Shown: positions 1-64,000 of the stretch, piece by piece | Layout of the letters: each line of letters opens with the position of its first letter | Position numbering within the stretch: position 1 is the first letter of the stretch | From: Ignavibacteriota bacterium | GTDB taxonomy: Bacteria; Bacteroidota; Ignavibacteria; UBA10030; SZUA-254 | DNA: 64,000 nt | Assembly: GCA_025358305.1 (NCBI GenBank) | Contig: JANYJZ010000030.1 | Span: 1 to 64,000 of the forward strand | Direction of reading: 5' to 3' | The notes under the pieces: model-generated | The model's database searches: none | Told to the model about the DNA's origin: nothing | Seen by the model: the letters and a program-made list of their open reading frames with translations, nothing else | Translations under genes and position numbers: made by a program

Positions 1-2865
1 GGAACGCTGCTCCTCGCTCATCCCTTTGCCGTTATCCTCGATCCTGAGTTCGACGGCACCCGCGTCGACCCGCACCCGGACATGCACCGACGTGGCCCCG
101 GCATGCTTGACGACGTTCGTCGCGGCTTCCTTGACAGCCATGAAGATGTCGCGCCGGGCATCCGCGGAGAGCGGGAGCGGAGGGATGACCTCCGGAAAAT
201 CGAACCGGCATGCGAGTTCCGCCGATTCGAAGAAATCGGTGAGGTGCTCGCGGATATAGAACAGCAGACTCTCGAGGCTGTCGTGCTTCGGATTGATGAA
301 CCAGACGATCTCATCGAGCGACTCAACGACACCCTGGGCCGTCGTTGAGATCTTCTTTAGATAGGTCTCGGCCGCTCCCTTCTGGGAAATGTTCCGCTGA
401 AGGAGTTCCGAGAGGATCGCGATCTGGGTGAGACTGGCTCCCACCTCATCATGCATGTCACGTGAGATGCGTTCGCGTTCCCTGTCGAGGGACCGCTGAG
501 CCTCGAGCTCCCGGAGTTCCTGCTTCAACTTCCTCGTCGCAAGGACCCGCGTGAGGAGGAACATCCCGACGAGGAGAAAGGCTCCCGCGGCCGCACGGAA
601 CCACGCCGTTTCCCAGAGATGCGGCTGGACGATCACCCTCAGCGAGGCGGTGCGCGCGGTCCACTCGCCGCCGGGATGCCGTGCGGCGACCCTGAACATG
701 TACTCTCCCGGCGGGATGTTCGTGTAGCTCGCCTTGCGCGCCGTGAACGCCTCGGTCCAGTGTTCGTCGAAGCCCTCCAGGATGTAGCGGAACTCGATCC
801 GCTCCGGAATGACGAAACTGAGCCCTGTGTAATTGGCGTCGAACTTCCTCGTTCCCGGCTCGAGGGTCGCTTCAGCCGGAGCGCTGAGGGTGCGGTCCCC
901 GACGACGAGCTCCTCAATGACCGGCAGGGGCTCGCGGCTCGTCTCCTGGACCTGTCCGGGATGGACAACGGCGACCCCTTTCATCGTCGGGAAGAGGAAC
1001 CGTCCGTCGCCCATGTTCCACCCGGAGGGTTGCGATCCGCCGTTGCACTCGACGCTTTGCATGCCGTCCGCCGTGCCGAAGGAGGTCGAGGTCACCGATG
1101 TGCTCCTCCCGTCCGCCAGATCGTTGAGTTCCTGCTGCGATACCCGAAAGATGCCTTTGTTGCAGCTCATCCAGAAGGCCCCGAGTCCGTCGTCGAGGAT
1201 CGTGTAGATGACGTCGTCGAAGAGCCCCTGCTGCATCGTGCAGCGCGCAAGCACGCCGTTCTTCAGTCGGAACAATCCTTCGCCGTACGTCCCGATCCAG
1301 AGCGCCCCTGCCGCGTCCTCGTGGAACGCGAAGATCTCACGCACCGGGACGGCGTTCGCGGCCGTGAACTGCTTCATCGTGTCGTCCTCGACGACGGCCA
1401 GTCCTCCGCGCGTCCCGACCCAGATCCTCCCCTGATGGTCCTCCAGGAGCACTCGCACCGGGATGTACTCTCCGTGAACGGTCCTCGGCATTCTCGAAGG
1501 GAACGCGGCCCCGCGGCGGACGGCGTACACCCCGTCAGCGCTGCTCCCGATCCAGATCGTGCCGTCCCTCGCTTCAATGCACGACCGCACCGACCCGATC
1601 GGGTGGCCCTCAGCCGTTTGGAGTCGGACTGGACTTCCGCCGCCGTGCCGAAGCATCTGGAGCCCCCCCTGCGTACCGATCCAGACATTGCCGGCAGTGT
1701 CGCCGAAGAAAGAACGGATGAAATTGTCTGCAAGCCCCTCCTGCGCCGTATACCGGCGGACGAGCGTGCCGTCGCGCACCACAAAGAGACCCGCATCGCG
1801 CGTTCCGATCCAGAGTTCGCCGCCCGACCGCTCGAACACCGTCGAGATCTGACCGCTCGGGAGCTGCGGTGTCGTCGAGAGCATCACGATGGTGCTCCTC
1901 CTGAACCGCATGAGCCCTCCTCCGCGCGTGCCGACCCAGAGATTTCGTTCAGCGTCCTCGCAGATGCTCAGAATTCGGTCCGACACCACGCCGTCGCCCG
2001 GCCCAAGGCGCGTCAGTGTCCCTTGCGAATACCGAAAGAGGCCGTGACCCTCCGTTCCGATCCAAAGATTGCCGTCATGGTCTTCAACGATGGCGCGCGC
2101 GGAAGGGATCGCCGCGATCGCCTCGACAGGGAACGGCCGGACCGTCGTACCATCGGAGAGAAAGACGCCAGTAAGCGTGCCCAGAACGACAGAGCCGTCG
2201 CGGAGCTGGCAGATCGAGAGAATGAGGGAGCCGAGAACGCTGATCTTCCTCAGCGAATCTGTGTTTGGAGATATCACACCAAACCGGTTGGCGACCCCGG
2301 CGAACAGCGCGCCTCCGATCCCTGCGCCGACGGCATAGATGGGCCGGATCTCTCGGTCGAAATCCTGGCCGACCCGTGCGAACGACCCGTTCCTCATCCT
2401 CAGGAGGCCGGATGCCGCCGTGCCAATCCAAAGATCGCCGCCTCGCCCGGCGGCCAGGGAGAGAAGCATCTTGTCGGAGAGCCCTTGCTCGGCGCCGAAC
2501 CCGTTGAACTCCCCCTTCCGGAGCCTGCAGAGCCCGCCTCCGTTCGTCGCGATCCAAAGGGAGCTGTCCTCCTGTACGGAGAGTGCCGACACGTTGTTGT
2601 GCCGGAGGTCGGGCGTGTTCACGGTGTTGTACAGCGAGAACCGGACGCCGTCGAACCGGATAAGTCCTTCATCCGTGCCAAGCCAAAGATAGCCGTCAAG
2701 GGTCTGTGTGATGGCGTTGATCGAGAAGGCCGAGAGGCCCCGGTTGACATCCCAGACATCGTGGCTGTACTGGACAGAGGGGCCGTTGTGGTCGGCCGCG
2801 GGGAGGGGTCGCGGTGAAAAAAGCGCGAGAAGGAAGAGAGCTATCACGCTCCGCGCTCCCGGCAT
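1..2865 (-). CDS. Sensor histidine kinase with Reg_prop propeller (C-terminus cut by window edge)
   Basis: Membrane-bound two-component sensor kinase; 955 codons are visible and the end of the ATPase domain lies outside the window. After a signal-like N-terminus come about twelve Reg_prop repeats of the type LWIGT-x2-GL-x-R (about residues 30-640), which fold as periplasmic beta-propellers. A Y_Y_Y domain follows (about 650-740), then one membrane helix (about 752-775). The HisKA_3 motif SRDMHDEVGAS carries the phospho-accepting His at residue 805, and the HATPase N box KEAATNVVKHA lies near 907. DNGKGMS, the start of the G box, is at the very edge. No receiver domain is seen in the visible part. 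The ATG overlaps the stop of the preceding GT9 gene by one base (TGATG), so the kinase is the last visible gene of the murA-led operon. Such kinases usually sense extracellular glycans or envelope state; the ligand is unknown. Confidence 0.93.
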   Translation of the reverse strand, partial: MPGARSVIALFLLALFSPRPLPAADHNGPSVQYSHDVWDVNRGLSAFSINAITQTLDGYLWLGTDEGLIRFDGVRFSLYNTVNTPDLRHNNVSALSVQEDSSLWIATNGGGLCRLRKGEFNGFGAEQGLSDKMLLSLAAGRGGDLWIGTAASGLLRMRNGSFARVGQDFDREIRPIYAVGAGIGGALFAGVANRFGVISPNTDSLRKISVLGSLILSICQLRDGSVVLGTLTGVFLSDGTTVRPFPVEAIAAIPSARAIVEDHDGNLWIGTEGHGLFRYSQGTLTRLGPGDGVVSDRILSICEDAERNLWVGTRGGGLMRFRRSTIVMLSTTPQLPSGQISTVFERSGGELWIGTRDAGLFVVRDGTLVRRYTAQEGLADNFIRSFFGDTAGNVWIGTQGGLQMLRHGGGSPVRLQTAEGHPIGSVRSCIEARDGTIWIGSSADGVYAVRRGAAFPSRMPRTVHGEYIPVRVLLEDHQGRIWVGTRGGLAVVEDDTMKQFTAANAVPVREIFAFHEDAAGALWIGTYGEGLFRLKNGVLARCTMQQGLFDDVIYTILDDGLGAFWMSCNKGIFRVSQQELNDLADGRSTSVTSTSFGTADGMQSVECNGGSQPSGWNMGDGRFLFPTMKGVAVVHPGQVQETSREPLPVIEELVVGDRTLSAPAEATLEPGTRKFDANYTGLSFVIPERIEFRYILEGFDEHWTEAFTARKASYTNIPPGEYMFRVAARHPGGEWTARTASLRVIVQPHLWETAWFRAAAGAFLLVGMFLLTRVLATRKLKQELRELEAQRSLDRERERISRDMHDEVGASLTQIAILSELLQRNISQKGAAETYLKKISTTAQGVVESLDEIVWFINPKHDSLESLLFYIREHLTDFFESAELACRFDFPEVIPPLPLSADARRDIFMAVKEAATNVVKHAGATSVHVRVRVDAGAVELRIEDNGKGMSEEQRS

Positions 2866-3905
2866 CACGAGAGTCTCTCGCGAACGGCGTCGAAGACCTC
2901 TCGTACACCCAGGAGCTTCATGCATTCCATGAACCCATCCCCTTCGCGGGTGCAGATGTCGAGATGGCAAGGATGGCATGGGAGTTCCTTCCGCAGGGCA
3001 ATGTGGCCGGCGGCGGCATCATAGTAGGGCGGTCCGTACGGGAACCAGATGTTCTCCTCTCCGGGTCCGAAGATCCCCACCGTCTTCGTTCCGACGGCCG
3101 CGGCGATGTGCATCGTCCCATTGTCGTTCGCGACGTAGACGTTGAGCTGCGCGAGGATGGCGGCGAGCTGCCGCAATGGGACGAGGGGGAGCGGGAACAT
3201 GGGGGCGACCGCTCGGCAGGAGATCTTCTCGATAAGGTGGCCGTCGCGCGGACCTTGGGTGAGGACCACCTGAGCACCCGTCTTCGCGCCAATGAGGTCG
3301 ACGAGGTCGGCGAAGCGTTCCCAGGGCCACATCTTTGCGGGCCACGTCGCCCCTGGATGGAGCCCGACGATCGGCTTGTCCGGATCGACGTCCTGCCATT
3401 TGAGGTAGTTGCGGGCCTCCCGGATCTCGTCGCTCGTGAGCGCGATCTCCGTCTTCCAGACCGACGGCGCGATGCCCAAGGGGGCGAGATACTGATAATG
3501 AAATTCCACGGCGGTCTTCGCCCTGCCGTCATCCCGGACCTGGTGCGTGTAAAGGCTCCCCCGGCCTCTGGAGTGCTTCCCGATGCGGATCCGCGCGCCG
3601 GTCGCGTAGGTCAGGAGCGCGGTCCGCGGATTGGAAAAGAGGTCGATGGCGACGTCGAATCGCTTGCTTCTAAGCGCCATCATCACTTTCGGTTGTTCCA
3701 GGAACGTCGGCCGGGAAAAATCGAACGGAATGATCTCATCAACGCAGGGGTGATGCTCGAGAAGCGATACGGCCTCCTTGTCGCCAAGGTATGCGATGGA
3801 GGCTTCCGGGAACCGTGCGCGCAACGCCGAAAGGATCGGCGTCGTCAGGACGACGTCCCCGATGTACTTCATCCGGGTGACGAGTATGCGGCGAATGGCT
3901 TCCAT
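2865..3905 (-). CDS. Glycosyltransferase family 9 (heptosyltransferase-like)
   Basis: 346 aa, inferred to be a cytoplasmic GT-B enzyme of the ADP-heptose:LPS heptosyltransferase family. It begins MEAIRRILVTRMKYIGDVVL, the usual GT9 opening with the acceptor-side loop GDVVLTTP. The donor-site signature NDNGTMHIAAAVGT and the GIFGPGEENIWFPYG stretch lie in the C-terminal half. Near the end is a Cys-rich HPCHLD-type segment that is common in this family. I chose the ATG at 3905 because the longer reading enters the neighbouring gene and adds a low-complexity Arg/Pro stretch. The gene sits 58 nt after the metallopeptidase gene and overlaps the kinase start. Together with the GT2 and GT-C-like genes upstream it suggests assembly of a surface glycan. 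The sugar and the acceptor cannot be read from sequence. Confidence 0.9.
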   Translation of the reverse strand: MEAIRRILVTRMKYIGDVVLTTPILSALRARFPEASIAYLGDKEAVSLLEHHPCVDEIIPFDFSRPTFLEQPKVMMALRSKRFDVAIDLFSNPRTALLTYATGARIRIGKHSRGRGSLYTHQVRDDGRAKTAVEFHYQYLAPLGIAPSVWKTEIALTSDEIREARNYLKWQDVDPDKPIVGLHPGATWPAKMWPWERFADLVDLIGAKTGAQVVLTQGPRDGHLIEKISCRAVAPMFPLPLVPLRQLAAILAQLNVYVANDNGTMHIAAAVGTKTVGIFGPGEENIWFPYGPPYYDAAAGHIALRKELPCHPCHLDICTREGDGFMECMKLLGVREVFDAVRERLS

Positions 3906-3963
3906 GGTGGGCAAAATAGGGAACTTCGGAGCGAGAAGCAACGGCCGAGCACCGACGGGACTA

Positions 3964-6255
3964 CTACGGCCGAATGAGATCCTCGTGTGCGGCGAACCAG
4001 TCGCATCTCTCCAGGGCGTCTTGGGCCCTCTCCCGGGCCGAGGCGGAGGTCGCAAGCGCACGAAGCGCCCGGAAGTGTGCGGCCGCGTGGTCCCAGTCCC
4101 TCTGCCGGAAGTAAGACTCCGCGAGCATGCGGTTCCATCCGGGCTCGAGATCGGACCCTGGGGGGATCACGAGCACGCCGAGGTACGCCGAAACGAGGGC
4201 GTAGTACCCGGAATGAAGAGCGACCTTTGCGGCAATGTATCCGACGACGGGATTTTTCGAGCGCTGCCGGAGCGCATCGAGGGAGTCGAGGAGTCCCGTG
4301 TCGTTCTTAGACCCGGTGAGCGTCCCGGGGAGATCCCGGTTAAGGAGCGTGTCCTTCAGCGCGAGGCATCGTACCTCGGCAGCTTCGGTATATCCATCGG
4401 AGAGATCGAGCGCGATCAATGCCCGGTACATCGCGCCCGCCGTCGCCGTGTCCCCGCGGACCCATGAAGCGTCGCCGATCGGAAGGAGAAGTCCGCCGTA
4501 TGTGGCTGCACCCGAGTCACCGCCCTGCTCTCTCATCATCTGTCGTACGCTGTCATATCGTCCGGCGACGAACGCTGAACGGATCATCCCGGCGAATGAC
4601 TCACTGTTCCAGCTCATCCCAATCGCGGCGTGGAACTCGTCCAGGGCCTTTTCTGGTTCACGGCCGGCAAGGAGACGCATCCCCTCTTCATTGAGGTTCG
4701 CCACGACGCGGGCGCACGTCTTCGCGAAGATCGAAGGCCGCCGGAAGATGTAATCAATATGCGCCCGCCAAGAATCGGGCACAACAATGAGCCGAAGTGA
4801 ATCCTGCCAGGCACGAAGGAGCGCGTCATATGGCTGTCCGTACGCCTTCTCGGGCGTCGCACCGCCGTAGACCTCCTTGAACCGGTCGACGCCGTACTGC
4901 CGGATGAGGAATTGGCAGAAGGACCCCATCATGACATAGCTCACCGACGATGCCTGGGACGCGAAGCCCGTGAAATGGATCAGCACTGCCGGGCGGTCCA
5001 CGATACCGAACTTCATCATGGCCGCGGCATACTCATTGAGAGTGCGGTTGCCATAATCGTCGTCCACGGCCGTGGCGAGCCCTTCCACGAGTCCGGTATT
5101 ATAGTGTGCCCGGATGACCGGCATGCCGAACTCCCCCGCGATGACGTGCACAAGCTCGTGTTTCAGCGTGCTTTCCCATGACTCCGCGTTCAAATGGATC
5201 TCGCCGCGCCACGGCTTGGCGATGTTCGTGTTCCCCGCGCCGATGGAACGGCGCTTGGTGGCCGCATCCGGATAGAGGAAGGAGGCGATACGCGGTTCGG
5301 CCGCCACGTGGAGAGCGGTTCGAACCTGCGCGTACCGGAACTCGTGCATCGCCCCCACCCACCGAAGCTCCTCCGGCGTGAAGCTCCCCGGGGCGTAGTA
5401 GATGTCGAAGTGAGCAGTCGCAGTCGAGGCCCCGAGCGCCCTCTCGATCGATGACGAAGTCGACTCAAATCCCAGCTGCACCCGGAAGAGCCATCCCAGC
5501 GCGAGCTGGAGGGCAAGGGCGAAGATCACCATCCTCCCTTCCCGGTGGAACCGGAGCTGCTTCAGCGTGACGAGGAGGCCGCGGAACCCTTTCGCGACGG
5601 CCGCGTACGAGACGGCGAGTTCAGCGACGAGGAGGAAGAGCGCCGCGGAAAGGAATGTGAGGTAACGGAAGAGCACGAGCGGCCAGGAGAGCTGAAGGTT
5701 CTCGTCGTACGTGAATCCCGGGAAATACCCGTAGACGAGGTTGTACGAAAAGATGGCCGGCGTGAAGTAGCCGATGAGAAGCGGATGAACGAGCACGAGG
5801 ATGACGGTCCCGGCATACCAGCGGTACGGACGCGCAAAGAGCGCGGCGCAGAACGTGGCGAGCGCGACGATCCAGACTGCGGTCACCACCGGCAGGAGCA
5901 TGTACGCGAGCATGCCTTCCCCGTACGAACAGTTCTTGACGAGGATGCCGTTCGCGAGCGCTGCGGCGAAGGGGATGAGGAGGAGCGCCGCGTTATGGAC
6001 GAGCAGGTCGCGCACCGACTCCGTGAACGAGCGCGTCGTGAGAGATGCGCCGGCGGGCCAGCGCTTCGTGAGCGCGCGCAACGTGTAGACGCCGGTCACG
6101 AACGGCAGAAGGAGCGCGACGGCGGCGGAGAACTCGTAGCCGAGGTAGTTCAGGAGCGGCAGGCGCAGGAGCGCAACGCTCGCCGCCGCAAGGACGCCGG
6201 CCGCGGTGAAGAACGCCGTACGTTCGGCTTGTCTGAGTGGAAACACGTCGGTCAA
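3964..6255 (-). CDS. Polytopic membrane protein with MA-like zinc metallopeptidase domain and TPR-like tail
   Basis: 763 aa. The first ~260 residues hold seven or eight hydrophobic segments. A gluzincin-type peptidase region follows with KHELVHVIAGEF (the zinc-binding HExxH, first His near residue 366) and a downstream Glu in GLVEGLATAVDDD. The last ~250 residues are helical and TPR-like. This matches the peptidase MA-like proteins often found fused to membrane domains in Bacteroidota. The start is TTG at 6255: GGAGG lies eight bases upstream, and no ATG is available nearby in frame. It lies 27 nt after the GT-C-like gene and inside the glycan operon. A role in trimming or inserting envelope proteins is inference; the substrate is unknown. 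Confidence 0.75.
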   Translation of the reverse strand: MTDVFPLRQAERTAFFTAAGVLAAASVALLRLPLLNYLGYEFSAAVALLLPFVTGVYTLRALTKRWPAGASLTTRSFTESVRDLLVHNAALLLIPFAAALANGILVKNCSYGEGMLAYMLLPVVTAVWIVALATFCAALFARPYRWYAGTVILVLVHPLLIGYFTPAIFSYNLVYGYFPGFTYDENLQLSWPLVLFRYLTFLSAALFLLVAELAVSYAAVAKGFRGLLVTLKQLRFHREGRMVIFALALQLALGWLFRVQLGFESTSSSIERALGASTATAHFDIYYAPGSFTPEELRWVGAMHEFRYAQVRTALHVAAEPRIASFLYPDAATKRRSIGAGNTNIAKPWRGEIHLNAESWESTLKHELVHVIAGEFGMPVIRAHYNTGLVEGLATAVDDDYGNRTLNEYAAAMMKFGIVDRPAVLIHFTGFASQASSVSYVMMGSFCQFLIRQYGVDRFKEVYGGATPEKAYGQPYDALLRAWQDSLRLIVVPDSWRAHIDYIFRRPSIFAKTCARVVANLNEEGMRLLAGREPEKALDEFHAAIGMSWNSESFAGMIRSAFVAGRYDSVRQMMREQGGDSGAATYGGLLLPIGDASWVRGDTATAGAMYRALIALDLSDGYTEAAEVRCLALKDTLLNRDLPGTLTGSKNDTGLLDSLDALRQRSKNPVVGYIAAKVALHSGYYALVSAYLGVLVIPPGSDLEPGWNRMLAESYFRQRDWDHAAAHFRALRALATSASARERAQDALERCDWFAAHEDLIRP

Positions 6256-6282
6256 AGAGTGTTCCTCCGAGTGACTGACCTG

Positions 6283-8040
6283 TTATCGGGCAGAGAGCGC
6301 CCGGGCCTTTGCGGACTGCCCCGTCCGCTCGTAGAGATACCGGAGGAGCGGTATGGTCTCCATCGGTGGATGGTCGTTCTTCGCCCCCTCTTCGATGAGC
6401 CGGATCGCGTCCTGGTAGTAGCGACGCGCCCGTACGGTGTCTCCGAGGGCCTCGTAGACGGTCCCCAGCCTCGCGTGGAGCTGGAAGAAGGCGGTGTCGA
6501 CGCCGATACCTTGCTGGTAGATCTCGATGGCGCTGTCCGGCATGTTGAATTGCTCGTAGAGCATCCCCGCCTCGATATAGCGGTTCGGGTTGTGCGGATT
6601 TAGCGCGATCATCCGGCGCGAGACGACGCTCGACTCCGTGTACCGGCCCGTCAGGAGGTACGTCTGACGGAGTTTGAGATACCCGATCATATCCTCGGGC
6701 TTCAGCGAAATATACGTGTTTAGGAGGCCGATCGTCTTGTCGTAGGACTTGTTCTCGAAGTAGTACCCGGCAAGGTTGAAATACGCTCTTGAGGCCGTCG
6801 GCTCCTTCGCGATCGCGTCGGTCCAGAGGGTCTCGCTGCTCTTCCAGACCGGGATGCGCAGGAATGACCCCGCCGCAGCTGCGAAGAGGAGGACTCCCAT
6901 GATGATGCGGAACGCGGATGCGCCGGTTCTTCTGTGGAGGAATCCGGTGACGGCGAACCCGAACCCGGCCGCTGCCGCGTACAGGCGGTGTTCCAGGATC
7001 GGCACGGCGACCGGGATGATGTTGAGCACCGGCACGAGTCCGGCCGCAAGCCAGACGAGCCCGAAACAGCTCTGGCGGTCGTTCTTCCAGGTCCACCAGA
7101 GCGCATAGGCGCACAGGAGGACGACCCCGACGGCGACGTACGTCCAGGGATCCTCCAGCCAGAAGAGCTCCGTCAAGGGATGGACAACGACGAGCCGCAA
7201 CGGCGCCACCAGGAGAAGCAGGTGTTCGCTGAGCATCGCGGGCACCATCGTCAGCCGGGTCGTCGGATCGATCATGCCGTAGAGCTTCTCCGCTCCGATG
7301 AGCGAACCGAAGATGGCGAACCGGATGAGAAAGTAGCCGGCGAGGATGCCGGCGAGGAGCGCGGCGAAGAGGCGCCGCTGTCCCGTGACGAGGGCCCGCA
7401 TCCGCGTGCGGCGAAGGACGAGTTCGTAGGCGAACGGGAGAATGATGTAGAAGGCGGCCGATTCCTTCGAGAACAGGGCGAGAGCGAAGGAGAACGCCGC
7501 GAGGAAAAGGGAGCGCTTCGCATGCTCGGGCTTCTCATACTGCAGGACGTAGAAGTACATCATCATGATGACGAAGAGCCCGACAAGCACGTCGTTGCGT
7601 CCTGCGACCCAGGCGACCGATTCCGTCTGGATGGGGTGCAGGGCGAAGAGGAGCGCCCCGGCAAGCGCGACCGTCGGCTCCCGCGTGAGAAGAACGAGAA
7701 GCCGGAAGAAGAGGAACGCCGTCAGGCAGTGAAGGATCATGTTCGTCAGATGATAGCCGAGCGGATTGAGCTGCCAGACCTGGTAGTCGATGATGAAGCT
7801 CACCAACAGGAGCGGCCGATAGTAGACGCTCTCTTCCCGGTGGGAGGTGAAGGCGTGCGTCGTGAAGGCCTTGGCGATGTTCGCCGGGCTGCTGATGAAC
7901 TCGCCATTCTGGGAGACGAGGTCGTAGTCGTCGTAGTTCACGAACTCGTACGAGAGCGACTGGACGTAGACGAGAACGACCGCACAGAGGATGATGAGCG
8001 GGTATTTATAGTCTGAGAGTGCGGAGAGTGCGTTGTTCAT
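6283..8040 (-). CDS. GT-C-like membrane protein with C-terminal TPRs (TMTC/O-mannosyltransferase-like)
   Basis: 585 aa integral membrane protein. The first loop contains [11 protein letters not shown], the acidic-pair motif typical of bacterial TMTC-like proteins and related GT-C glycosyltransferases that use polyprenyl-phosphate sugars. About ten membrane helices fill residues 10-390. A helical TPR region follows (from about 400), with repeats such as [20 protein letters not shown] and a terminal ATG-less tail. The start ATG at 8040 overlaps the TGA of the GT2 gene by four bases (ATGA), so the two are translationally coupled. Family knowledge makes GT2 the likely maker of the lipid-linked donor sugar and this protein the likely transferase. 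Glycosylation of protein targets is plausible but not shown. A non-enzymatic membrane TPR protein is the alternative. Confidence 0.8.
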
Positions 8041-8810
8041 CGTGCCGATTGAGGTCGTGTGCGCGCGGCCGCTCCTTTCGTTCCAAGAAACAAAGGTGAC
8101 CGCACGAGATGCATCCTGTGGAACAAGTACATGGCGACGGTCCAGAGCGTCCGGAGCCCGTACGTGACGCTTCTGCGCAGGCTGATGGAGGACGACGTGT
8201 CGTAGTACCGGACCGGGACGGGGATCTCGCCGATCCGGAAGCCGAACGCGACGCACTGGACGAGCAACTGCGTATCAAAAACGAAGTCGTCGGAATTCGT
8301 TTCCCACGGCACGGTTTCCAGAACCTCCCGGCTGTACGCGCGGAACCCTGTGTGCCACTCCGAAAGGTTCGTCCCCGTCGCAACGTTCTCGAGGAACGTC
8401 AGGATCCTGTTGAAGACGTATTTGTACCGGGGCATGCCCCCGGCGAGCGCCTCGCCCCGTGTGCGTATCCGGGAGCCGAGCATGACGTCGAGGTACGACT
8501 CCCGTATGAACGCCACGAGGTGCGGCGTGAGTCGGCTGTCGTATTGATAATCGGGATGGATCATGACCACGATGTCGGCTCCGTGCTCGAGCGCGAGGCG
8601 GTAGCAGGTCTTCTGGTTCGCGCCGTACCCGCGGTTGCGCTCATGCCGGACGACGGTGAGTCCGAGGCGGCTGGCGGCCTCGACGGTGTTGTCCGAGCTG
8701 CCGTCATCGACGACGATGATCTCGTCGACCGTCCCCGGGGGGATATCGCGGACCGTCGGCTCCAGCGTGCGGGCCGCATTGTACGCTGGCATGACCGCTA
8801 TGACCTTCAT
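8037..8810 (-). CDS. Glycosyltransferase family 2, polyprenyl-phosphate sugar synthase-like
   Basis: 257 aa GT-A enzyme. The nucleotide-sugar site [11 protein letters not shown] starts at residue 5, followed by the conserved VDDGSSDNT. The metal-binding/donor region IHPDYQYD lies near residue 87, and an acceptor-side segment [20 protein letters not shown] follows. This is the pattern of DPM1/ArnC-like enzymes that load a sugar onto a polyprenyl phosphate, here without the extra membrane anchors of ArnC. The gene lies 15 nt after murA and overlaps the GT-C-like gene by four bases. The arrangement supports a donor-synthase plus transferase pair. Sugar identity is not deducible. Confidence 0.9.
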
Positions 8811-8825
8811 CCGCGGACCTGCAGG

Positions 8826-10088
<1,263 letters not shown>

Positions 10089-10115
10089 TGATCCTGAGGT
10101 TGAAAATACTCCGCC

Positions 10116-10144
10116 AAGATAGCAGGAAATTGCGCCAAAAGCAA
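10116..10144 (-). promoter_or_regulatory. Promoter of the murA-led operon
   Basis: Read on the minus strand: -35 TTGCTT (10144-10139), a 17-base spacer and -10 TATCTT (10121-10116). The predicted start lies about 20 bases before the murA ATG. The rest of the 10145-10316 gap shows no gene. Confidence 0.65.
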
Positions 10145-10316
10145 TGAACCGCGGCGGAAATGGTCCTTGTCGTTCCTTCCGTGCGGTCGGAAACGTGGCG
10201 CATTCTTCGTGGGAGGATACAGGAGGCTGGAATCGCGCAGGGGCCGGAAGAGTGTTCTCCGAGTTTACGAGTGAAATGTGAAGCTCACTCGCGCGAGGTG
10301 CGCGTTGCGCGCTCGA

Positions 10317-12743
10317 TCAGCGTTGGTCCGACAGCGGAGGCAGTCCCGTCCTTTTGAACAGATCGACGAACCGCTGCTGCTTCCGAACAAAATCGAACAC
10401 CTGATCGACGCGAAGGACCCCGACCGTGACCATGAACGAATGTTCGTCAATGGCCCGTTCGAGCCATTGATAGAATTGCTCCGAATTGCCGGTGCCGGCG
10501 TACGCGATCGCGAGATTATAGGGAGAGATGAATCGATGCTTTGACATGTCGAGCAAGGTGTCGAGGAGCGCCGTCGCTTCCGCGGTCCGACCGCCCCGAC
10601 CGAGTGCGTAGACGACCGACGAGATCATGACCGGGTTGTCGCCCGTCATCCTCCGCCCGATGCGGAATTCGGAGAGAGCGTCGGAGTACATGCCTTTCGC
10701 CGCGTGCGTCCAGCCGAGCATGAGGTGCGCATTCGCAAAACCCGGGTCGATGTCCATCGTCTTGTGAAGCACATCAGCCGCGCGATCGTACTGGCGAGCG
10801 TAGTAGAAGGACATGCCGTACCACGTATTGATCGCCAGGGAGAGGGGCTCCAGCTCCTGCGCCAGCCGGAACTGTTCCTTCGCCTCGTCGAGCCTGCCCA
10901 TGGCGTTCAGGTAGACGGCATAGAAGACGTGCGCCGTCGCGTACTTCGGGTTGATCTCGATGGCGCGGCGGAAGTCGCTCTCGGCTCGGGCCCAGTCCCA
11001 TTCGTAGGAGTGGTTCATATGGGCCCGGGTCGTGTAGACCTCGGCGAGGTTGTTGTCGAGCTGGTACGCCTTCTCGATCGCCGCCTTCGCCTTTGGGTAG
11101 GCCTCCTTCGGCGGAAGGCCGTTGTAGATCCCCAGGCCCAGGAGGTCATAACAATCGGCGACGCCGGCCTGGGCGAGCGCATAGTTCGGGTCGACGTTCA
11201 GCGCATCCTGAAAGAATTGCAGCGCCTTGCTGAACCCGTCGACAGACCGTTTGTCCCAATAGTAGCGTCCCTTGAGATAGAGTTGAAATGCGTCCGTATT
11301 CTCGGTCGAATGCTTAATGAGCGCGCGGCCTTCGTCGCCCGTGAGGTGGAGCTGGAGCGCGATCGCACGGGAGAGATCGTCTTGGACGGTGAGAAGATCG
11401 GATTTCTTGCGCACATACTGCTCGCCCCAGAGCTGGGATTGCTTCTCCACGTCGATGAGTTCCGTCTGGATGTTCAGGTCGTCCCCGTGAAGGATGACTC
11501 TGCCGCTGAGCACCACTGCCACACCGAGCTCTGTGCCGATCTTCTGGGCGTCTTCCTCCCTCCCCTTGTAGTGGAACGCGGTGCTGCGCGGAATCACGCG
11601 GAACTGCTGGAGCCGGGAGAGGCTGTTGATGATGTTCTCCGTGATGCCGTCGCTGAGGTAGTCGTTGGACTGATCGCCGCTCGCATTCCGGAACGGGAGC
11701 ACCGCGATCGATGCGATGCGGTGATCCTCGGATGAGCCGCGGAATGCCGGCAGGGCGAACCAGGCGGCCGCCCCGAGGAGAAGGACGGCGCCAAGTACGG
11801 CTGCGACGACCACCTTCTTCCGAACCGGGCGCGGACCTCCTGCCGGTAGGCCGGAGACCTGCGCCGCCCCCGCAACATCCGTTCTGCCTTCCAGCCGGCG
11901 GCCGGCGGAATCACGTTTGTAGCGCTTCAGATCCACGGCGATCTCGCGCATCGACTGATAGCGCGATTCGCGCTCCTTCTCGAGGCACTTCATCACGACG
12001 CGGTTCAATTCCTGATCGACGCCCCGTGACTGATCGACGAGCGAACCAGGCTCCACATTGATGATCTCGTACATCATCGCGGCTTCATGCACCGCCCGAA
12101 ACGGGAGCTGGCCGGCAAGCGTCTCATAGAATACGACGCCGAAGGAGAAGATGTCCGTCCGCAGATCCGTCTCGATCCCCTCGACCTGTTCCGGCGACAT
12201 ATAGGCGATCGTGCCGACGGTCGAACCGGTCTTGGTCAATTTGCTGACGCCCTTCAGCTTCGCCAACCCGAAGTCCATGATCTTGGCGCGGCTGTCCGCC
12301 ATCACCATGATGTTCTCGGACTTCACGTCCCGGTGGATGATCCCTTTATCATGCGCCTGGTCCAATCCTTCAACGATCTGGATGGCCAGATCGACCGATT
12401 CCTTGACACCAGATTTTCTGAAACCTTCGGGCTGTCCGGCCTTGTTCCGTATCCACTCCCGCAGCGTGATGCCGTCCATGTATTCCATGACGATGAAGCA
12501 CTCGCCGTCCACTTCGTCGATCGCATGGATGGTACAGATGTTGGGATGGTTGAGGGCGGAGGCGGCCTGCGCCTCGTGGATGAAGCGTTCCCGCTCCTCG
12601 CCGTGCACGGAGAGTCTTTTGGGGAGAAGTTTGATCGCGACGATGCGCTTCAGTTTGAGATCTTCGGCACGGTACACAATGCCCATGCCGCCCTCACCGA
12701 GCTTATCGAGTATCTTATAGTGCGATATGGTTCGTCCGATCAT
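10317..12743 (-). CDS. Ser/Thr protein kinase with extracytoplasmic TPR domain
   Basis: 808 aa. Residues 1-270 are a complete Hanks-type kinase: glycine loop GEGGMGIVYRA, Lys38 in VAIKLL, catalytic HRDVKSEN near 136-143, DFGLAK, and activation segment GTIAYMSPEQVEG. A membrane helix sits at about 303-325. It is followed by a region starting SIAVLPFRNASGD of the kind fused to adenylate cyclases and TPR proteins (FlgO/TolB-like fold), with VLSGRVILHGDDLNIQTELID. About eight TPRs run to the end. This is the common bacterial sensor-like kinase/TPR layout, with the kinase in the cytoplasm and the TPRs probably outside. It is a single-gene unit with its own promoter. Substrates are unknown and no phosphatase gene is adjacent. 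Confidence 0.93.
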   Translation of the reverse strand: MIGRTISHYKILDKLGEGGMGIVYRAEDLKLKRIVAIKLLPKRLSVHGEERERFIHEAQAASALNHPNICTIHAIDEVDGECFIVMEYMDGITLREWIRNKAGQPEGFRKSGVKESVDLAIQIVEGLDQAHDKGIIHRDVKSENIMVMADSRAKIMDFGLAKLKGVSKLTKTGSTVGTIAYMSPEQVEGIETDLRTDIFSFGVVFYETLAGQLPFRAVHEAAMMYEIINVEPGSLVDQSRGVDQELNRVVMKCLEKERESRYQSMREIAVDLKRYKRDSAGRRLEGRTDVAGAAQVSGLPAGGPRPVRKKVVVAAVLGAVLLLGAAAWFALPAFRGSSEDHRIASIAVLPFRNASGDQSNDYLSDGITENIINSLSRLQQFRVIPRSTAFHYKGREEDAQKIGTELGVAVVLSGRVILHGDDLNIQTELIDVEKQSQLWGEQYVRKKSDLLTVQDDLSRAIALQLHLTGDEGRALIKHSTENTDAFQLYLKGRYYWDKRSVDGFSKALQFFQDALNVDPNYALAQAGVADCYDLLGLGIYNGLPPKEAYPKAKAAIEKAYQLDNNLAEVYTTRAHMNHSYEWDWARAESDFRRAIEINPKYATAHVFYAVYLNAMGRLDEAKEQFRLAQELEPLSLAINTWYGMSFYYARQYDRAADVLHKTMDIDPGFANAHLMLGWTHAAKGMYSDALSEFRIGRRMTGDNPVMISSVVYALGRGGRTAEATALLDTLLDMSKHRFISPYNLAIAYAGTGNSEQFYQWLERAIDEHSFMVTVGVLRVDQVFDFVRKQQRFVDLFKRTGLPPLSDQR

Positions 12744-12766
12744 ACCTAAATGCGTTGTTTTGTAAA

Positions 12767-12795
12767 AAAATAGAAAGAAAGCCGTTCAGTACCAA
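12767..12795 (-). promoter_or_regulatory. Promoter of the Ser/Thr kinase gene
   Basis: Minus strand: -35 TTGGTA (12795-12790), 17-base spacer, -10 TATTTT (12772-12767). The start codon is 24 bases below the -10. Confidence 0.6.
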
Positions 12796-12927
12796 ATACG
12801 GGAAGCGGTGGAGAGCCAACCGGTGACCGAAGATGGGGACATTCCCGGAAGTGGGGGAACACGCCGGGGCGCATGCCGGTGGGATCGTGCGAGTCCGCAG
12901 TTGTTCCCGACGACGTTCACGGCCTGT

Positions 12928-12960
12928 CCCCCTCCGGCCCGCGGCATCGCGCGGAGGGGG
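12928..12960 (-). terminator. GC-rich hairpin after the M1 aminopeptidase gene
   Basis: Inverted repeat CCCCCTCCG (12928-12936) / CGGAGGGGG (12952-12960) lies 45 bases below the stop of the aminopeptidase gene. There is no clear U tract, so termination is only likely. It sits between that gene and the kinase promoter. Confidence 0.4.
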
Positions 12961-13004
12961 GGAGCAATGTCGCGAGCTCTGCAACGTCCGCCTCCCGTTC
13001 GCGT

Positions 13005-15449
13005 TTACTTTCCGCCGTTCTCCTTGCTCTTCTTCAGTTTCTCGATGCTCGCACGGGCCGTGGCGCTCGCGCTGTTGGTCGAGTCCGACGCCACCGACTC
13101 GAGGGCAGGGATGACCGAATCGTCGCCGACGGTGCCGAGCGTCCTCGCCGCACTGTTCCGGAAATCCCTGTCTTTGAGCGCCGAGGTGAGGAACGAGAGA
13201 ACCGCCGGCTTGCCCTTGCCGTACTTGCTGAGGATGCCGAACGCCGTGAACCTCGTCGATGTCAGCTGGCCGTACTTCGCGCGGTCGAGTGCTATGGTGA
13301 GGGCTTTTGCCGAATCAACAATCGACAGGGCGCTGAGCGCCGCGTTCGACACGCGATTTCGGAACGACGGGTAGTCGAGGTAGCGCGAGATGACCGGCGC
13401 CGCATTGGAAGAATCCGACTTCGCCAGGGCACGAAGCGCTGAGCTCATGACGTTGTAGCTCGAATCCTGCAGCGCGCCGTTGAGGAGGGTCACGACGTCA
13501 CTCCCATGGTACGAACCGAGCTGCGCGACCGCCGCGCTCCGTATCTCGGACCGTTTGTCGTGGGCCGCACTCATGAGCGCCTGCTTCAACGCCTCGCGCT
13601 TGGCGTCCGTCGACGGTTTGATCTTCCCGGACTGGTTGACCGCTTCCTGCCGAACGGCCCAGAAGGGGTCGTTCACCATCCGGTCGGCGAAGACAGGGAT
13701 CGACTCGTCGTTGTTCTCCATTGCCTGTAGGGCCTGAAGCGCGCGGAGCCTTGCGATGAGATGGTCCGCGTGGAGTGCCTGATACTCGAGGTCCGTGCGC
13801 GACTTTTTGAAGACGACCTCCTTCAGGAGCCAGTTCCCTTTGTCGAAGATGGTGAGGAGTGGCCGCTGGGCGGCCGGGAACTGGAACGTCGTGTCGCCCG
13901 AGGCGATGTTCACGCGGTAGAGCGCCGGGCCCGAAGCGGTCGTCACCTCGATGTTCACCGGCGTCCGGAAGATCCCCGTGAGTGAATCCTGCTTCTGCGT
14001 CTGCTCGACGCGGAGCGAGAGCATCTTGGAGGAGTCACTCCATGAGTCGGTGACGCGGAAGACGGGATGACCCGCCTTGTAGACCCACTGGTCGAAGAAC
14101 CAGTAGAGGTTCTGGCCCGTCGCCTCTTCTATGGCGCGGACGAGATCGTTCGTTTCGACGTATTGGTACTTGTACTTCGCGGCGTAATGCCGAATCGCCT
14201 GCCAGAACATGTCGTCGCCGAGGACGAACCGGAGCATATGAAGGACCGACGCACCGCGGGGGTAGATGTTCTCTCCGTACGATTCGACGCTCACGATGGG
14301 CTTCCTTCCCCGGACCGTGTCGACATTGATGCCGGAGTTCTGTGCGCCATACATCTGGAAGTCGAACTCGTCCCGGCCCTTGGAGTGCTCAAAATAGAGC
14401 GGGTCGAAGTACGACGCGAAACTCTCGTTGAGCCACATGTGCCGGAAATCCCGGCAGGTGAGAAGATCGCCCCACCACTGATGTGCGAGCTCGTGCGCGA
14501 GGAGGCTCACGGAGTTGCCGTCGAGCCGGGACCGCTCGTCGGACACGGTGGCGACGTCGGCGAGCGTCGTCGCGCTAGTGTTCTCCATGCCGCCGAAGTG
14601 GTCCTGGCAAAGGATCTGTCCGTATTTCTCCCAGGGGAAGGTGACGCCCGTGACTTCGTTGAAGAAGTTGATCATCTTCGGCGTCTCGCTGAAGCTGATG
14701 CGACCGTTCAGCGTATCATCGGGATAGACGTAGTACTCGAGGGGCGTCGCGCCCGCTTTGTCCTTGAGGATCGTGTACTCTCCGCCCGCGACCATGATGA
14801 GGTACGACGCGTGAGGCTTCGACTGGGACCAGTGGAACGTCTTCGTCCCGGCGGCCTTGTCCTCCTTCACCGAGACGAGCTTGCCGTTGGAGAGCACGGA
14901 GAACTTCTTGTTCACCGTGGCGGTCACTTCCGAGGTCGCCTTGTCGTTCGGGAAGTCATAGCACGGGAACCAGTAGTGGTTCGTCGTGTCCTCCCCCTGC
15001 GACCAGAACTGCCAGCGCTTGGCGGGATAACCGGAGTCGGGCGCGTAGAAGTTCAGCCCCTGCTTCGGCGTGCAGGAGTAATCGATCGTCACGTTCAGCG
15101 TGTCCTTCAGGGAATACGCCTTGTCGAGGTGGATGGTCACCGCATAGTGCGTGGTGTCGAACCGAAGTTCGTGCGAACCGCCGATGGCGACGCGGCGGAT
15201 CTTCATGTCGCCCGCGCTGAGCGTGAACGACTGGAACGAGGGGAGGAACGGCACCAGGCGAATTGCGACGCTTCCGTCAATGGACCGTGCCACCTCGTCG
15301 ATCTTGAGCGTGATGGCATAGTGGAGAACGTCGAACCCGCGGCTCGGCGCCTCCCCATGCTCCTTGAACGAAAGCGGCTCCTGCGCAAAAAGCAGGCCTG
15401 TGAGACAGAAGAGGGAGCAGAGTCCTACGAAAATGCGGTGGATCGTCAT
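13005..15449 (-). CDS. Secreted M1-family aminopeptidase with HEAT-like repeats
   Basis: 814 aa zinc metallopeptidase with a clear signal peptide (MTIHRIFVGLCSLFCLTGLL, then FAQ). After the N-terminal beta domain comes the exopeptidase motif GGMEN (about residue 285, a GxMEN form). The zinc site HELAHQWWGD (first His near 318) and the downstream NESFASY Glu complete the gluzincin ligands. The C-terminal ~270 residues are alternating short helices typical of HEAT-like repeats. The start at 15449 gives the signal peptide; the longer reading adds a segment that overlaps the promoter region. The gene is transcribed alone from the divergent promoter pair at 15503-15609. A paralogue occurs at 50363-52810. 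The likely role is release of N-terminal amino acids from peptides in the periplasm or outside. Confidence 0.95.
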   Translation of the reverse strand: MTIHRIFVGLCSLFCLTGLLFAQEPLSFKEHGEAPSRGFDVLHYAITLKIDEVARSIDGSVAIRLVPFLPSFQSFTLSAGDMKIRRVAIGGSHELRFDTTHYAVTIHLDKAYSLKDTLNVTIDYSCTPKQGLNFYAPDSGYPAKRWQFWSQGEDTTNHYWFPCYDFPNDKATSEVTATVNKKFSVLSNGKLVSVKEDKAAGTKTFHWSQSKPHASYLIMVAGGEYTILKDKAGATPLEYYVYPDDTLNGRISFSETPKMINFFNEVTGVTFPWEKYGQILCQDHFGGMENTSATTLADVATVSDERSRLDGNSVSLLAHELAHQWWGDLLTCRDFRHMWLNESFASYFDPLYFEHSKGRDEFDFQMYGAQNSGINVDTVRGRKPIVSVESYGENIYPRGASVLHMLRFVLGDDMFWQAIRHYAAKYKYQYVETNDLVRAIEEATGQNLYWFFDQWVYKAGHPVFRVTDSWSDSSKMLSLRVEQTQKQDSLTGIFRTPVNIEVTTASGPALYRVNIASGDTTFQFPAAQRPLLTIFDKGNWLLKEVVFKKSRTDLEYQALHADHLIARLRALQALQAMENNDESIPVFADRMVNDPFWAVRQEAVNQSGKIKPSTDAKREALKQALMSAAHDKRSEIRSAAVAQLGSYHGSDVVTLLNGALQDSSYNVMSSALRALAKSDSSNAAPVISRYLDYPSFRNRVSNAALSALSIVDSAKALTIALDRAKYGQLTSTRFTAFGILSKYGKGKPAVLSFLTSALKDRDFRNSAARTLGTVGDDSVIPALESVASDSTNSASATARASIEKLKKSKENGGK

Positions 15450-15502
15450 GGCGGCCCTTTTCTCAAGGTAATGGTATGATGACTGCGCGATCAAGCACCG
15501 TC

Positions 15503-15531
15503 AATGTAACAAAATGAACGGGGGGAGTCAA
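15503..15531 (-). promoter_or_regulatory. Promoter of the first M1 aminopeptidase gene
   Basis: Minus strand: -35 TTGACT (15531-15526), 17-base spacer, -10 TACATT (15508-15503). It is arranged back to back with the promoter of the beta-ureidopropionase gene. Confidence 0.7.
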
Positions 15532-15579
15532 CCGACCGCCGGCGCTTTAGGCGCGAGCCGTCCCCCCCGGATCGGGAAT

Positions 15580-15609
15580 TTGACTCTGTTTCCAAAAATA
15601 TCGTAATTT
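15580..15609 (+). promoter_or_regulatory. Promoter of the beta-ureidopropionase/aminotransferase unit
   Basis: -35 TTGACT (15580-15585), 18-base spacer, -10 TAATTT (15604-15609). The predicted leader is about 40 bases and contains AAAGGA (15640-15645) nine bases before the ATG. Confidence 0.65.
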
Positions 15610-15654
15610 AGCCCATAAGCTGAACCATAACCGAACACGAAAGGAACCAACCGT

Positions 15655-16530
15655 ATGCCACGCATCGTCCGCGGGGGCCTCATCCAGGCGACGCTCTCCG
15701 TCTCAAGCGAACTGCCGATCGAGGTCATCAAGAAGTCCATGATCGAAAAGAACGTCGCCATGATCGACGACGCGGCAAAGAAGGGAGTCCAAATGCTCTG
15801 CATGCAGGAACTCTTCTACGGTCCATACTTCTGCGCGGAACAGAAGCCGAAGTGGTATTCCCTCGTCGAAAAGATCCCCGACGGGCCGACGATCACGCTC
15901 ATGCAGGAGCTCGCCAAGAAATATTCCATGGTCATCGTCGTGCCGATCTACGAGGTGGAGATCACCGGCGTCTATTATAACACCGCGGCCGTCATCGATG
16001 CCGACGGCAAGTACCTCGGGAAGTACCGCAAGCACCACATCCCGCAGGTCGCCCCCGGGTTCTGGGAGAAATTCTACTTCAAGCCGGGCAATCTCGGCTT
16101 CCCCGTCTTCAAGACCGCGTATGCCGACGTCGGCGTCTACATCTGCTACGACCGCCACTTCCCGGAAGGTGCGCGCATCCTCGGCCTCAACGGCGCCGAG
16201 GTCGTCTTCAACCCTTCCGCGACCGTCGCCGGCCTCTCGGAATATCTCTGGAAGCTCGAGCAGCCGGCCCATGCCGTCGCGAACGGCTACTTCGTCGGCG
16301 CCATCAACCGCGTCGGCACTGAAGCCCCCTGGAACATCGGGGAATTCTACGGGCAGAGCTACTTCTGCACGCCGCGGGGCAAGATCATCGCCGAGGCCCC
16401 GCGCGACAAGGACTTCCTCGTGGTCGCCGACCTGAACCTCGACGAGATCCAAGAGGTCCGTGACATCTGGCAGTTCTACCGCGACAGAAGGCCGGAAGAG
16501 TACGGCGCCATCTCGGCCGTCGAGCGCTGA
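15655..16530 (+). CDS. Beta-ureidopropionase (nitrilase superfamily)
   Basis: 291 aa carbon-nitrogen hydrolase, inferred cytoplasmic. The Glu-Lys-Cys triad is visible: Glu in CMQELFYG, Lys in YRKHHIPQ, and Cys in VYICYDRHFPEG. The family members closest in pattern hydrolyse N-carbamoyl-beta-alanine or N-carbamoyl-D-amino acids (loss of CO2 and ammonia). I favour beta-ureidopropionase because the next gene is an omega-amino acid aminotransferase and the remaining pyrimidine catabolic genes follow within 22 kb. It would take N-carbamoyl-beta-alanine from dihydropyrimidinase (31917-33302) to beta-alanine, or the thymine analogue to 3-aminoisobutyrate. Good Shine-Dalgarno; 43 nt before the aminotransferase gene, probably cotranscribed. 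Confidence 0.9.
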   Translation: MPRIVRGGLIQATLSVSSELPIEVIKKSMIEKNVAMIDDAAKKGVQMLCMQELFYGPYFCAEQKPKWYSLVEKIPDGPTITLMQELAKKYSMVIVVPIYEVEITGVYYNTAAVIDADGKYLGKYRKHHIPQVAPGFWEKFYFKPGNLGFPVFKTAYADVGVYICYDRHFPEGARILGLNGAEVVFNPSATVAGLSEYLWKLEQPAHAVANGYFVGAINRVGTEAPWNIGEFYGQSYFCTPRGKIIAEAPRDKDFLVVADLNLDEIQEVRDIWQFYRDRRPEEYGAISAVER

Positions 16531-16573
16531 CGGGCGCAACGCTGCACCTTTCATTCATTCACGCGAATAGGAC

Positions 16574-17923
16574 ATGACGAACGCAGACCTTACGAACCTC
16601 TCCGTCTCGGAGATCACGGCCCGGCTCACGTACGGAACCTGGAGATTCCAAAAGAACTGGAAACCCCTCCATGTCGTCGACGCAGAGGGATGCCACTTCA
16701 TCGACGCGACGGGGAAGCGCTACCTCGATTTTTCCGCGCAGCTCATGTGCGTGACCCTCGGCTATAAGAACAAGGCCGTCATCCGCTCGATCGAGGAACA
16801 GGCGAACAAGCTGGCGTACATCGCACCGGGGTTCGCCACGGACGTCCGGGCGACGCTCAGCACGATGCTCCTCGAGGTCCTGCCGAAGGGACTCGAGAAG
16901 TTCTTCTTCACGACCTCCGGCACCGAGGCGAACGAGGCGGCGTTCAAGATCGCGCGGATGGTCACCGGCAAGACGAAGATCATCGCCCGATACCATTCGT
17001 ACCACGGGTCCACGATGGGGTCGATCGCCGCGACGAGCGACCCGCGCCGCTGGGCGATGGAGCCGGCCGGAAAGATCCCCGGGGTCATCTTCGCGCCCGA
17101 GGTAAACTGCTACCGCTGTCCCATCCACCACCATTATCCCGAGTGCGAGATCGCGTGCGTCGATTACATCGAGCATATGATCGAGAACGAGAGCGACGTC
17201 GCAGCAATCATCGTCGAGCCGGTCGTGGGAACGAACGGCGTGCTCATCCCGCCGAAGGAATACTTTCCGCGGCTCCGCCAGATCTGCGACCGCCACGGCG
17301 TCCTCATGATCGCCGACGAGGTGATGAGCGGATGGGGCAGGACGGGCAAGTGGTTCGCCGTGGACCACTGGGGCGTCATCCCCGACATCCTCACGACCGC
17401 CAAAGGCATCACGACCGCATATATGCCCCTCGGACTTTGCGCGACCTCGAAAAAGATCGGCGAGTTCTTCGACGACCATTATTTCTCACACGGGCACACG
17501 TACGAAGCGCACCCGCTGACGCTCGCGCCGGCGATCGCGGCGATCAACGAGTACAAGCGCCTGGGGCTCATCGACCGCGCGAACGAAATCGGAGCATACC
17601 TCGGTACGAAGCTCCACGCGCTGAAAGAGAAGCACCCGTCCGTCGGCGAAGTGCGCGGCATCGGACTGTTCTGGGCCGTGGAGATCGTGAAGAACCGCTC
17701 GACGAAGGCCCCGTTCAACTCGTACAAAGACAAAGTGAACGGCACCCCCCTCCTCGTCGACAAGGTCGCGGCAGACATGATGAAGAACGGCGTCTTCATC
17801 CAGGCATGGGTGAGCCACTTCGTCATCGCGCCGCCGCTGATCATTACAAAGGAAGAGATCGATACGGGCGTGAAGGCGTTGGACGCGGCGCTCGCAATCG
17901 CAGACGCGGAAGTCCAGCCCTAA
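16574..17923 (+). CDS. Class III aminotransferase, beta-alanine/omega-amino acid type
   Basis: 449 aa PLP enzyme, fold type I. Visible features are the phosphate-binding TTSGTEANEAAFKIAR, the YHSYHGST segment, the metal-site-like DEVMSGWGRTGKW with the PLP Asp, and the Schiff-base Lys in TTAKGITTAYMPLG. An unusual CPIHHHYPEC insert lies near residue 185. In context it should convert beta-alanine to malonate semialdehyde with pyruvate or 2-oxoglutarate as acceptor, feeding the dehydrogenase at 26683-28146. Other omega-amino acids such as GABA are possible substrates. AGGA just before the ATG acts as a close ribosome site. A hairpin at 17948-17978 ends this two-gene unit. Confidence 0.88.
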   Translation: MTNADLTNLSVSEITARLTYGTWRFQKNWKPLHVVDAEGCHFIDATGKRYLDFSAQLMCVTLGYKNKAVIRSIEEQANKLAYIAPGFATDVRATLSTMLLEVLPKGLEKFFFTTSGTEANEAAFKIARMVTGKTKIIARYHSYHGSTMGSIAATSDPRRWAMEPAGKIPGVIFAPEVNCYRCPIHHHYPECEIACVDYIEHMIENESDVAAIIVEPVVGTNGVLIPPKEYFPRLRQICDRHGVLMIADEVMSGWGRTGKWFAVDHWGVIPDILTTAKGITTAYMPLGLCATSKKIGEFFDDHYFSHGHTYEAHPLTLAPAIAAINEYKRLGLIDRANEIGAYLGTKLHALKEKHPSVGEVRGIGLFWAVEIVKNRSTKAPFNSYKDKVNGTPLLVDKVAADMMKNGVFIQAWVSHFVIAPPLIITKEEIDTGVKALDAALAIADAEVQP

Positions 17924-17947
17924 ACCCCACCCGGACCAGAAACGTGC

Positions 17948-17978
17948 GGCGCCGAGGCGACAATTCGCCATCGGCGCC
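17948..17978 (+). terminator. Terminator-like hairpin after the aminotransferase gene
   Basis: GGCGCCGAGGCGA (17948-17960) pairs with TCGCCATCGGCGCC (17965-17978), with one bulged base and a CAAT loop. GTTGTTTT follows after about ten bases. A second small hairpin, AGAGGAC/GTCCTCT, is at 18059-18078. Confidence 0.55.
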
Positions 17979-18117
17979 CGCATAGTGTTGTTTTCGCACG
18001 ATTGCTCCTCTGCTCCCCCCCACGCATAACTCCTTTACCCGGCGGCCCTTAGGGGCATAGAGGACTCCGATGTCCTCTGCAACATCGAAATTCAGGTATT
18101 CTGGGACACATCCCGAC

Positions 18118-18145
18118 TTGCGTTTCCCTGTAGACTCTCTATCTT
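18118..18145 (+). promoter_or_regulatory. Promoter of the 517-aa T9SS cargo gene
   Basis: -35 TTGCGT (18118-18123), 16-base spacer, -10 TATCTT (18140-18145), about 43 bases before the chosen GTG start. Confidence 0.5.
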
Positions 18146-18188
18146 GTCGGCGTAATTCATCGTATTGGGGACATTGAAAGGGGACGCC

Positions 18189-19742
18189 GTGAAACTGTTG
18201 CTCTCGTGTTCTATCGGACTTGCAGTACTTCTCTCATGGTCGCTTGCCGGTGCGCAAGTCACCAATCTCACCGTCAATGGCAGCTCTTCCAGCTTCACCT
18301 TGGCATCGGGCGATCCCGTCAGCTGGGACTTCGACATCCCGAACGGCCAGGGCGCGCTCGTGACGATCTGGTTCGATCTCAACGGCAACGGTACGGTCGA
18401 GCCCGGCACGGACAAGGTCTTCGCACAATTCATACAAACCGACGGTGATTCCAACGGCGGCAACGGTCCGCCGGATATGGACGGTATCGTCAACGGCCAT
18501 GTCACCTTCAATCAGCCCATCGGCCTCGCGCCGAGCAAGTACATCTTGACCTTCACGCATAACAGCGTGGGGGGCACCGTCGTCGGCACCGTCACTCCGC
18601 TCGTCTCGCCGAACGGCACCATCTCGGGGACGGTGACGCCGCCTACGGGGAAGGAAAAACGCAACATCGTCGTCGAGGCGTCGCAGCTTACGGATTCATC
18701 GAACCAGGGTGGCCATAAAGAAGTTTTTTGGGACGCCCTCGCCGATTCCACCGGTTTCTACACGATCGATCTTCATTCCGACTCATCGACGACGTTTTGG
18801 AGGGTGAGCGTTTCTGATAATTTTGCGCCGAGCATCGCCTCGCCTGCCGAGGCGATCGTCGTACTCCATGCGGCCCTTACCGGCATCAATTTCAGCTACA
18901 CATCCCCCGCGGCGCAAGTGACCGGATTCGTCTACAATGATAATATGGTGGCGATACCGAACGCATCGCTCTATATTGGGTCCGATTCAGGGAACTTCTC
19001 GAGGGGTTCGCAGACAGACGGCAACGGCTTCTTCACCATCGGTCTTCAGGCGAGCGAGCTCAACGGCCAGGGATGGCATCTGCAAACATCGACAGACGGT
19101 AATTGGACGACGACGACGCTCCAGGCCAACCGGGAGCTTCCGCCGATCAATCCAGGCGACAGCCTCCACAGAAATCTCATCGTCTACACCGCGAACTCGC
19201 AGATCGAAGGGTATGTACGCGTGAACGGCGCTGCTCCGGGATTCCCGATGTACATCGTCGCGATCAGTCCCGACACAGCCCAGGCGAACACCTCGTCGGA
19301 TTCAGTGACCGGGCATTTCATCATCCCGGTCTCCAATAAGCTCTCGGGGTATTCACTGAACATCTTCAACCTCCCGTTCAACTATGGATTCGGGGCCGTA
19401 TCGGCGCAGGCCGGGGATACAGGAAGGATCCTCAATGTGATCCTGTCGTCCGTCGTCGAGCGCGGCAGCGGAGTACCGTCGGGCTTTGCGCTCCATCAGA
19501 ACTACCCGAACCCCTTCAATCCAACGACCGGCATCCGGTACGATCTACCGAAAGCATCGTACGTCACGCTTACTGTGTTCAGCGTACTGGGTGAGGAAGT
19601 AACGAGACTTTGGGACGGCCAACAGGAAGCGGGAACCTATACCGTGCGTTTCGACGCCTCCGCGTTCCCCTCCGGCGTCTACTTCTACCGGCTGACGGCG
19701 GGCAGTTCCGTGGCGACGCAAAAGATGGTTCTTATGAAATAG
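18189..19742 (+). CDS. T9SS-exported surface protein with carboxypeptidase-regulatory-like domains
   Basis: 517 aa. The N-terminus (VKLLLSCSIGLAVLLSWS, cleavage after LAGAQ) is a signal peptide. The GTG at 18189 is preferred over the upstream TTG because AAAGGGG lies about six bases before it. The middle holds beta-sandwich modules: ISGTVTPPTG and VTGFVYNDNMVAIPNASL are typical openings of carboxypeptidase-regulatory-like (CarbopepD_reg) domains. The last ~85 residues are the T9SS type A sorting domain, with HQNYPNPFNPTTGIRYDLP and GVYFYRLTAG near the end. It should be carried across the outer membrane and attached to or released from the surface. No enzyme domain is recognisable. It ends at a strong terminator shared with the convergent neighbour. 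Confidence 0.88.
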   Translation: MKLLLSCSIGLAVLLSWSLAGAQVTNLTVNGSSSSFTLASGDPVSWDFDIPNGQGALVTIWFDLNGNGTVEPGTDKVFAQFIQTDGDSNGGNGPPDMDGIVNGHVTFNQPIGLAPSKYILTFTHNSVGGTVVGTVTPLVSPNGTISGTVTPPTGKEKRNIVVEASQLTDSSNQGGHKEVFWDALADSTGFYTIDLHSDSSTTFWRVSVSDNFAPSIASPAEAIVVLHAALTGINFSYTSPAAQVTGFVYNDNMVAIPNASLYIGSDSGNFSRGSQTDGNGFFTIGLQASELNGQGWHLQTSTDGNWTTTTLQANRELPPINPGDSLHRNLIVYTANSQIEGYVRVNGAAPGFPMYIVAISPDTAQANTSSDSVTGHFIIPVSNKLSGYSLNIFNLPFNYGFGAVSAQAGDTGRILNVILSSVVERGSGVPSGFALHQNYPNPFNPTTGIRYDLPKASYVTLTVFSVLGEEVTRLWDGQQEAGTYTVRFDASAFPSGVYFYRLTAGSSVATQKMVLMK

Positions 19743-19756
19743 ATCCCGGCAACAAA

Positions 19757-19796
19757 GCAAAGCATCCCGCGGGGATCGTCCCGCGGGATGCTTTGC
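19757..19796 (+). terminator. Long perfect hairpin after the 517-aa T9SS cargo gene
   Basis: Seventeen-base-pair stem: 19757-19773 (GCAAAGCATCCCGCGGG) and its exact complement 19780-19796, with loop GATCGT. It starts 14 bases after the stop codon. No strong T run follows, but the second hairpin 30 bases on supplies one. Confidence 0.7.
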
Positions 19797-19826
19797 CGTT
19801 CTAGGTCTCTACAGATTCGGCGAACA

Positions 19827-19864
19827 AAAAAGCCGATCCGCTCTTGCGAGGGGATCGGCTTTTT
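19827..19864. terminator. Bidirectional terminator between convergent T9SS cargo genes
   Basis: AAAAAGCCGATCC (19827-19839) and GGATCGGCTTTTT (19852-19864) form a perfect stem with A and T tracts on the two sides. It can stop transcription arriving from either gene. It ends 14 bases from the minus-strand stop. Confidence 0.9.
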
Positions 19865-19878
19865 GCATTACGGAGACG

Positions 19879-22800
19879 TTACTTCACCAGCATCATCTTC
19901 ATGGATAGCACGGTCGTGCGCGGCACGGTGCCGCTCTCTTCGTCCGGGATCGACACCGCTACGAGGCGGTAGAAATAGACGCCCGAAGCGAAGCGGGAGG
20001 CATCGAACGTGAACTCCTGCTCGCCGTCATCGAGAAGCTGATTGTCGGCAAGCGTCGCGACCTCCTGTCCCAGCATGTTGTAGACCTTCAGCGAGACCAT
20101 CGCGGCCTCCGGGAGGTTGAACTGGATCGTCGTTGTCGGGTTGAACGGATTCGGGTAGTTCTGAAGGAGCGCGTATGCTACCGGCGTCTCCAGGATACCC
20201 ACGTACATCGGCGTAATCCGCGTCGGCGGGATGGACGGGTCGACGTGGAGGAACGGCACGTCGATGAGCGGCCGGACTCCTTTGAACACGAGCGAACTTC
20301 CGAAACTGGTGGTATCGATCGGTCCTTCGAACGCGGAATCGATCTTTGCGATCGTTGCGCTCAGGTTCTGGAAATCGCTGGGCGAAGCATACTGATGTAC
20401 GCCGGTCTGGTAATAACCCATGACGAGCGAGTCCCCGATGGTCACGAGGTCCTTCACCATCTCGCCGTTCAGCGGGTTGCTCCCGCCGTCGTCAAAGACG
20501 AGTTCGCCGAGTCCGGGAGGCGTCATGCCGAGTGCGCTTGCAGAGATGCTCAGCTTCAGCGCCACGAGGTTTGCGAACAGCACATTGTTGTGCTTGCTGC
20601 GCGGCAGCTTTGACTGCCCCTTGAGGAAGTCGAACCCGCGCGGGGGTCCGTCATGTACGGGCGGCAGCGCCTTGCTCGTGTAGAGCGATTTCATGACGTC
20701 GCCGTACTTCTTGTGGAGCACCCAGCCGTAGAACTTCGAGCTGTCGGGCGCGTTACTGCGCACCTTGCCGACGAGCAAGCCGCCGGTGGAGGTGTACGCT
20801 CCCAGGTTGTACGCCTCATAGAGCGCGTTGATCCGGTTCGGCATCGGCAGTTTGAGATCATTCTGGGTGAACGGCGGGTTCTTCAAGGAGGCTCCGCTCT
20901 GGATGCCGCCGATCTTCCAAAAGTACTTCGAGACCTTCTGGAGTTTTCCCTTGTTGCCGAAGCCGTAGACCTTGACCGTGTCGCCGATATTGAGAGAGCC
21001 GCCGAACACGAAATCCCATTTCACAAACTTCGGATCGGCAGGCGTCGGCGTGGACGCCGGCACGGTGTAGAACGGGAACCCGTTATCGATCCCAACGCCG
21101 AATTCCGCGTGGAGGCCGTTCGCACCCGCTGCCACATTCACAAGTACGGCGCAGAACGCCACTTTCGCATTCTTCCTCTTCACAAGTTTGCCGAGCTTGC
21201 CGGCATTGTCCTTTGAGTAAGCGATGCTGTCCTGGCGGAACGACCGATATGACTGGCTGTACGCCGGAGGAGCGTTCACAAAGTCGACGGTAGCAGACTC
21301 TCCGCCCGTGACTGCTACTGCGACAGCGTTGGCGTTGCCTGAGGTGGGAGTGCCGTTCAGCACGTACCCGAGGTGGGTCCAATTGGCGCTGTCCGCTTCC
21401 ACCGCGTAATAGATGCCATCGGCAAGCGTGTTCGAGGAGACGACCGGAGCGTTGCCGCCGGTGACGAGCGGTCCACCCGCGGATCCTTGATGGATCTCGA
21501 GATGCCAGCCCTTCGCGGTACGGTCGCCTGCGGTGCCGAAGGAGCCATCGTTGTCCTGGAATTTGCTGACCGTGATCGTGTTCGGTCTGAAGTTGACGAA
21601 AGAATCGATCGTCACGGGAGTGCTCACGAGCGTCAGCGTGTCATACCGAGTCAGGTTGCCGTTGATGCGGTGCCAGGAGGCGCCGCTGTCCGCCTCGGTA
21701 ACGATGTAGAGACCCGGAGCGAGATTGTCCACGGTGAGTTGCGCAGCGTTCGCCTGACCGAGAAGCGTACCGACGGACACGGAGTCCTTGTACGCGGCGA
21801 GATGCCACGACTTGGCGACCTGGTCGCCGGTGGTGGCGGCACTCCCGTCACCATCCTTATACTTCCGCGTGATGATCCGCATGACTCCGTTGCCGGAGAG
21901 CATGATCGAATCGGGGGACGTGACCCCGTCATGGATGAAATGGACCGCACCTGAATCCGCGGTCGGCCCGGTGGGGGCATAAAAGAAGTGGAACATGAGG
22001 CTTCCCGTCCCGGGGATGTTCGCGAACGAGGGGTTCACCGAAAAGACCGGGTTACTGGAGGTCGCCGACGTGATGTGGAGGATATCCGTTCCGGGATTGG
22101 AGATGAGGACGCTGTCTTCTTTCGACGCGCCGATCTGGACGTTGCCAAAATTCACCGACGTGGAAGCGGGATCGAATTCGACCGGTAACTTCACGGTGAG
22201 GACGAACGAGTCCGACGTCGAATCGACGCCGTCGAACACCGTCACCGTGATGGTGGAGGTGCCGATCTGATCCGTCGCAGGGGTGATCGTAATGTCGCGG
22301 CTGTTGCCCAGGCCGCCGAGCAGGATGTTCGCATTCGGCACGAGGAGCGTATTGCTCGAGTACGCCGTCACCGTGAGGAGGGCGGGAGGGGACTCGACGT
22401 CGCCGTCGGTGAACGGGATCGGGCCGATCGCGACGTTCTTGTTCGTTGCGGTGTCGGCGATGTTGCTGATCGTGGGTGGAATGTTCTGGTAGTAAAAGCC
22501 TGCGCCGAAGGAGCTCTGCGCAGGTCCGCTAAGGCCGTTGATATTCGCATCGAAGAAGTCGAGCGCGGGTGCGGGCGAACCGAACACGGTGAATTCCATG
22601 TTCACCCGAAAGTGAAGCCCTGCGGTCACCGGAATGACCGCCCCAACGTTTGTCGGAAGTCCGACGCTTGCGGCGGGGGTGAGCGCGATCGGCAAGCCCG
22701 TAATGGAATCTGTCACCGTCATCGTGAATAATGTGCCGATGGCAAACGGGCCATTGTTCAGCTTATCGAAGTAGTTCGAGCCGCCGCTCCAGACCGCAAC

Positions 22801-23199
22801 GCCGTTCGCAAGATTCGAACTCCCAGGAGCGTAAACAAGCGATTCGGCGGGCGTGAACGTGGGCCCATCGAGAGAGAGGAGGACGTCGCCGTCCACCGGA
22901 CCCCAGTAGACCGTTGTCGATCCTGCGAGGTTCACCCCCGACTCGTACCAATCCTTCCCACTTGCCCTCCCGATAAGATCCGGGGTGCCGGGAGAGAGCC
23001 AGTTAACGCCGAGAGGAGGCGGGAAGACCGGCCCGACGAGCGGCGAAAGGAGCGCGTTTGACGAAACATTGCGGGAGCTCATCGGCTGCTTCAGGGACTG
23101 CGATGCGGGAAGCCCGGTCGTTGCGCGCTGGGCAAGGAGTCCGCCGGACACGGCAAAGAGCAGCATGCACACCAACAAAGCGATACGGTTTTTATTCAT
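19879..23199 (-). CDS. Large T9SS-exported protein with beta-sandwich and HYDIN-like domains
   Basis: 1106 aa. Signal peptide MNKNRIALLVCMLLFAVSGG (then LLAQ), with GGAGG eight bases before the ATG. The order after a ~200-residue unique N-terminus is: a cadherin-like module ending TITVTVFDGVDSTSDSFVL (about 240-330); an ASPM/SPD-2/HYDIN-like module around VNFGNVQIGASKEDSVLISN (about 335-430); and two prealbumin-like modules with KYKDGDGSAATTGD and KFQDNDGSFGTAGD. A ~300-residue region of unknown fold follows. The T9SS sorting domain is at the end (LQNYPNPFNPTTTIQFNLP, and GVYFYRLVAV about 35 residues before the end). No catalytic motif is seen; an adhesin or structural surface role is inferred. 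It shares the cadherin-like module with the next gene upstream. Confidence 0.88.
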   Translation of the reverse strand: MNKNRIALLVCMLLFAVSGGLLAQRATTGLPASQSLKQPMSSRNVSSNALLSPLVGPVFPPPLGVNWLSPGTPDLIGRASGKDWYESGVNLAGSTTVYWGPVDGDVLLSLDGPTFTPAESLVYAPGSSNLANGVAVWSGGSNYFDKLNNGPFAIGTLFTMTVTDSITGLPIALTPAASVGLPTNVGAVIPVTAGLHFRVNMEFTVFGSPAPALDFFDANINGLSGPAQSSFGAGFYYQNIPPTISNIADTATNKNVAIGPIPFTDGDVESPPALLTVTAYSSNTLLVPNANILLGGLGNSRDITITPATDQIGTSTITVTVFDGVDSTSDSFVLTVKLPVEFDPASTSVNFGNVQIGASKEDSVLISNPGTDILHITSATSSNPVFSVNPSFANIPGTGSLMFHFFYAPTGPTADSGAVHFIHDGVTSPDSIMLSGNGVMRIITRKYKDGDGSAATTGDQVAKSWHLAAYKDSVSVGTLLGQANAAQLTVDNLAPGLYIVTEADSGASWHRINGNLTRYDTLTLVSTPVTIDSFVNFRPNTITVSKFQDNDGSFGTAGDRTAKGWHLEIHQGSAGGPLVTGGNAPVVSSNTLADGIYYAVEADSANWTHLGYVLNGTPTSGNANAVAVAVTGGESATVDFVNAPPAYSQSYRSFRQDSIAYSKDNAGKLGKLVKRKNAKVAFCAVLVNVAAGANGLHAEFGVGIDNGFPFYTVPASTPTPADPKFVKWDFVFGGSLNIGDTVKVYGFGNKGKLQKVSKYFWKIGGIQSGASLKNPPFTQNDLKLPMPNRINALYEAYNLGAYTSTGGLLVGKVRSNAPDSSKFYGWVLHKKYGDVMKSLYTSKALPPVHDGPPRGFDFLKGQSKLPRSKHNNVLFANLVALKLSISASALGMTPPGLGELVFDDGGSNPLNGEMVKDLVTIGDSLVMGYYQTGVHQYASPSDFQNLSATIAKIDSAFEGPIDTTSFGSSLVFKGVRPLIDVPFLHVDPSIPPTRITPMYVGILETPVAYALLQNYPNPFNPTTTIQFNLPEAAMVSLKVYNMLGQEVATLADNQLLDDGEQEFTFDASRFASGVYFYRLVAVSIPDEESGTVPRTTVLSMKMMLVK

Positions 23200-23562
23200 G
23201 GTACCTCCAAGGGAAGATCATTCTGAGAAGAGACATTTGCGAGATCGGCCTCCGTCTATCGGAACCGGACACAATAACGGCGGCTGCGGTCTCCTAGACC
23301 GTTGTTCTGGAAAGTTATATATATTGGACGCGATCGGATAATCCGTGGTCCCTCAACACTTCAAGTTCGGATACCGGAGATATCCTCAGCTCGCATCTCC
23401 CCCGGATGCGACTCCGGTAAAAGAGGATTCTCCAGCCCGGTGCAATCCTCTCACCGGGCTGAAGATACCCCATAATCTACCTCTTTACAGCATCCTTGTC
23501 AAGCACAAAATCAGTCAAAATAGTCCTCAATGGACATGATTTTCGTGCTTTTCTGTCGCTTC
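23200..23562. other. 363-bp spacer between two T9SS cargo genes
   Basis: No gene seen. It holds the ribosome site of the 1106-aa gene, an operator-like palindrome CGGTCT-CCT-AGACCG (23287-23301) and an AT-rich patch at 23320-23335 that may be its promoter. It also holds an inverted repeat AGCCCGGTG/CACCGGGCT (23434-23442/23452-23460) about 100 bases after the stop of the 914-aa gene. The last could act as a weak terminator on the minus strand. Confidence 0.5.
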
Positions 23563-26307
23563 CTACTTGAGGATCATCATTTTTCGGACGCTTCGGAAGG
23601 GCGCCGACGAACGGTCGTGCGGACCCGCCGTGATCTCATAGAAATAGACGCCGCTGGAGAGGCTCGATGCATCGAAACGCTGACGGTAGGTCCCCGGTTC
23701 ATACTCCCTGTGATCGACGGGCGTCGAGGCCACCGTCCCGATGACAGTATAGATCTTTACGGTCACGACGGAGCGCGTCGGGATATCGAACTGCAGCGTC
23801 GTCGTTGGATTGAATGGATTCGGGAAGTTCGCATAGAGGGCGAACGTCGCAGGGATCCCCGTTGGTCCCTCCTTCACACCTTCGGTCAGGCCGGACCCGG
23901 AAACGCTCAGGAGCGAGACCGGACCCGCGTTGTGCGTGAACCGGATGTAACTGTTGATCGTGTCCGAGCTCGTCGGGGTGAACGTCACATAGAACGTTGT
24001 AGAGCCGGACGGGGCGATCGTGGCATTCGACGGGGAGACCTGGAACTGTACGCTGTCGGAGGCTACCGAAGTGATATACAGCGGAGCATCGCCGGGGTTC
24101 GAGACCACGAGGCTGTCCTTGCGGTTCGAGCCGACAGACACTGCGCCAAAAGCGATCAACGACTTCGTCGCCGTGATCTTCGGCAGCGGCCGCATGATCG
24201 CGATACCGAACGGTTCCGAAAAGAGACCAGCGGCGCTGACGATCGTGACCGCGCCGGTCGCCGGCTCCACACGGTAGATCTTCTTCCCGCCATCGTTGCA
24301 CACGATGAGCTTCCCGTTGAGATCGATGTCAAGACCCGTGGGCAGGTGCAGCGTATCCGACGTGACGATGACCGTCTGAACGCCGGATGTCGGGTCGATC
24401 TTGTAGAGGTAGTCCTGCGTTCCCCCCGCAAAGGAGCTCACGTCGCTGACGTAGATCTGACCGCTGTCGCCAATCGCGATGCCGACCGGAAGGAGGATCT
24501 GGCCGCCGACGGAGACGTTCGTCTGGTTACCGGAGACGGGATCGATCTTCAGCACGCGACTTGTGCCGCCGCCGAATGCCGACGCGTCGCCCATGTAAAT
24601 GTCGCCGTTCGAGGCCACCGCCACGCTCACCGCAAGGTGGATGTTGGACCCTGAACTGAGGACAGAGACAGCGCCGCTGGTCGGATCCACGCGCTTCAGG
24701 CCTGCCGTCCCGTCGGCCACAAGAATGGAACCGCTCTGTTCGATCGCTATGCTCGTGGGACCGAGGGGCCCCGTCGTGAAACTCGACCCCAGCGTCAGCG
24801 TCGTCTGCTGCCCGCTCAGCGGGTCGACCCGGACGAGTCCTGCATTCTGGTCCAGAACCACCATGCTCCCGCTCGCTTCCACCACCACGTCCCGGGCATG
24901 CTTCAGGCTGTCTCCCGAGGAGATGATGCCCTGGGCGCCAGTCACGGGATTGATGACGAGGAGGGCTCCGAGGTGGTTGTCCGCCACGAGGATGTCACCG
25001 GTCTGGGGCACGGGCCTGACGGTCACTGCGTAGAATCCGAGAGGAGAATCGAGAAGACCGTCATTCGCCTTGAAGACGATCGTGTCCGCGCCGAAGACGT
25101 CGTGTTGGGGCGTATAGGTGAATGTCCCGTCGACCGAATTATTCAGCACGGCCGTACCGATGCTTCCGGACGACACGATGGTGAAGGTCAGAGTCTGCTT
25201 CGGAAGATCGGCGTCGACCGCATGGAACGTATCGCTGAACGCCTGGTTCTCCTGGATGGTCCGGCCGCCGTTCGCCACTGCAGGGGGCTGGTTGGCGATG
25301 CTGATCCGGACGATGCCTGGCGCGGCGGAGAAGGCCGATCCGTCGAACACCTGGAACGCGACCGAATCGGCGCCCGATGCGCTCGGGTTCGGCGTGTACG
25401 TGTACGCGCCGGTCGCGGAATCCGTCACGACTGCGCTGCCGCGGGTCCCATTCGTCACGATGCTGAAGGTGAGCGTCGGCGAATCCGGGTCGGTCGCGCT
25501 CAGGAAGCCATTCTTCGGCGTCCCAAGGGAGACGTTCAACACCGCATCATGGGCGATGGGTACATCGTTCACAGGGTTGATGACGATGTGGAAGGAGAAC
25601 GACGTAAAACCGTTGTCGGAACCGATGCCGCCGTCGCCGTCGGTGACACCGAACGTGAACATGTCGGCCGTCGTTTCCGATCCGTCGTGCGTATAGGTAA
25701 CGCGGTTATTGTTGATATCATCCTGCGTAAAGGTACTGAGAGTATCGAGGGGCGTTCCGCTGAGCTTCATGACGCCGTGCGTCGTCGGAGTGCCCTGAGA
25801 CCCATTGGCGATGGTATAGATGATCTGCGTATCGGGTCCGTCGGCGTCGATCGCGTGGATCTCCAAAGAAGTGAAGGTCGCCGTGGCGCCTTCGTTCAAC
25901 GTGAGCGGCGCGTTGAAATCCAGATGCGGCGGGGCATTCACCCGGATCTGGAACGTATCGCTCGCCGACTGGCTGCCGTCGGAGACGGTGACAATGATCG
26001 TGCTGAGCCCGGTCTGGTCGGTCGTCGGGGTAAGGGTGATCGTCCGGTCGGACCCCGCTCCCCCGAAGACGAGATTTCCCGAAGGGATCAGTGCGGTGTT
26101 GGAGGAGACCCCGGAAACCGTCAGGGAGTCAAGATTCGTGTCGGTATCGCCTACCGTGAACGCAATGGGGCCTTTGGCGGTGTTCACCTGCGTCAGTTGA
26201 TTGGCGATCGCACTGATAGTGGGTGCCGCCAATGGTGTGCCTGCAAAGGCTATAGCCGGCCAGGAGCAGACGAGGAGTGCGATCAACAACAGAGAACCAA
26301 TTTTCAT
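23563..26307 (-). CDS. T9SS-exported protein with cadherin-like and NHL-type propeller domains
   Basis: 914 aa. Signal peptide MKIGSLLLIALLVCSWPAIA (then FAG). Residues ~25-430 contain four cadherin-like/CSLREA-adjacent beta modules (for example TDQTGLSTIIVTVSDGSQSA and ADSVAFQVFDGSAFSA), including the THDGSETTADMFTFGVTDGD pattern seen in chondroitin-sulfate proteoglycan-like repeats. Residues ~440-720 are a beta-propeller of NHL/SMP-30 type, with repeats such as GSILVADGTAGLKRVDPTSG and GQIYVSDVSSF. A HYDIN-like module follows, around KSLIAFGAVSVGSNRKDSLV. The T9SS sorting domain is at the end (ANFPNPFNPTTTLQFDIP). A surface or secreted role is clear; no active site is evident. Promoter at 26377-26404. 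Confidence 0.88.
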   Translation of the reverse strand: MKIGSLLLIALLVCSWPAIAFAGTPLAAPTISAIANQLTQVNTAKGPIAFTVGDTDTNLDSLTVSGVSSNTALIPSGNLVFGGAGSDRTITLTPTTDQTGLSTIIVTVSDGSQSASDTFQIRVNAPPHLDFNAPLTLNEGATATFTSLEIHAIDADGPDTQIIYTIANGSQGTPTTHGVMKLSGTPLDTLSTFTQDDINNNRVTYTHDGSETTADMFTFGVTDGDGGIGSDNGFTSFSFHIVINPVNDVPIAHDAVLNVSLGTPKNGFLSATDPDSPTLTFSIVTNGTRGSAVVTDSATGAYTYTPNPSASGADSVAFQVFDGSAFSAAPGIVRISIANQPPAVANGGRTIQENQAFSDTFHAVDADLPKQTLTFTIVSSGSIGTAVLNNSVDGTFTYTPQHDVFGADTIVFKANDGLLDSPLGFYAVTVRPVPQTGDILVADNHLGALLVINPVTGAQGIISSGDSLKHARDVVVEASGSMVVLDQNAGLVRVDPLSGQQTTLTLGSSFTTGPLGPTSIAIEQSGSILVADGTAGLKRVDPTSGAVSVLSSGSNIHLAVSVAVASNGDIYMGDASAFGGGTSRVLKIDPVSGNQTNVSVGGQILLPVGIAIGDSGQIYVSDVSSFAGGTQDYLYKIDPTSGVQTVIVTSDTLHLPTGLDIDLNGKLIVCNDGGKKIYRVEPATGAVTIVSAAGLFSEPFGIAIMRPLPKITATKSLIAFGAVSVGSNRKDSLVVSNPGDAPLYITSVASDSVQFQVSPSNATIAPSGSTTFYVTFTPTSSDTINSYIRFTHNAGPVSLLSVSGSGLTEGVKEGPTGIPATFALYANFPNPFNPTTTLQFDIPTRSVVTVKIYTVIGTVASTPVDHREYEPGTYRQRFDASSLSSGVYFYEITAGPHDRSSAPFRSVRKMMILK

Positions 26308-26376
26308 GGGAGCCTTTCGAGGGAAAGAGAAATGGTTTTGGATATATCGACCTGGATTAGGACGGTTTCGGTGTGA

Positions 26377-26404
26377 AAGATAAAAGAAGCAACCTTAAAG
26401 TCAA
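26377..26404 (-). promoter_or_regulatory. Promoter of the 914-aa T9SS cargo gene
   Basis: Minus strand: -35 TTGACT (26404-26399), 16-base spacer, -10 TATCTT (26382-26377). The whole 26308-26682 spacer is AT-richer than its surroundings and holds this promoter plus the one for mmsA; no gene is seen in it. Confidence 0.65.
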
Positions 26405-26581
26405 CACTTTTAGAAAATTGTTTATTTTCGCCAGTTTTAGGGCATTTACACGTGGCGTAGGGCACATCTTCGCCGGTCCAACGCTTCGGGTTCCCTCCTC
26501 CCGTTCCAGGAAGGACGGTACGCTCGCGTCGTCGTCTTTTCGGACCTCTCGCGCCCTTCCAGACTCTCTCGGGACGTGAAT

Positions 26582-26610
26582 TTGACAAAATAAATCTCTA
26601 CTATTAAAGG
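26582..26610 (+). promoter_or_regulatory. Candidate promoter of the mmsA-preT-preA unit
   Basis: A perfect -35, TTGACA, at 26582-26587. The -10 is poor: TAAAGG at 17 bases or TATTAA at 14. The nearest good start codon is 26683. Confidence 0.4.
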
Positions 26611-26682
26611 ACCCATACGGGTATCCGGGTCCCCCAGCGAGCTCGCGTGCCTGGATCTCATGAACCTTCTGACTCGAGTGCA

Positions 26683-28146
26683 ATGAACAACAGTGGATCG
26701 GCTTTGAAGAACTTTATCGGCGGAGCGCTTACCGCCTCATCTGCGGCTGTGTCCATTCCCGTCATGGACCCTTCAACCGGGAAGGAGATCGCCTCGGTCC
26801 CGCTTTCATCCGCGAAGGACGTCGATGCCGCGGTCCGCGCCGCCCGCGCGGCGTTCGGCTCCTGGTCGGCAACACCCATCAAGGAACGCGCGCAGGTCTT
26901 CTTTCGATACAAAACGCTGATGGAGAAGCACGCCCAGGAACTCGCCGCGCTTGTGCAGCAAGAGAACGGCAAAATGCTCGGCGAGGCGATGGCGGAAGTG
27001 GAAAAATCGATCGAGGTGACGGAGTTTGCCTGTTCAATGCCGCAGCTCACCGCCGGAGAGATCCTCGAGGTGAGCCGGGGAGTCGAATGCCGCATCGACC
27101 GATACCCCTTGGGCGTCGTGGCCTGCATTACACCCTTCAATTTTCCCAACATGGTCCCGAATTGGACGATCCCGAACGCGCTTGTCCTCGGCAACGTCAT
27201 GATCCTGAAGCCCTCCGAGCTCGTGCCCTTGAGCTCCATGCGACTCGCTGCGCTCCTCAAGGAAGCCGGACTTCCTGACGGCGTCTTCAACGTCGTCCAC
27301 GGCGCGCAGGAGGTCGTTGAGGCGCTCTGCGACCATCCCGGCATCGAGGCCCTGTCGTTCGTCGGGTCGACGCGGGTGGCAAAACTCGTCTACGCGAGGG
27401 CGACTTCGCACTTCAAACGCGCACTCTGCCTCGGCGGCGCAAAGAACCATCTCATCGTCCTCCCGGACGCCCACGAGCAGATGACGGCGTCGAACGTCGC
27501 CGCGTCCATGAGCGGCTGCGCCGGCCAACGGTGCATGGCGGCATCCGCGATGGTCGCGGTCGGGAACGTCGACCACATCATCAAGCGCCTCTGCGACGAG
27601 GCGCGCATGATCGTGCCCGGCAAGAATCTTGGCGCGGTCATCTCGCAGCAGGCGAAGGAGCGCATCGAGCGCTACATCACGGAGGCCGAGCGCGACGGCG
27701 CGACGATCCTCGTCGACGGGAGGCATGCCGTCGTCGCGGGAAAAGAAGGCGGATACTATGTCGGGCCGACCGTCATCGACAATGTCCGGCCGGAAATGAA
27801 GATCGCCCGCGAAGAGGTCTTCGGACCCGTCCTGGCCATCATGCGCGCGGGCACGGTCGACGACGCGCTGAAGATCGAGAACGCGAACCCGTACGGCAAC
27901 GCCGCATCGGTGTTCACTCAGAGCGGCTCCATGGCACGGTACGTCGCGGAGCGTGCGAGCGCCGGCATGATCGGGATCAATATTGGCGTCCCCGTCCCGC
28001 GTGAGCCGTTCTCCTTCGGCGGATGGAACGATTCCAAGTTCGGCGCCGGCGACATCACGGGAAAGAGCTCCATCGAGTTCTTCAGTAAACCGAAGAAGAC
28101 CACGATAAAGTGGAACCCCGAGTCCAAGGTCAACTGGATGAGCTGA
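26683..28146 (+). CDS. mmsA: (Methyl)malonate-semialdehyde dehydrogenase, CoA-acylating
   Basis: 487 aa aldehyde dehydrogenase of the MmsA/IolA group. Features: N-terminal NFIGGALT; the NAD site with PFNFPNMVPNWTIPNAL, the MMSDH-typical wording around residue 155; the SFVGSTRVAK Rossmann turn; and the catalytic Cys in GCAGQRCMAAS (about residue 284). MmsA enzymes form acyl-CoA, so here it should turn malonate semialdehyde into acetyl-CoA and CO2, and methylmalonate semialdehyde (from thymine) into propionyl-CoA. I chose the ATG at 26683; the GTG at 26647 adds twelve residues without a better ribosome site. It leads the unit mmsA, preT, preA, DinB-like. Confidence 0.93.
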   Translation: MNNSGSALKNFIGGALTASSAAVSIPVMDPSTGKEIASVPLSSAKDVDAAVRAARAAFGSWSATPIKERAQVFFRYKTLMEKHAQELAALVQQENGKMLGEAMAEVEKSIEVTEFACSMPQLTAGEILEVSRGVECRIDRYPLGVVACITPFNFPNMVPNWTIPNALVLGNVMILKPSELVPLSSMRLAALLKEAGLPDGVFNVVHGAQEVVEALCDHPGIEALSFVGSTRVAKLVYARATSHFKRALCLGGAKNHLIVLPDAHEQMTASNVAASMSGCAGQRCMAASAMVAVGNVDHIIKRLCDEARMIVPGKNLGAVISQQAKERIERYITEAERDGATILVDGRHAVVAGKEGGYYVGPTVIDNVRPEMKIAREEVFGPVLAIMRAGTVDDALKIENANPYGNAASVFTQSGSMARYVAERASAGMIGINIGVPVPREPFSFGGWNDSKFGAGDITGKSSIEFFSKPKKTTIKWNPESKVNWMS

Positions 28147-28210
28147 CGGGCCGACGGCCCGGACGACATCACAGACACGTCAGAACCAACCACCACGAGC
28201 GCACCCAGGC

Positions 28211-29557
28211 ATGAAGAATATCGCTGTAAAACTGGCTCCGGAACAGTATGAGGAGAACTTCGCGGAGCTCCATCCCGCGTTCACGAAGAACCAGGCGACG
28301 GCGGAAGCGAACCGCTGCCTGTTCTGTTTCGATTCGCCCTGCATGAACGCCTGTCCGACGCACATCGACATCGCGACCTTCATCAAGAAGATCGCCACGG
28401 GAAACGTCCGCGGATCGGCGAAGACGATCCTTGAATCGAACTGGATCGCGCTCACCTGCGCGAAGGCCTGTCCGGTGGACGAGCTGTGCGAAGGGGCCTG
28501 CGTCTACAACGAGCGGGGCGAGAAGCCGATCGAGATCGGACGTCTCCAGCGCTACGCGATCGACCGCTACTTCGAACAGGGCATGCCCAAGCTCTTCACC
28601 CCCGCGCCGCGCAACGGCAGATCTGTCGGCATCGTCGGGGGAGGGCCTTCGGGACTCGCCTGCGCGGCCGAGCTCGCGCTTCTGGGATACGAGGTGACGG
28701 TCTACGAAGGGAAGGCCACCGCGGGCGGCCTCGATACGTGGGGCATCGCGCCCTATAAAATGCGGTTCCAGGACAGCCTCAACGAGATCAAGCTCGTGGA
28801 GAGTTTCGGCGTCACCATCAAAACGAACACGAAGGTCGGGAGGGACGTCTCCCTCGCCGACCTCGAACGCCGGCACCATGCGCTCTTCCTCGGCGTCGGA
28901 CTCGGACAGTCGCCTGACCTGCGAATCCCGGGCGAGGACCTAACCGGCGTTGTGGACGCGCTCGATTTCATCGAACGGGTGACCACGCGCAAATGGAGTG
29001 CCGTCGACGTCGGCAAGCGCGTCGCCGTGATCGGCGCTGGCAATACCGCCATCGACGCCGTCACCGAAGCGAAACGCCTCGGCGCGGAGCAGGTCATGAT
29101 CATCTACCGCCGGAGCGCCCAGGAGATGTCGGCGTACGATTTTGAGTTCGAACTTGCCAAAAGCGACAGCGTGCAGTTCCATTTTCTCACCGCACCGACG
29201 AGGATCATCGGGAACGGCGCGGTCGAGGCCTTGGAGTGCATCCGCATGACGCTCGGCGCTCCCGACGCCAAGGGAAAGAAGACGCCGAAACCGGTCCCGG
29301 GCTCGGAATTCACGCTCCCGGTCGACATGGTCATCAAGGCCATCGGCCAAAAGACGAGCGACGCCTTCCTCTCGCAGATCAGCGCGCTGAAAATGGAGAA
29401 CGGCAAGGTGGCGGTCAACCCCGTGACGCACCAGAGTTCCAATCCGAAATATTTCGCCGGAGGAGACTGCATCAACGGCGGCAAAGAGGTCGTCAATGCC
29501 GCCGCCGACGGCAAGCGTGCCGCGCGCGGCATCGACGCGTACCTCTCTTCGCGATAA
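28211..29557 (+). CDS. preT: NAD-dependent dihydropyrimidine dehydrogenase, PreT-type subunit
   Basis: 448 aa flavoprotein related to the small subunit of glutamate synthase. The N-terminal domain carries Cys for two 4Fe-4S clusters (CLFCFDSPCMNACP and CAKACPVDELCEGAC). The FAD-binding GIVGGGPSGLACA lies near residue 139 and the NADH-binding VIGAGNTAIDAV near 276. PreT passes electrons from NADH to PreA for reduction of uracil or thymine to the dihydro form. I prefer PreT to GltD because preA follows 32 bases later and no glutamate synthase large subunit is present. Inferred cytoplasmic. The 64-nt gap after mmsA has no promoter I can see, so the genes are probably cotranscribed. Confidence 0.92.
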   Translation: MKNIAVKLAPEQYEENFAELHPAFTKNQATAEANRCLFCFDSPCMNACPTHIDIATFIKKIATGNVRGSAKTILESNWIALTCAKACPVDELCEGACVYNERGEKPIEIGRLQRYAIDRYFEQGMPKLFTPAPRNGRSVGIVGGGPSGLACAAELALLGYEVTVYEGKATAGGLDTWGIAPYKMRFQDSLNEIKLVESFGVTIKTNTKVGRDVSLADLERRHHALFLGVGLGQSPDLRIPGEDLTGVVDALDFIERVTTRKWSAVDVGKRVAVIGAGNTAIDAVTEAKRLGAEQVMIIYRRSAQEMSAYDFEFELAKSDSVQFHFLTAPTRIIGNGAVEALECIRMTLGAPDAKGKKTPKPVPGSEFTLPVDMVIKAIGQKTSDAFLSQISALKMENGKVAVNPVTHQSSNPKYFAGGDCINGGKEVVNAAADGKRAARGIDAYLSSR

Positions 29558-29589
29558 TCTCGAACAGCACACCCTAAGGATAACGCATC

Positions 29590-30900
29590 ATGGCAGATCT
29601 TTCCATTAATTGCGCAGGCATACGGTCCCCGAACCCCTTCTGGCTTGCGTCGGCTCCTCCCTCCAACTCCGGGTACCAGGTCTGCAAAGCCTTTGAAGCC
29701 GGTTGGGGCGGGGCTGTGTGGAAGACGATCGGCGAACCTGTCATGAACGTCTACAACCGCTACGGAGCGATCGATCTCAACGGCCAAAAGGTCATCGGCC
29801 TCAACAACATCGAGCTCATCAGCGACCGGCCGATCGAGGTCAACCTCAAGGAGATCGCTGAAACGAAACGGCTGTGGCCGGAGCGTGCCGTCATCGCGTC
29901 CCTCATGGTCGAATCAAAGCGCGAGACCTGGCACGACATCGTGAAACGTACCATCGACACCGGCTGCGACGGTATCGAACTCAACTACGGCTGCCCCCAC
30001 GGTATGAGCGAGCGGGGCATGGGATCCGCCGTCGGCCAGGTCCCGGAATACTGCGCGATGATCACCGAATGGGTCACAGAGATCTCCACCATCCCCGTGC
30101 TCGTGAAGCTCACGCCGAACATCGCCGATATCCGTTTCCCCGCCCGCGCCGCGAAGAAGGGGAAAGCGCACGGCATCTCGCTCATCAATACGATCAACAG
30201 CATCGTGGGGATCAATCTCGACAACATGGAACTCCGGCCTTCCATCGGCGGCAAAGGCGGTCACGGCGGATACGCCGGGCCGGCGGTCAAGCCGATCGCC
30301 CTCAACATGGTCTCGCAGGTCGCCATGGACCCCGAAGTGAACCTCCCGATCTCCGGCATCGGCGGCGTCTCCACATGGCGGGACGCGGCAGAGTTCATCC
30401 TCCTCGGCGCGACGAGCGTCCAGGTCTGTACGGCCGTCATGCATTACGGATTCCGGATCATCGAGGACCTCAACGAGGGCCTCTCCAACTGGATGGATGA
30501 AAAGGGTTTCCGCACGATCGAGGACTTCCGCGGCAAGACGCTCTCCTGCATCACGGATTTCGGGAACCTCAACCTCCTCGCACGGACGATCGCGGAGATC
30601 GACGAGTCGAAATGCATTCAGTGCAACCTGTGCTACATCGCCTGCGAGGACACCGCGCACCAGTGCATCGACATGGTCCCGGTGAACGCCAAGAAGCAGC
30701 CCAGGGTCCGCGCGGAGGACTGCGTCGGCTGCGCGCTCTGTTTCCTGGTCTGCCCGGTGGAGAGCTGCATCTCCATGGTGCGCAAGGACGACGGCTCGGT
30801 CTCCGTAACGTGGAACGAGCTCATGAAGCAGCTTCCCCAGCCGGTCACCTGGGAAAGCCTCCGGCAGTTCCAGAAGAAACACGGCATTGACATTCATTGA
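29590..30900 (+). CDS. preA: NAD-dependent dihydropyrimidine dehydrogenase, PreA-type subunit
   Basis: 436 aa. Residues 1-330 are a class 1B dihydroorotate-dehydrogenase-like FMN barrel: NPFWLASAPPSNSG at the N-terminus, the ELNYGCPHGMSERGMG active-site loop with the Cys typical of DPD, and SGIGGVSTWRDAAEFILLGA as the FMN phosphate site. The C-terminal ferredoxin domain has two 4Fe-4S motifs, CIQCNLCYIAC and CVGCALCFLVCP. It reduces uracil/thymine with electrons from PreT, the first step of the reductive pathway. AAGGA precedes the ATG. Partner of the gene just upstream. Confidence 0.95.
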   Translation: MADLSINCAGIRSPNPFWLASAPPSNSGYQVCKAFEAGWGGAVWKTIGEPVMNVYNRYGAIDLNGQKVIGLNNIELISDRPIEVNLKEIAETKRLWPERAVIASLMVESKRETWHDIVKRTIDTGCDGIELNYGCPHGMSERGMGSAVGQVPEYCAMITEWVTEISTIPVLVKLTPNIADIRFPARAAKKGKAHGISLINTINSIVGINLDNMELRPSIGGKGGHGGYAGPAVKPIALNMVSQVAMDPEVNLPISGIGGVSTWRDAAEFILLGATSVQVCTAVMHYGFRIIEDLNEGLSNWMDEKGFRTIEDFRGKTLSCITDFGNLNLLARTIAEIDESKCIQCNLCYIACEDTAHQCIDMVPVNAKKQPRVRAEDCVGCALCFLVCPVESCISMVRKDDGSVSVTWNELMKQLPQPVTWESLRQFQKKHGIDIH

Positions 30901-30949
30901 CGCCGCGCAAGCGGGCTATCACTCACTCATATTCTAGAAAGGATCAGAT

Positions 30950-31438
30950 ATGTCAGAAAAAGAAATGTTCATCCAGCGCTGGGAACGCGAGTTCCAGACG
31001 ACCATGAAGGTCCTCAAGGCCTACCCGGCCGGGAAGGACAACCTTCAGCCGCACGCCAAGTGCCCCAACGCGAAGGACCTTGCGTGGCGCATTGCACTCG
31101 AAGAACCGCTCTTCGTCAACGGCGCCCTGACCGGCACGTTCGACTTCGCGACGATGGTACCGGCTCCCGGCACGATGGGAGAGGTCATCGCGAGCTACGA
31201 ACGGAACCACGGCGCGCTCGTCGACAAGATCAAAAAAGCGTCCGATGCGGACTTCCAGAAGCTCATCAAGTTCTTCGTTGCGCCGAAGACGATGGGCGAT
31301 ATCCGGAGCGCGGACGCACTTTGGACGATGCTCAACGATTCGATCCACCATCGCGGGCAGTTCTCGATCTACCTCCGGATGGCCGACGGAAAGGTCCCTT
31401 CCATCTACGGACCTTCCGGCGACGAACCCTGGATGTAA
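30950..31438 (+). CDS. DinB-like protein
   Basis: 162 aa four-helix-bundle protein of the DinB/YfiT type. The C-terminal signature SIHHRGQFSIYLRMAD with the trailing PSIYGPSGDE is typical. In most relatives the first helix-pair motif reads LAWHI with a metal-binding His. Here it is LAWRIALEEP, so one expected metal ligand seems replaced by Arg, and the protein may bind no metal or bind it differently. It lies 49 nt after preA with AAAGGA before its ATG, and is the last gene before the terminator at 31461-31501. Function unknown; some relatives are thiol transferases or stress proteins. Why it travels with preTA is not evident. Confidence 0.8.
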   Translation: MSEKEMFIQRWEREFQTTMKVLKAYPAGKDNLQPHAKCPNAKDLAWRIALEEPLFVNGALTGTFDFATMVPAPGTMGEVIASYERNHGALVDKIKKASDADFQKLIKFFVAPKTMGDIRSADALWTMLNDSIHHRGQFSIYLRMADGKVPSIYGPSGDEPWM

Positions 31439-31460
31439 CCTGCCGCGACGCAGTTCCCCC

Positions 31461-31501
31461 GAAACCCCGGCGGTCTTCATTGACATTATCGCCGGGGTTT
31501 C
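31461..31501 (+). terminator. Perfect 12-bp hairpin ending the preTA unit; contains the next promoter
   Basis: GAAACCCCGGCG (31461-31472) and CGCCGGGGTTTC (31490-31501) form a perfect stem with a 17-base loop, followed by CTATTTTG. It starts 22 bases after the DinB-like stop codon. The loop carries the -35 of the following operon. Confidence 0.85.
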
Positions 31502-31508
31502 CTATTTT
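31480..31508 (+). promoter_or_regulatory. Promoter of the Smr-dihydropyrimidinase operon, nested in the terminator
   Basis: -35 TTGACA (31480-31485) lies in the terminator loop. The 17-base spacer is made mostly of the 3' stem arm. The -10 TATTTT (31503-31508) doubles as the short T run. Both boxes are close to consensus. Confidence 0.7.
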
Positions 31509-31545
31509 GAGTCGAAGAGACCGTCACTCGAGAGAGGTTCGCCGT

Positions 31546-31887
31546 TTGTCGTGCATGAAGACCGTCAACATCGCCCATCCCCCGCTCTCGGGCGCCTCCG
31601 CGGAAGAGCTGCTTGATGAGTCATTGCGGAGCATCCGAGGCTCGTCCTCTCTGCGCATCCTCAAAATCATCCACGGGTACGGCAGCACTGGGAAAGGCGG
31701 CACACTGAGGACCATCGTCCGGAACTGGTGCTACAAGAAAAGTGCGCAGGTACGTTCCGTGCTTCCGGGCGAGGACGCCTCGCCGTTCGATGAACGCGCC
31801 AGGGAGATCGCCGCAGCATGCGGCATTTCGGTCACGGACGAACTCGGGCCGCCCAACGACGGCATGACGATCGTCTGGGTGAAGTAG
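31546..31887 (+). CDS. Small stand-alone Smr-domain protein
   Basis: About 110 aa. The Smr (MutS2 C-terminal) fold is shown by ESLRSIRGSSSLRILKIIHG followed by YGSTGKGGTLRTIVRNW, the usual loop of Smr nicking or binding domains; the tail ends GMTIVWVK. Two starts are possible. TTG at 31546 has GAGAGG eight bases before it and gives 113 aa. ATG at 31555 gives 110 aa but lies farther from the ribosome site. Stand-alone Smr proteins act on branched nucleic acids or in ribosome rescue; the role here is not known. It is the first gene after the nested promoter and lies 29 nt before the dihydropyrimidinase gene. Confidence 0.75.
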   Translation: MSCMKTVNIAHPPLSGASAEELLDESLRSIRGSSSLRILKIIHGYGSTGKGGTLRTIVRNWCYKKSAQVRSVLPGEDASPFDERAREIAAACGISVTDELGPPNDGMTIVWVK

Positions 31888-31916
31888 ATTCGTATTCCAC
31901 ACACGAAGGAGTTAAC

Positions 31917-33302
31917 ATGTCCACACTGATCAAGAACGGCCGGATCGTCACCGCAGACCAGGACTATACCGCAGACATCTATATCGAGCGCGACACCATC
32001 ACGAACATCGGCGGCGCCCTGCCGCAAGTGGCCGATACCGTCATCGACGCGAAGGGCAAGTACGTCATTCCGGGGGGCATCGACGTCCACACGCACATGG
32101 ATATGCCGTTCGGGGGGACGACCTCGAGCGACGATTTTGAAACGGGAACGCGAGCCGCGGCGTTTGGCGGCACGACCTGCCTCATCGACTTCGCCATCCA
32201 GACGAAGGGCCAGAAGATCCGCGAGGCGCTCGACGTCTGGTGGAAAAAGGGGGAGAAGGCAACGGTCGATTACTCCCTCCATATGATCGTGACCGACCTC
32301 CCCGAAGCCCATCTCGAGGACCTCAACGAAATGGTGCGCGAAGGGCTCACGAGTTTCAAGCTCTTCATGGCATATCCCGGCGTTCTCATGGTGGACGACG
32401 CGACGATCTTTCGCGCGATGAAGCAGACTGCCGCGAACGGCGCGCTCGTCTGCATGCACGCGGAGAACGGCGGCGTCATTGACCTTTTGATCCAGAAGGC
32501 GATCGCCGAAGGGAAGAAAGCGCCGATCTATCATGCCCTCACGCGGCCGACGACGGCCGAGGGCGAGGCGGTCAACCGCGCCATCGCACTCGCGGAAATG
32601 GCGGGAGCGCCCGTCTACATCGTCCACCTCTCTTCCGCCGACGCGCTCGAGAAGGTCTCCGAAGCGCGCGACCGGGGCATCCCCGCGTTCGCCGAGACCT
32701 GCCCCCAATACCTCCTTCTCTCGATCGAGGACCTCGACCGGCCGAACTTTGAAGGCGCGAAATACGTCTTCACGCCTCCCTTGCGTGAGAAATGGCATCA
32801 GGACAAGCTCTGGGCGGGACTCAAGAAGAACACTCTTCAGGTCGTCTCCACCGACCATTGTCCATTCTGCTTCAAGGAACAAAAGGAACTCGGCCGTGAT
32901 AGCTTTGCGAAGATTCCGAACGGCGGCCCGGGCGTCGAGAACCGGCTCCAGCTGCTTTTCCACCACGGCGTGAACATGAAACGGATCTCCCTCAACCGCT
33001 GGGTGGAGATCGTCTCCACCGCCCCCGCGAAGATGTTCGGGCTCTACCCCCGGAAGGGCACGATCAGCATCGGAAGCGATGCTGATCTCGTGATCTGGGA
33101 CCCGAATGCGGAGCTCACCATCTCCGCGCACACGCATCATATGCGGGTCGACTACTCGATGTTCGAGGGGTTCAAGGTGAAAGGGAACGCGGAGATTGTC
33201 CTGTCGCGCGGCGATATCGTCGTCAACAAGGGTGTTTGGAACGGCAAGGCGGGCCGCGGGCATTTCATCAAACGCGACACGTTCGCTGGGGCCTGGCGGT
33301 AG
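31917..33302 (+). CDS. hydA: Dihydropyrimidinase
   Basis: 461 aa amidohydrolase-superfamily enzyme that opens 5,6-dihydrouracil or dihydrothymine to the N-carbamoyl-beta-amino acid. Metal ligands are readable: DVHTHMD (His-x-His near residue 60), the carboxylated Lys in TSFKLFMAYPG (about 150), His in VHLSSADAL, and Asp in VSTDHCPF (about 318). ENRLQLLFHHGV and the final STAPAKMFGLYPRKG are usual for the family. The start at 31917 has AAGGAG six bases before it. It is part of a tight operon: the next gene starts at the base after its stop codon. Substrate comes from PreTA and product goes to the enzyme at 15655-16530. Confidence 0.95.
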   Translation: MSTLIKNGRIVTADQDYTADIYIERDTITNIGGALPQVADTVIDAKGKYVIPGGIDVHTHMDMPFGGTTSSDDFETGTRAAAFGGTTCLIDFAIQTKGQKIREALDVWWKKGEKATVDYSLHMIVTDLPEAHLEDLNEMVREGLTSFKLFMAYPGVLMVDDATIFRAMKQTAANGALVCMHAENGGVIDLLIQKAIAEGKKAPIYHALTRPTTAEGEAVNRAIALAEMAGAPVYIVHLSSADALEKVSEARDRGIPAFAETCPQYLLLSIEDLDRPNFEGAKYVFTPPLREKWHQDKLWAGLKKNTLQVVSTDHCPFCFKEQKELGRDSFAKIPNGGPGVENRLQLLFHHGVNMKRISLNRWVEIVSTAPAKMFGLYPRKGTISIGSDADLVIWDPNAELTISAHTHHMRVDYSMFEGFKVKGNAEIVLSRGDIVVNKGVWNGKAGRGHFIKRDTFAGAWR

Positions 33303-33614
33303 ATGATGACTGCCGTGAAGATATTTCTCGCAGGCGTGCTCCTCCTCACCATTGCCGTAGCGGCGGGACAAAAGCACGAGACCGTGCCGCCGCCGCTGGT
33401 CGCTCCGCGGTACTCGTACCGGGGTAACATCCTGCCGATCCTCCAGGCAAAATGCCAGCCGTGCCATTTTGAAGGAGGCAAGGTCTTCGCAAAGCTTCCG
33501 TTCAACGACTCGACCGTTGTCGCGAAACTCGGAAAACGGCTTAACACCCGGCTGAAGGACTCGACCGATCAGGCGGTCATCCTCTCCTGGAGTGCGCACG
33601 CAGGTGCGAAGTAG
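33303..33614 (+). CDS. Small exported protein with one c-type haem motif
   Basis: 103 aa. Signal peptide MMTAVKIFLAGVLLLTIAVA (then AGQ). The mature part has ILPILQAKCQPCHFEGGK, where CQPCH is a single CxxCH haem c site in the setting usual for Planctomycete-type cytochrome domains that open with a similar ILxxxCxxCH. No clear Met sixth ligand follows. It is probably a periplasmic or lipid-exposed single-haem protein, or an anchor fragment. There is no spacing from hydA: ATG follows TAG directly, so translation is probably coupled. The functional link with pyrimidine breakdown is not evident. No other cytochrome gene is in the window. Confidence 0.75.
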   Translation: MMTAVKIFLAGVLLLTIAVAAGQKHETVPPPLVAPRYSYRGNILPILQAKCQPCHFEGGKVFAKLPFNDSTVVAKLGKRLNTRLKDSTDQAVILSWSAHAGAK

Positions 33615-33615
33615 C

Positions 33616-34317
33616 ATGACCAATCCGAACGCCATACCGACCGAGCGCGCCGCGCGTCACTTCCAGCGCTCCCTCATCCGGACCATGGCAGCATTGCTGT
33701 TGTTCTCGGTTCTCGCCGGCGCCCAGCCAGCGCACGATCCGCATGCCCGGCCGAGCGAACTCGTCGAGATCACTCGCATCGACTCAACGATCAAACTTGA
33801 CATCCGGTACGCCACCTCCCAGAACTTCATGAAGCGCCCGATGTATACCGAGCCGCGGGCGTTCCTCCAGAAGCCGGCTGCTGAAGCGCTCATGCACGTC
33901 CAGCGCGCGCTGAGGGCGAGAGGATTCGGCCTCATCGTATTTGACGGATACCGACCGTGGTCCGTCACGAAGGAGTTCTGGGACGAGACGCCGGCCGACA
34001 AGCACGGCTTCGTCGCCGACCCCAAGCAGGGATCGAAACACAACCGGGGATGCGCCGTGGACCTCTCCCTCATCAATCTCAAGAACGGGAAGGAGATCGT
34101 CATGACGAGCCCGTATGACGACTTTACGGAGAAGGCGTCTCCCGGGTACCGCGGCGGAAGCCGGACGCAGCGACGGCTCCGTGATATGCTCCGCTCGGCG
34201 ATGGAGAAGGAGGGCTTCGCCGTCGACAAGGGCGAGTGGTGGCACTTCGATTACAAGGACTGGCGCTCCTACGACGTACTGGATATCCCGTTCAACCAGG
34301 TCCAAACGCAGCAGTGA
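33616..34317 (+). CDS. D-Ala-D-Ala dipeptidase (VanX/DdpX family)
   Basis: 233 aa zinc dipeptidase of peptidase family M15D, exported by an N-terminal hydrophobic segment (MAALLLFSVLAGAQ, about residues 20-34). Catalytic elements are readable: GYRPWSV; SKHNRGCAVDL with the His and Asp zinc ligands; and GEWWHFDY with the general-base Glu and third zinc ligand His. The likely role is turnover of D-Ala-D-Ala or other D-dipeptides in the periplasm, as for DdpX and ordinary VanX-like enzymes. There is no vanHA or vanRS nearby, so vancomycin resistance is not implied. It begins one base after the cytochrome stop and overlaps the next gene start (GTGA). Confidence 0.9.
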   Translation: MTNPNAIPTERAARHFQRSLIRTMAALLLFSVLAGAQPAHDPHARPSELVEITRIDSTIKLDIRYATSQNFMKRPMYTEPRAFLQKPAAEALMHVQRALRARGFGLIVFDGYRPWSVTKEFWDETPADKHGFVADPKQGSKHNRGCAVDLSLINLKNGKEIVMTSPYDDFTEKASPGYRGGSRTQRRLRDMLRSAMEKEGFAVDKGEWWHFDYKDWRSYDVLDIPFNQVQTQQ

Positions 34318-34913
34318 AATTCCCGTTGCCCCGACAGGATGAGACCGACCCGGTAGTCCGGTGGACGTTATTGGGGCTCCGTTGCGCGGTCTACCTCTGG
34401 CTCACCTATTTCTTCGTCCAGGCGGTCACGACCTTTTCATCCTACACCCCCGGACAGCCCTGGCCATTCCTCCTGAGCATGGTGCGCATGTGGACGTTCC
34501 TGCCGATCCACGAAGCGGGGCATCTCTTCTTGCGCCCGTTCGGCACCGTCGTCATGTTCCTCGGCGGATCGATCTTTCAGGTACTCCTTCCGTTGCTCTG
34601 GTTCCTCCTCGCCCTCCATCAACGTTCCGCCGTGGCCCCCTTCCCCCTCTTTTGGGTCGGGGAGAATCTCATGGATGTGAGTCTCTACATCCGCGACACG
34701 ACCCTGCGCCAGCTTCCCCTCCTCGGGGGACACAAGTCGGGGCACGATTGGTTCAACATCCTCTCGCGCTGGGACATGCTCTCCTCCGCCGAGTCGATCG
34801 CCGACGTCACGTACATCATCGGCATCATGATCAGCGTCTCGGCGATCGTGGCAGGCTGCGCGCTCGCCGTCAACAGTTTCCGCCATCCCCCCGCGCCGAC
34901 GCTCGAGGAATGA
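34314..34913 (+). CDS. Membrane protein with HEAGH motif, M50-like
   Basis: 199 aa with about five hydrophobic segments. FLPIHEAGHLFLRPFG, near residue 62, is an HExxH zinc motif embedded at the start of a membrane helix, as in site-2-type intramembrane proteases. A later conserved-looking GGHKSGHDWFNILSRW could supply the third ligand, but the classic NxxPxxxxDG motif of S2P is absent. It is therefore an M50-like protein rather than a proven protease. The start is GTG at 34314, overlapping the dipeptidase TGA (GTGA), so coupled translation is likely. It is the last gene of the Smr-hydA-cytochrome-dipeptidase operon, before the terminator at 34966-34996. Confidence 0.65.
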   Translation: MKFPLPRQDETDPVVRWTLLGLRCAVYLWLTYFFVQAVTTFSSYTPGQPWPFLLSMVRMWTFLPIHEAGHLFLRPFGTVVMFLGGSIFQVLLPLLWFLLALHQRSAVAPFPLFWVGENLMDVSLYIRDTTLRQLPLLGGHKSGHDWFNILSRWDMLSSAESIADVTYIIGIMISVSAIVAGCALAVNSFRHPPAPTLEE

Positions 34914-34926
34914 CCCCGCCCACTAC

Positions 34927-34955
34927 TTGCAACTTGGCCTCTAATATAGTACCAT
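34927..34955 (+). promoter_or_regulatory. Candidate promoter just upstream of a terminator
   Basis: -35 TTGCAA (34927-34932), 17-base spacer, -10 TACCAT (34950-34955). A transcript from here would meet the hairpin at 34966 almost at once. Confidence 0.35.
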
Positions 34956-34965
34956 AGAACTCGTT

Positions 34966-34996
34966 GCGAGGAAGACAGACCTCGCCTTTCTTTTTT
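34966..34996 (+). terminator. Intrinsic terminator before the TPR membrane protein gene
   Basis: GCGAGG (34966-34971) and CCTCGC (34980-34985) form a six-base stem followed by CTTTCTTTTTT ending at 34996. It may end the hydA operon, act as an attenuator for the next gene, or both. Confidence 0.65.
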
Positions 34997-35023
34997 CGAG
35001 GACGCACTAGCAGGGATCATTGG

Positions 35024-37072
35024 ATGCAGAGTCATGTTCGCTACTTTTTGATCTGTTCCGCGGCGCTGTGGCTTCTCACGCTCGCCGGATCGTTCGTTCC
35101 CGGACCCTTCACATGGGGATTCCACTCCCTTGCGTTCCTGCCGTCCGCCGTACGCGTGGCGTATGCCCTTGCAGGTCTTTTCCTTCTCCTTCTTCTGAGC
35201 CGGACCGCCGTCCGGGAACGCGCGGAAGCACTCCTCGGTAGGGCCTCCTCGAATCCGGTGCCGATGCTCGCCGGAACGATCATCGCATTCCTCGCCGCCG
35301 CGGTCGCACTCCGGATCACCGTCCCGCTCCTCGGGGACAGCTTTATCGCCATCAAACTCTACGAGAACAGAGCAGGGGGACCGCCGTTCTTGCCGAACTC
35401 GCATTATCCGCTCGCGTTCTTCTACTTCTTCTCGGTCATGCGGTGGCTAGGGACGTTCACGTTTCCGCGGATCATGGACGCCTTTCTTGTTGGCGAGATG
35501 GCGCTCGGTGCGGGGACGATCGCTGCGTTCTGGTATACGACCCGGACCCTCTTCGATGAGCCCCGAATGCAGGTCGCGTCATTCCTGCTGCTCACGGTAC
35601 TCCCGGCGGCACAGATCTTCTTCGGCTACGTCGAGATCTACGCGATGTCGCTCTTCTTCCTGAGTCTCTATCTCCTTTGCGCTGCGCTCTTCATCAAGAA
35701 ACGGCTCCCGTTCTACGTCCTCTCCATGGTCTACCTCGGACTCGTGCTCTCCCATTACCTCAACGGGCTCCTTTTTCCGTCATTCCTCTACCTTACATAT
35801 AGAGCGTTTCGTACGGAGGGCGTGAGATCCGTTGCGGCCGGCATCGGTGCGGCTGCCTCGCTCGGCGTCGCCCTGTGGCTCCTCTCCGGCGTCGGCTTGG
35901 CGTCGCTCGTCCCGGCTCCGCGCCACAGCCCGATCCTCTCCGTCGGCCAAGCAGAGGACATTTTCCAGGCCTATAGTCTGTTCTCGCCATTTCACTTCAT
36001 CGACCTGGCGAACTTCCTCCTCCTCACATGCCCCGCGGGCATCGCGCTTCTCATCTTTGCGCCCTCGGTGCGGACGATCCGCACGAATACGACGGCGACA
36101 TTTCTCGTATTCGCTCTCGTACCGGTGGTGATCTTCTTCGCCTTGACAAAGTTCGATCTTCCGATGGCGCAGGACTGGGACATCCCGGCGCCGTACACGG
36201 TCATTCTTACGCTACTGGGACTCATGCTTGCGGCGGAGAAGTTCGGGGGTCGCGGCGCCGGGGCGGTCATCCCGCTCCTCGTTGTCACCGCGCTTTCATC
36301 GTTCCTGTATTTTGGCCTCAACGCGTCGATCGCCCCCGCCCTCGCCCGGGCGTCGACGTTCGTCGACAAGCGTGTCTCATCGCAGGACGGGAGCTACCAG
36401 TCGACGCTGCACTTTGTCGAATACTACAGGACCACGAGCGACACGGCAAGGATCGACAGCGCGTTCGAACGCTTCCTTGCGATGTACCCGAACGACAGCC
36501 GTGGGTACGCCAATTATACGCTCCACCTCATGGAGTACGGTGAACGTGAAGACGCGAAGATCCGGGACCTCTTCGAGCAGTGGCAGCGGGTCGACCCGTC
36601 GAACAGGGAGGCGCGAGAGCGGTATGGCGACTTCCTTCTCGACATCGGCCACCGCGAGTACAAGGACGGCGCCGTCATCGACGCGGCGCATCACTTTGAG
36701 GAGGCGATCCAAAAGAATCCCTCCTTGGCAGAGGCCTACAACGGACTCGGCGTGATCTACCACCGCAACGGCGACCTCGAGCGCGCCACGCAGTACTACG
36801 AAAAGGCCGCCACGCTCGACTCGGTGAACGCCTACGCGTTCATCAACCTCGGCAATCTCTACGACGATCGGGGCATGCCCGATCGTGCGATCGCCTACTA
36901 CCGCAAGGCGATCGGCCTCGAGCCGAACGCGGCAGAAGCGTACTTCAACCTCGGCGTCGCCTACGGACGCACCGGCGCCGCGGGGCCATCGCTCGAGGCG
37001 ATACGGCAGGCAGCGCGCCTCGGCCTCGGCGACGCACAGGAATACCTTCGGAAAAAGGGGGAGTCGTGGTAG
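35024..37072 (+). CDS. Polytopic membrane protein with C-terminal TPRs
   Basis: 682 aa. About twelve membrane helices span residues 5-445, followed by a soluble region with three or four TPRs. The last repeats are well formed (PSLAEAYNGLGVIYHRNGDL, VNAYAFINLGNLYDDRGM, AEAYFNLGVAYGRTGA). The first loop contains LGDSFIAIKLYENR, placed like the acidic loop of GT-C glycosyltransferases, so a transferase role is possible but the motif is weak. The ATG at 35024 has AGGGA about eight bases upstream. It is distinct from the TMTC-like gene at 6283-8040 but has the same architecture. It lies between the hydA operon and the NCS1 permease gene, 55 nt before the latter. Confidence 0.75.
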   Translation: MQSHVRYFLICSAALWLLTLAGSFVPGPFTWGFHSLAFLPSAVRVAYALAGLFLLLLLSRTAVRERAEALLGRASSNPVPMLAGTIIAFLAAAVALRITVPLLGDSFIAIKLYENRAGGPPFLPNSHYPLAFFYFFSVMRWLGTFTFPRIMDAFLVGEMALGAGTIAAFWYTTRTLFDEPRMQVASFLLLTVLPAAQIFFGYVEIYAMSLFFLSLYLLCAALFIKKRLPFYVLSMVYLGLVLSHYLNGLLFPSFLYLTYRAFRTEGVRSVAAGIGAAASLGVALWLLSGVGLASLVPAPRHSPILSVGQAEDIFQAYSLFSPFHFIDLANFLLLTCPAGIALLIFAPSVRTIRTNTTATFLVFALVPVVIFFALTKFDLPMAQDWDIPAPYTVILTLLGLMLAAEKFGGRGAGAVIPLLVVTALSSFLYFGLNASIAPALARASTFVDKRVSSQDGSYQSTLHFVEYYRTTSDTARIDSAFERFLAMYPNDSRGYANYTLHLMEYGEREDAKIRDLFEQWQRVDPSNREARERYGDFLLDIGHREYKDGAVIDAAHHFEEAIQKNPSLAEAYNGLGVIYHRNGDLERATQYYEKAATLDSVNAYAFINLGNLYDDRGMPDRAIAYYRKAIGLEPNAAEAYFNLGVAYGRTGAAGPSLEAIRQAARLGLGDAQEYLRKKGESW

Positions 37073-37127
37073 GGAGGACATCTCTGAACAATACAGCAAC
37101 CTCATTCCACTCGCCGAAAGAGAACGC

Positions 37128-38555
37128 ATGACGAATGTCCCGAACAAGCATGAACTCGTGGAGCTTCGTGCGGAAGAGATCGCCGGCAGTCCGCTTGTGA
37201 ACGCAGATCTCGCGCCCACGACGATCGCCCAGCGCACCTGGGGGACCTATAATATCGCCGCGCTCTGGATCGGCATGTCGGTCTGTATCCCGACGTACAT
37301 GCTCGCGAGCGGTCTCATCGCTGGCGGCATGAACTGGTGGCAGGCGATCCTCACGATCGCTCTCGGCAACCTCATCGTCCTCGTGCCGATGATCCTGAAC
37401 GCGCACGCAGGGACGAAGTACGGCATCCCGTTCCCGGTGCTCGCCCGCGCCTCGTTCGGTACGCTCGGCTCGAATGTCCCGGCGCTCCTCCGGGCCGTCG
37501 TGGCGTGCGGATGGTTCGGCATCCAGACATGGATCGGCGGCCAGGCGATCAACGCTATGCTCGTGGTCCTCGTCCCCTCCTGGACGTCGCTGGCCGTCGG
37601 GCCGTGGATCAGTTTCGCGCTCTTTTGGGCGATGAACGTGTATTTCATCGTCGAGGGGACGGAGTCTATCCGCTGGCTCGAGTCGCTCGCGGCGCCCTTT
37701 CTCATCGTCGTGGGCTTGGCGCTCCTCGCCTGGGCCTACGTGAAAGGCGGCGGGTTCGGACCGATCCTCTCGCAGCCGAGCAAGTTCACGACATTCGGAG
37801 AGTTCTGGCACTTCTTCATCCCCGCCCTCACCGGCATGGTGGGGTTTTGGGCGACCTTGTCGCTCAACATTCCCGATTTTTCACGGTACGCGAAGAGCCA
37901 GCGTGCCCAGATGATGGGACAGGCCCTCGGGCTGCCGACGACGATGACGCTCTACGCGTTCATCGGCGTGGCGGTCACCTCGGCGACGATCATCATTTTC
38001 GGCGAAGCGATCTGGGACCCGGTCGTTCTTCTCGCGAAGTTCCACAATCCGTTCATCATCCTCCTGGCGATGGTCTCGCTGCTCGTCGCGACCCTGACGA
38101 CGAATATCGCCGCGAACGTCGTCTCCCCCGCAAACGACCTCGCGAACCTCATGCCGCGCAAGATCAGTTTTCGGACGGGCGGGCTCATCACCGCTGCCGT
38201 GGGCGTCCTCATGATGCCGTGGAAGCTCCTGACGGACTACGGGACGTACATCTTCGGCTGGCTCATCGGGTACTCGGGGTTCCTCGGCCCGATTGCCGGC
38301 GTCTTGATCGCAGACTACTTCTTCATTCACCGCCGGGAGCTGAAACTGAAGGACCTCTACATCCGCGGCGGAGCGTACGAATTCACGAACGGCGTGAATC
38401 TGAGAGCCATGGCTGCTCTCGTATGCGGCATCGTGGTCGCTCTCATCGGTCTTTTTATCAACGACCTGCGTTTTCTTTATGATTACGCTTGGTTCGTGGG
38501 ATTCGGCGTCGCGTTCGTCGTCTACCTGGTTCTCATGAAATCCTCGGCGAAATGA
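37128..38555 (+). CDS. NCS1-family nucleobase:cation symporter
   Basis: 475 aa with twelve membrane helices. Family signatures are visible: NIAALWIGMSVCIPTYMLAS in helix 1, GWFGIQTWIGGQ in helix 3 (a substrate-binding Trp in Mhp1 and PucI), SLNIPDFSRYAKS, and NIAANVVSPANDLANLMP in helix 8, where Asn lines the sodium/substrate site. NCS1 proteins import uracil, cytosine, allantoin, hydantoins or purines. With the pyrimidine genes on both sides, uracil/thymine or dihydropyrimidine import is the best guess. Start at 37128 with AAAGAG before it. The stop overlaps the CoA-transferase start by four bases (ATGA). Confidence 0.92.
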   Translation: MTNVPNKHELVELRAEEIAGSPLVNADLAPTTIAQRTWGTYNIAALWIGMSVCIPTYMLASGLIAGGMNWWQAILTIALGNLIVLVPMILNAHAGTKYGIPFPVLARASFGTLGSNVPALLRAVVACGWFGIQTWIGGQAINAMLVVLVPSWTSLAVGPWISFALFWAMNVYFIVEGTESIRWLESLAAPFLIVVGLALLAWAYVKGGGFGPILSQPSKFTTFGEFWHFFIPALTGMVGFWATLSLNIPDFSRYAKSQRAQMMGQALGLPTTMTLYAFIGVAVTSATIIIFGEAIWDPVVLLAKFHNPFIILLAMVSLLVATLTTNIAANVVSPANDLANLMPRKISFRTGGLITAAVGVLMMPWKLLTDYGTYIFGWLIGYSGFLGPIAGVLIADYFFIHRRELKLKDLYIRGGAYEFTNGVNLRAMAALVCGIVVALIGLFINDLRFLYDYAWFVGFGVAFVVYLVLMKSSAK

Positions 38556-39748
38556 AACGAAACCGTCCCGCGTCCACCCTCCCGCTTGCCGGCGTACGCG
38601 TCCTCGACCTATCGCGGATCCTTGCCGGGCCCTTCTGCACGATGCGCTTGGGCGACATGGGGGCGGAGGTCATCAAGATCGAGCAGCCCGGCACGGGCGA
38701 TGAGACCCGGCGCTGGGGCCCGCCGTTCATCAAGGGCGAGAGCGCGTATTATCTCAGCATTAATCGCAACAAGAAGAGCGTCACGCTCGACGTTGCTTCG
38801 CGCGAGGGGCGCGCCATCCTCCGGAAGCTCATCGCCTCCTCCGATGTGCTCGTCGAGAACTTCCGCGCCGGCGTCATGAAGAACCTCGGATTCGATTATG
38901 CACGCGCGAGGAGGATCAATCCGCGGCTCATCTACTGTTCCATCTCGGGATACGGACAGCACAGCAGAAAGAGCCACAGGCCGAGCTACGATCTCATTAT
39001 TCAGGGGGAGTCGGGACTCATGGACCTCACCGGAGACCCTCAAGGTCCTCCCACGAAGACGGGGATCTCGATCTGCGACATCAACGCCGGCATGACCGCC
39101 GTTGCTGCGATCGCGCTTGCGTTGTTCCGCCGGCATGAGACAGGAAAGGGCGGACACATCGACATCAGCCTCCTCGATGCGACGCTCTCACTTCTTGCGT
39201 TTCAATCACAGATCGCTCTCTCTTCGACTCTACCGGTATCGCGCATGGGTAATCATCACCCGACCCTTGCTCCATATCAGGCCTTCCATGCAAAGGACGG
39301 GTATCTGAATATTGCCGTCGTGAGTGAATCTGTGTGGAGATCATTCTGCCGTGCGCTCGGACGTCCGGCTCTCGCGGCGGATCCCCGATTCAAGGAGAAC
39401 CGCGAACGCGTCCTGAATCGCCGTGCCCTCGACCGAATATTGGAGCCGCTGATCAGGTCCAGATCGCGATCCGCGTGGGAGCTGATCTTTGCGCGTGCAG
39501 ACGTTCCCGTCGGCAGGATCCGTACGGTCCGCGAAGCACTCCGCGCCGAGCGGCACGCGCTCAGCGTACTGCGCCATCCGCTCTGCGGTCCGGTCCCGTC
39601 AGTGATGTTTCCCGCGGTCTTCGCCGGTGCGCAGCGTCTGCCCGCCTCCGCACCTCCAGCCATGGGACAACACACCGACGGCGTCCTCCGGGAACTCGGG
39701 TATTCCATTCCGGAGATCCGTGGGTTGAAAGCCAGGAAGGTCCTCTGA
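38552..39748 (+). CDS. Family III CoA-transferase (CaiB/BaiF type)
   Basis: 398 aa. The N-terminal VLDLSRILAGPFCTMRLGDM and VIKIEQPGTGDETRRWGP are family hallmarks. The catalytic Asp is in SYDLIIQGESGLM near residue 155. GHIDISLLDATLSLLAFQ and the closing PPAMGQHTDGVLRELGYS are also standard. Family III enzymes move CoA between carboxylic acids without a ping-pong second site. It is translationally coupled to the NCS1 permease gene, which hints at a role with the imported compound or its acid products, but no fitting step is missing in the pyrimidine route. The exact acids are unknown. Confidence 0.88.
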   Translation: MKRNRPASTLPLAGVRVLDLSRILAGPFCTMRLGDMGAEVIKIEQPGTGDETRRWGPPFIKGESAYYLSINRNKKSVTLDVASREGRAILRKLIASSDVLVENFRAGVMKNLGFDYARARRINPRLIYCSISGYGQHSRKSHRPSYDLIIQGESGLMDLTGDPQGPPTKTGISICDINAGMTAVAAIALALFRRHETGKGGHIDISLLDATLSLLAFQSQIALSSTLPVSRMGNHHPTLAPYQAFHAKDGYLNIAVVSESVWRSFCRALGRPALAADPRFKENRERVLNRRALDRILEPLIRSRSRSAWELIFARADVPVGRIRTVREALRAERHALSVLRHPLCGPVPSVMFPAVFAGAQRLPASAPPAMGQHTDGVLRELGYSIPEIRGLKARKVL

Positions 39749-39780
39749 TGCGCATGAACGGCTCGACGCAGGCGCCGACG

Positions 39781-39809
39781 TTGCCATTCAGCCGATAAAG
39801 CGGTATATT
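39781..39809 (+). promoter_or_regulatory. Promoter of the deoxynucleoside kinase gene (leaderless arrangement)
   Basis: -35 TTGCCA (39781-39786), 17-base spacer, -10 TATATT (39804-39809). Only ten bases separate the -10 from the ATG, so the predicted 5' leader is about three or four bases. Confidence 0.7.
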
Positions 39810-39819
39810 CTCCCTACGT

Positions 39820-40461
39820 ATGACCCCACAATCCAAGATCTTCGTCGCCGTCGCGGGCAACATCGGCTCCGGCAAGTCCTCGCTGACAAAACTTCTCAGC
39901 GATCACTACGGCTGGAAGACCTTCTACGAGTCCGTCGATGACAACCCCTACCTGTCCGACTTCTACGGGGATATGAACCGCTGGTCGTTCAACCTCCAGG
40001 TCTATTTTCTTTCCAAGCGGTTCAACGACCACAAGAAGATCGTCGAGGGGACCGAAAGCGTCATCCAGGACCGCTCCATCTATGAGGATGCGGAGATCTT
40101 CGCGAAGAACCTTCACGATATCGGAAAGATGGACCAAAGGGATTATACGAACTACGTGGAATTGTACCGCGTCATGATGCAGTATCTGCAGCCTCCCGAC
40201 CTCCTCATCTACCTCGACGCCCGTATCGAGACGCTCCTCAAGCAGATCGCCCGCAGGGGGAGGGAGTACGAGCAGTCGATCCCCCGGTCCTACCTCGAGC
40301 AACTCCGCGAGAACTACGCCTCATGGATCAAGAATTACCGACTCGGGCCCGTTCTTATCATCCCCTCCGACGAAGTCGACTTCGTCCACGAGCGGGGAGA
40401 CTTCAACCGCATGCTCCTCCTCATCCAGGGCAAGCTCCTGGAACTCGGATACCAGGAGTAG
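39820..40461 (+). CDS. Deoxynucleoside kinase
   Basis: 213 aa P-loop kinase of the dCK/dGK/TK2-type family. The P loop is AGNIGSGKSSL (about residues 13-20). DRSIYEDAEIFA carries the Asp-Arg-Ser motif for the substrate 5' hydroxyl and dimer contacts. RRGREYEQSIPRSYLEQL is the lid. It phosphorylates deoxynucleosides in salvage; the base preference (dA, dG or dC) is not readable. No Shine-Dalgarno is visible, and the promoter spacing predicts a leaderless mRNA. It is convergent with the ctp gene, with only 12 bases between the stop codons. Salvage here stands beside tmk and the pyrimidine catabolic genes. Confidence 0.92.
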   Translation: MTPQSKIFVAVAGNIGSGKSSLTKLLSDHYGWKTFYESVDDNPYLSDFYGDMNRWSFNLQVYFLSKRFNDHKKIVEGTESVIQDRSIYEDAEIFAKNLHDIGKMDQRDYTNYVELYRVMMQYLQPPDLLIYLDARIETLLKQIARRGREYEQSIPRSYLEQLRENYASWIKNYRLGPVLIIPSDEVDFVHERGDFNRMLLLIQGKLLELGYQE

Positions 40462-40473
40462 CAGCCCCCGAGG

Positions 40474-42156
40474 CTATTCCTCATGCTGGGAGGTCGACCC
40501 GACGGCAAGCCGGTGCGCGTACGCCCGGTGGTTGAGGATCAAACCCTTAGCCGCATTGAACTGCACGTCGTCCGCAAGCGATGCCTCGATCCGTCCATGT
40601 TCCCCTGCCACTCTGCTCGCCAGCTGCACCTTTAGTTCTGCGACGATCGCCTTCTTCTCTCGGTCGACGGCGTTCCCCTTCTCCTTCCGGAGCTGTTCGC
40701 GCAGTGTCCCGATCTCCGCCATGACGGCGGGTGAAGCGGATCCTTTTGCTGCCAGGGCGGCAAGCTCTTCGAGCTTCGCTTCGCTCTCCGACTGCCAGAT
40801 GAACTTCTCCTTCTCGAGGAACAGCTTGAACTCATTGAAGATCACGTCGTCTCCGGGCTTGCCGCCGGCGCGCTGCGCCGAGTAGTACGCGGCAAACCGG
40901 TAGTAGAGCGCCTTCCGGAGGAGCTCGCCGTCGAGACGCGTCTGCACCGGCTCCCCGACAAGCGTATCGGGATGGATCCCCCCGAGCTCGTACTCCGGTC
41001 GGCCCTTGAGCGTCCGGAACTCCTTTCTCAGGGAGTCGGGCGTGATGGCGAGGACGGAATCGATGTTCTTCTTGGCGTAGTCGATCTCCTGGATGCACCG
41101 GCCGCTTGGGGTGTAGTACTTCGCGGTCGTGATCTTCAGCTGCGTATTGTACATGAGCGGCGTGATCGTCTGGACGAGCCCCTTGCCGAACGACCGCGTG
41201 CCGAGAATGACTCCCCGGTCGAGGTCCTGGATGGCGCCGGCGACGATCTCGCTCGCGCTTGCGCTGTTTCGGTTGACAAGGACGACGAGAGGCACCGCCG
41301 GGAGGACGGGGTCCTCCCCCGCGAAGAACTTCTTCTCCGACTCCGGCCGTCTTCCCTTCATGCTCACGATGAGGCTTCCGCGCGGCACGAACTTCTCAAC
41401 GACGTTGACGGCCATATTGAGGAGCCCGCCCGGATTGCCCCTGAGGTCCAGGATGACGCCGCGGATATCGCCTTTCGCCTGCAGGGAATGGATAGCGGCC
41501 GCGAATTCGTCTCCCGTATTGGAGGAGAATCGTTCCAGCCTGATGTAAGCGATGCCGTCGCCGACGGTGTCGGCGAACGTCACGTTCTTCAATTGGATCT
41601 CCTCCCGGACGAGCACGAACTCGATCGGCTTCGACTCGCCTTCGCGCTCGATCAGGACGTGCACTTCGGTGCCGGCGGGGCCCCGGGTCAGGCCGCGGAC
41701 GTTGTCCGGGCGGACGCTCACGATGGACGTGCCGTCGATGGCGATGATGTGGTCCCCCGGCTGGAGACCCTGGCGCTGGGCCGAGTACCCTTCCATGAGA
41801 TTGAGGATCGTGATCTTCCCATCCCGGACGCCGATGCTGATCCCCACACCGCCGTACTTGCCGGTGGTGATGAGGTCGACCTCGTCCCCCTCCTTGTCGT
41901 CGTAGAACGTCGTATAGGGGTCGAGCGTCGCGAGCATGCCGTCGATGCCCGATTCCATGAAGTGTTCCGGGTTCAGGTCGTCGACATAGTTGAGCGCGAC
42001 CTCCTTGTACACCCTTCCGAAGATGTCGATGCTCTTGTTCATCCGGAAGAAATAATCCTGCTCCCCCATCTGGAACCCGACGAACAGGATCCCCGACACG
42101 AGTACGACGGCCACTCCGATGATGAGGGCCCATTTTCGTCCCAACGTTCGCTTCAT
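40474..42156 (-). CDS. C-terminal processing protease (S41 family)
   Basis: 560 aa. An N-terminal membrane anchor or signal (WALIIGVAVVLVSGILFVGF) is followed by a PDZ domain (GVGISIGVRDGKITI to GDHIIAIDG, about residues 95-185). The S41 fold has LDLRGNPGGLLNMAV, the Ser-bearing NRNSASASEIVAGA (about 300) and the catalytic Lys in SFGKGLVQT (about 324). The last 170 residues are helical and charged. It is a periplasmic Ctp/Prc-type enzyme that trims C-termini of envelope proteins. The start overlaps the tmk stop by four bases (ATGA), so it is coupled to tmk translation. Confidence 0.95.
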   Translation of the reverse strand: MKRTLGRKWALIIGVAVVLVSGILFVGFQMGEQDYFFRMNKSIDIFGRVYKEVALNYVDDLNPEHFMESGIDGMLATLDPYTTFYDDKEGDEVDLITTGKYGGVGISIGVRDGKITILNLMEGYSAQRQGLQPGDHIIAIDGTSIVSVRPDNVRGLTRGPAGTEVHVLIEREGESKPIEFVLVREEIQLKNVTFADTVGDGIAYIRLERFSSNTGDEFAAAIHSLQAKGDIRGVILDLRGNPGGLLNMAVNVVEKFVPRGSLIVSMKGRRPESEKKFFAGEDPVLPAVPLVVLVNRNSASASEIVAGAIQDLDRGVILGTRSFGKGLVQTITPLMYNTQLKITTAKYYTPSGRCIQEIDYAKKNIDSVLAITPDSLRKEFRTLKGRPEYELGGIHPDTLVGEPVQTRLDGELLRKALYYRFAAYYSAQRAGGKPGDDVIFNEFKLFLEKEKFIWQSESEAKLEELAALAAKGSASPAVMAEIGTLREQLRKEKGNAVDREKKAIVAELKVQLASRVAGEHGRIEASLADDVQFNAAKGLILNHRAYAHRLAVGSTSQHEE

Positions 42157-42782
42157 ACGCTCCGCTCTTGTGAAATGTTCCGTTCGATATAGCTCCAGAT
42201 CGCCGCGTGGATGGCTTCCACCTGCTGCGATCCGTCGATCACCGCGATCCGAGCGGGCTCCTCTGCCGCGATGGCGAGGTACCCATTCCGGACCCGTTCA
42301 AAGAACTCTCTTCCTTCCGACTCCATCCTGTCCGCGCTCAGTCCCGACGCCTTCCTGCGCCGGGCGACCTCGTCGAGGCCGACATCGACAAAGAACGTCC
42401 TTTCCGGCACCGTTCCGAACGTCGCCATCGTGTTCATCACCCGTATGTCTCCCAGGTCGATCCCGCGTCCGTATCCCTGGTACGCGGTCGTGGAGTCGAA
42501 GAACCGGTCGCAGACGACCACCGTCCGGCGCTTCAGCGCCGGCAGGATGACCTCCCGAACGAGCTGGGAGCGCGCGGCGGAGAACAGCAGGAGTTCCGCG
42601 CGGGGGTTGAGATCGAGATGCTGCCGGTCGAGAAGGATCGACCGGATCTTCTCCGAGACCGGCGTGCCGCCGGGCTCGCGCAGAAGGAGGACATCGCGCC
42701 CCGAACGCTTCAGGCGCTCCACGAGAAGGTTCGCCTGGGTCGACTTCCCTGAATAATCGATCCCCTCAAAGGTGATAAACAT
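42153..42782 (-). CDS. tmk: Thymidylate kinase
   Basis: 209 aa dTMP kinase. P loop FEGIDYSGKSTQ (in most relatives the third position of the loop is Gly/Ala-Gly; here it is Asp-Tyr-Ser). REPGGTPVSEKIR is the DR-type motif region, CDRFFDSTTAYQGYGRG is the substrate-binding TAYQG, and RRRKASGLSADRMESE is the lid. It makes dTDP for DNA synthesis in the cytoplasm. The start at 42782 removes a 19-residue upstream extension that overlaps the promoter. A promoter (TTGAAT, 17, TAACTT) lies at 42839-42811. It is cotranscribed and coupled with ctp. Divergent from the ECF sigma gene. Confidence 0.95.
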   Translation of the reverse strand: MFITFEGIDYSGKSTQANLLVERLKRSGRDVLLLREPGGTPVSEKIRSILLDRQHLDLNPRAELLLFSAARSQLVREVILPALKRRTVVVCDRFFDSTTAYQGYGRGIDLGDIRVMNTMATFGTVPERTFFVDVGLDEVARRRKASGLSADRMESEGREFFERVRNGYLAIAAEEPARIAVIDGSQQVEAIHAAIWSYIERNISQERSV

Positions 42783-42810
42783 GCACTCAGCGTCCGTTGA
42801 TGTGTAAAGA

Positions 42811-42839
42811 AAGTTAACCAAATTCCCCATAGTATTCAA
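42811..42839 (-). promoter_or_regulatory. Promoter of tmk-ctp
   Basis: Minus strand: -35 TTGAAT (42839-42834), 17-base spacer, -10 TAACTT (42816-42811). It abuts the divergent ECF sigma promoter. Confidence 0.55.
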
Positions 42840-42843
42840 ATCC

Positions 42844-42872
42844 TTGCCTCTTGCCCGATTTTTCGTTATGTT
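42844..42872 (+). promoter_or_regulatory. Promoter of the ECF sigma factor gene
   Basis: -35 TTGCCT (42844-42849), 17-base spacer, -10 TATGTT (42867-42872). Only four bases separate its -35 from that of tmk. Confidence 0.6.
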
Positions 42873-42902
42873 AACGATGTTTCATGCGGACGAAGCGCGC
42901 GA

Positions 42903-43574
42903 ATGCCAGCGAAGAAGATCAAGAAGCCTCAAAAGAAATCCCTTCCACGTACCGCGCCGGCTCCGGAGCCGGCGGCCGTACTCCCCGTGAAGTCGGAATC
43001 TCGGACCGAAGACGCCCGACTGATCCAGCGCGCGCTCCGGGGGGACCAGTTCGCGTTCAAACACCTGCTGAAGAAGTATCACGACCCGATCTTCAACCTC
43101 GTCTACCGCATGATTCACGACAAGCAGCAGGTGGAGGATCTCACACAGGAGACGTTCGTCAAGGCCTTCGCTTCTTTGAAGTATTTCAACGAAGAGTACG
43201 CGTTCTCGACGTGGCTCTACAAGATCGCGACGAACAGCAGCATCGATTTCATCCGTAAGAAGAAGCTCAATACGTTCTCCATCGACAAGCCGGTCGCCAT
43301 GGAGGAGAGCGATTTCTCATTCGAGCTCCCCGACACGACCTACCAGCCCGATAAGACCCTCATGCAGGGCCAGCGCTCCAAAATGATCGAAGAGGCAATC
43401 GACAAGCTCCCGGAAAAATACCGAAAGGTCATCATTCTGCGGCATACGGAGGAGCGGGATTACGCCGAAATCGCCAAGATCCTGAAACTGCCCATTGGCA
43501 CGGTCAAGGCACACATCTTCCGGGCCCGGGAACTCCTCAACAAGGCCCTGCGAGACACCATTCGCCACTATTGA
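42903..43574 (+). CDS. ECF-type RNA polymerase sigma factor
   Basis: 223 aa. Region 2 is HLLKKYHDPIFNLVYRMIHD with VEDLTQETFVKAF (core binding and -10 recognition, about residues 55-95). A linker, SFELPDTTYQPDKTL, follows. Region 4 is AIDKLPEKYRKVIILRH with YAEIAKILKLPIGTVKAHIF (about 155-210). The first ~38 residues are a basic, Pro/Ala-rich extension (KKIKKPQKKSLPRTAP) not needed for the fold. No anti-sigma factor gene is next to it. The following gene encodes a membrane-anchored toastrack protein that may be regulated with it. Its own promoter looks sigma-70-like rather than autoregulated. Confidence 0.93.
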   Translation: MPAKKIKKPQKKSLPRTAPAPEPAAVLPVKSESRTEDARLIQRALRGDQFAFKHLLKKYHDPIFNLVYRMIHDKQQVEDLTQETFVKAFASLKYFNEEYAFSTWLYKIATNSSIDFIRKKKLNTFSIDKPVAMEESDFSFELPDTTYQPDKTLMQGQRSKMIEEAIDKLPEKYRKVIILRHTEERDYAEIAKILKLPIGTVKAHIFRARELLNKALRDTIRHY

Positions 43575-43617
43575 AACATCCGGCCTAAATTCACGTAACG
43601 CTTAAGTGAGAGAACCC

Positions 43618-44508
43618 ATGCCAACCCGACGCCTTACATACGGACTCATCTCCTGCTCCTTCCTCCTCCTGGCGACGGGATTCATGGGCTATACCATCAC
43701 GAACAAATACCACAAGGCGATCCCCCGGTCGGACGAACGTCAGCTCAAGGTGACGCTCGAGGCGGGGTACGGGACGGTGACCGTCGCCAAAGGGGAGCCC
43801 GGCACGGTGCTCGACGCGGACATCGAGAGCGAGAGCTCCCAGGACCTCACGCAGCTCATCGACTACTCCAAGCGGGACGGTATCGGGTACCTCAACATCA
43901 GCGTCAACACCGACAAGGGCGACCGGGAGGACCGGAAGTCCCACTCCTTTAAGTTCAGCGGCTTCGAATCCAACTACTGGAACATGCATTTCACCGACGC
44001 CGTTCCCATCTCGTTCGACGTCGAACTCGGCCTCGGCAAGGGGGACCTCGACCTCACCGGGCTCAAGGTGAAGGACCTCAACCTGTCGGCCGGCGCGAGC
44101 AGCGTCTATCTGAAGTTCGACGCGCCGAACAAGAACGTCATCGAGGACATGACCATCGAGTCGGGCCTGAGCAAGTTCCACGGGGACCGCCTCTGCAACG
44201 CGAACTTCAATCACATGAAGTTCGAGGGGGGCGTGGGAAGCTACATTTTGGATTTTGGAGGCGAGCTGAAGAAGGAAGTCGACGTGGACATCGAGGTCGG
44301 GCTGGGCTCTCTTACCATCATCATCCCTGACAACATCGGCGCACGCATCATCTACGAGAAGAACTGGATCTCCCACATCGACCTCGACCACTCCATAGCG
44401 GAGCAGGAGGAGAACAACTACTACACCTCCAACTACGCTACGGCAAAGGGAAGAATGAACATGCGCGTCGAAGCGGGCTTCGGGACCGTGAAGATCCGGA
44501 GAGAGTGA
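43618..44508 (+). CDS. Membrane-anchored toastrack (LiaF/DUF4097-like) protein
   Basis: 296 aa. One N-terminal membrane helix (LTYGLISCSFLLLATGFMGY) is followed by a long right-handed beta region built of repeats such as VTLEAGYGTVTVAKG, FDVELGLGKGDLDLTG and DIEVGLGSLTIIIPD, closing with MRVEAGFGTVKIRRE. This is the LiaF/DUF2154-DUF4097 toastrack pattern of proteins tied to envelope stress. The ATG at 43618 is chosen over the GTG at 43606 because GTGAGAG lies just upstream of it. It sits 43 nt after the ECF sigma gene in the same direction, so a shared regulon or a role as partner of the sigma factor is possible but unproven. Confidence 0.75.
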   Translation: MPTRRLTYGLISCSFLLLATGFMGYTITNKYHKAIPRSDERQLKVTLEAGYGTVTVAKGEPGTVLDADIESESSQDLTQLIDYSKRDGIGYLNISVNTDKGDREDRKSHSFKFSGFESNYWNMHFTDAVPISFDVELGLGKGDLDLTGLKVKDLNLSAGASSVYLKFDAPNKNVIEDMTIESGLSKFHGDRLCNANFNHMKFEGGVGSYILDFGGELKKEVDVDIEVGLGSLTIIIPDNIGARIIYEKNWISHIDLDHSIAEQEENNYYTSNYATAKGRMNMRVEAGFGTVKIRRE

Positions 44509-44563
44509 TCCGCCAAAGCTGCATCACGCGCGCAATCGCGTCCCCCCTCTGCCGCACCGAACG

Positions 44564-47242
44564 TTACCTCCCGTACTGAAAGTATAGTCCCCAACGCTGC
44601 TGCGCCGCGTACTCGCCCTTCTTGACGAGCGCGAGCGCCGCCGAGCGGTACGCGTCCCCTGCGGGAAGCCCCGTCATGAGGTTCGTGTAGAAGATCTCGC
44701 CGAAGTATCGCTTCGCCTTCCGGTCCCCCCGCCACATCGTCGCGATGACCGTTCTCGTCCCGTTGGCAAGGAAGAGCGCAGGGACGTACCTGTTCAACAC
44801 GCCGGGAGTGGCCGAGATGCTCGAAAGAAGGAGCGTCTGGGGAGGCGGTAGCGCCGCGAGCGTGCCGAGCGGCACTCGGCTCTGGCCGAAGGGCGTGAGC
44901 CCGTCGGAAAGGAAGACGCCCGAACGGTCGGGACCCGACGCAGCCAAGGAGAACTCCGCGGCGATATGCACGACGTCGGCGCTCAGCTGGGAGAGGCGGA
45001 TGACCGTCGCCGCCGTATCAAAGAGCATCCTTGCCTTGTCGTAAAAACTCCTAATATCCTTCAACTCATACTCGACATCCCAGTTTGTGCTGCCGGGATA
45101 CCCAACGCCGGCGACCGTGCTGACGAACCGTTCCGGGGGCCGCGAACAGAAAAGGATCGCCGCGCTCGGGAGATACCGAACCGTCCGCCGTTCCAGAAGC
45201 GCAGCCGACGAGCCTCCCCCCTCCCCTCGCCCTCCGCCGTTCCCGCCCCGGAGCGTATGGAACGGAAGCCATCCGAACTCCGCCGGTGACACGACGTAGA
45301 GCGTGTCGGCTTGACGGAGGTCCGCCATCACCGGATCGACGAGGAGATTGGAGAGCTCATCCGCGAGATCGCCCATCCGGCGAACTGCTGCCGCCGACTG
45401 CATCGGAGCTCCCTCGTTGCTGATCTTTTCGTCTCCGATGATCCGGTTGTACTCCGAGATCATCCCGATAAGGTTGTCCATCTCGACCGGGACGTTCCGC
45501 AGGACCACCGTGTCGCGCTTCACCACGACGATCGTGAGCACCTTCGGCGCGAGAGCAAACTCCAGAAGCGCCGAGCCTTCGGAGAGCGTGTCCTGGACGG
45601 CCCGGAGAGGGACCTCGCGTTCCGTGAGGATCCAGCGCAGGTTGGACGGCGATGTGTTGAACGCGGCCGACGCCCGGTCCGACTCCGCGGCGAGACGCGG
45701 GGAAACTACCGTGAGCGCGGCCGCGCGCTCCGCGTTTCCGTTCCTGCCGAGGGCGAGCTCTTCCTCGATCTCCCGCTCGCTGCGAGCGGCGAGCCGGCGT
45801 TTCCACTGCAGTTCCTCGATGGAGGCGCGTATCCCGCCGTCGGGCGGACGGACGGAGCTCTCCAGAAAGAACGTGCCGATGTCGTCAAGATTCTTGCGTT
45901 CGATCGATCCAAAAACCGATGCTGCATCGCCCTGCTGCGCCGCGATCCGCATCATCGGGGTGTGCCAATCGGATCGTTCTCCGGCGAGGATGACCTCGCT
46001 CAGCCGCCGCATGGGCGACGATTCCCAGGAACGGAAGGAGCTTTGCTGCGCGACGGCGAGCGCGCTCCGGTAGAGGATCATCGCGCTGTCTCCCTTTTCG
46101 CCCTGTTCCGTGACCACGCCGAGGAGAAACAGCGCGAGCGCCGTGCCGTCGGGTATCCGCCGCTCCCGGCACTGGTCCAGGATCGCGGAGCACCGAGCGA
46201 CGAGCTCACGCGAGAGCGTCCCCTGCTGGCGTTTTCCGATGTTCCAATCGCACGCGGCGACGGCGAGCTTCAGCAGGGGTTCCTGGACGCCGTTCCCCGC
46301 CGCCCTTGCCCGGTCGAGCGCGTCGGCGTAGTAGCGCTCCGCATCCGCGTAGTGACGAAGTTGATAGGCCACATTGCCAAGGCTCGCGAGGAGGTCTGGC
46401 GCGAAGAGGGTGTCCGGTGATTCGAACAGTGTGAGGGACTCCGAATAGAACGCAAGCGCGCTGTCGGGATGCGACAGGTGGTCCTGGAACTTCCCGGAGG
46501 AGTATGCGGCCATCATAAGGCTCCGCTTGTCCGGCGCATCGCGGAGCGACCCCCTCCACCGTGAGAGTGTTTCTCGGACCTCCGCGTCGCGTCCCGCCCG
46601 CAAGAGTGTCTCAAACCGGAGCCGCATGAGGCCGATCCGGCGATCAACCCCGGACGAGGCAGGGACCATCCGCTCAAGGTCGGCGATCGTCCGGAGAGAA
46701 CGGTCGACCTCGCCGGACCGCCCGTCGGCATCCGCCGAGAGGAACAGGGCGTCGTACAGCCTGGAAGAATCGGCGAAGACACGAGCCGTAGCGGCGGCCT
46801 CCGATGCGAGGACCCGGGCGAGCGCGAAATCCCCCGTCGCAAAATAGAACCGGGAGAGTAAGTACTTGTTCAACCGCTCAAGGCGCTGGTCGCTGATCGA
46901 GTGGGCATATTCCATCGATGACCGGAAGTTCGCGAGCGCATCCTCGTAACGGCCGAGCTGTTCGTCGCACTGTGCGGCGATATAGCGCGATTCCGCAAGG
47001 ACTGAGTCCATACCCGGCTCCTGCGTGCCGGCGAGGAGATCTTTCAACTCGGCGAGGGATTGCTCATAGCGGCCTTCAAAGAGGAGGGTCTCTGCCTTTT
47101 CCGTGTGGTCGCTCTTCTCGCGGAGCCGTTCGGTGGCGTTCTTTCCGCACCCGGCGCACGCGGCGAGCAGCGCAACGAGTACGATCATTCGCAGTGGGAA
47201 CACGCGGGAGGGGGGGATCACTCTATGGTGAGCGTTATGCAT
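44564..47242 (-). CDS. TPR lipoprotein with degenerate CHAT domain
   Basis: 892 aa. The N-terminus ends in a lipobox (VALLAAC, Cys near residue 29), so it is a likely lipoprotein. Residues ~40-480 are helical repeats of the TPR type. The C-terminal ~250 residues match a CHAT (caspase-like, TPR-associated) domain: GWLPFHTLRGG, then YLPSAAIL, and a final region ANGTRTVIATMWRGDRKAKRYF with FYTNLMTGLPAGDAYRSAAL. The catalytic pair seems lost. The usual second His of the His motif is Glu-Phe (VVHIAAEFS, about 757), and the usual LSACxT segment reads LLSSISATPG without Cys (about 806). It is therefore probably a non-proteolytic scaffold or binding protein. A stand-alone promoter is at 47258-47286. 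Confidence 0.8.
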   Translation of the reverse strand: MHNAHHRVIPPSRVFPLRMIVLVALLAACAGCGKNATERLREKSDHTEKAETLLFEGRYEQSLAELKDLLAGTQEPGMDSVLAESRYIAAQCDEQLGRYEDALANFRSSMEYAHSISDQRLERLNKYLLSRFYFATGDFALARVLASEAAATARVFADSSRLYDALFLSADADGRSGEVDRSLRTIADLERMVPASSGVDRRIGLMRLRFETLLRAGRDAEVRETLSRWRGSLRDAPDKRSLMMAAYSSGKFQDHLSHPDSALAFYSESLTLFESPDTLFAPDLLASLGNVAYQLRHYADAERYYADALDRARAAGNGVQEPLLKLAVAACDWNIGKRQQGTLSRELVARCSAILDQCRERRIPDGTALALFLLGVVTEQGEKGDSAMILYRSALAVAQQSSFRSWESSPMRRLSEVILAGERSDWHTPMMRIAAQQGDAASVFGSIERKNLDDIGTFFLESSVRPPDGGIRASIEELQWKRRLAARSEREIEEELALGRNGNAERAAALTVVSPRLAAESDRASAAFNTSPSNLRWILTEREVPLRAVQDTLSEGSALLEFALAPKVLTIVVVKRDTVVLRNVPVEMDNLIGMISEYNRIIGDEKISNEGAPMQSAAAVRRMGDLADELSNLLVDPVMADLRQADTLYVVSPAEFGWLPFHTLRGGNGGGRGEGGGSSAALLERRTVRYLPSAAILFCSRPPERFVSTVAGVGYPGSTNWDVEYELKDIRSFYDKARMLFDTAATVIRLSQLSADVVHIAAEFSLAASGPDRSGVFLSDGLTPFGQSRVPLGTLAALPPPQTLLLSSISATPGVLNRYVPALFLANGTRTVIATMWRGDRKAKRYFGEIFYTNLMTGLPAGDAYRSAALALVKKGEYAAQQRWGLYFQYGR

Positions 47243-47257
47243 AATTGAAAGTGCATG

Positions 47258-47286
47258 AATATACCAAAGTCCGTCAAAAGTAACAA
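47258..47286 (-). promoter_or_regulatory. Promoter of the CHAT-like lipoprotein gene
   Basis: Minus strand: -35 TTGTTA (47286-47281), 17-base spacer, -10 TATATT (47263-47258), fifteen bases above the ATG. Confidence 0.65.
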
Positions 47287-47373
47287 TCGCGGCGCCCCCG
47301 GACCGCCGTCACGTCTCTGAACCGGGTAATTCGATCCGAATATCGTGAATTCGCCCCCAACTCGGAACTCTCG

Positions 47374-47389
47374 GGTGACGACTGTCACC
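47374..47389. promoter_or_regulatory. CRP/FNR-like palindromic operator
   Basis: GGTGAC-GACT-GTCACC is a perfect palindrome containing GTGA-N6-TCAC, the core of CRP-type sites. It lies about 70 bases before the outer-membrane protein gene and just above a possible -10 (TACACT at 47417-47422 or TATAGA at 47422-47427). No CRP-family gene is in the window. Confidence 0.45.
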
Positions 47390-47454
47390 TGAGGGTTTCT
47401 CTTGCACGGGGTTCTTTACACTATAGACGAGGCATTACGAAAGGAGCCATTTTC

Positions 47455-48357
47455 ATGCAGAAGCACCATCGGTTCGCGGGATACGCCCTCCTCGGGTTGG
47501 TCCTCGCGTTCGGGGGATCCGCCCGCGGTCAGAACCAGTTCGAAGAGGCTGTGAAGCAGCTTTCCTCCGATAACGTCAAAGGATACCTCCAGCCGTTCGT
47601 CGACGGGTTCGGTTCAAACCTGAATTCAGGACTCATGCGTCCGGTGAACATGACATCGCTCGGATTCACCATGAAAGTGGAGGTCATCGCGGTCGGCACA
47701 CTCATCGGCGAGCAGCAGAAGAACTACAACGCCGTCGCCCCCTATCCGTTCAACCAGACCCCCGTGCAAACGGCGACCGTCTTCGGCGGTCCCGGCACCG
47801 TCGTCAGCGGGCCCAGCGGGCTCGAGTATCAGTTCCAGAACGGGCAATTGAAGACCCGGCTCATGCCGATGGCGATCCCGCAGGCAACGATCGGAACGAT
47901 CTTCGGCACCGAAGCCGTCGTCCGGTACGCCGCGATTCCGAAAATGGACAACTTTCCGCACATCGACCTCGTCGGGTTCGGCGTGCGGCATAATATCAGC
48001 CAGTACGTCCCGGACATACCGGTCGACCTTGCCGCGGGCGTCTTCTACCAGAAACTGACCGTCGGGGACGTCTTTGACGCGCACACGATGAACGTGAGCC
48101 TCCAAGCGAGCACGTCGTTCGCCATCTTCCGCATTTACGGCGGCGCGCAGTATGAGACCTCTGCGATGAGCGTCCATTACACGTACACCGGTCCGGGGGC
48201 GACAGGGACGAGCCTGATCGAACTCGACATGAACGGCGGAAACAGGGTGCGGGCGACCGCAGGACTCGGGCTCGACCTCGTCGTCCTCCACCTGAACACG
48301 GACATCAGCATCGGCAAGGTGACATCGGTCAGCACCGGCCTTGGTTTTGGATTATGA
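47455..48357 (+). CDS. Outer-membrane beta-barrel protein (DUF6588-like)
   Basis: 300 aa. Signal peptide with cleavage around SARGQNQF (residues 22-29). The mature protein opens with QLSSDNVKGYLQPFVDGFGSNL, a pattern I associate with DUF6588-type outer-membrane proteins. It continues as alternating amphipathic strands and ends at TGLGFGL, with an aromatic/glycine-rich tail usual for barrels. It probably sits in the outer membrane; substrate and function are unknown. AAAGGAG precedes the ATG. The stop codon overlaps a possible upstream start of the next gene, so the two are cotranscribed. A CRP-like palindrome lies upstream. Confidence 0.7.
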   Translation: MQKHHRFAGYALLGLVLAFGGSARGQNQFEEAVKQLSSDNVKGYLQPFVDGFGSNLNSGLMRPVNMTSLGFTMKVEVIAVGTLIGEQQKNYNAVAPYPFNQTPVQTATVFGGPGTVVSGPSGLEYQFQNGQLKTRLMPMAIPQATIGTIFGTEAVVRYAAIPKMDNFPHIDLVGFGVRHNISQYVPDIPVDLAAGVFYQKLTVGDVFDAHTMNVSLQASTSFAIFRIYGGAQYETSAMSVHYTYTGPGATGTSLIELDMNGGNRVRATAGLGLDLVVLHLNTDISIGKVTSVSTGLGFGL

Positions 48358-48380
48358 ACGGACAGATGAGGAGACGTGCG

Positions 48381-48929
48381 ATGAAACGATGGGCAATTGT
48401 GGCGCTGGTTGCGGCGGTGGCGGCTCTGTTCTCCGGCTGCGAGTTCACGAATAGCCCGCTCCTGGTCGAAGGGGCGTTCGTCAACTCGGCGTTCCGCGTC
48501 GACCAAGATGGCCTGCCGGCGAATACGCCGTTCGGGACAGTGGCGACCGTCCATCTCAACGACGTCCTTCAGAACGTCAACAATGTCGCGGACTCCATCA
48601 AGATCTACAATATCTCCGTCACGATCGACAGCGTCACCGGCGCGACGGCGACGTCCACGCCGATCTCCGGGATCGCGAGCATCGACGGAAACCCGCTCTT
48701 CAGTCTGAACAATGTCGCGCTCTCCGCGCTCCACACCGAGCATTCCATCTTCGATCCGAGCATCGCGGGCTGCACGTTCAACGCGATAGGCGTCCAGTAC
48801 CTCGTGCACTCGCTGCGGCAGAACCCGCCCCCGAACGTCACCGTGGCGGTTCTGGGGAGTTCATCGGCGAGCGCGCTTCACTTCACCCTTCACGTCAAGA
48901 TCTACACGCAGATCTACACCTCGCCCTGA
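48381..48929 (+). CDS. Probable lipoprotein of unknown function
   Basis: 182 aa. Signal region MKRWAIVALVAAVAALFSGC, with the lipidation Cys at residue 20 (FSGC is a loose lipobox). The remainder is beta-rich with no known domain: VATVHLNDVLQNVNNVADS and a tail SALHFTLHVKIYTQIYTS. The start at 48381 is chosen because GAGGAG lies seven bases before it. A start at 48354 overlapping the previous stop (ATGA) is possible but lacks a ribosome site. Cotranscribed with the outer-membrane protein gene, so the two may act together. Its last 16 bases overlap the end of the convergent GDPD gene. Confidence 0.7.
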   Translation: MKRWAIVALVAAVAALFSGCEFTNSPLLVEGAFVNSAFRVDQDGLPANTPFGTVATVHLNDVLQNVNNVADSIKIYNISVTIDSVTGATATSTPISGIASIDGNPLFSLNNVALSALHTEHSIFDPSIAGCTFNAIGVQYLVHSLRQNPPPNVTVAVLGSSSASALHFTLHVKIYTQIYTSP

Positions 48930-49684
48930 CCGACGCGGCGCTTCATGACCCCGGGGCGGTTGGTGATGACGGCGTCGACGCCGTAGCGCCTCGCCCGTTT
49001 CAGCCGAAACTCCGTATTGACCGTATACTCCGCGACGCGCAGCCCCGCCGTGTGCGCCTGTTCCGTGAGCCGTTTGGTGAGCGTTCTGCTTCCGAAGACG
49101 ATGTATTCCGCGCCGATCGACCGCGCCGTCCGTACCGGTGAGCGTGCGGACTGCCGCAAGGGATGGAGAAGGATCCCCGCTGTGATTCCCGGGAACCGCT
49201 TCTTGACGAGTGCGATCAGTGTGTGGTGGAACGACGTGACGAGCACGGAACCCTCCCGGTGTGACCGGATGATGATCCGGCACGTCCTTTCGGCAAGTTC
49301 CGCCCCCCTCCTGCCGCCGCGGTCCGCCTTCAGTTCGACATTGATCCCCATCGTCGACGGCACGACGGCGAACACCTCTTCCAGCGTCGGGATGCGTTCG
49401 CCCGAGTGGCGCGTATCGAACCAGCTCCCCGCATCCATGTTCCGCACCTCAGCGAGCGTCGCTCTCGCGACGCGACGACGCCGTCCGGCGGTCCTTCTGA
49501 GAGAGGCATCGTGAATGACGACCACTGCGTTGTCCGCCGTCAGGCGCACGTCAAGCTCAACGGCGTCCGCTCTGTCGGAGACCGCGCGGCGGAACGCCGC
49601 AAGAGTGTTCTCCGGTGCGTGCTCGGACGCCCCCCGGTGGGCGACGATGCACAACGGAGCGCCCGGACGGATCCAGGAAAACAT
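48914..49684 (-). CDS. Glycerophosphodiester phosphodiesterase
   Basis: 256 aa TIM-barrel phosphodiesterase of the GDPD/UgpQ family, inferred cytoplasmic because no signal peptide is present. Catalytic elements are readable: AHRGASEHAPENT (His, Arg and Glu near residues 15-27), VELDVRLTAD and VVIHDASLRRT (metal site and second His), and NVELKADRG. The final TNRPGVMKRR is the usual NxP end. It hydrolyses deacylated phospholipid headgroups to glycerol-3-phosphate and alcohols. The start overlaps the adk stop by one base (TGATG). The 3' end overlaps the convergent lipoprotein gene. Confidence 0.93.
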   Translation of the reverse strand: MFSWIRPGAPLCIVAHRGASEHAPENTLAAFRRAVSDRADAVELDVRLTADNAVVVIHDASLRRTAGRRRRVARATLAEVRNMDAGSWFDTRHSGERIPTLEEVFAVVPSTMGINVELKADRGGRRGAELAERTCRIIIRSHREGSVLVTSFHHTLIALVKKRFPGITAGILLHPLRQSARSPVRTARSIGAEYIVFGSRTLTKRLTEQAHTAGLRVAEYTVNTEFRLKRARRYGVDAVITNRPGVMKRRVGQGEV

Positions 49685-50331
49685 CAGGGTCGGCCGATGG
49701 CGGCGACGATCTTCCGGTTGACATCTTCGACGCTTCCGGACGCGTCGACCTTCTTCAGGAGCTTGCGAGTTCCGTAGTATTCCTTGACGGGTGCGGTCGA
49801 CTGCGTGTAGACGGCGAGTCTCTTCCGGATCGTGTCCGGCTGATCGTCGTCACGGTGATAGAGCGTTCCCCCGCATTTCGGACACCGAGCCGGGTCCGCA
49901 AGCTTGTCGATCTCAAGACTGTAGATCGTTCCGCACGATTTGCAGGTGAGGCGATTGCTCAGCCGACGTACGACGCTTTCCTGGTCGATCTCCATATTGA
50001 TGACGCTGTCGAGGGCGAGGTGGAGCTCATCCAGGAGTTTGGTCAGCGCTTCCGCCTGTGGCACGGTTCGCGGAAAGCCGTCGAGGATGAACCCCTTGAC
50101 GCATTTCGGCGACTGGAGGACGTCCCGGATGATGCCGATCATGATATCATCCGACACGAGCTGGCCGGCGTTCATGACCTCCGCGGCCTTCCTGCCGAGC
50201 GCCGTGCCGGCACCGACCGCTTCCCGGAGCATGTCGCCCGTCGAGATCTGCGGGATGGTGTAGGTGACGGCGAGGAGCTTCGCCTGCGTCCCTTTGCCGA
50301 CGCCGGGAGGACCGAATAAGATTAAACGCAT
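49684..50331 (-). CDS. adk: Adenylate kinase, zinc-LID type
   Basis: 215 aa. P loop FGPPGVGKGTQA at the N-terminus; AMP-binding STGDMLREAV; FILDGFPRTVPQAEAL; LID with LTCKSCGTIYS and ARCPKCGGTLYHR, whose four Cys are the structural zinc site. It equilibrates ATP, ADP and AMP in the cytoplasm. GAAAGGA lies eight bases before the ATG. The gene sits 31 nt after the M1 aminopeptidase gene, and the GDPD gene follows with a one-base overlap. The run rlmN, aminopeptidase, adk, GDPD is therefore probably one transcript from the rlmN promoter. Confidence 0.97.
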   Translation of the reverse strand: MRLILFGPPGVGKGTQAKLLAVTYTIPQISTGDMLREAVGAGTALGRKAAEVMNAGQLVSDDIMIGIIRDVLQSPKCVKGFILDGFPRTVPQAEALTKLLDELHLALDSVINMEIDQESVVRRLSNRLTCKSCGTIYSLEIDKLADPARCPKCGGTLYHRDDDQPDTIRKRLAVYTQSTAPVKEYYGTRKLLKKVDASGSVEDVNRKIVAAIGRP

Positions 50332-50362
50332 TGATATTCCTTTCGTGACATCGGATGGTGGG

Positions 50363-52810
50363 TCAGTGCTGTGCTTTTTCTATCTTGTCGATGGCGTCGC
50401 GGGCCGCCTTGACGATGCGCGACTCGGCATCGACTGTGGTTCTGTCCCGGAGCACCGGAAGGGCAAGGGGACTGCCGAGGTTGCCGAGGATGTCGATCGC
50501 CGTCCTGCGGACATGATAACTCGGATCCGCCGCCATCGAGATCATGAGGGACAGGACGTCGGGGCGTTCCTTCCACTCCCGGGCGAGGATCGTGAGGGAG
50601 AGGACGCGCAAGTTGCGGTCGATACCGTACCGTGAGAAGGAACGGATGGCATCGTAACTCTGTTCGTCGTGGAACACGCTGAGCGCATTGAGGGCGGCGT
50701 TTCGGATCGCTTCATTCTGTGACGGCCGCTGGAGCGCTTCGAGGCAGTAGGCGCGGGCATGCGCGGTGTCGGCGACCTGGAGCGACCGGAGCGCGGCGCC
50801 AGCCACGGCATAACTGGAATCCTTCTCGAATGCGTGCCGGAGCGTCTTCAGGACGGTCTCTCCCGGCGCATTGCGCATCGCGGTCACCGCGGCGGCGCGC
50901 ACGCGAGCGTCGGCGTCGCCGTACCCGGCGACGATGCTGTCGCTGAGCGCCGTCCGGGCGTCGCCGAGCGCCCATGCCGCTTCGCGCCGGACGATCCAGG
51001 ACCTGTCCGCGAGGAGCGCGGTCATCATCGCCTCGCGCACGGCTGCCGAATCGACGATCCACCGGAGTTCCTCGATGGAGCGGACGCGGTCGACGGGAAG
51101 GTCGGCATGTCCGAGTTGGAAGAGCCAGGCCGAGGGGGGCTGCTGCTGGTTCAATTTCTTGAGGATGTGGTTCCCCTTGTCGAACAGGACGAGCTGCGGC
51201 TCCTGATACGCGGGGAAGGAAAAGTGTTGTTCCGCCTGATCGACCTCGACGCGGTAGGTGGTCGGCGTCCCGTGGACCCAGACCTCGATGTCCACCGGCA
51301 TGCGGAAGATGCCGGTGAGCGAATCGCACTTCTGCGTTTGCCGGACGGTGACGTTTACGGACCTTGTCGCTTGGTCCCACGCGGTGGAGACGGAGAATTC
51401 CGGATAGCCGGCGCGGTAGAGCCACTCGTCGAAGAACCAGCCGAGGTTATACCCGGTCGCCTCCTCGACGGCGATCTTGAGGTCCTCGGTCGTGGCGCTC
51501 CCGTACGCGTGTTCGCGCACGTAGAGCCGGAGCGACTTCCAGAAAAGATCGTCCCCCAGCGTGAAACGCATCATGTGGAGCACGCACGCCCCCTTGCCGT
51601 AGATGCGGTTGTCGAAGAGTTCCGACGGGCTGACGAACCGGCTGCAGACCGTCGGGCGGCGGCGATCGCCGACGTCAGCAGCGGCCACGCTCGTCTGCGC
51701 TTCATGGACAAGCCGGTCGAGTTCGTCGTCCCCCTTGTCGAACCCCTGGAACAGGAAATCAAAATACGACGCGAACCCTTCGCTCAGCCAGGAATGGGAC
51801 CAGTCCCGAAAACTCACGAGGTCGCCCCACCACTGGTGGGCGAGTTCGTGCGCCACCAGGTTGTCGCTCGTCTGGTCGAGCTGTGCGCGGGAATCGTGGA
51901 TCGTCCCGTCGGTGAGCGTCGAGATGCTGACGTTCTCCTGGCCGGCGTACATGAAGTCCTGGATGACGACGTGCCCGTATTTTTCCCACGGGTACGGGAA
52001 CTGCGTCATTCGTGAGAAGTAATCGATCATCTTCGGGGTCTTGCCGAACGAACGCATGGCGTCGGCGCGCTGGTGGGGGTAGACGAAGTTGCTGATCGGC
52101 ACCGCCCCCCAGGCATCCTTCACCTCGACGTACTGACCAACGACGAGCGAGATGCAGTACGAAACGTGCGGCTTGTCCTCCCGCCAGTGGTAGGTCACCA
52201 TCTTGCGTCTCGCGTCGTGCTTCGTATCGACGAGACGCCCGTTGCTCACGGCGACCAGCGGCTCGCGGACGGTAGCGATCATCTCGCTCGTCGCTTTGTC
52301 GTTCGGAAAATCGTAGCACGGGAACCAGTAGTGGTTGTCCTCCTGTTCCCCCTGGGACCAGACCTGCCACTGCTTCAGCGGATAGCCGCTGTCGGGCTGG
52401 ACGAAGTAGAGCCCCTTGCGCGGGGAATGGACGGCGTAGGCCACCTCAAGGGTAAGCGTGTCCGAAAGCCCGTACGCCTTGTCGAGCGTGACGGCGAGGG
52501 TGTCCCCCGGGTGGGTGAACTCGAGCTGTTTGCCTCTGAGCGTCACGGTCGCGATGTTCATCTCCGCCGCGTCGAGCAGCACGGCATCGAACTGCGTGCG
52601 CAGCGGCGTCAGCGTGATCGCCGCCGTTCCGGCGCAGGTTTTCGCCTTCTCGTCGATCTCCAGGTTCAGCCGGTAGTGGAGGACGTCGTACGTGCGCTCC
52701 CGCGCCTCGTGCCACGTCGGTGTGGCGTGCTCCTGCGCTCTCAGCGGCGGTACGGAGAGTACCGCAACGAACATCCAGACGCACAACGGGGCGAATCGGC
52801 GCATCATCAT
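50363..52810 (-). CDS. Second secreted M1-family aminopeptidase with HEAT-like repeats
   Basis: 815 aa paralogue of the protein at 13005-15449, with shared segments such as the HYWFPCYDFPNDKATSE pattern. Signal peptide ends near PPLRAQ. The zinc site HELAHQWWGD (first His near 320) and SEGFASYF with the third ligand are intact. The exopeptidase motif differs: AGQEN stands where the paralogue has GGMEN, so the Met of the usual GxMEN is Gln. The Glu that binds the substrate N-terminus is kept. The C-terminal third is HEAT-like. Of three tandem ATGs, the third (52804) has the better distance from AGGAG. The first overlaps the rlmN stop by four bases. Confidence 0.94.
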   Translation of the reverse strand: MMMRRFAPLCVWMFVAVLSVPPLRAQEHATPTWHEARERTYDVLHYRLNLEIDEKAKTCAGTAAITLTPLRTQFDAVLLDAAEMNIATVTLRGKQLEFTHPGDTLAVTLDKAYGLSDTLTLEVAYAVHSPRKGLYFVQPDSGYPLKQWQVWSQGEQEDNHYWFPCYDFPNDKATSEMIATVREPLVAVSNGRLVDTKHDARRKMVTYHWREDKPHVSYCISLVVGQYVEVKDAWGAVPISNFVYPHQRADAMRSFGKTPKMIDYFSRMTQFPYPWEKYGHVVIQDFMYAGQENVSISTLTDGTIHDSRAQLDQTSDNLVAHELAHQWWGDLVSFRDWSHSWLSEGFASYFDFLFQGFDKGDDELDRLVHEAQTSVAAADVGDRRRPTVCSRFVSPSELFDNRIYGKGACVLHMMRFTLGDDLFWKSLRLYVREHAYGSATTEDLKIAVEEATGYNLGWFFDEWLYRAGYPEFSVSTAWDQATRSVNVTVRQTQKCDSLTGIFRMPVDIEVWVHGTPTTYRVEVDQAEQHFSFPAYQEPQLVLFDKGNHILKKLNQQQPPSAWLFQLGHADLPVDRVRSIEELRWIVDSAAVREAMMTALLADRSWIVRREAAWALGDARTALSDSIVAGYGDADARVRAAAVTAMRNAPGETVLKTLRHAFEKDSSYAVAGAALRSLQVADTAHARAYCLEALQRPSQNEAIRNAALNALSVFHDEQSYDAIRSFSRYGIDRNLRVLSLTILAREWKERPDVLSLMISMAADPSYHVRRTAIDILGNLGSPLALPVLRDRTTVDAESRIVKAARDAIDKIEKAQH

Positions 52811-53937
52811 CTCCTGGCGGTGTGGGTGGGTTTTTTGGCGGAGGTCCGCTTGCGCTCGACGTTGATGGCAAGCTGGCCGCAGGCGGCGTCGATGTCCTCG
52901 CCGGCGCTGCTTCGGATGAAGACTGTGACGTGCTCATCGCGGAGGCGGCGGACGAACTCCTCCATGCGTTCCGCGGAGGCGGGCTTCAGCGACGTGCGCT
53001 TCACACCCGGATTGGCGAACGCGATGTCATGAAACGGGATGATATTGATCTTGCTCGGGATGGAGCGGCTGAGCTTCACGATCCGCCGGAGGTCGTCGTC
53101 GGTGTCGTTCCACCCGTCGAAGAGGATGTACTCGAAGGTCACGCGCTCCTTCGTTTTGCGGTAGTAGTATTCGACCGCGTCGAGCAGTTCCTCGAGGGGG
53201 AACCGGGCGTTGATCGGCATGAGCTCCGTCCGGGCATTGTCATCGAGCGTGTGGAGCGAGACGGCGAGCTTGATCTTGCGTCCTTCGTCCGCCATCTGCC
53301 GGATCATCGGCGCCCACCCGGCTGTCGATACGGTGATGCGCTTCGCCGCGATCTTGAGCCCGGTGGTGATGATCTCCACCGACTTCATCACGTTCTCGTA
53401 GTTCAGGAACGGCTCCCCCATCCCCATGTAGACGACGTTCGTGATCGGCTTCCCGGCATACGCGCGCGCTTGGATGACCTGGTCGACGATCTCGCCCGGC
53501 GTGAGGTTCCGCAAGAGGCCCATGGTCGCCGTAGCGCAGAACGAGCAGTCCAGCGGGCATCCGACCTGGGTCGAGACGCACAAGGTGAGGCGCTTCTGCT
53601 CCTCCTCTTCGCCCGCGTCCTTCCCTTTGAACGCCGTCTTGGGGGGGATGAGGACGCTTTCGATCCGTTTCCCGTCGGAGAGTTCGAAGAGGAGTTTCGT
53701 CGTGCCGTCCCCGGCGGAGCGCCGGGCCTCGACGAGCGTCAGGGACTCGATCGACGCCCGAGACTCCAGATCCTCCCGGAACTTCGCCGAGAAGGTCGTC
53801 ATGCGATCGAACGACGGTGCCTCCTTCTCGTACATCCAGGTAAAGAGCTGTCGGCCGCGGTATTCTTTCTCACCGAGCGCGACGCAGAATTCGCTCAACT
53901 CCGCTGCGGTGAGGCCTTTAAGGTTGGGTTTTTTCAT
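52807..53937 (-). CDS. rlmN: 23S rRNA/tRNA adenine-C2 methyltransferase
   Basis: 376 aa radical-SAM enzyme that methylates A2503 of 23S rRNA and A37 of some tRNAs. The 4Fe-4S motif CxxxCxxC is in VGCPLDCSFCATATMG (about residues 120-130). GMGEPFLNYENV, VSTAGWAPMIRQMA and AVSLHTLDDNARTELMP are standard. The transient-methyl Cys is in DIDAACGQLA near the C-terminus. The start at 53937 (MKKPNLKGL) removes an upstream Cys/His-rich extension that overlaps the promoter. The -10 lies only 11 bases before the ATG, so the mRNA may be nearly leaderless. First gene of a four-gene run. Confidence 0.96.
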   Translation of the reverse strand: MKKPNLKGLTAAELSEFCVALGEKEYRGRQLFTWMYEKEAPSFDRMTTFSAKFREDLESRASIESLTLVEARRSAGDGTTKLLFELSDGKRIESVLIPPKTAFKGKDAGEEEEQKRLTLCVSTQVGCPLDCSFCATATMGLLRNLTPGEIVDQVIQARAYAGKPITNVVYMGMGEPFLNYENVMKSVEIITTGLKIAAKRITVSTAGWAPMIRQMADEGRKIKLAVSLHTLDDNARTELMPINARFPLEELLDAVEYYYRKTKERVTFEYILFDGWNDTDDDLRRIVKLSRSIPSKINIIPFHDIAFANPGVKRTSLKPASAERMEEFVRRLRDEHVTVFIRSSAGEDIDAACGQLAINVERKRTSAKKPTHTARR

Positions 53938-53948
53938 AATGCCGCTAC

Positions 53949-53977
53949 AATGTAACGAATGCGTGGAAGGGTTGCAA
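53949..53977 (-). promoter_or_regulatory. Promoter of the rlmN-led operon (nearly leaderless)
   Basis: Minus strand: -35 TTGCAA (53977-53972), 17-base spacer, -10 TACATT (53954-53949). Eleven bases separate it from the ATG, so the predicted leader is about four to five bases. Confidence 0.65.
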
Positions 53978-54092
53978 CAGGAACAGCCGTGTGCGCACAT
54001 GATGTACCATGGGAACGGGACAATTCGTATCTTCAGGGAAATTGTTCTCCGCTAAGGGGGGCGCATCCACACACAGACGAGGAGGAACCGTC

Positions 54093-54740
54093 ATGAGGAT
54101 CACGTACGTCGTTCTCGCGCTCGCGCTGACGCTCGGCGCGGCGAGGTCATCCGGCCAGAACGCCGGCTGTCCCTGCGGCGAGACGAAGGGGGACCATCTG
54201 CGGAAAGCAGTGAAGAACCGCGCGATGCCCGGCTCCGTCCACGCCAAGCGGACCGTCAAGATCCGGGAGATGATCGACGTTTGGGACATTACGAACGCGG
54301 AGTTCGAGCGGGAGCCGGCACACACCTATGCGCGAGAGGACACCGTCTTCACGGTCACGGGCTACCTCCACCGCACAAATCTCTCGAACGACGACTGCGA
54401 CTTCCACATCGAGATCGCGAGCAGCAAGGCCCATGGCGCAAAGCACGTCATCGTCGAGATCCCGAACACCCAGGAGTTCTGCGCAGTGAAGCAGAAGTTC
54501 CTTGACGGCATCATCGGAAAGGAGAAGGTCGTCAACGGCTCGGTGTCGACGATCGACAAGCTCGGGACGACGGCGGTCATCTTCAAGGACCCGCCGAAGA
54601 TCACGGTGACCGGATACGCTTTCCTCGATACCGGCCACTGGAACCCGGCGGACCACCATCGCGGGAACAAGAGCCACGGCAGCGAGTATGTGTGGTCGCT
54701 CTGGGAGATCCACCCGGTCCTTGACGTCTCCGTCAAATGA
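54093..54740 (+). CDS. Exported protein of unknown function
   Basis: 215 aa. Signal peptide MRITYVVLALALTLGAARSS (then GQN). The start at 54093 is set by GAGGAGGAA seven bases before it. After a CPCGETKGDHLRKAVKN segment the protein is a beta-rich domain: TVTGYLHRTNLSNDDCDFHI, HVIVEIPNTQEFC and VTVTGYAFLD appear in it, and it ends VWSLWEIHPVLDVSVK. The two repeated VTGY strands and the closing WEIHP motif suggest an OB-like fold, but I do not recognise the family. It has its own unit, ended by the strong hairpin at 54755-54783, and is divergent from rlmN. Confidence 0.7.
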   Translation: MRITYVVLALALTLGAARSSGQNAGCPCGETKGDHLRKAVKNRAMPGSVHAKRTVKIREMIDVWDITNAEFEREPAHTYAREDTVFTVTGYLHRTNLSNDDCDFHIEIASSKAHGAKHVIVEIPNTQEFCAVKQKFLDGIIGKEKVVNGSVSTIDKLGTTAVIFKDPPKITVTGYAFLDTGHWNPADHHRGNKSHGSEYVWSLWEIHPVLDVSVK

Positions 54741-54754
54741 GCTCCCGGAAATAA

Positions 54755-54783
54755 GAAAGCCTGGCCGGAGAGGCCAGGCTTTC
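54755..54783. terminator. Bidirectional terminator between convergent genes
   Basis: GAAAGCCTGGCC (54755-54766) and GGCCAGGCTTTC (54772-54783) form a perfect 12-base-pair stem with loop GGAGA, 14 bases after the upstream stop codon. A/T tracts are short. Confidence 0.8.
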
Positions 54784-54804
54784 CGATCCATGCTCCTCTA
54801 TCGA

Positions 54805-57800
54805 CTACTTTAGAAGGACCATCTTCTGGATGCCGGTGTAGGTACCCGCCTGCAGACGGTAAAAGTAGACTCCGCTCGCCCACCCTCCGGCATTGACATC
54901 GACCTCGTAGCGTCCGGCGGACTGCTGCTCGTCGACGAGAACGGCGACCTTCTCTCCGAGGAGCGTGTAGACGCTCACGGTGACGAACGCATCCTTCGGC
55001 AGTTCGTAATGGATGCGCGTCGTGGGATTGAACGGGTTCGGATAGTTCTGTGCAAGGAGAAATTCCTGCGGCACGCCCGCATCCCCCACCCGAAGGACGA
55101 CCGGCGCATCCTTCGCAAGCTGCACCGAACCTGAACCAACGAGCTTCTTTCCTCCGTTGAGCGAGATCTCACTCGTCCCTTCCGGCCGGACGTTCCATGC
55201 GACCTTTACCGGATAGACCGCCGAGGAGAGCGAGACCGGGTATTCTCGGGATACTGCCGATCGGGCGGGATAGAACTCGACCCAGCTGCCCGACGAGAAC
55301 CGCGCATCGAATGCTCCGCGCGGCGGCGGCGGCGGCATCTCTTTCGAGAGCGAGCGCGACGCGTTCGTTTCCTCGCCGAGATAGAGCGTTTGCGCGTACC
55401 CGGCCGCGTCGGTGAATGTGACGGAGTTCAGCGCGGAGAGATCGTCCAGTCTGCGCTTCGGCACGGCGGATGGGAACACATCGAATACGAGCTGCGCGTC
55501 CGCCGCGGCCTTCACCCAATACCCCTGTCCCGGCCGGATACTGTCGGCCTGAACGTACCCGTTGCTATATCCGAAGACCGCGGAGAGTCCGATACCCGAC
55601 GGGATCGTCGTCAAATCGCCCACCGCGAGCGGCTTCGTCACCGAACCGATCAGGTTCCACCCGCTCGCCACGGGGCAGGTATCCCTCAGGATCTGTGTCC
55701 CGCCGATGTTCACCGACGTCGCCGCGGGGAACTTCATCCAGTAGCCTCGGCAATGTTCCAGCGTGTCGGCAGGGAAATATCCGTCATTGAAATAGTACGC
55801 GGTCGAGGACGCCGTAGGAAACAGAGCGGTTTTGGTGGCATTCGCGACGTTCATCGGGAGGGAGAGCATGTTCCATTTGTCGCCAACCTGGACGTCAACC
55901 GACGTGATCTGCTCGATCGACTCCGCGTAGGTCCACTGGCTGAAGTGCCCGATGTTCTGGCAGATCGTCACGCCGCCGCCTGGGCCCGGAATGAAGTTCG
56001 CCGGGAAGACATTGACCCAGAGGGGGTTCGGCGTGATGATCGAGGGCGTCGGACGCGTGCCGATGCGCAAGCGGCTGTACGGGATGAGCTCGTTCGCGGA
56101 ATCGAGCGTCAGCCCGACGTTCGCGATGAACGTCATCGGCGGGAACGACTCGATCGTCCAGTAGGAGTACTGGGAGAGGATCCCGAGCTGGAGGTCTCCC
56201 GGATCGATGAGCCCCGGCGGAGGATCATAGATCTTCGTCACGACGACATTGAACGGGCCGCCGATGTTGATGAAGTCGATGAAGACGCCGGTCCCGAGAA
56301 AATCGTAATGGCCCGGCGCGGTGACGTTCTGGGTCATCGAGACGGGCGGGGTAAACTTGTGGGACTGGGGATTCTGTTTCTGTTTGATCGAATCCGGGTT
56401 CACTTTGATCACCCAGTCGTGGATCTCCTTCAGCGTGGGGTTGCGGTTGAGGCTGTCGCGGAGCTTCCGCCAGCATTTCATATAGGCCCCGGTATACTTG
56501 CCCTCGCCCGCGACGATGGAGTCGCCGTTGTCGAAGACGCCGTTGCCGTTCTTGTCCCGGTAGGTGATCGACCCGGAAGAGGTCTTCGTGGAATCCGAAG
56601 CGGTGATGAGCGTGACCGGAACCGGCTTCGTGTTGAAGCTCGGCTCGGCCAGACCGCCGTAGCAGTTGTCGAGGATGACATTCTTGAACTTGAGGGCGAC
56701 GCCGGCATTGAGCCAGGCCGCGAGCGAGTCATAGGTGACGTCCTTATCCTTCAGGTAGAGGTACCCCCCCTTGGTCTTGCCGCCGTGGCCGCTATAATAA
56801 AAGATGATCGAGTTGCACCCGTGCGCTGCCGCCGTGTCGATCATCTTCTTGAGGTCGGCTTTCGTGGCGTTATTCTTCATCTGGGTCTCGTTCGTCATCG
56901 CAGACCCGCCGCCGGGCGGGGGCGTCGACAGAAGCGTTTTCATGGAATCAAGGTCGTTCTGCCAGGCGTTCTGCTCCCCCTTGGAGATCGCGCCGCCGCC
57001 GACGAGGATCCCGCAGGTGTTCCCCGACATGATGCCGTCGCTGCGGTAGAACATCATGGTGGAGCGTTCCGCCGGCGCCACGCGGAACCCCGCCGAGGGC
57101 GTCATTATCGGCGGGAGCGCAGTGCCCGCGTAATTTCCGTACACGCGTGACGTACTGTCCGCTTTCCGCTCGTCGATGCTCTCCCAGGGATAGACGGACG
57201 TGTCGGCCGGGGGCGTGAGCGCCGGCCACCACTCGCCGTTATCTGACGTGACGGCTCCGGTCGCCGCATCGACGTAGACGAACTTGCAGGGATGAGCGAA
57301 CCGGATGTCGCCCGTAAGGTCGATCCAGAAGAACCAGCTCCGTGACGGAACGGTGCGGACGAACTCGCTGTCGAGCGGGGCGACGGTCGTCCCCGGAGCG
57401 AGCGTGGAGTCGGGTCCCGGCGGGTCATAGAGGAACGCAACGAGAGAGTTCTTATACGGGCTCGGATTGATGACCTGCGCCAATACCTTGCTGATCGCGC
57501 TGTCGCGGGTGAACGGTGGGGTCGTGAAGATCACGTCGTTGCCGTACGACCTGCCGGCGGCGTTCCCGCCTGCCGCAACGACATGGTAGGCGGTCCCCGG
57601 GATGAGGCCGGTGACCGTCGCATTGTAGGCGACGGGAGTTAAGCCGAACCCGACTGCCTGCTTCGCCGACGAATCCCCCGGCGGAGGCGTGGCGAGGTCC
57701 CAGACGAACCACGCTTGGCTCAGGAGCTGGTTGGGATTCGCGGTCCCGTTGAAACGGACGGACGTCGGCGTGAGGTTCGTGGGCGTGAGCGTCACGACGG

Positions 57801-57927
57801 TCGGAGGCGTAGCGACGCCGAACGCGAACGCGGATGCGAGTTCCGAGAGTCCGCCGCCGGCGTAGGCCGTAGGCGAGAGCGATCCGGCGAACAGAGCGAC
57901 GAGCGCAACGCAGCAACAATGTTTCAT
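54805..57927 (-). CDS. T9SS-exported caspase-like (C13/C14-type) protein
   Basis: 1040 aa. Signal peptide MKHCCCVALVALFAGSLSPT (then AYAG), with AGAGG before the ATG at 57927. A fibronectin-III-like module (about 35-125, LTPTNLTPTSVRFNGTANPN) comes first. The caspase-type domain follows, with IIFYYSGHGG (catalytic His near residue 378) and NVILDNCYGGLAE (catalytic Cys near 421), preceded by the ILVGGG-type first strand. After ~200 residues of unknown fold there are two similar modules with WNMLSLP/WNLIGSV and RGYWMKF/QGYWVKA. The T9SS sorting domain ends the protein (AQNYPNPFNPTTRIHYELP). The dyad is intact, so proteolysis is likely outside the cell; self-processing or cargo cleavage by analogy with gingipains is inference. 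Confidence 0.85.
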   Translation of the reverse strand: MKHCCCVALVALFAGSLSPTAYAGGGLSELASAFAFGVATPPTVVTLTPTNLTPTSVRFNGTANPNQLLSQAWFVWDLATPPPGDSSAKQAVGFGLTPVAYNATVTGLIPGTAYHVVAAGGNAAGRSYGNDVIFTTPPFTRDSAISKVLAQVINPSPYKNSLVAFLYDPPGPDSTLAPGTTVAPLDSEFVRTVPSRSWFFWIDLTGDIRFAHPCKFVYVDAATGAVTSDNGEWWPALTPPADTSVYPWESIDERKADSTSRVYGNYAGTALPPIMTPSAGFRVAPAERSTMMFYRSDGIMSGNTCGILVGGGAISKGEQNAWQNDLDSMKTLLSTPPPGGGSAMTNETQMKNNATKADLKKMIDTAAAHGCNSIIFYYSGHGGKTKGGYLYLKDKDVTYDSLAAWLNAGVALKFKNVILDNCYGGLAEPSFNTKPVPVTLITASDSTKTSSGSITYRDKNGNGVFDNGDSIVAGEGKYTGAYMKCWRKLRDSLNRNPTLKEIHDWVIKVNPDSIKQKQNPQSHKFTPPVSMTQNVTAPGHYDFLGTGVFIDFINIGGPFNVVVTKIYDPPPGLIDPGDLQLGILSQYSYWTIESFPPMTFIANVGLTLDSANELIPYSRLRIGTRPTPSIITPNPLWVNVFPANFIPGPGGGVTICQNIGHFSQWTYAESIEQITSVDVQVGDKWNMLSLPMNVANATKTALFPTASSTAYYFNDGYFPADTLEHCRGYWMKFPAATSVNIGGTQILRDTCPVASGWNLIGSVTKPLAVGDLTTIPSGIGLSAVFGYSNGYVQADSIRPGQGYWVKAAADAQLVFDVFPSAVPKRRLDDLSALNSVTFTDAAGYAQTLYLGEETNASRSLSKEMPPPPPRGAFDARFSSGSWVEFYPARSAVSREYPVSLSSAVYPVKVAWNVRPEGTSEISLNGGKKLVGSGSVQLAKDAPVVLRVGDAGVPQEFLLAQNYPNPFNPTTRIHYELPKDAFVTVSVYTLLGEKVAVLVDEQQSAGRYEVDVNAGGWASGVYFYRLQAGTYTGIQKMVLLK

Positions 57928-58015
57928 AGCGACCTCTTTCGTAGAGTGAATCGGCGGGGTGCCTCGGGAGCGTCCATTGGGTCGAGGCCGAATTCTCAGT
58001 GCTGCAGATGCGGGT

Positions 58016-58044
58016 ATGATAAATAATCGCGGCCGAACAAACAA
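58016..58044 (-). promoter_or_regulatory. Promoter of the caspase-like T9SS gene
   Basis: Minus strand: -35 TTGTTT (58044-58039), 17-base spacer, -10 TATCAT (58021-58016), about 88 bases above the ATG. Confidence 0.55.
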
Positions 58045-58178
58045 GGATAAATGGATGTTTTTCTCCCACTTCAGGCGGGAGATAACTGCATCATTTGTAA
58101 CAGGTTGGCGGGGTGGGACAGAAGATGGACAGCAGGGTTGAACCCGCAGGAGTGCCGAAGTACCCGCGTTTTGCGGCG

Positions 58179-58397
58179 CTAGTCGATCCGGAAGAGCTTT
58201 TCTCTGGAACTCGCCCCGCGTACAAGGACGACGTCGCGTTTTGCCTTCCCGAGATGTTTCGCAAGGAGTTCGATGACGCGTTCATTCGCTTTGCCGTCCG
58301 CAGGCGGGACGGTGACGCTCACCGCGAACTGCTGCGGTCCGGTCTCGCTGACTTCGTTCTTCCGCGCGTTCGTTTTTACCCGGACGGTGATCGTCAT
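58179..58397 (-). CDS. DUF167/UPF0235 (YggU-like) small protein
   Basis: 72 aa, short for the family but complete. Signature segments are VRVKTNARKNEV near the N-terminus, VTVPPADGKANERVIELLA and VVLVRGASSREKLFRID at the end. Members are small soluble proteins of unresolved function, often next to YggT or PLP-binding YggS. Here the neighbour is purC, 15 nt upstream on the same strand, so it is the last gene of that run. No membrane segment. Confidence 0.9.
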   Translation of the reverse strand: MTITVRVKTNARKNEVSETGPQQFAVSVTVPPADGKANERVIELLAKHLGKAKRDVVLVRGASSREKLFRID

Positions 58398-58412
58398 AGG
58401 GGTGCCGCCGCG

Positions 58413-59303
58413 CTACTCGAGCCCTTTTCCCGTGAGCCGCAGGAGCGCCTTGCGGTAGAGATCCGACGTCCGCTCGATGACGTCCGCCGGCAGCTCCGGG
58501 CCCGGAGGCTGTTTGTTGAAGTTGATGGACAGCAGGTAATCCCGGATGTACTGTTTGTCAAAACTTTGTTGTCCCTTTCCCGGCCGATAGGTATCCTTCG
58601 GCCAGAACCGGGAGGAATCCGGCGTGAGAAGCTCGTCGATGAGGATGATCGTGTCGCCGATCCGGCCGAACTCCATCTTCGTATCTGCGACGATGATGCC
58701 GGACTTCTCGGCGACGGCGCAGGCTCGGGTATAGATCTCGAGCGTGTGCCGTGACACAAGGCCCGCGTCGGCCGCCCCGACGATCGACGCCGCCTGCGCG
58801 AAACTGATGTTCTCGTCGTGCCCTTCTTCCGCCTTCGTCGCCGGCGTGAAGATCGGCTCCGGAAGCTTGGACGACTCGACGAGCCCGGCCGGCAATCGGA
58901 TCCCGCAGACCGTTCCGGAAGCCTTGTATTCATTCCACCCTGAACCCGAAAGGTATCCCCGTGCCACGCACTCGATGGCAAGAGGCGCTGTCTTCCGCAC
59001 GACGATGCTGCGGCCCCGGAGCTCGTCGGCATACGGGCGGCAGGAGGACGGAAAATCCTCGACGCGGGTGTGAACGATGTGATTGGGGACGACGTCCTGC
59101 ATGATCTCGAACCAGTAGTTCGAGATCTGCGTGAGAACCTTCCCCTTGTCGGGGATGGGCTGCGGCAGGACGACGTCGAACGCCGAAAGGCGGTCGGTCG
59201 CCACGATGAGGAGGTGTTCGCCGAGATCGTAGATATCCCGGACCTTCCCGCGCTTCAGGAATTTCAGTCCAGGAAAATGCGTTTCAAAGATCGCGCCGGG
59301 CAT
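58413..59303 (-). CDS. purC: Phosphoribosylaminoimidazole-succinocarboxamide synthase
   Basis: 296 aa, the longer SAICAR synthetase type. FLKRGKVRDIYDLGEHLLI is the ATP-binding N-terminus, ATDRLSAFDVVLPQPIPDKG follows, and RGYLSGSGWNEYKASG and IFTPATKAEEGHDENIS are substrate-loop motifs. Function: ligation of aspartate to CAIR in purine synthesis. The ATG at 59303 begins the conserved region closely; a longer reading would overlap the upstream gene. It lies 11 nt after the NTF2-like gene, so both are probably read from the strong promoter at 59806-59834. Confidence 0.96.
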   Translation of the reverse strand: MPGAIFETHFPGLKFLKRGKVRDIYDLGEHLLIVATDRLSAFDVVLPQPIPDKGKVLTQISNYWFEIMQDVVPNHIVHTRVEDFPSSCRPYADELRGRSIVVRKTAPLAIECVARGYLSGSGWNEYKASGTVCGIRLPAGLVESSKLPEPIFTPATKAEEGHDENISFAQAASIVGAADAGLVSRHTLEIYTRACAVAEKSGIIVADTKMEFGRIGDTIILIDELLTPDSSRFWPKDTYRPGKGQQSFDKQYIRDYLLSINFNKQPPGPELPADVIERTSDLYRKALLRLTGKGLE

Positions 59304-59314
59304 ACGATGTGTGG

Positions 59315-59761
59315 TTACTGAGTGGACGAGGATGTGTGGTCGTGGACGATCTTCCAGTTCCCGGAGATCTTTCGGAGCACGAGCGTGAAGACGCCGTTCG
59401 GGCGGTCGGAGGCGCGCTCGAGCGCCCATGATCCGAACACCCACGCCGACCTCTGCGACAAAAGGTGGTATTCAAGGCCGGAGAACGTCAACTTCCCCAT
59501 GAGCTCCTTCGTGGCGTATTTCTTCTTGTACTTTTCCAAGGTCTCCTGATAGCCCCTGCGAACGGACCCGCCGCTCGTAAAGAGGAGGCTGTCGGAGTGC
59601 CAGTACCCGTCCATGTATCCGGCGATGTCCCCGGCGTTCCAGGCATTCATCTGGCGCGCGAGGACGGATGCGATCTCCTCCTGCCACGCTGGGATGCTCT
59701 TCGTCTGGGCGGCGGAAAACGAGACGAACGACAACAAAGCGAAAAGAAGGATCGACTTCAT
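59315..59761 (-). CDS. Exported NTF2-like (DUF4440/SnoaL-type) protein
   Basis: 148 aa. Signal peptide MKSILLFALLSFVSFSAAQ. The mature part has the cone-shaped NTF2-like pattern: IASVLARQMNAWNAGDIAGY, DSLLFTSGGSVRRGYQETLE, and VFTLVLRKISGNWKIVHDHT at the end. Such domains bind small ligands or have no known activity. The start at 59761 avoids three residues of an upstream ATG and gives the better signal peptide. A near-consensus promoter lies 45-73 bases upstream, partly inside the aat stop codon. Leads the unit NTF2-like, purC, DUF167. Confidence 0.85.
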   Translation of the reverse strand: MKSILLFALLSFVSFSAAQTKSIPAWQEEIASVLARQMNAWNAGDIAGYMDGYWHSDSLLFTSGGSVRRGYQETLEKYKKKYATKELMGKLTFSGLEYHLLSQRSAWVFGSWALERASDRPNGVFTLVLRKISGNWKIVHDHTSSSTQ

Positions 59762-59805
59762 GTGACGCATGTACGTTGGCAGCGGTTCTGTAACTGTGAC
59801 CGTGG

Positions 59806-59834
59806 AATATAGGGACTCTCCGGCCCGATGTCAA
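59806..59834 (-). promoter_or_regulatory. Strong promoter of NTF2-like-purC-DUF167; -35 overlaps the aat stop
   Basis: Minus strand: -35 TTGACA (59834-59829), 17-base spacer, -10 TATATT (59811-59806). The TGA of aat is part of the -35 hexamer. Confidence 0.75.
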
Positions 59835-60427
59835 TCTATGAACCGGACCTGAAGGCCGATCGCCTTCCGGAGCCTATCGAGATACTCGTCCCGGGGGATT
59901 TCCATCGCACCCAGGCTCGCGAGGTGCGGCGTGAGATACTGCGTGTCGAGAAGCTGGTAGCGCCGTTCGTTCAGACGGCCGACGAGAGCCACGAGGCAGA
60001 GCTTCGACGCTCCCGTAACGGCGCTGAACATCGATTCGCCGAAGAATGCTCCTCCGAGCGACACGCCGTAGAGCCCGCCGACGAGCAAGTCCCCCTGCCA
60101 GGCTTCCACGCTGTGGGCGTACCCCATGGCGTGGAGGCGGATATAACTCCGGATAAGCCCCTCGGAGATCCACGTCTCGTCGCGCTCGGCGCACCGGCGC
60201 ATGACCGTTTCAAAGGCCTTGTTGCACTCGATCGAAAACGCCTGTTTGTGGAAGAGTTGTCGCAGGCTCCGGGAGACTTTCAGGCCGTCGAGCGGCAGAA
60301 TGCCGCGCGGATCGGGTGAATACCAGCTGATCTCCCCGCTCTCTTCGTCCGCCATCGGGAAGATCCCGGACGCGTAGGCGGACAGGAGAAGCTCCGGATC
60401 GATCTGCAAAGCGTCGGGGAGCTCCAT
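59831..60427 (-). CDS. aat: Leucyl/phenylalanyl-tRNA-protein transferase
   Basis: 198 aa, usual length. YASGIFPMADEESGEISWYS with PDPRGILPLDGL marks the N-terminus, FHKQAFSIECNKAFETVM follows, and the GNAT-like core has YAHSVEAWQGDLLVGGLYGV, GGAFFGESMFS and DTQYLTPHLASLG. The enzyme adds Leu or Phe from aminoacyl-tRNA to proteins with basic N-termini, making them substrates of ClpS/ClpAP (N-degron pathway). It lies 14 nt after pfkA on the same strand. Its stop codon forms part of the next promoter. Confidence 0.96.
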   Translation of the reverse strand: MELPDALQIDPELLLSAYASGIFPMADEESGEISWYSPDPRGILPLDGLKVSRSLRQLFHKQAFSIECNKAFETVMRRCAERDETWISEGLIRSYIRLHAMGYAHSVEAWQGDLLVGGLYGVSLGGAFFGESMFSAVTGASKLCLVALVGRLNERRYQLLDTQYLTPHLASLGAMEIPRDEYLDRLRKAIGLQVRFID

Positions 60428-60441
60428 CGCCGAAGGCCGTC

Positions 60442-61533
60442 CTAGTCTCCGAAACTGACGCCGACGGCCCTGGCCGTGCTGATGAGCTGTGAATCGCGCG
60501 GAACGAGCCTCTGCCGCGCGATGGCATCCTTCAGCGGGACGGTGACGATGTCCCTCCCCTGAAGACTTACCATGCAGCCGAATTCCCCGCGAGTCAGCGT
60601 CTGGAGGGCCATGGCGCCGAAGCGCGAGGCGAGGATCCTGTCGTATGCCGTCGGGCTTCCGCCCCGCTGGACGTGTCCGAGCACCGTGACGCGGGTTTCA
60701 ATGCCGGTCTTCTCCTGGATCCGATTCGCGACGAGTTCACCAATACCGCCGAGGCGGACGGGGTCGGTCCGTTTGACATCGCTTTCCTTCACGACGATCT
60801 TGCCGTCCTCGGGACGGGCGCCTTCCGACACGCAGACGATGCTGAACTTCGCCCCCCACTTCCTCTGCGCCACCGCCTCGCAGACGCGGTCCCAACTGAA
60901 CGGAATCTCCGGAATGAGAATGACGTCGGCCCCGCCGGCGAGACCGGCGCCGAGCGCGATCCATCCCGCATAGCGTCCCATGACCTCGACGACGATGACG
61001 CGGTGGTGTGCAGACGCCGTCGTCTGGAGCCGGTCGATTGCTTCGGTCGCGACGTGGAGCGCCGAATCATAGCCGAATGTCACGTCGGTCGCTTCGAGAT
61101 CGTTGTCGATCGTTTTGGGCACACCCACGACGTGGAGGCCCAACTGCGAGAACTTGTAGGCAATGTTCATCGATCCGTCGCCGCCGATGGCGACGAGCGC
61201 GTCGAGGCCCCAATCGGCATAGTGCTTCAACGCCCGGTGCGAAGCGTCGACGATCCGAATGCCGTCCGTACCCTCCTCCGGATAATGAAACGGGTCTCCT
61301 TTGTTAGACGTGCCGAGGATCGTTCCGCCGAGGTTTACGATCCCGGAGACGTCGAGATGGGTGAGCTCCCGCATCCTCCCTTCGACCATCCCCTCGAAGC
61401 CGTCGAGGATGCCGATGACGCTGGCGCCCTCGTAGAGCATCGCCGGCTTTGCGACGCTGCGGATGACTGCGTTGAGGCCGGGGCAGTCGCCGCCGCCGGT
61501 GAGGATGCCGATGCGCTTCAATTTTGAGTTCAT
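60442..61533 (-). CDS. pfkA: 6-phosphofructokinase (group III-like)
   Basis: 363 aa. GILTGGGDCPGLNAVIRS at the N-terminus; VAIGGDGSMNIAYKFSQLG with Gly at the position that decides for ATP; VVGVPKTIDNDLEATDVTFG with Lys where E. coli PfkA has Gly; VIVVEVMGRYAGWIALG; and GHVQRGGSPTAYDRILASRFG. The GGDGS plus PKTIDND pair is typical of group III enzymes and points to ATP as donor, though mixed ATP/PPi use cannot be excluded. It is a control point of glycolysis. The start at 61533 has AGGA close upstream. It shares a run with aat. A hairpin with a G/C homopolymer loop lies about 70 bases above it. Confidence 0.94.
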   Translation of the reverse strand: MNSKLKRIGILTGGGDCPGLNAVIRSVAKPAMLYEGASVIGILDGFEGMVEGRMRELTHLDVSGIVNLGGTILGTSNKGDPFHYPEEGTDGIRIVDASHRALKHYADWGLDALVAIGGDGSMNIAYKFSQLGLHVVGVPKTIDNDLEATDVTFGYDSALHVATEAIDRLQTTASAHHRVIVVEVMGRYAGWIALGAGLAGGADVILIPEIPFSWDRVCEAVAQRKWGAKFSIVCVSEGARPEDGKIVVKESDVKRTDPVRLGGIGELVANRIQEKTGIETRVTVLGHVQRGGSPTAYDRILASRFGAMALQTLTRGEFGCMVSLQGRDIVTVPLKDAIARQRLVPRDSQLISTARAVGVSFGD

Positions 61534-61601
61534 CTGTCCTATTTGCTGAAGAAGTGTTCTTTGAAAAGGAAATGATGGTATCAATGAACGATGTTTCGAA
61601 T

Positions 61602-61643
61602 GAACATCCGGGGCGCGGGGGGGGGGGCGCCCCGGGAATGTTC
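61602..61643 (-). terminator. Hairpin with homopolymer loop between a secreted-protein gene and pfkA
   Basis: GAACATCCGGGGCGC (61602-61616) pairs, with two extra bases, with GCGCCCCGGGAATGTTC (61627-61643). The loop is a run of eleven G on the plus strand (61617-61627), hence C in the minus-strand RNA. It starts 13 bases after the stop of the upstream minus-strand gene. No U tract. Confidence 0.5.
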
Positions 61644-61655
61644 ACGTACACGGAA

Positions 61656-62093
61656 CTACATGCTGATATGCCAACTCTTGATCTTCCAGTCCTTCTGCGC
61701 CTCTTTGAAGAAGACCACGCTATGAAACCGATCGCCGAATTCGGTCGAGTGCGTCTTCATGACGATAAATGCCGCCGTGCGGTCGTCCGTGATGACCATC
61801 TGTTGAAAGACCATCTTTGAATCGACCCCTTCGATGAGCCTGCACTTCTCGGCGTGTCCCCGCGCGGCTTCGATGAGGCTTTCAAATGAGGTTCCGTCAA
61901 TGACGTACGCCTCGAGATCGATGGACGCGTTCGAAGAAACGCCCCCCGTACCCTCCACGAGATGCTTGACGATCTCCTGCAGCTGCGTAACGAGTTTCTT
62001 GTCCCCGGCAGGGGTCGTCTTCGCCCCGGAGAGGGCGGCCGTTGAACATGTGATGACGATGAGCGCGATGAGCGCAATGCGTGAGAATTTCAT
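61656..62093 (-). CDS. Small exported protein, NTF2-like
   Basis: 145 aa. Signal peptide MKFSRIALIALIVITCSTAA with cleavage near LSGAK. The mature region is a short alpha/beta domain: KLVTQLQEIVKHLVEGTG, then EAYVIDGTSFESLIEAARGH, and it closes with FHSVVFFKEAQKDWKIKSWHI, which resembles the last strands of NTF2/SnoaL-like proteins such as the one at 59315-59761. The start at 62093 is set by AGGAGGATCA directly upstream. Function unknown. Single gene with a terminator-like hairpin after it. Confidence 0.75.
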   Translation of the reverse strand: MKFSRIALIALIVITCSTAALSGAKTTPAGDKKLVTQLQEIVKHLVEGTGGVSSNASIDLEAYVIDGTSFESLIEAARGHAEKCRLIEGVDSKMVFQQMVITDDRTAAFIVMKTHSTEFGDRFHSVVFFKEAQKDWKIKSWHISM

Positions 62094-62233
62094 TGATCCT
62101 CCTGTTGATGCTGTAGTAAACGTGCGTGAGTTGTACGGATCTTCGACCAGGATTATCAATGTGTTCCGGCCGGCCTCTTCATTGTCCGCATCTTCCTCCC
62201 CTGCGCCCGGTAACGTGGGTGCGCGTTCACGAG

Positions 62234-62890
62234 CTATTCGTTCTCTTTGAGCGGATAGAGAACATATCCGCGGAGCTGGTAATTCGACAGCACAGTCTGC
62301 GCCGTGACTGAGATCTTCATTTCCGGCAGTATGTCATCCTTCACGAGCCCCTTGAAGGCCATCGCCTGGCCGCAGACGATGAACTTCGTCCCGACATTGA
62401 TGAGGTCATGGACGAGCTTTATGTTGGGATTCTCGAGGGAGTGCCTCTTCTTATACGCCTCGTTGCTCAGAACGGCATCGAGGCCGGGGCCGTGGAGGAC
62501 GACCACCGGGATGATCTGCTTCGGTGGAATCCCCGAGGCAATATGAAGATTGAGGATCCTCGCCACGTCATCGAGGCTCAAGTTGATCTCCTTCGCGGTC
62601 GAATCGGGGTTCCTCTCGGAGATCTCGAACAGCAGCTTGTAGTCCTGCTTCAGGTCCGGGACCTCCGTGGGATCGGCGACCGGTATGACGCCGCTCCACT
62701 TGCTCCCCTTGACGTACGGATACTGGGCGACAGAAAGGAGTTTCTCCCATTTCAGGGAGTCCGCGATCGCGTGGGCGTGCTTGAGGCTGTCCTTTTGCGC
62801 CTTCGTGGTGGTGTCGGGAGCAGAGGACTGCGCCCGGCAAAATGAAAGGGCTGAGAGTGCTAGTATCAGAAGGAGCGAGAGTCTTTTCAT
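62234..62890 (-). CDS. Exported DsrE/DsrF-like protein
   Basis: 218 aa. Signal peptide MKRLSLLLILALSALSFCRA (then Q). The C-terminal ~120 residues fit the DsrE/F-like (DUF1791) fold: VVVLHGPGLDAVLSNEAYKK, then LINVGTKFIVCGQAMAFKG with the single Cys typical of this group, and VLSNYQLRGYVLYPL. Cytoplasmic DsrE proteins relay sulfur. Exported relatives such as this have no defined role; the lone Cys may still bind sulfur or metal. The start at 62890 removes a 12-residue upstream extension. 45 nt after the DUF971 gene. Confidence 0.85.
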   Translation of the reverse strand: MKRLSLLLILALSALSFCRAQSSAPDTTTKAQKDSLKHAHAIADSLKWEKLLSVAQYPYVKGSKWSGVIPVADPTEVPDLKQDYKLLFEISERNPDSTAKEINLSLDDVARILNLHIASGIPPKQIIPVVVLHGPGLDAVLSNEAYKKRHSLENPNIKLVHDLINVGTKFIVCGQAMAFKGLVKDDILPEMKISVTAQTVLSNYQLRGYVLYPLKENE

Positions 62891-62935
62891 GGAAAAGTTC
62901 CGTCGTGTATGGTGGATGAAGTTCATGGGAGAGGG

Positions 62936-63259
62936 TCATTCTCCTGTGTACTTTGTGCAATCACTACATTCGCAAATTTGCCGGAGATAGTCAAACGTAT
63001 AGATGCCGGTACGGTGCCCGTCAACCCAGAAGAGCTGAAGCGCGTAGCTCCCCACCTGCTCGATCGACTTCAGTTCGTTCTTTCCCGGCACGACGATTGG
63101 AAGGAGCGTAGGACCATCGTGGACGTCCCGTTCCGTCTTACAGGCGGCGCACGGGCAGTACTTCCGAAGGATGGGGGTCGTATGGCGGCCCCGGTGGCCG
63201 TCGTTCCAGTCGATCTGGAGCTCCGACGGCGATACGCGCTGGACCTTCACTGGCATCAT
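62936..63259 (-). CDS. DUF971 protein
   Basis: 107 aa, starting MMPVKVQRVSPSELQIDWND. DUF971 (the N-terminal domain of gamma-butyrobetaine hydroxylase) is recognised by YCPCAAC, the VGSYALQLFWVDGHRTGIYT stretch and the final CECSDC. The CPCAAC and CECSDC pairs could hold zinc or an Fe-S cluster, whereas most stand-alone DUF971 proteins have one Cys pair only. Often coupled to Fe-S or apoptosis-inducing-factor-like genes; here it follows the nuclease gene with a four-base overlap (ATGA). Confidence 0.88.
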   Translation of the reverse strand: MMPVKVQRVSPSELQIDWNDGHRGRHTTPILRKYCPCAACKTERDVHDGPTLLPIVVPGKNELKSIEQVGSYALQLFWVDGHRTGIYTFDYLRQICECSDCTKYTGE

Positions 63260-64000
63260 GATTCTGCTTCCTGTTCTACCCCGATCCTGGTCTTGATCCT
63301 GCACACGGAGTTGTACGCGCAGTACGAGCATATCTTTTCCGGATGTTTCGGGCTGACGGGAAACTTCCCGCCCGCAATGTCGTCAACGTAGCCGTTGATC
63401 GTGCGGATGGTCTGATCGATGAGCGACCGCAGCTCCTCGTCGCTCTTGAGGAGGCCATTCGACGCGCGCTTCACCTCGAACGCTTCCCCCCTGTGCGCCG
63501 CGCTGCCGACGCAGAGCTTTTCACTCACCGGCGGACGGAGAGAGTAGTAGACGCCGGATGCGCCTACGGCCTCGCAGTTTGACGATCTCGCGAGCACGTT
63601 CTCAATCGCGTAGAGGTAGAGCGGGATCTGCACGCTGATGCCTTCCTCGATCTCCTTGCGGTTCGCAAGGTGGGCTCCCGTCTTGTAGTCGATGATCGAG
63701 AACGTGCCCGCCCCGTTGATGTCGATCCGGTCGACCTTGCCGCGCAAGGAGACCGATCCCGCCACCACCGGCTCCTTCTGAAAGAGCGTCGGGTCGGAGA
63801 TCTTGCCGACGCGGGAACCGAACCCCACCTCGAAGAACGCGGGGCGCACGCCAAGCACCCGCTCGCGCTCGTGCTCGAGGAACTCCTGCAGGAGCCCCTT
63901 CCTCGTTTTCGTGCCGAGGATGAGTTCCTGCTCCACATCCCAGAAGACGTCCGTGATGTGCCACTCCGCGAGCTTTGTGGCCGCTCGGGACCGCAGACCG
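63256..64000 (-). CDS. PD-(D/E)XK nuclease of RecB/AddB type (5' part outside window)
   Basis: Only the last ~248 codons are visible; the reading frame is open to the window edge. GKVDRIDINGAGTFSIIDYKTG carries the Asp and (D/E)xK of the RecB-like nuclease. QIPLYLYAIENVLA is the following QxxxY motif. The final CSYCAYNSVCR, with an upstream Cys outside view or absent, matches the Fe-S staple of AddB/Cas4-type nucleases. The long N-terminus expected of AddB cannot be seen, so an AddB-like helicase-nuclease subunit and a smaller PDDEXK_1 protein both remain possible. Coupled to DUF971. Confidence 0.85.
   Translation of the reverse strand, partial: GLRSRAATKLAEWHITDVFWDVEQELILGTKTRKGLLQEFLEHERERVLGVRPAFFEVGFGSRVGKISDPTLFQKEPVVAGSVSLRGKVDRIDINGAGTFSIIDYKTGAHLANRKEIEEGISVQIPLYLYAIENVLARSSNCEAVGASGVYYSLRPPVSEKLCVGSAAHRGEAFEVKRASNGLLKSDEELRSLIDQTIRTINGYVDDIAGGKFPVSPKHPEKICSYCAYNSVCRIKTRIGVEQEAES

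Follow-up and report, generated by a model that had tools for sequence, protein, structure and literature searches.

Positions 31461-31508 of the window, the 64,000-nt stretch of an Ignavibacteriota contig analysed here, probably hold an intrinsic terminator fused to a sigma-A-type promoter, the two signals sharing bases. The initial annotation had proposed that a single element ends one transcription unit and starts the next, and this proposal is supported by the position and sequence of the element relative to the native signals of the genome, as well as by an orthologous element in a relative from another genus (genome G006). Termination, initiation and any coupling between them are what I infer from the sequence.

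According to the proposed mechanism, RNA made from the preTA-dinB side would fold into a GC-rich hairpin 22 nt past the dinB stop codon, and this hairpin, together with the UUUCCUAUUUU tract that follows it, would lead to RNA release near 31508. The same DNA, acting as a TTGACA-N17-TATTTT promoter, would set a transcription start near 31515, the resulting transcript reading smr and the dihydropyrimidinase gene. Because the start of the nested promoter lies past the hairpin, the latter would form only in the upstream transcript. Going by the typical geometry of terminators and promoters, a terminating polymerase would halt no more than about 10 nt away from the next start, and polymerase sitting on the promoter might entail either a brief block or a favoured restart.

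Architecture of the element

All the features described hereafter lie on the forward (+) strand of the window. The 5' arm of the hairpin, GAAACCCCGGCG (31461-31472), recognised by pairing and by RNA folding, is perfectly complementary over 12 bp to the 3' arm, CGCCGGGGTTTC (31490-31501), and nine of the pairs are GC. The 17-nt loop between them, GTCTTCATTGACATTAT (31473-31489), holds TTGACA (31480-31485), a -35 hexamer of the native promoter type. At a spacing of 17 nt from it lies TATTTT (31503-31508), the predicted -10 hexamer, which would double as the T-rich tail of the terminator. A perfect 12-bp stem with TTGACA in its loop had been noticed at the outset, and is confirmed both by direct reading and by the RNA fold of 31455-31515, whose energy of -26.2 kcal/mol (z -4.4) was equalled in none of 200 shuffles. 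Two details of that first description need amending: the 3' arm, which is identical in G006, provides 12 of the 17 spacer bases and not the whole spacer, and TATTTT is separated from the end of the stem by a single base, C31502. A GUC/GAC pairing is also possible within the loop and would take up part of TTGACA. Among Rfam models, the best match to the element scored 21 bits versus a gathering score of 55, and no family was reached.

Upstream of the element are the genes for a PreT-like subunit (Fer4_20, Pyr_redox_2; 28211-29557), a PreA-like subunit (DHO_dh, Fer4_21; 29590-30900) and a DinB-family protein (30950-31438), the stop codon of the last being located 22 nt 5' of the hairpin. The dinB-smr gap measures 116 bp. 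The first gene 3' of the promoter encodes a Smr-like small protein (31555-31887), starting 46 nt past the -10 hexamer, and is followed by hyd, encoding a dihydropyrimidinase/hydantoinase (Amidohydro_1; 31917-33302). The Smr-like protein scores 24.4 bits against Pfam Smr, under the cut-off of 25.7.

Comparison with native signals

A generic sigma-70 scan of positions 28000-35000 returned TTGACA/TATTTT as its sole match, with a chance expectation of 1.5, and in generic promoter and terminator scans the match counts equalled those of shuffled sequence, which proves nothing alone. Since the generic sigma-70 scan was uninformative, the genome's own signals were used instead; they were drawn from 464 kb of stretches of the genome to which the window belongs (G000, 62% GC) and from genome-wide pattern searches. 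Gene calls were made with a simple codon-based script, which missed the short smr gene, and counts by region are approximate.

As for the promoter half, TTGAC-N18-TATNTT has 77 matches across G000 versus 3 for the reversed control, the chance share of native-pattern matches being about 4%. In the 464 kb, a close TTGAC...TATNTT variant occurs at 17 intergenic sites versus one coding site, that is, an 88-fold intergenic enrichment. Native sites have a spacer nearly fixed at 17 nt and, in most cases, are followed at 30-75 nt by a gene read in the same direction; the window promoter, 46 nt 5' of the smr ATG, is a full native match. The native pattern is present in all 15 family genomes (15/15), with 28-98 matches per genome, and the housekeeping promoter of the family appears to be TTGACW-N17-TATATT/TATCTT. 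Bacteroidota promoters are of the TTTG/TAnnTTTG type, from which the pattern of this family appears to differ. With the sigma-70/sigma-A housekeeping promoter (locally TTGACW-N17-TATNTT) the window promoter shares the boxes, the 17-nt spacing and the distance to the gene, whereas its spacer, unlike that of the usual form, is half of a perfect stem.

The terminator half was compared with a census of stems of 8 bp or more located no further than 120 nt past the stop codon of 319 called genes. Such stems follow 56 of the 319 stop codons, versus 7 of 319 in a within-gene control, and their distance past the stop codon peaks at 20-29 nt, the window hairpin lying at 22 nt. In the 12 bases past the stem the window has 6 Ts, the native mean being 5.3 and the control mean 1.7. 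The U-tract of the window is broken by a C and an A; broken T-tracts do occur in comparable native terminators, for instance the hairpin at C18 193975, with the tail CTATTGCATT. With 17 nt, the window loop is longer than any other in a set of 38 native stop-proximal hairpins. What the element has in common with intrinsic (Rho-independent) terminators is a GC-rich hairpin soon past a stop codon and, arguably, the T-rich tract behind it, and it fits the genome's own class; what sets it apart is the long 17-nt loop, the interrupted T-tract and the fact that its loop, 3' arm and tail would also serve as parts of the promoter. Taken with the promoter data, these results supply a sequence-based promoter consensus and a terminator geometry for an uncultured family of Ignavibacteria.

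It is very improbable that only one of the two functions is real, so that either the TTGACA arose by accident within a terminator or the inverted repeat did so at a promoter, the whole region being read through as one operon. The chance share of native-pattern matches given above, and the relatives in which dinB lies about 31-34 bp from smr or hyd in what looks like one operon, are consistent with such a reading, yet both parts score well against native controls and recur jointly in G006.

Deep nesting within a strong hairpin characterises 1 of the 74 G000 promoters with enough flank, that of the window only; in the next-closest case, the hairpin ends exactly at the start of the -35 hexamer. 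Nesting was further tested on 123 promoters from G000 and relatives, using as control the upstream flanks swapped between promoters in 20 rounds; the promoters of the relatives were partly picked for GC-rich spacers, which makes it a test of nesting and not a census. The nested-stem score is 36 in the window and 28 in G006, with swapped-control maxima of 19-34 across the 20 rounds, and a score of at least 28 is expected 0.15 times in the swapped control. The idea that nested promoters are a habit of the lineage was rejected, for the 123 promoters show no enrichment over the swapped control once the two hyd elements are set aside.

Terminator and promoter also meet closely at a second place in G000, on the - strand of contig C18 (30686-30743, locus L044), where a terminator-like hairpin abuts the TTGACA of the next promoter.

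The junction in related genomes

A search with the intergenic DNA returned a 35-nt match (91%) before the same hyd gene in G006. The conserved block, TCTTsATTGACATTAwCGCCGGGGTTTCCTATyTT, corresponds to 31474-31508 of the window (+ strand); allowing up to 3 mismatches, it is matched nowhere else in the order (98 genomes) or the class (391 genomes). The hyd gene of G006 is preceded by TTGACATTAACGCCGGGGTTTCCTATCTT, and the 5' arm, GGAGCCCCGGC, still pairs, with an inner stem in the longer loop and a fold z of -6.0. There, the element sits after a second dinB gene (dinB2), in a dinB2-hyd gap of about 230 nt; its 5' arm begins about 75 nt past the upstream stop codon, outside the terminator peak, its arms are separated by about 42-45 nt versus the 17-nt loop of the window, and its stem extends over the -10 hexamer.

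The conservation evidence comes from two genomes, G000 and G006. Their Hyd proteins are 79% identical; since the fourfold sites of hyd are 45% identical, neutral DNA being near saturation, conservation of the block is best explained by selection, and the overlap itself has probably been kept by selection. The spacer of the block ties for best among the listed G000/G006 promoter pairs (17/18, with a column-shuffled maximum of 15). A few other promoters are also well conserved between the two genomes, including that of an EF-P-like gene, so that spacer conservation alone is no proof of a stem. The 5' arm argues more strongly for a predicted stem: of 73 other promoters, only 1 has CCCCGGC in the 60 nt that precede it.

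The size of the gap in G006 also bears on whether the overlap has any use. A real terminator and a real promoter might overlap in the window only because the gap is short, each standing at its native distance and nothing being gained from the sharing of bases. With the hairpin 22 nt past the stop codon and the promoter 46 nt before the ATG, both native positions, the overlap is forced in a gap of 116 bp, and in the other tandem cases terminator and promoter stand side by side without overlapping, with 0, 25 and 31 nt from the end of the hairpin to the -35. However, G006 has room in its gap of about 230 nt and yet keeps the overlap, and I regard this account as decidedly unlikely.

The main rival to a fused terminator-promoter is an operator, in which a dimeric repressor bound to the half-sites GAAACCCCGGCG, flanking the -35 hexamer and within the spacer, would block the hyd promoter, the resemblance to a terminator being incidental. 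In its favour, G006 has conserved the very sequence of the spacer, and its repeat extends over the -10 hexamer and lies far from the upstream stop codon. The change in arm separation, from 17 nt in the window to about 42-45 nt in G006, is easier to reconcile with an RNA stem than with a dimeric protein, however. Nor does the distribution of the half-site favour an operator: its 11-base core, AAACCCCGGCG, recurs at four other places in G000, of which three or more fall within long reading frames, and the window contains 12 near matches, as many as chance predicts. Among these core copies and near matches, no shared operator at other co-regulated promoters was found. An operator is judged unlikely.

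Returning to the fused terminator-promoter, the alignment with sister genomes proposed in the initial annotation gave a mixed outcome as to whether stem and boxes are kept together: G006 has both, G012 the promoter only, and G010 neither. In G012, which belongs to the genus of G006, TTGACATTCAAGCCGCTGTTTCCTATCTT stands before hyd, with a different gene upstream; it was rejected as a third nested case, given that the promoter is kept but the 6-bp stem is at chance level. G010, the nearest relative by DinB (71%), retains the preT-preA-dinB-smr-hyd order, and its dinB-smr gap is unrelated in sequence, holding an imperfect heptad-repeat hairpin; the native promoter is absent from that gap. Since G010 keeps the gene order without the sequence, the element is not shared throughout the family.

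Other arrangements are found as well. In G002, smr lies 31 bp past dinB, and in G023 hyd lies about 33 bp past dinB, with no hairpin between in either genome. The view that the flanking units are separate operons finds no support in several relatives of this kind, where dinB is about 31-34 bp from smr or hyd and no hairpin intervenes. G003 and G008 (L243 and L242) share a conserved strong terminator with TATTTT in its tail, which ends about 50 nt before hyd. They were not counted as nested cases, for their loop hexamers, TTGCAT and TTGTAT, make poor -35 boxes; here too a terminator may overlap with a promoter, one whose -35 would be weak. Since the arrangements of G012, G010, G002, G023, G003 and G008 differ, the predicted passage of transcription from preTA-dinB to hyd is variable within the family.

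At L243 and L242, where the terminator lies about 90 nt 5' of hyd, a separate promoter would hardly fit. In some relatives, the gap between dinB and smr or hyd is filled by intergenic hairpins made of 7-base repeats (GGTTTGAGGTTCGAGGTTCGAGG ... CGAACC; L003 1383-1500, - strand; L014). The exact three-unit heptad pattern is present in 6 of 40 genomes (G002, G003, G010, G011, G021 and G027), with 0 control matches, and is absent from G000 and G006.

Possible coupling of consecutive pathway steps

In reductive pyrimidine degradation, step 1 is catalysed by PreTA and step 2 by dihydropyrimidinase. The element was first described as lying between two catabolic operons; two units do flank it, but they serve consecutive steps of this one pathway.

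Single-molecule work shows that polymerase, once the RNA is released, usually remains bound to the DNA, along which it diffuses, and is able to start again from a promoter close by; according to the authors, related operons that are clustered might be served by one polymerase in this way (PMC6978380). Such recycling and re-initiation after intrinsic termination have been demonstrated in vitro with the E. coli enzyme (PMC6978380; PMC6978322). The requirement for a promoter close to a terminator is common to that process and to the window element, which differs in that its predicted terminator and promoter overlap. Interference between the units, as suggested in the initial annotation, may occur; reuse of the terminated polymerase at the promoter would be at least as plausible. 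It is quite unlikely, although conceivable, that selection has favoured a zero-distance terminator-promoter as such, where the polymerase ending the preTA-dinB RNA restarts on the spot and the output of step 2 follows the traffic of step 1 without a joint mRNA. A literature search for this architecture returned nothing on point; subscription journals were mostly outside its scope, and an earlier description is possible. If functional, the overlap would offer a natural test of whether polymerase recycling couples neighbouring units in cells.

As regards the DinB-family protein, the named same-family relatives of the window copy are Ignavibacteria MAGs. Many Ignavibacteria encode, 3' of preA, a DinB-family protein that ends in a conserved GPsaDEPWM C-terminus (window 30950-31438; L007, L008, L009, L011, L014 and L018-L021), and its presence after preA suggests a role in reductive pyrimidine breakdown. 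Relatives of this protein are also present in Gemmatimonadota MAGs.
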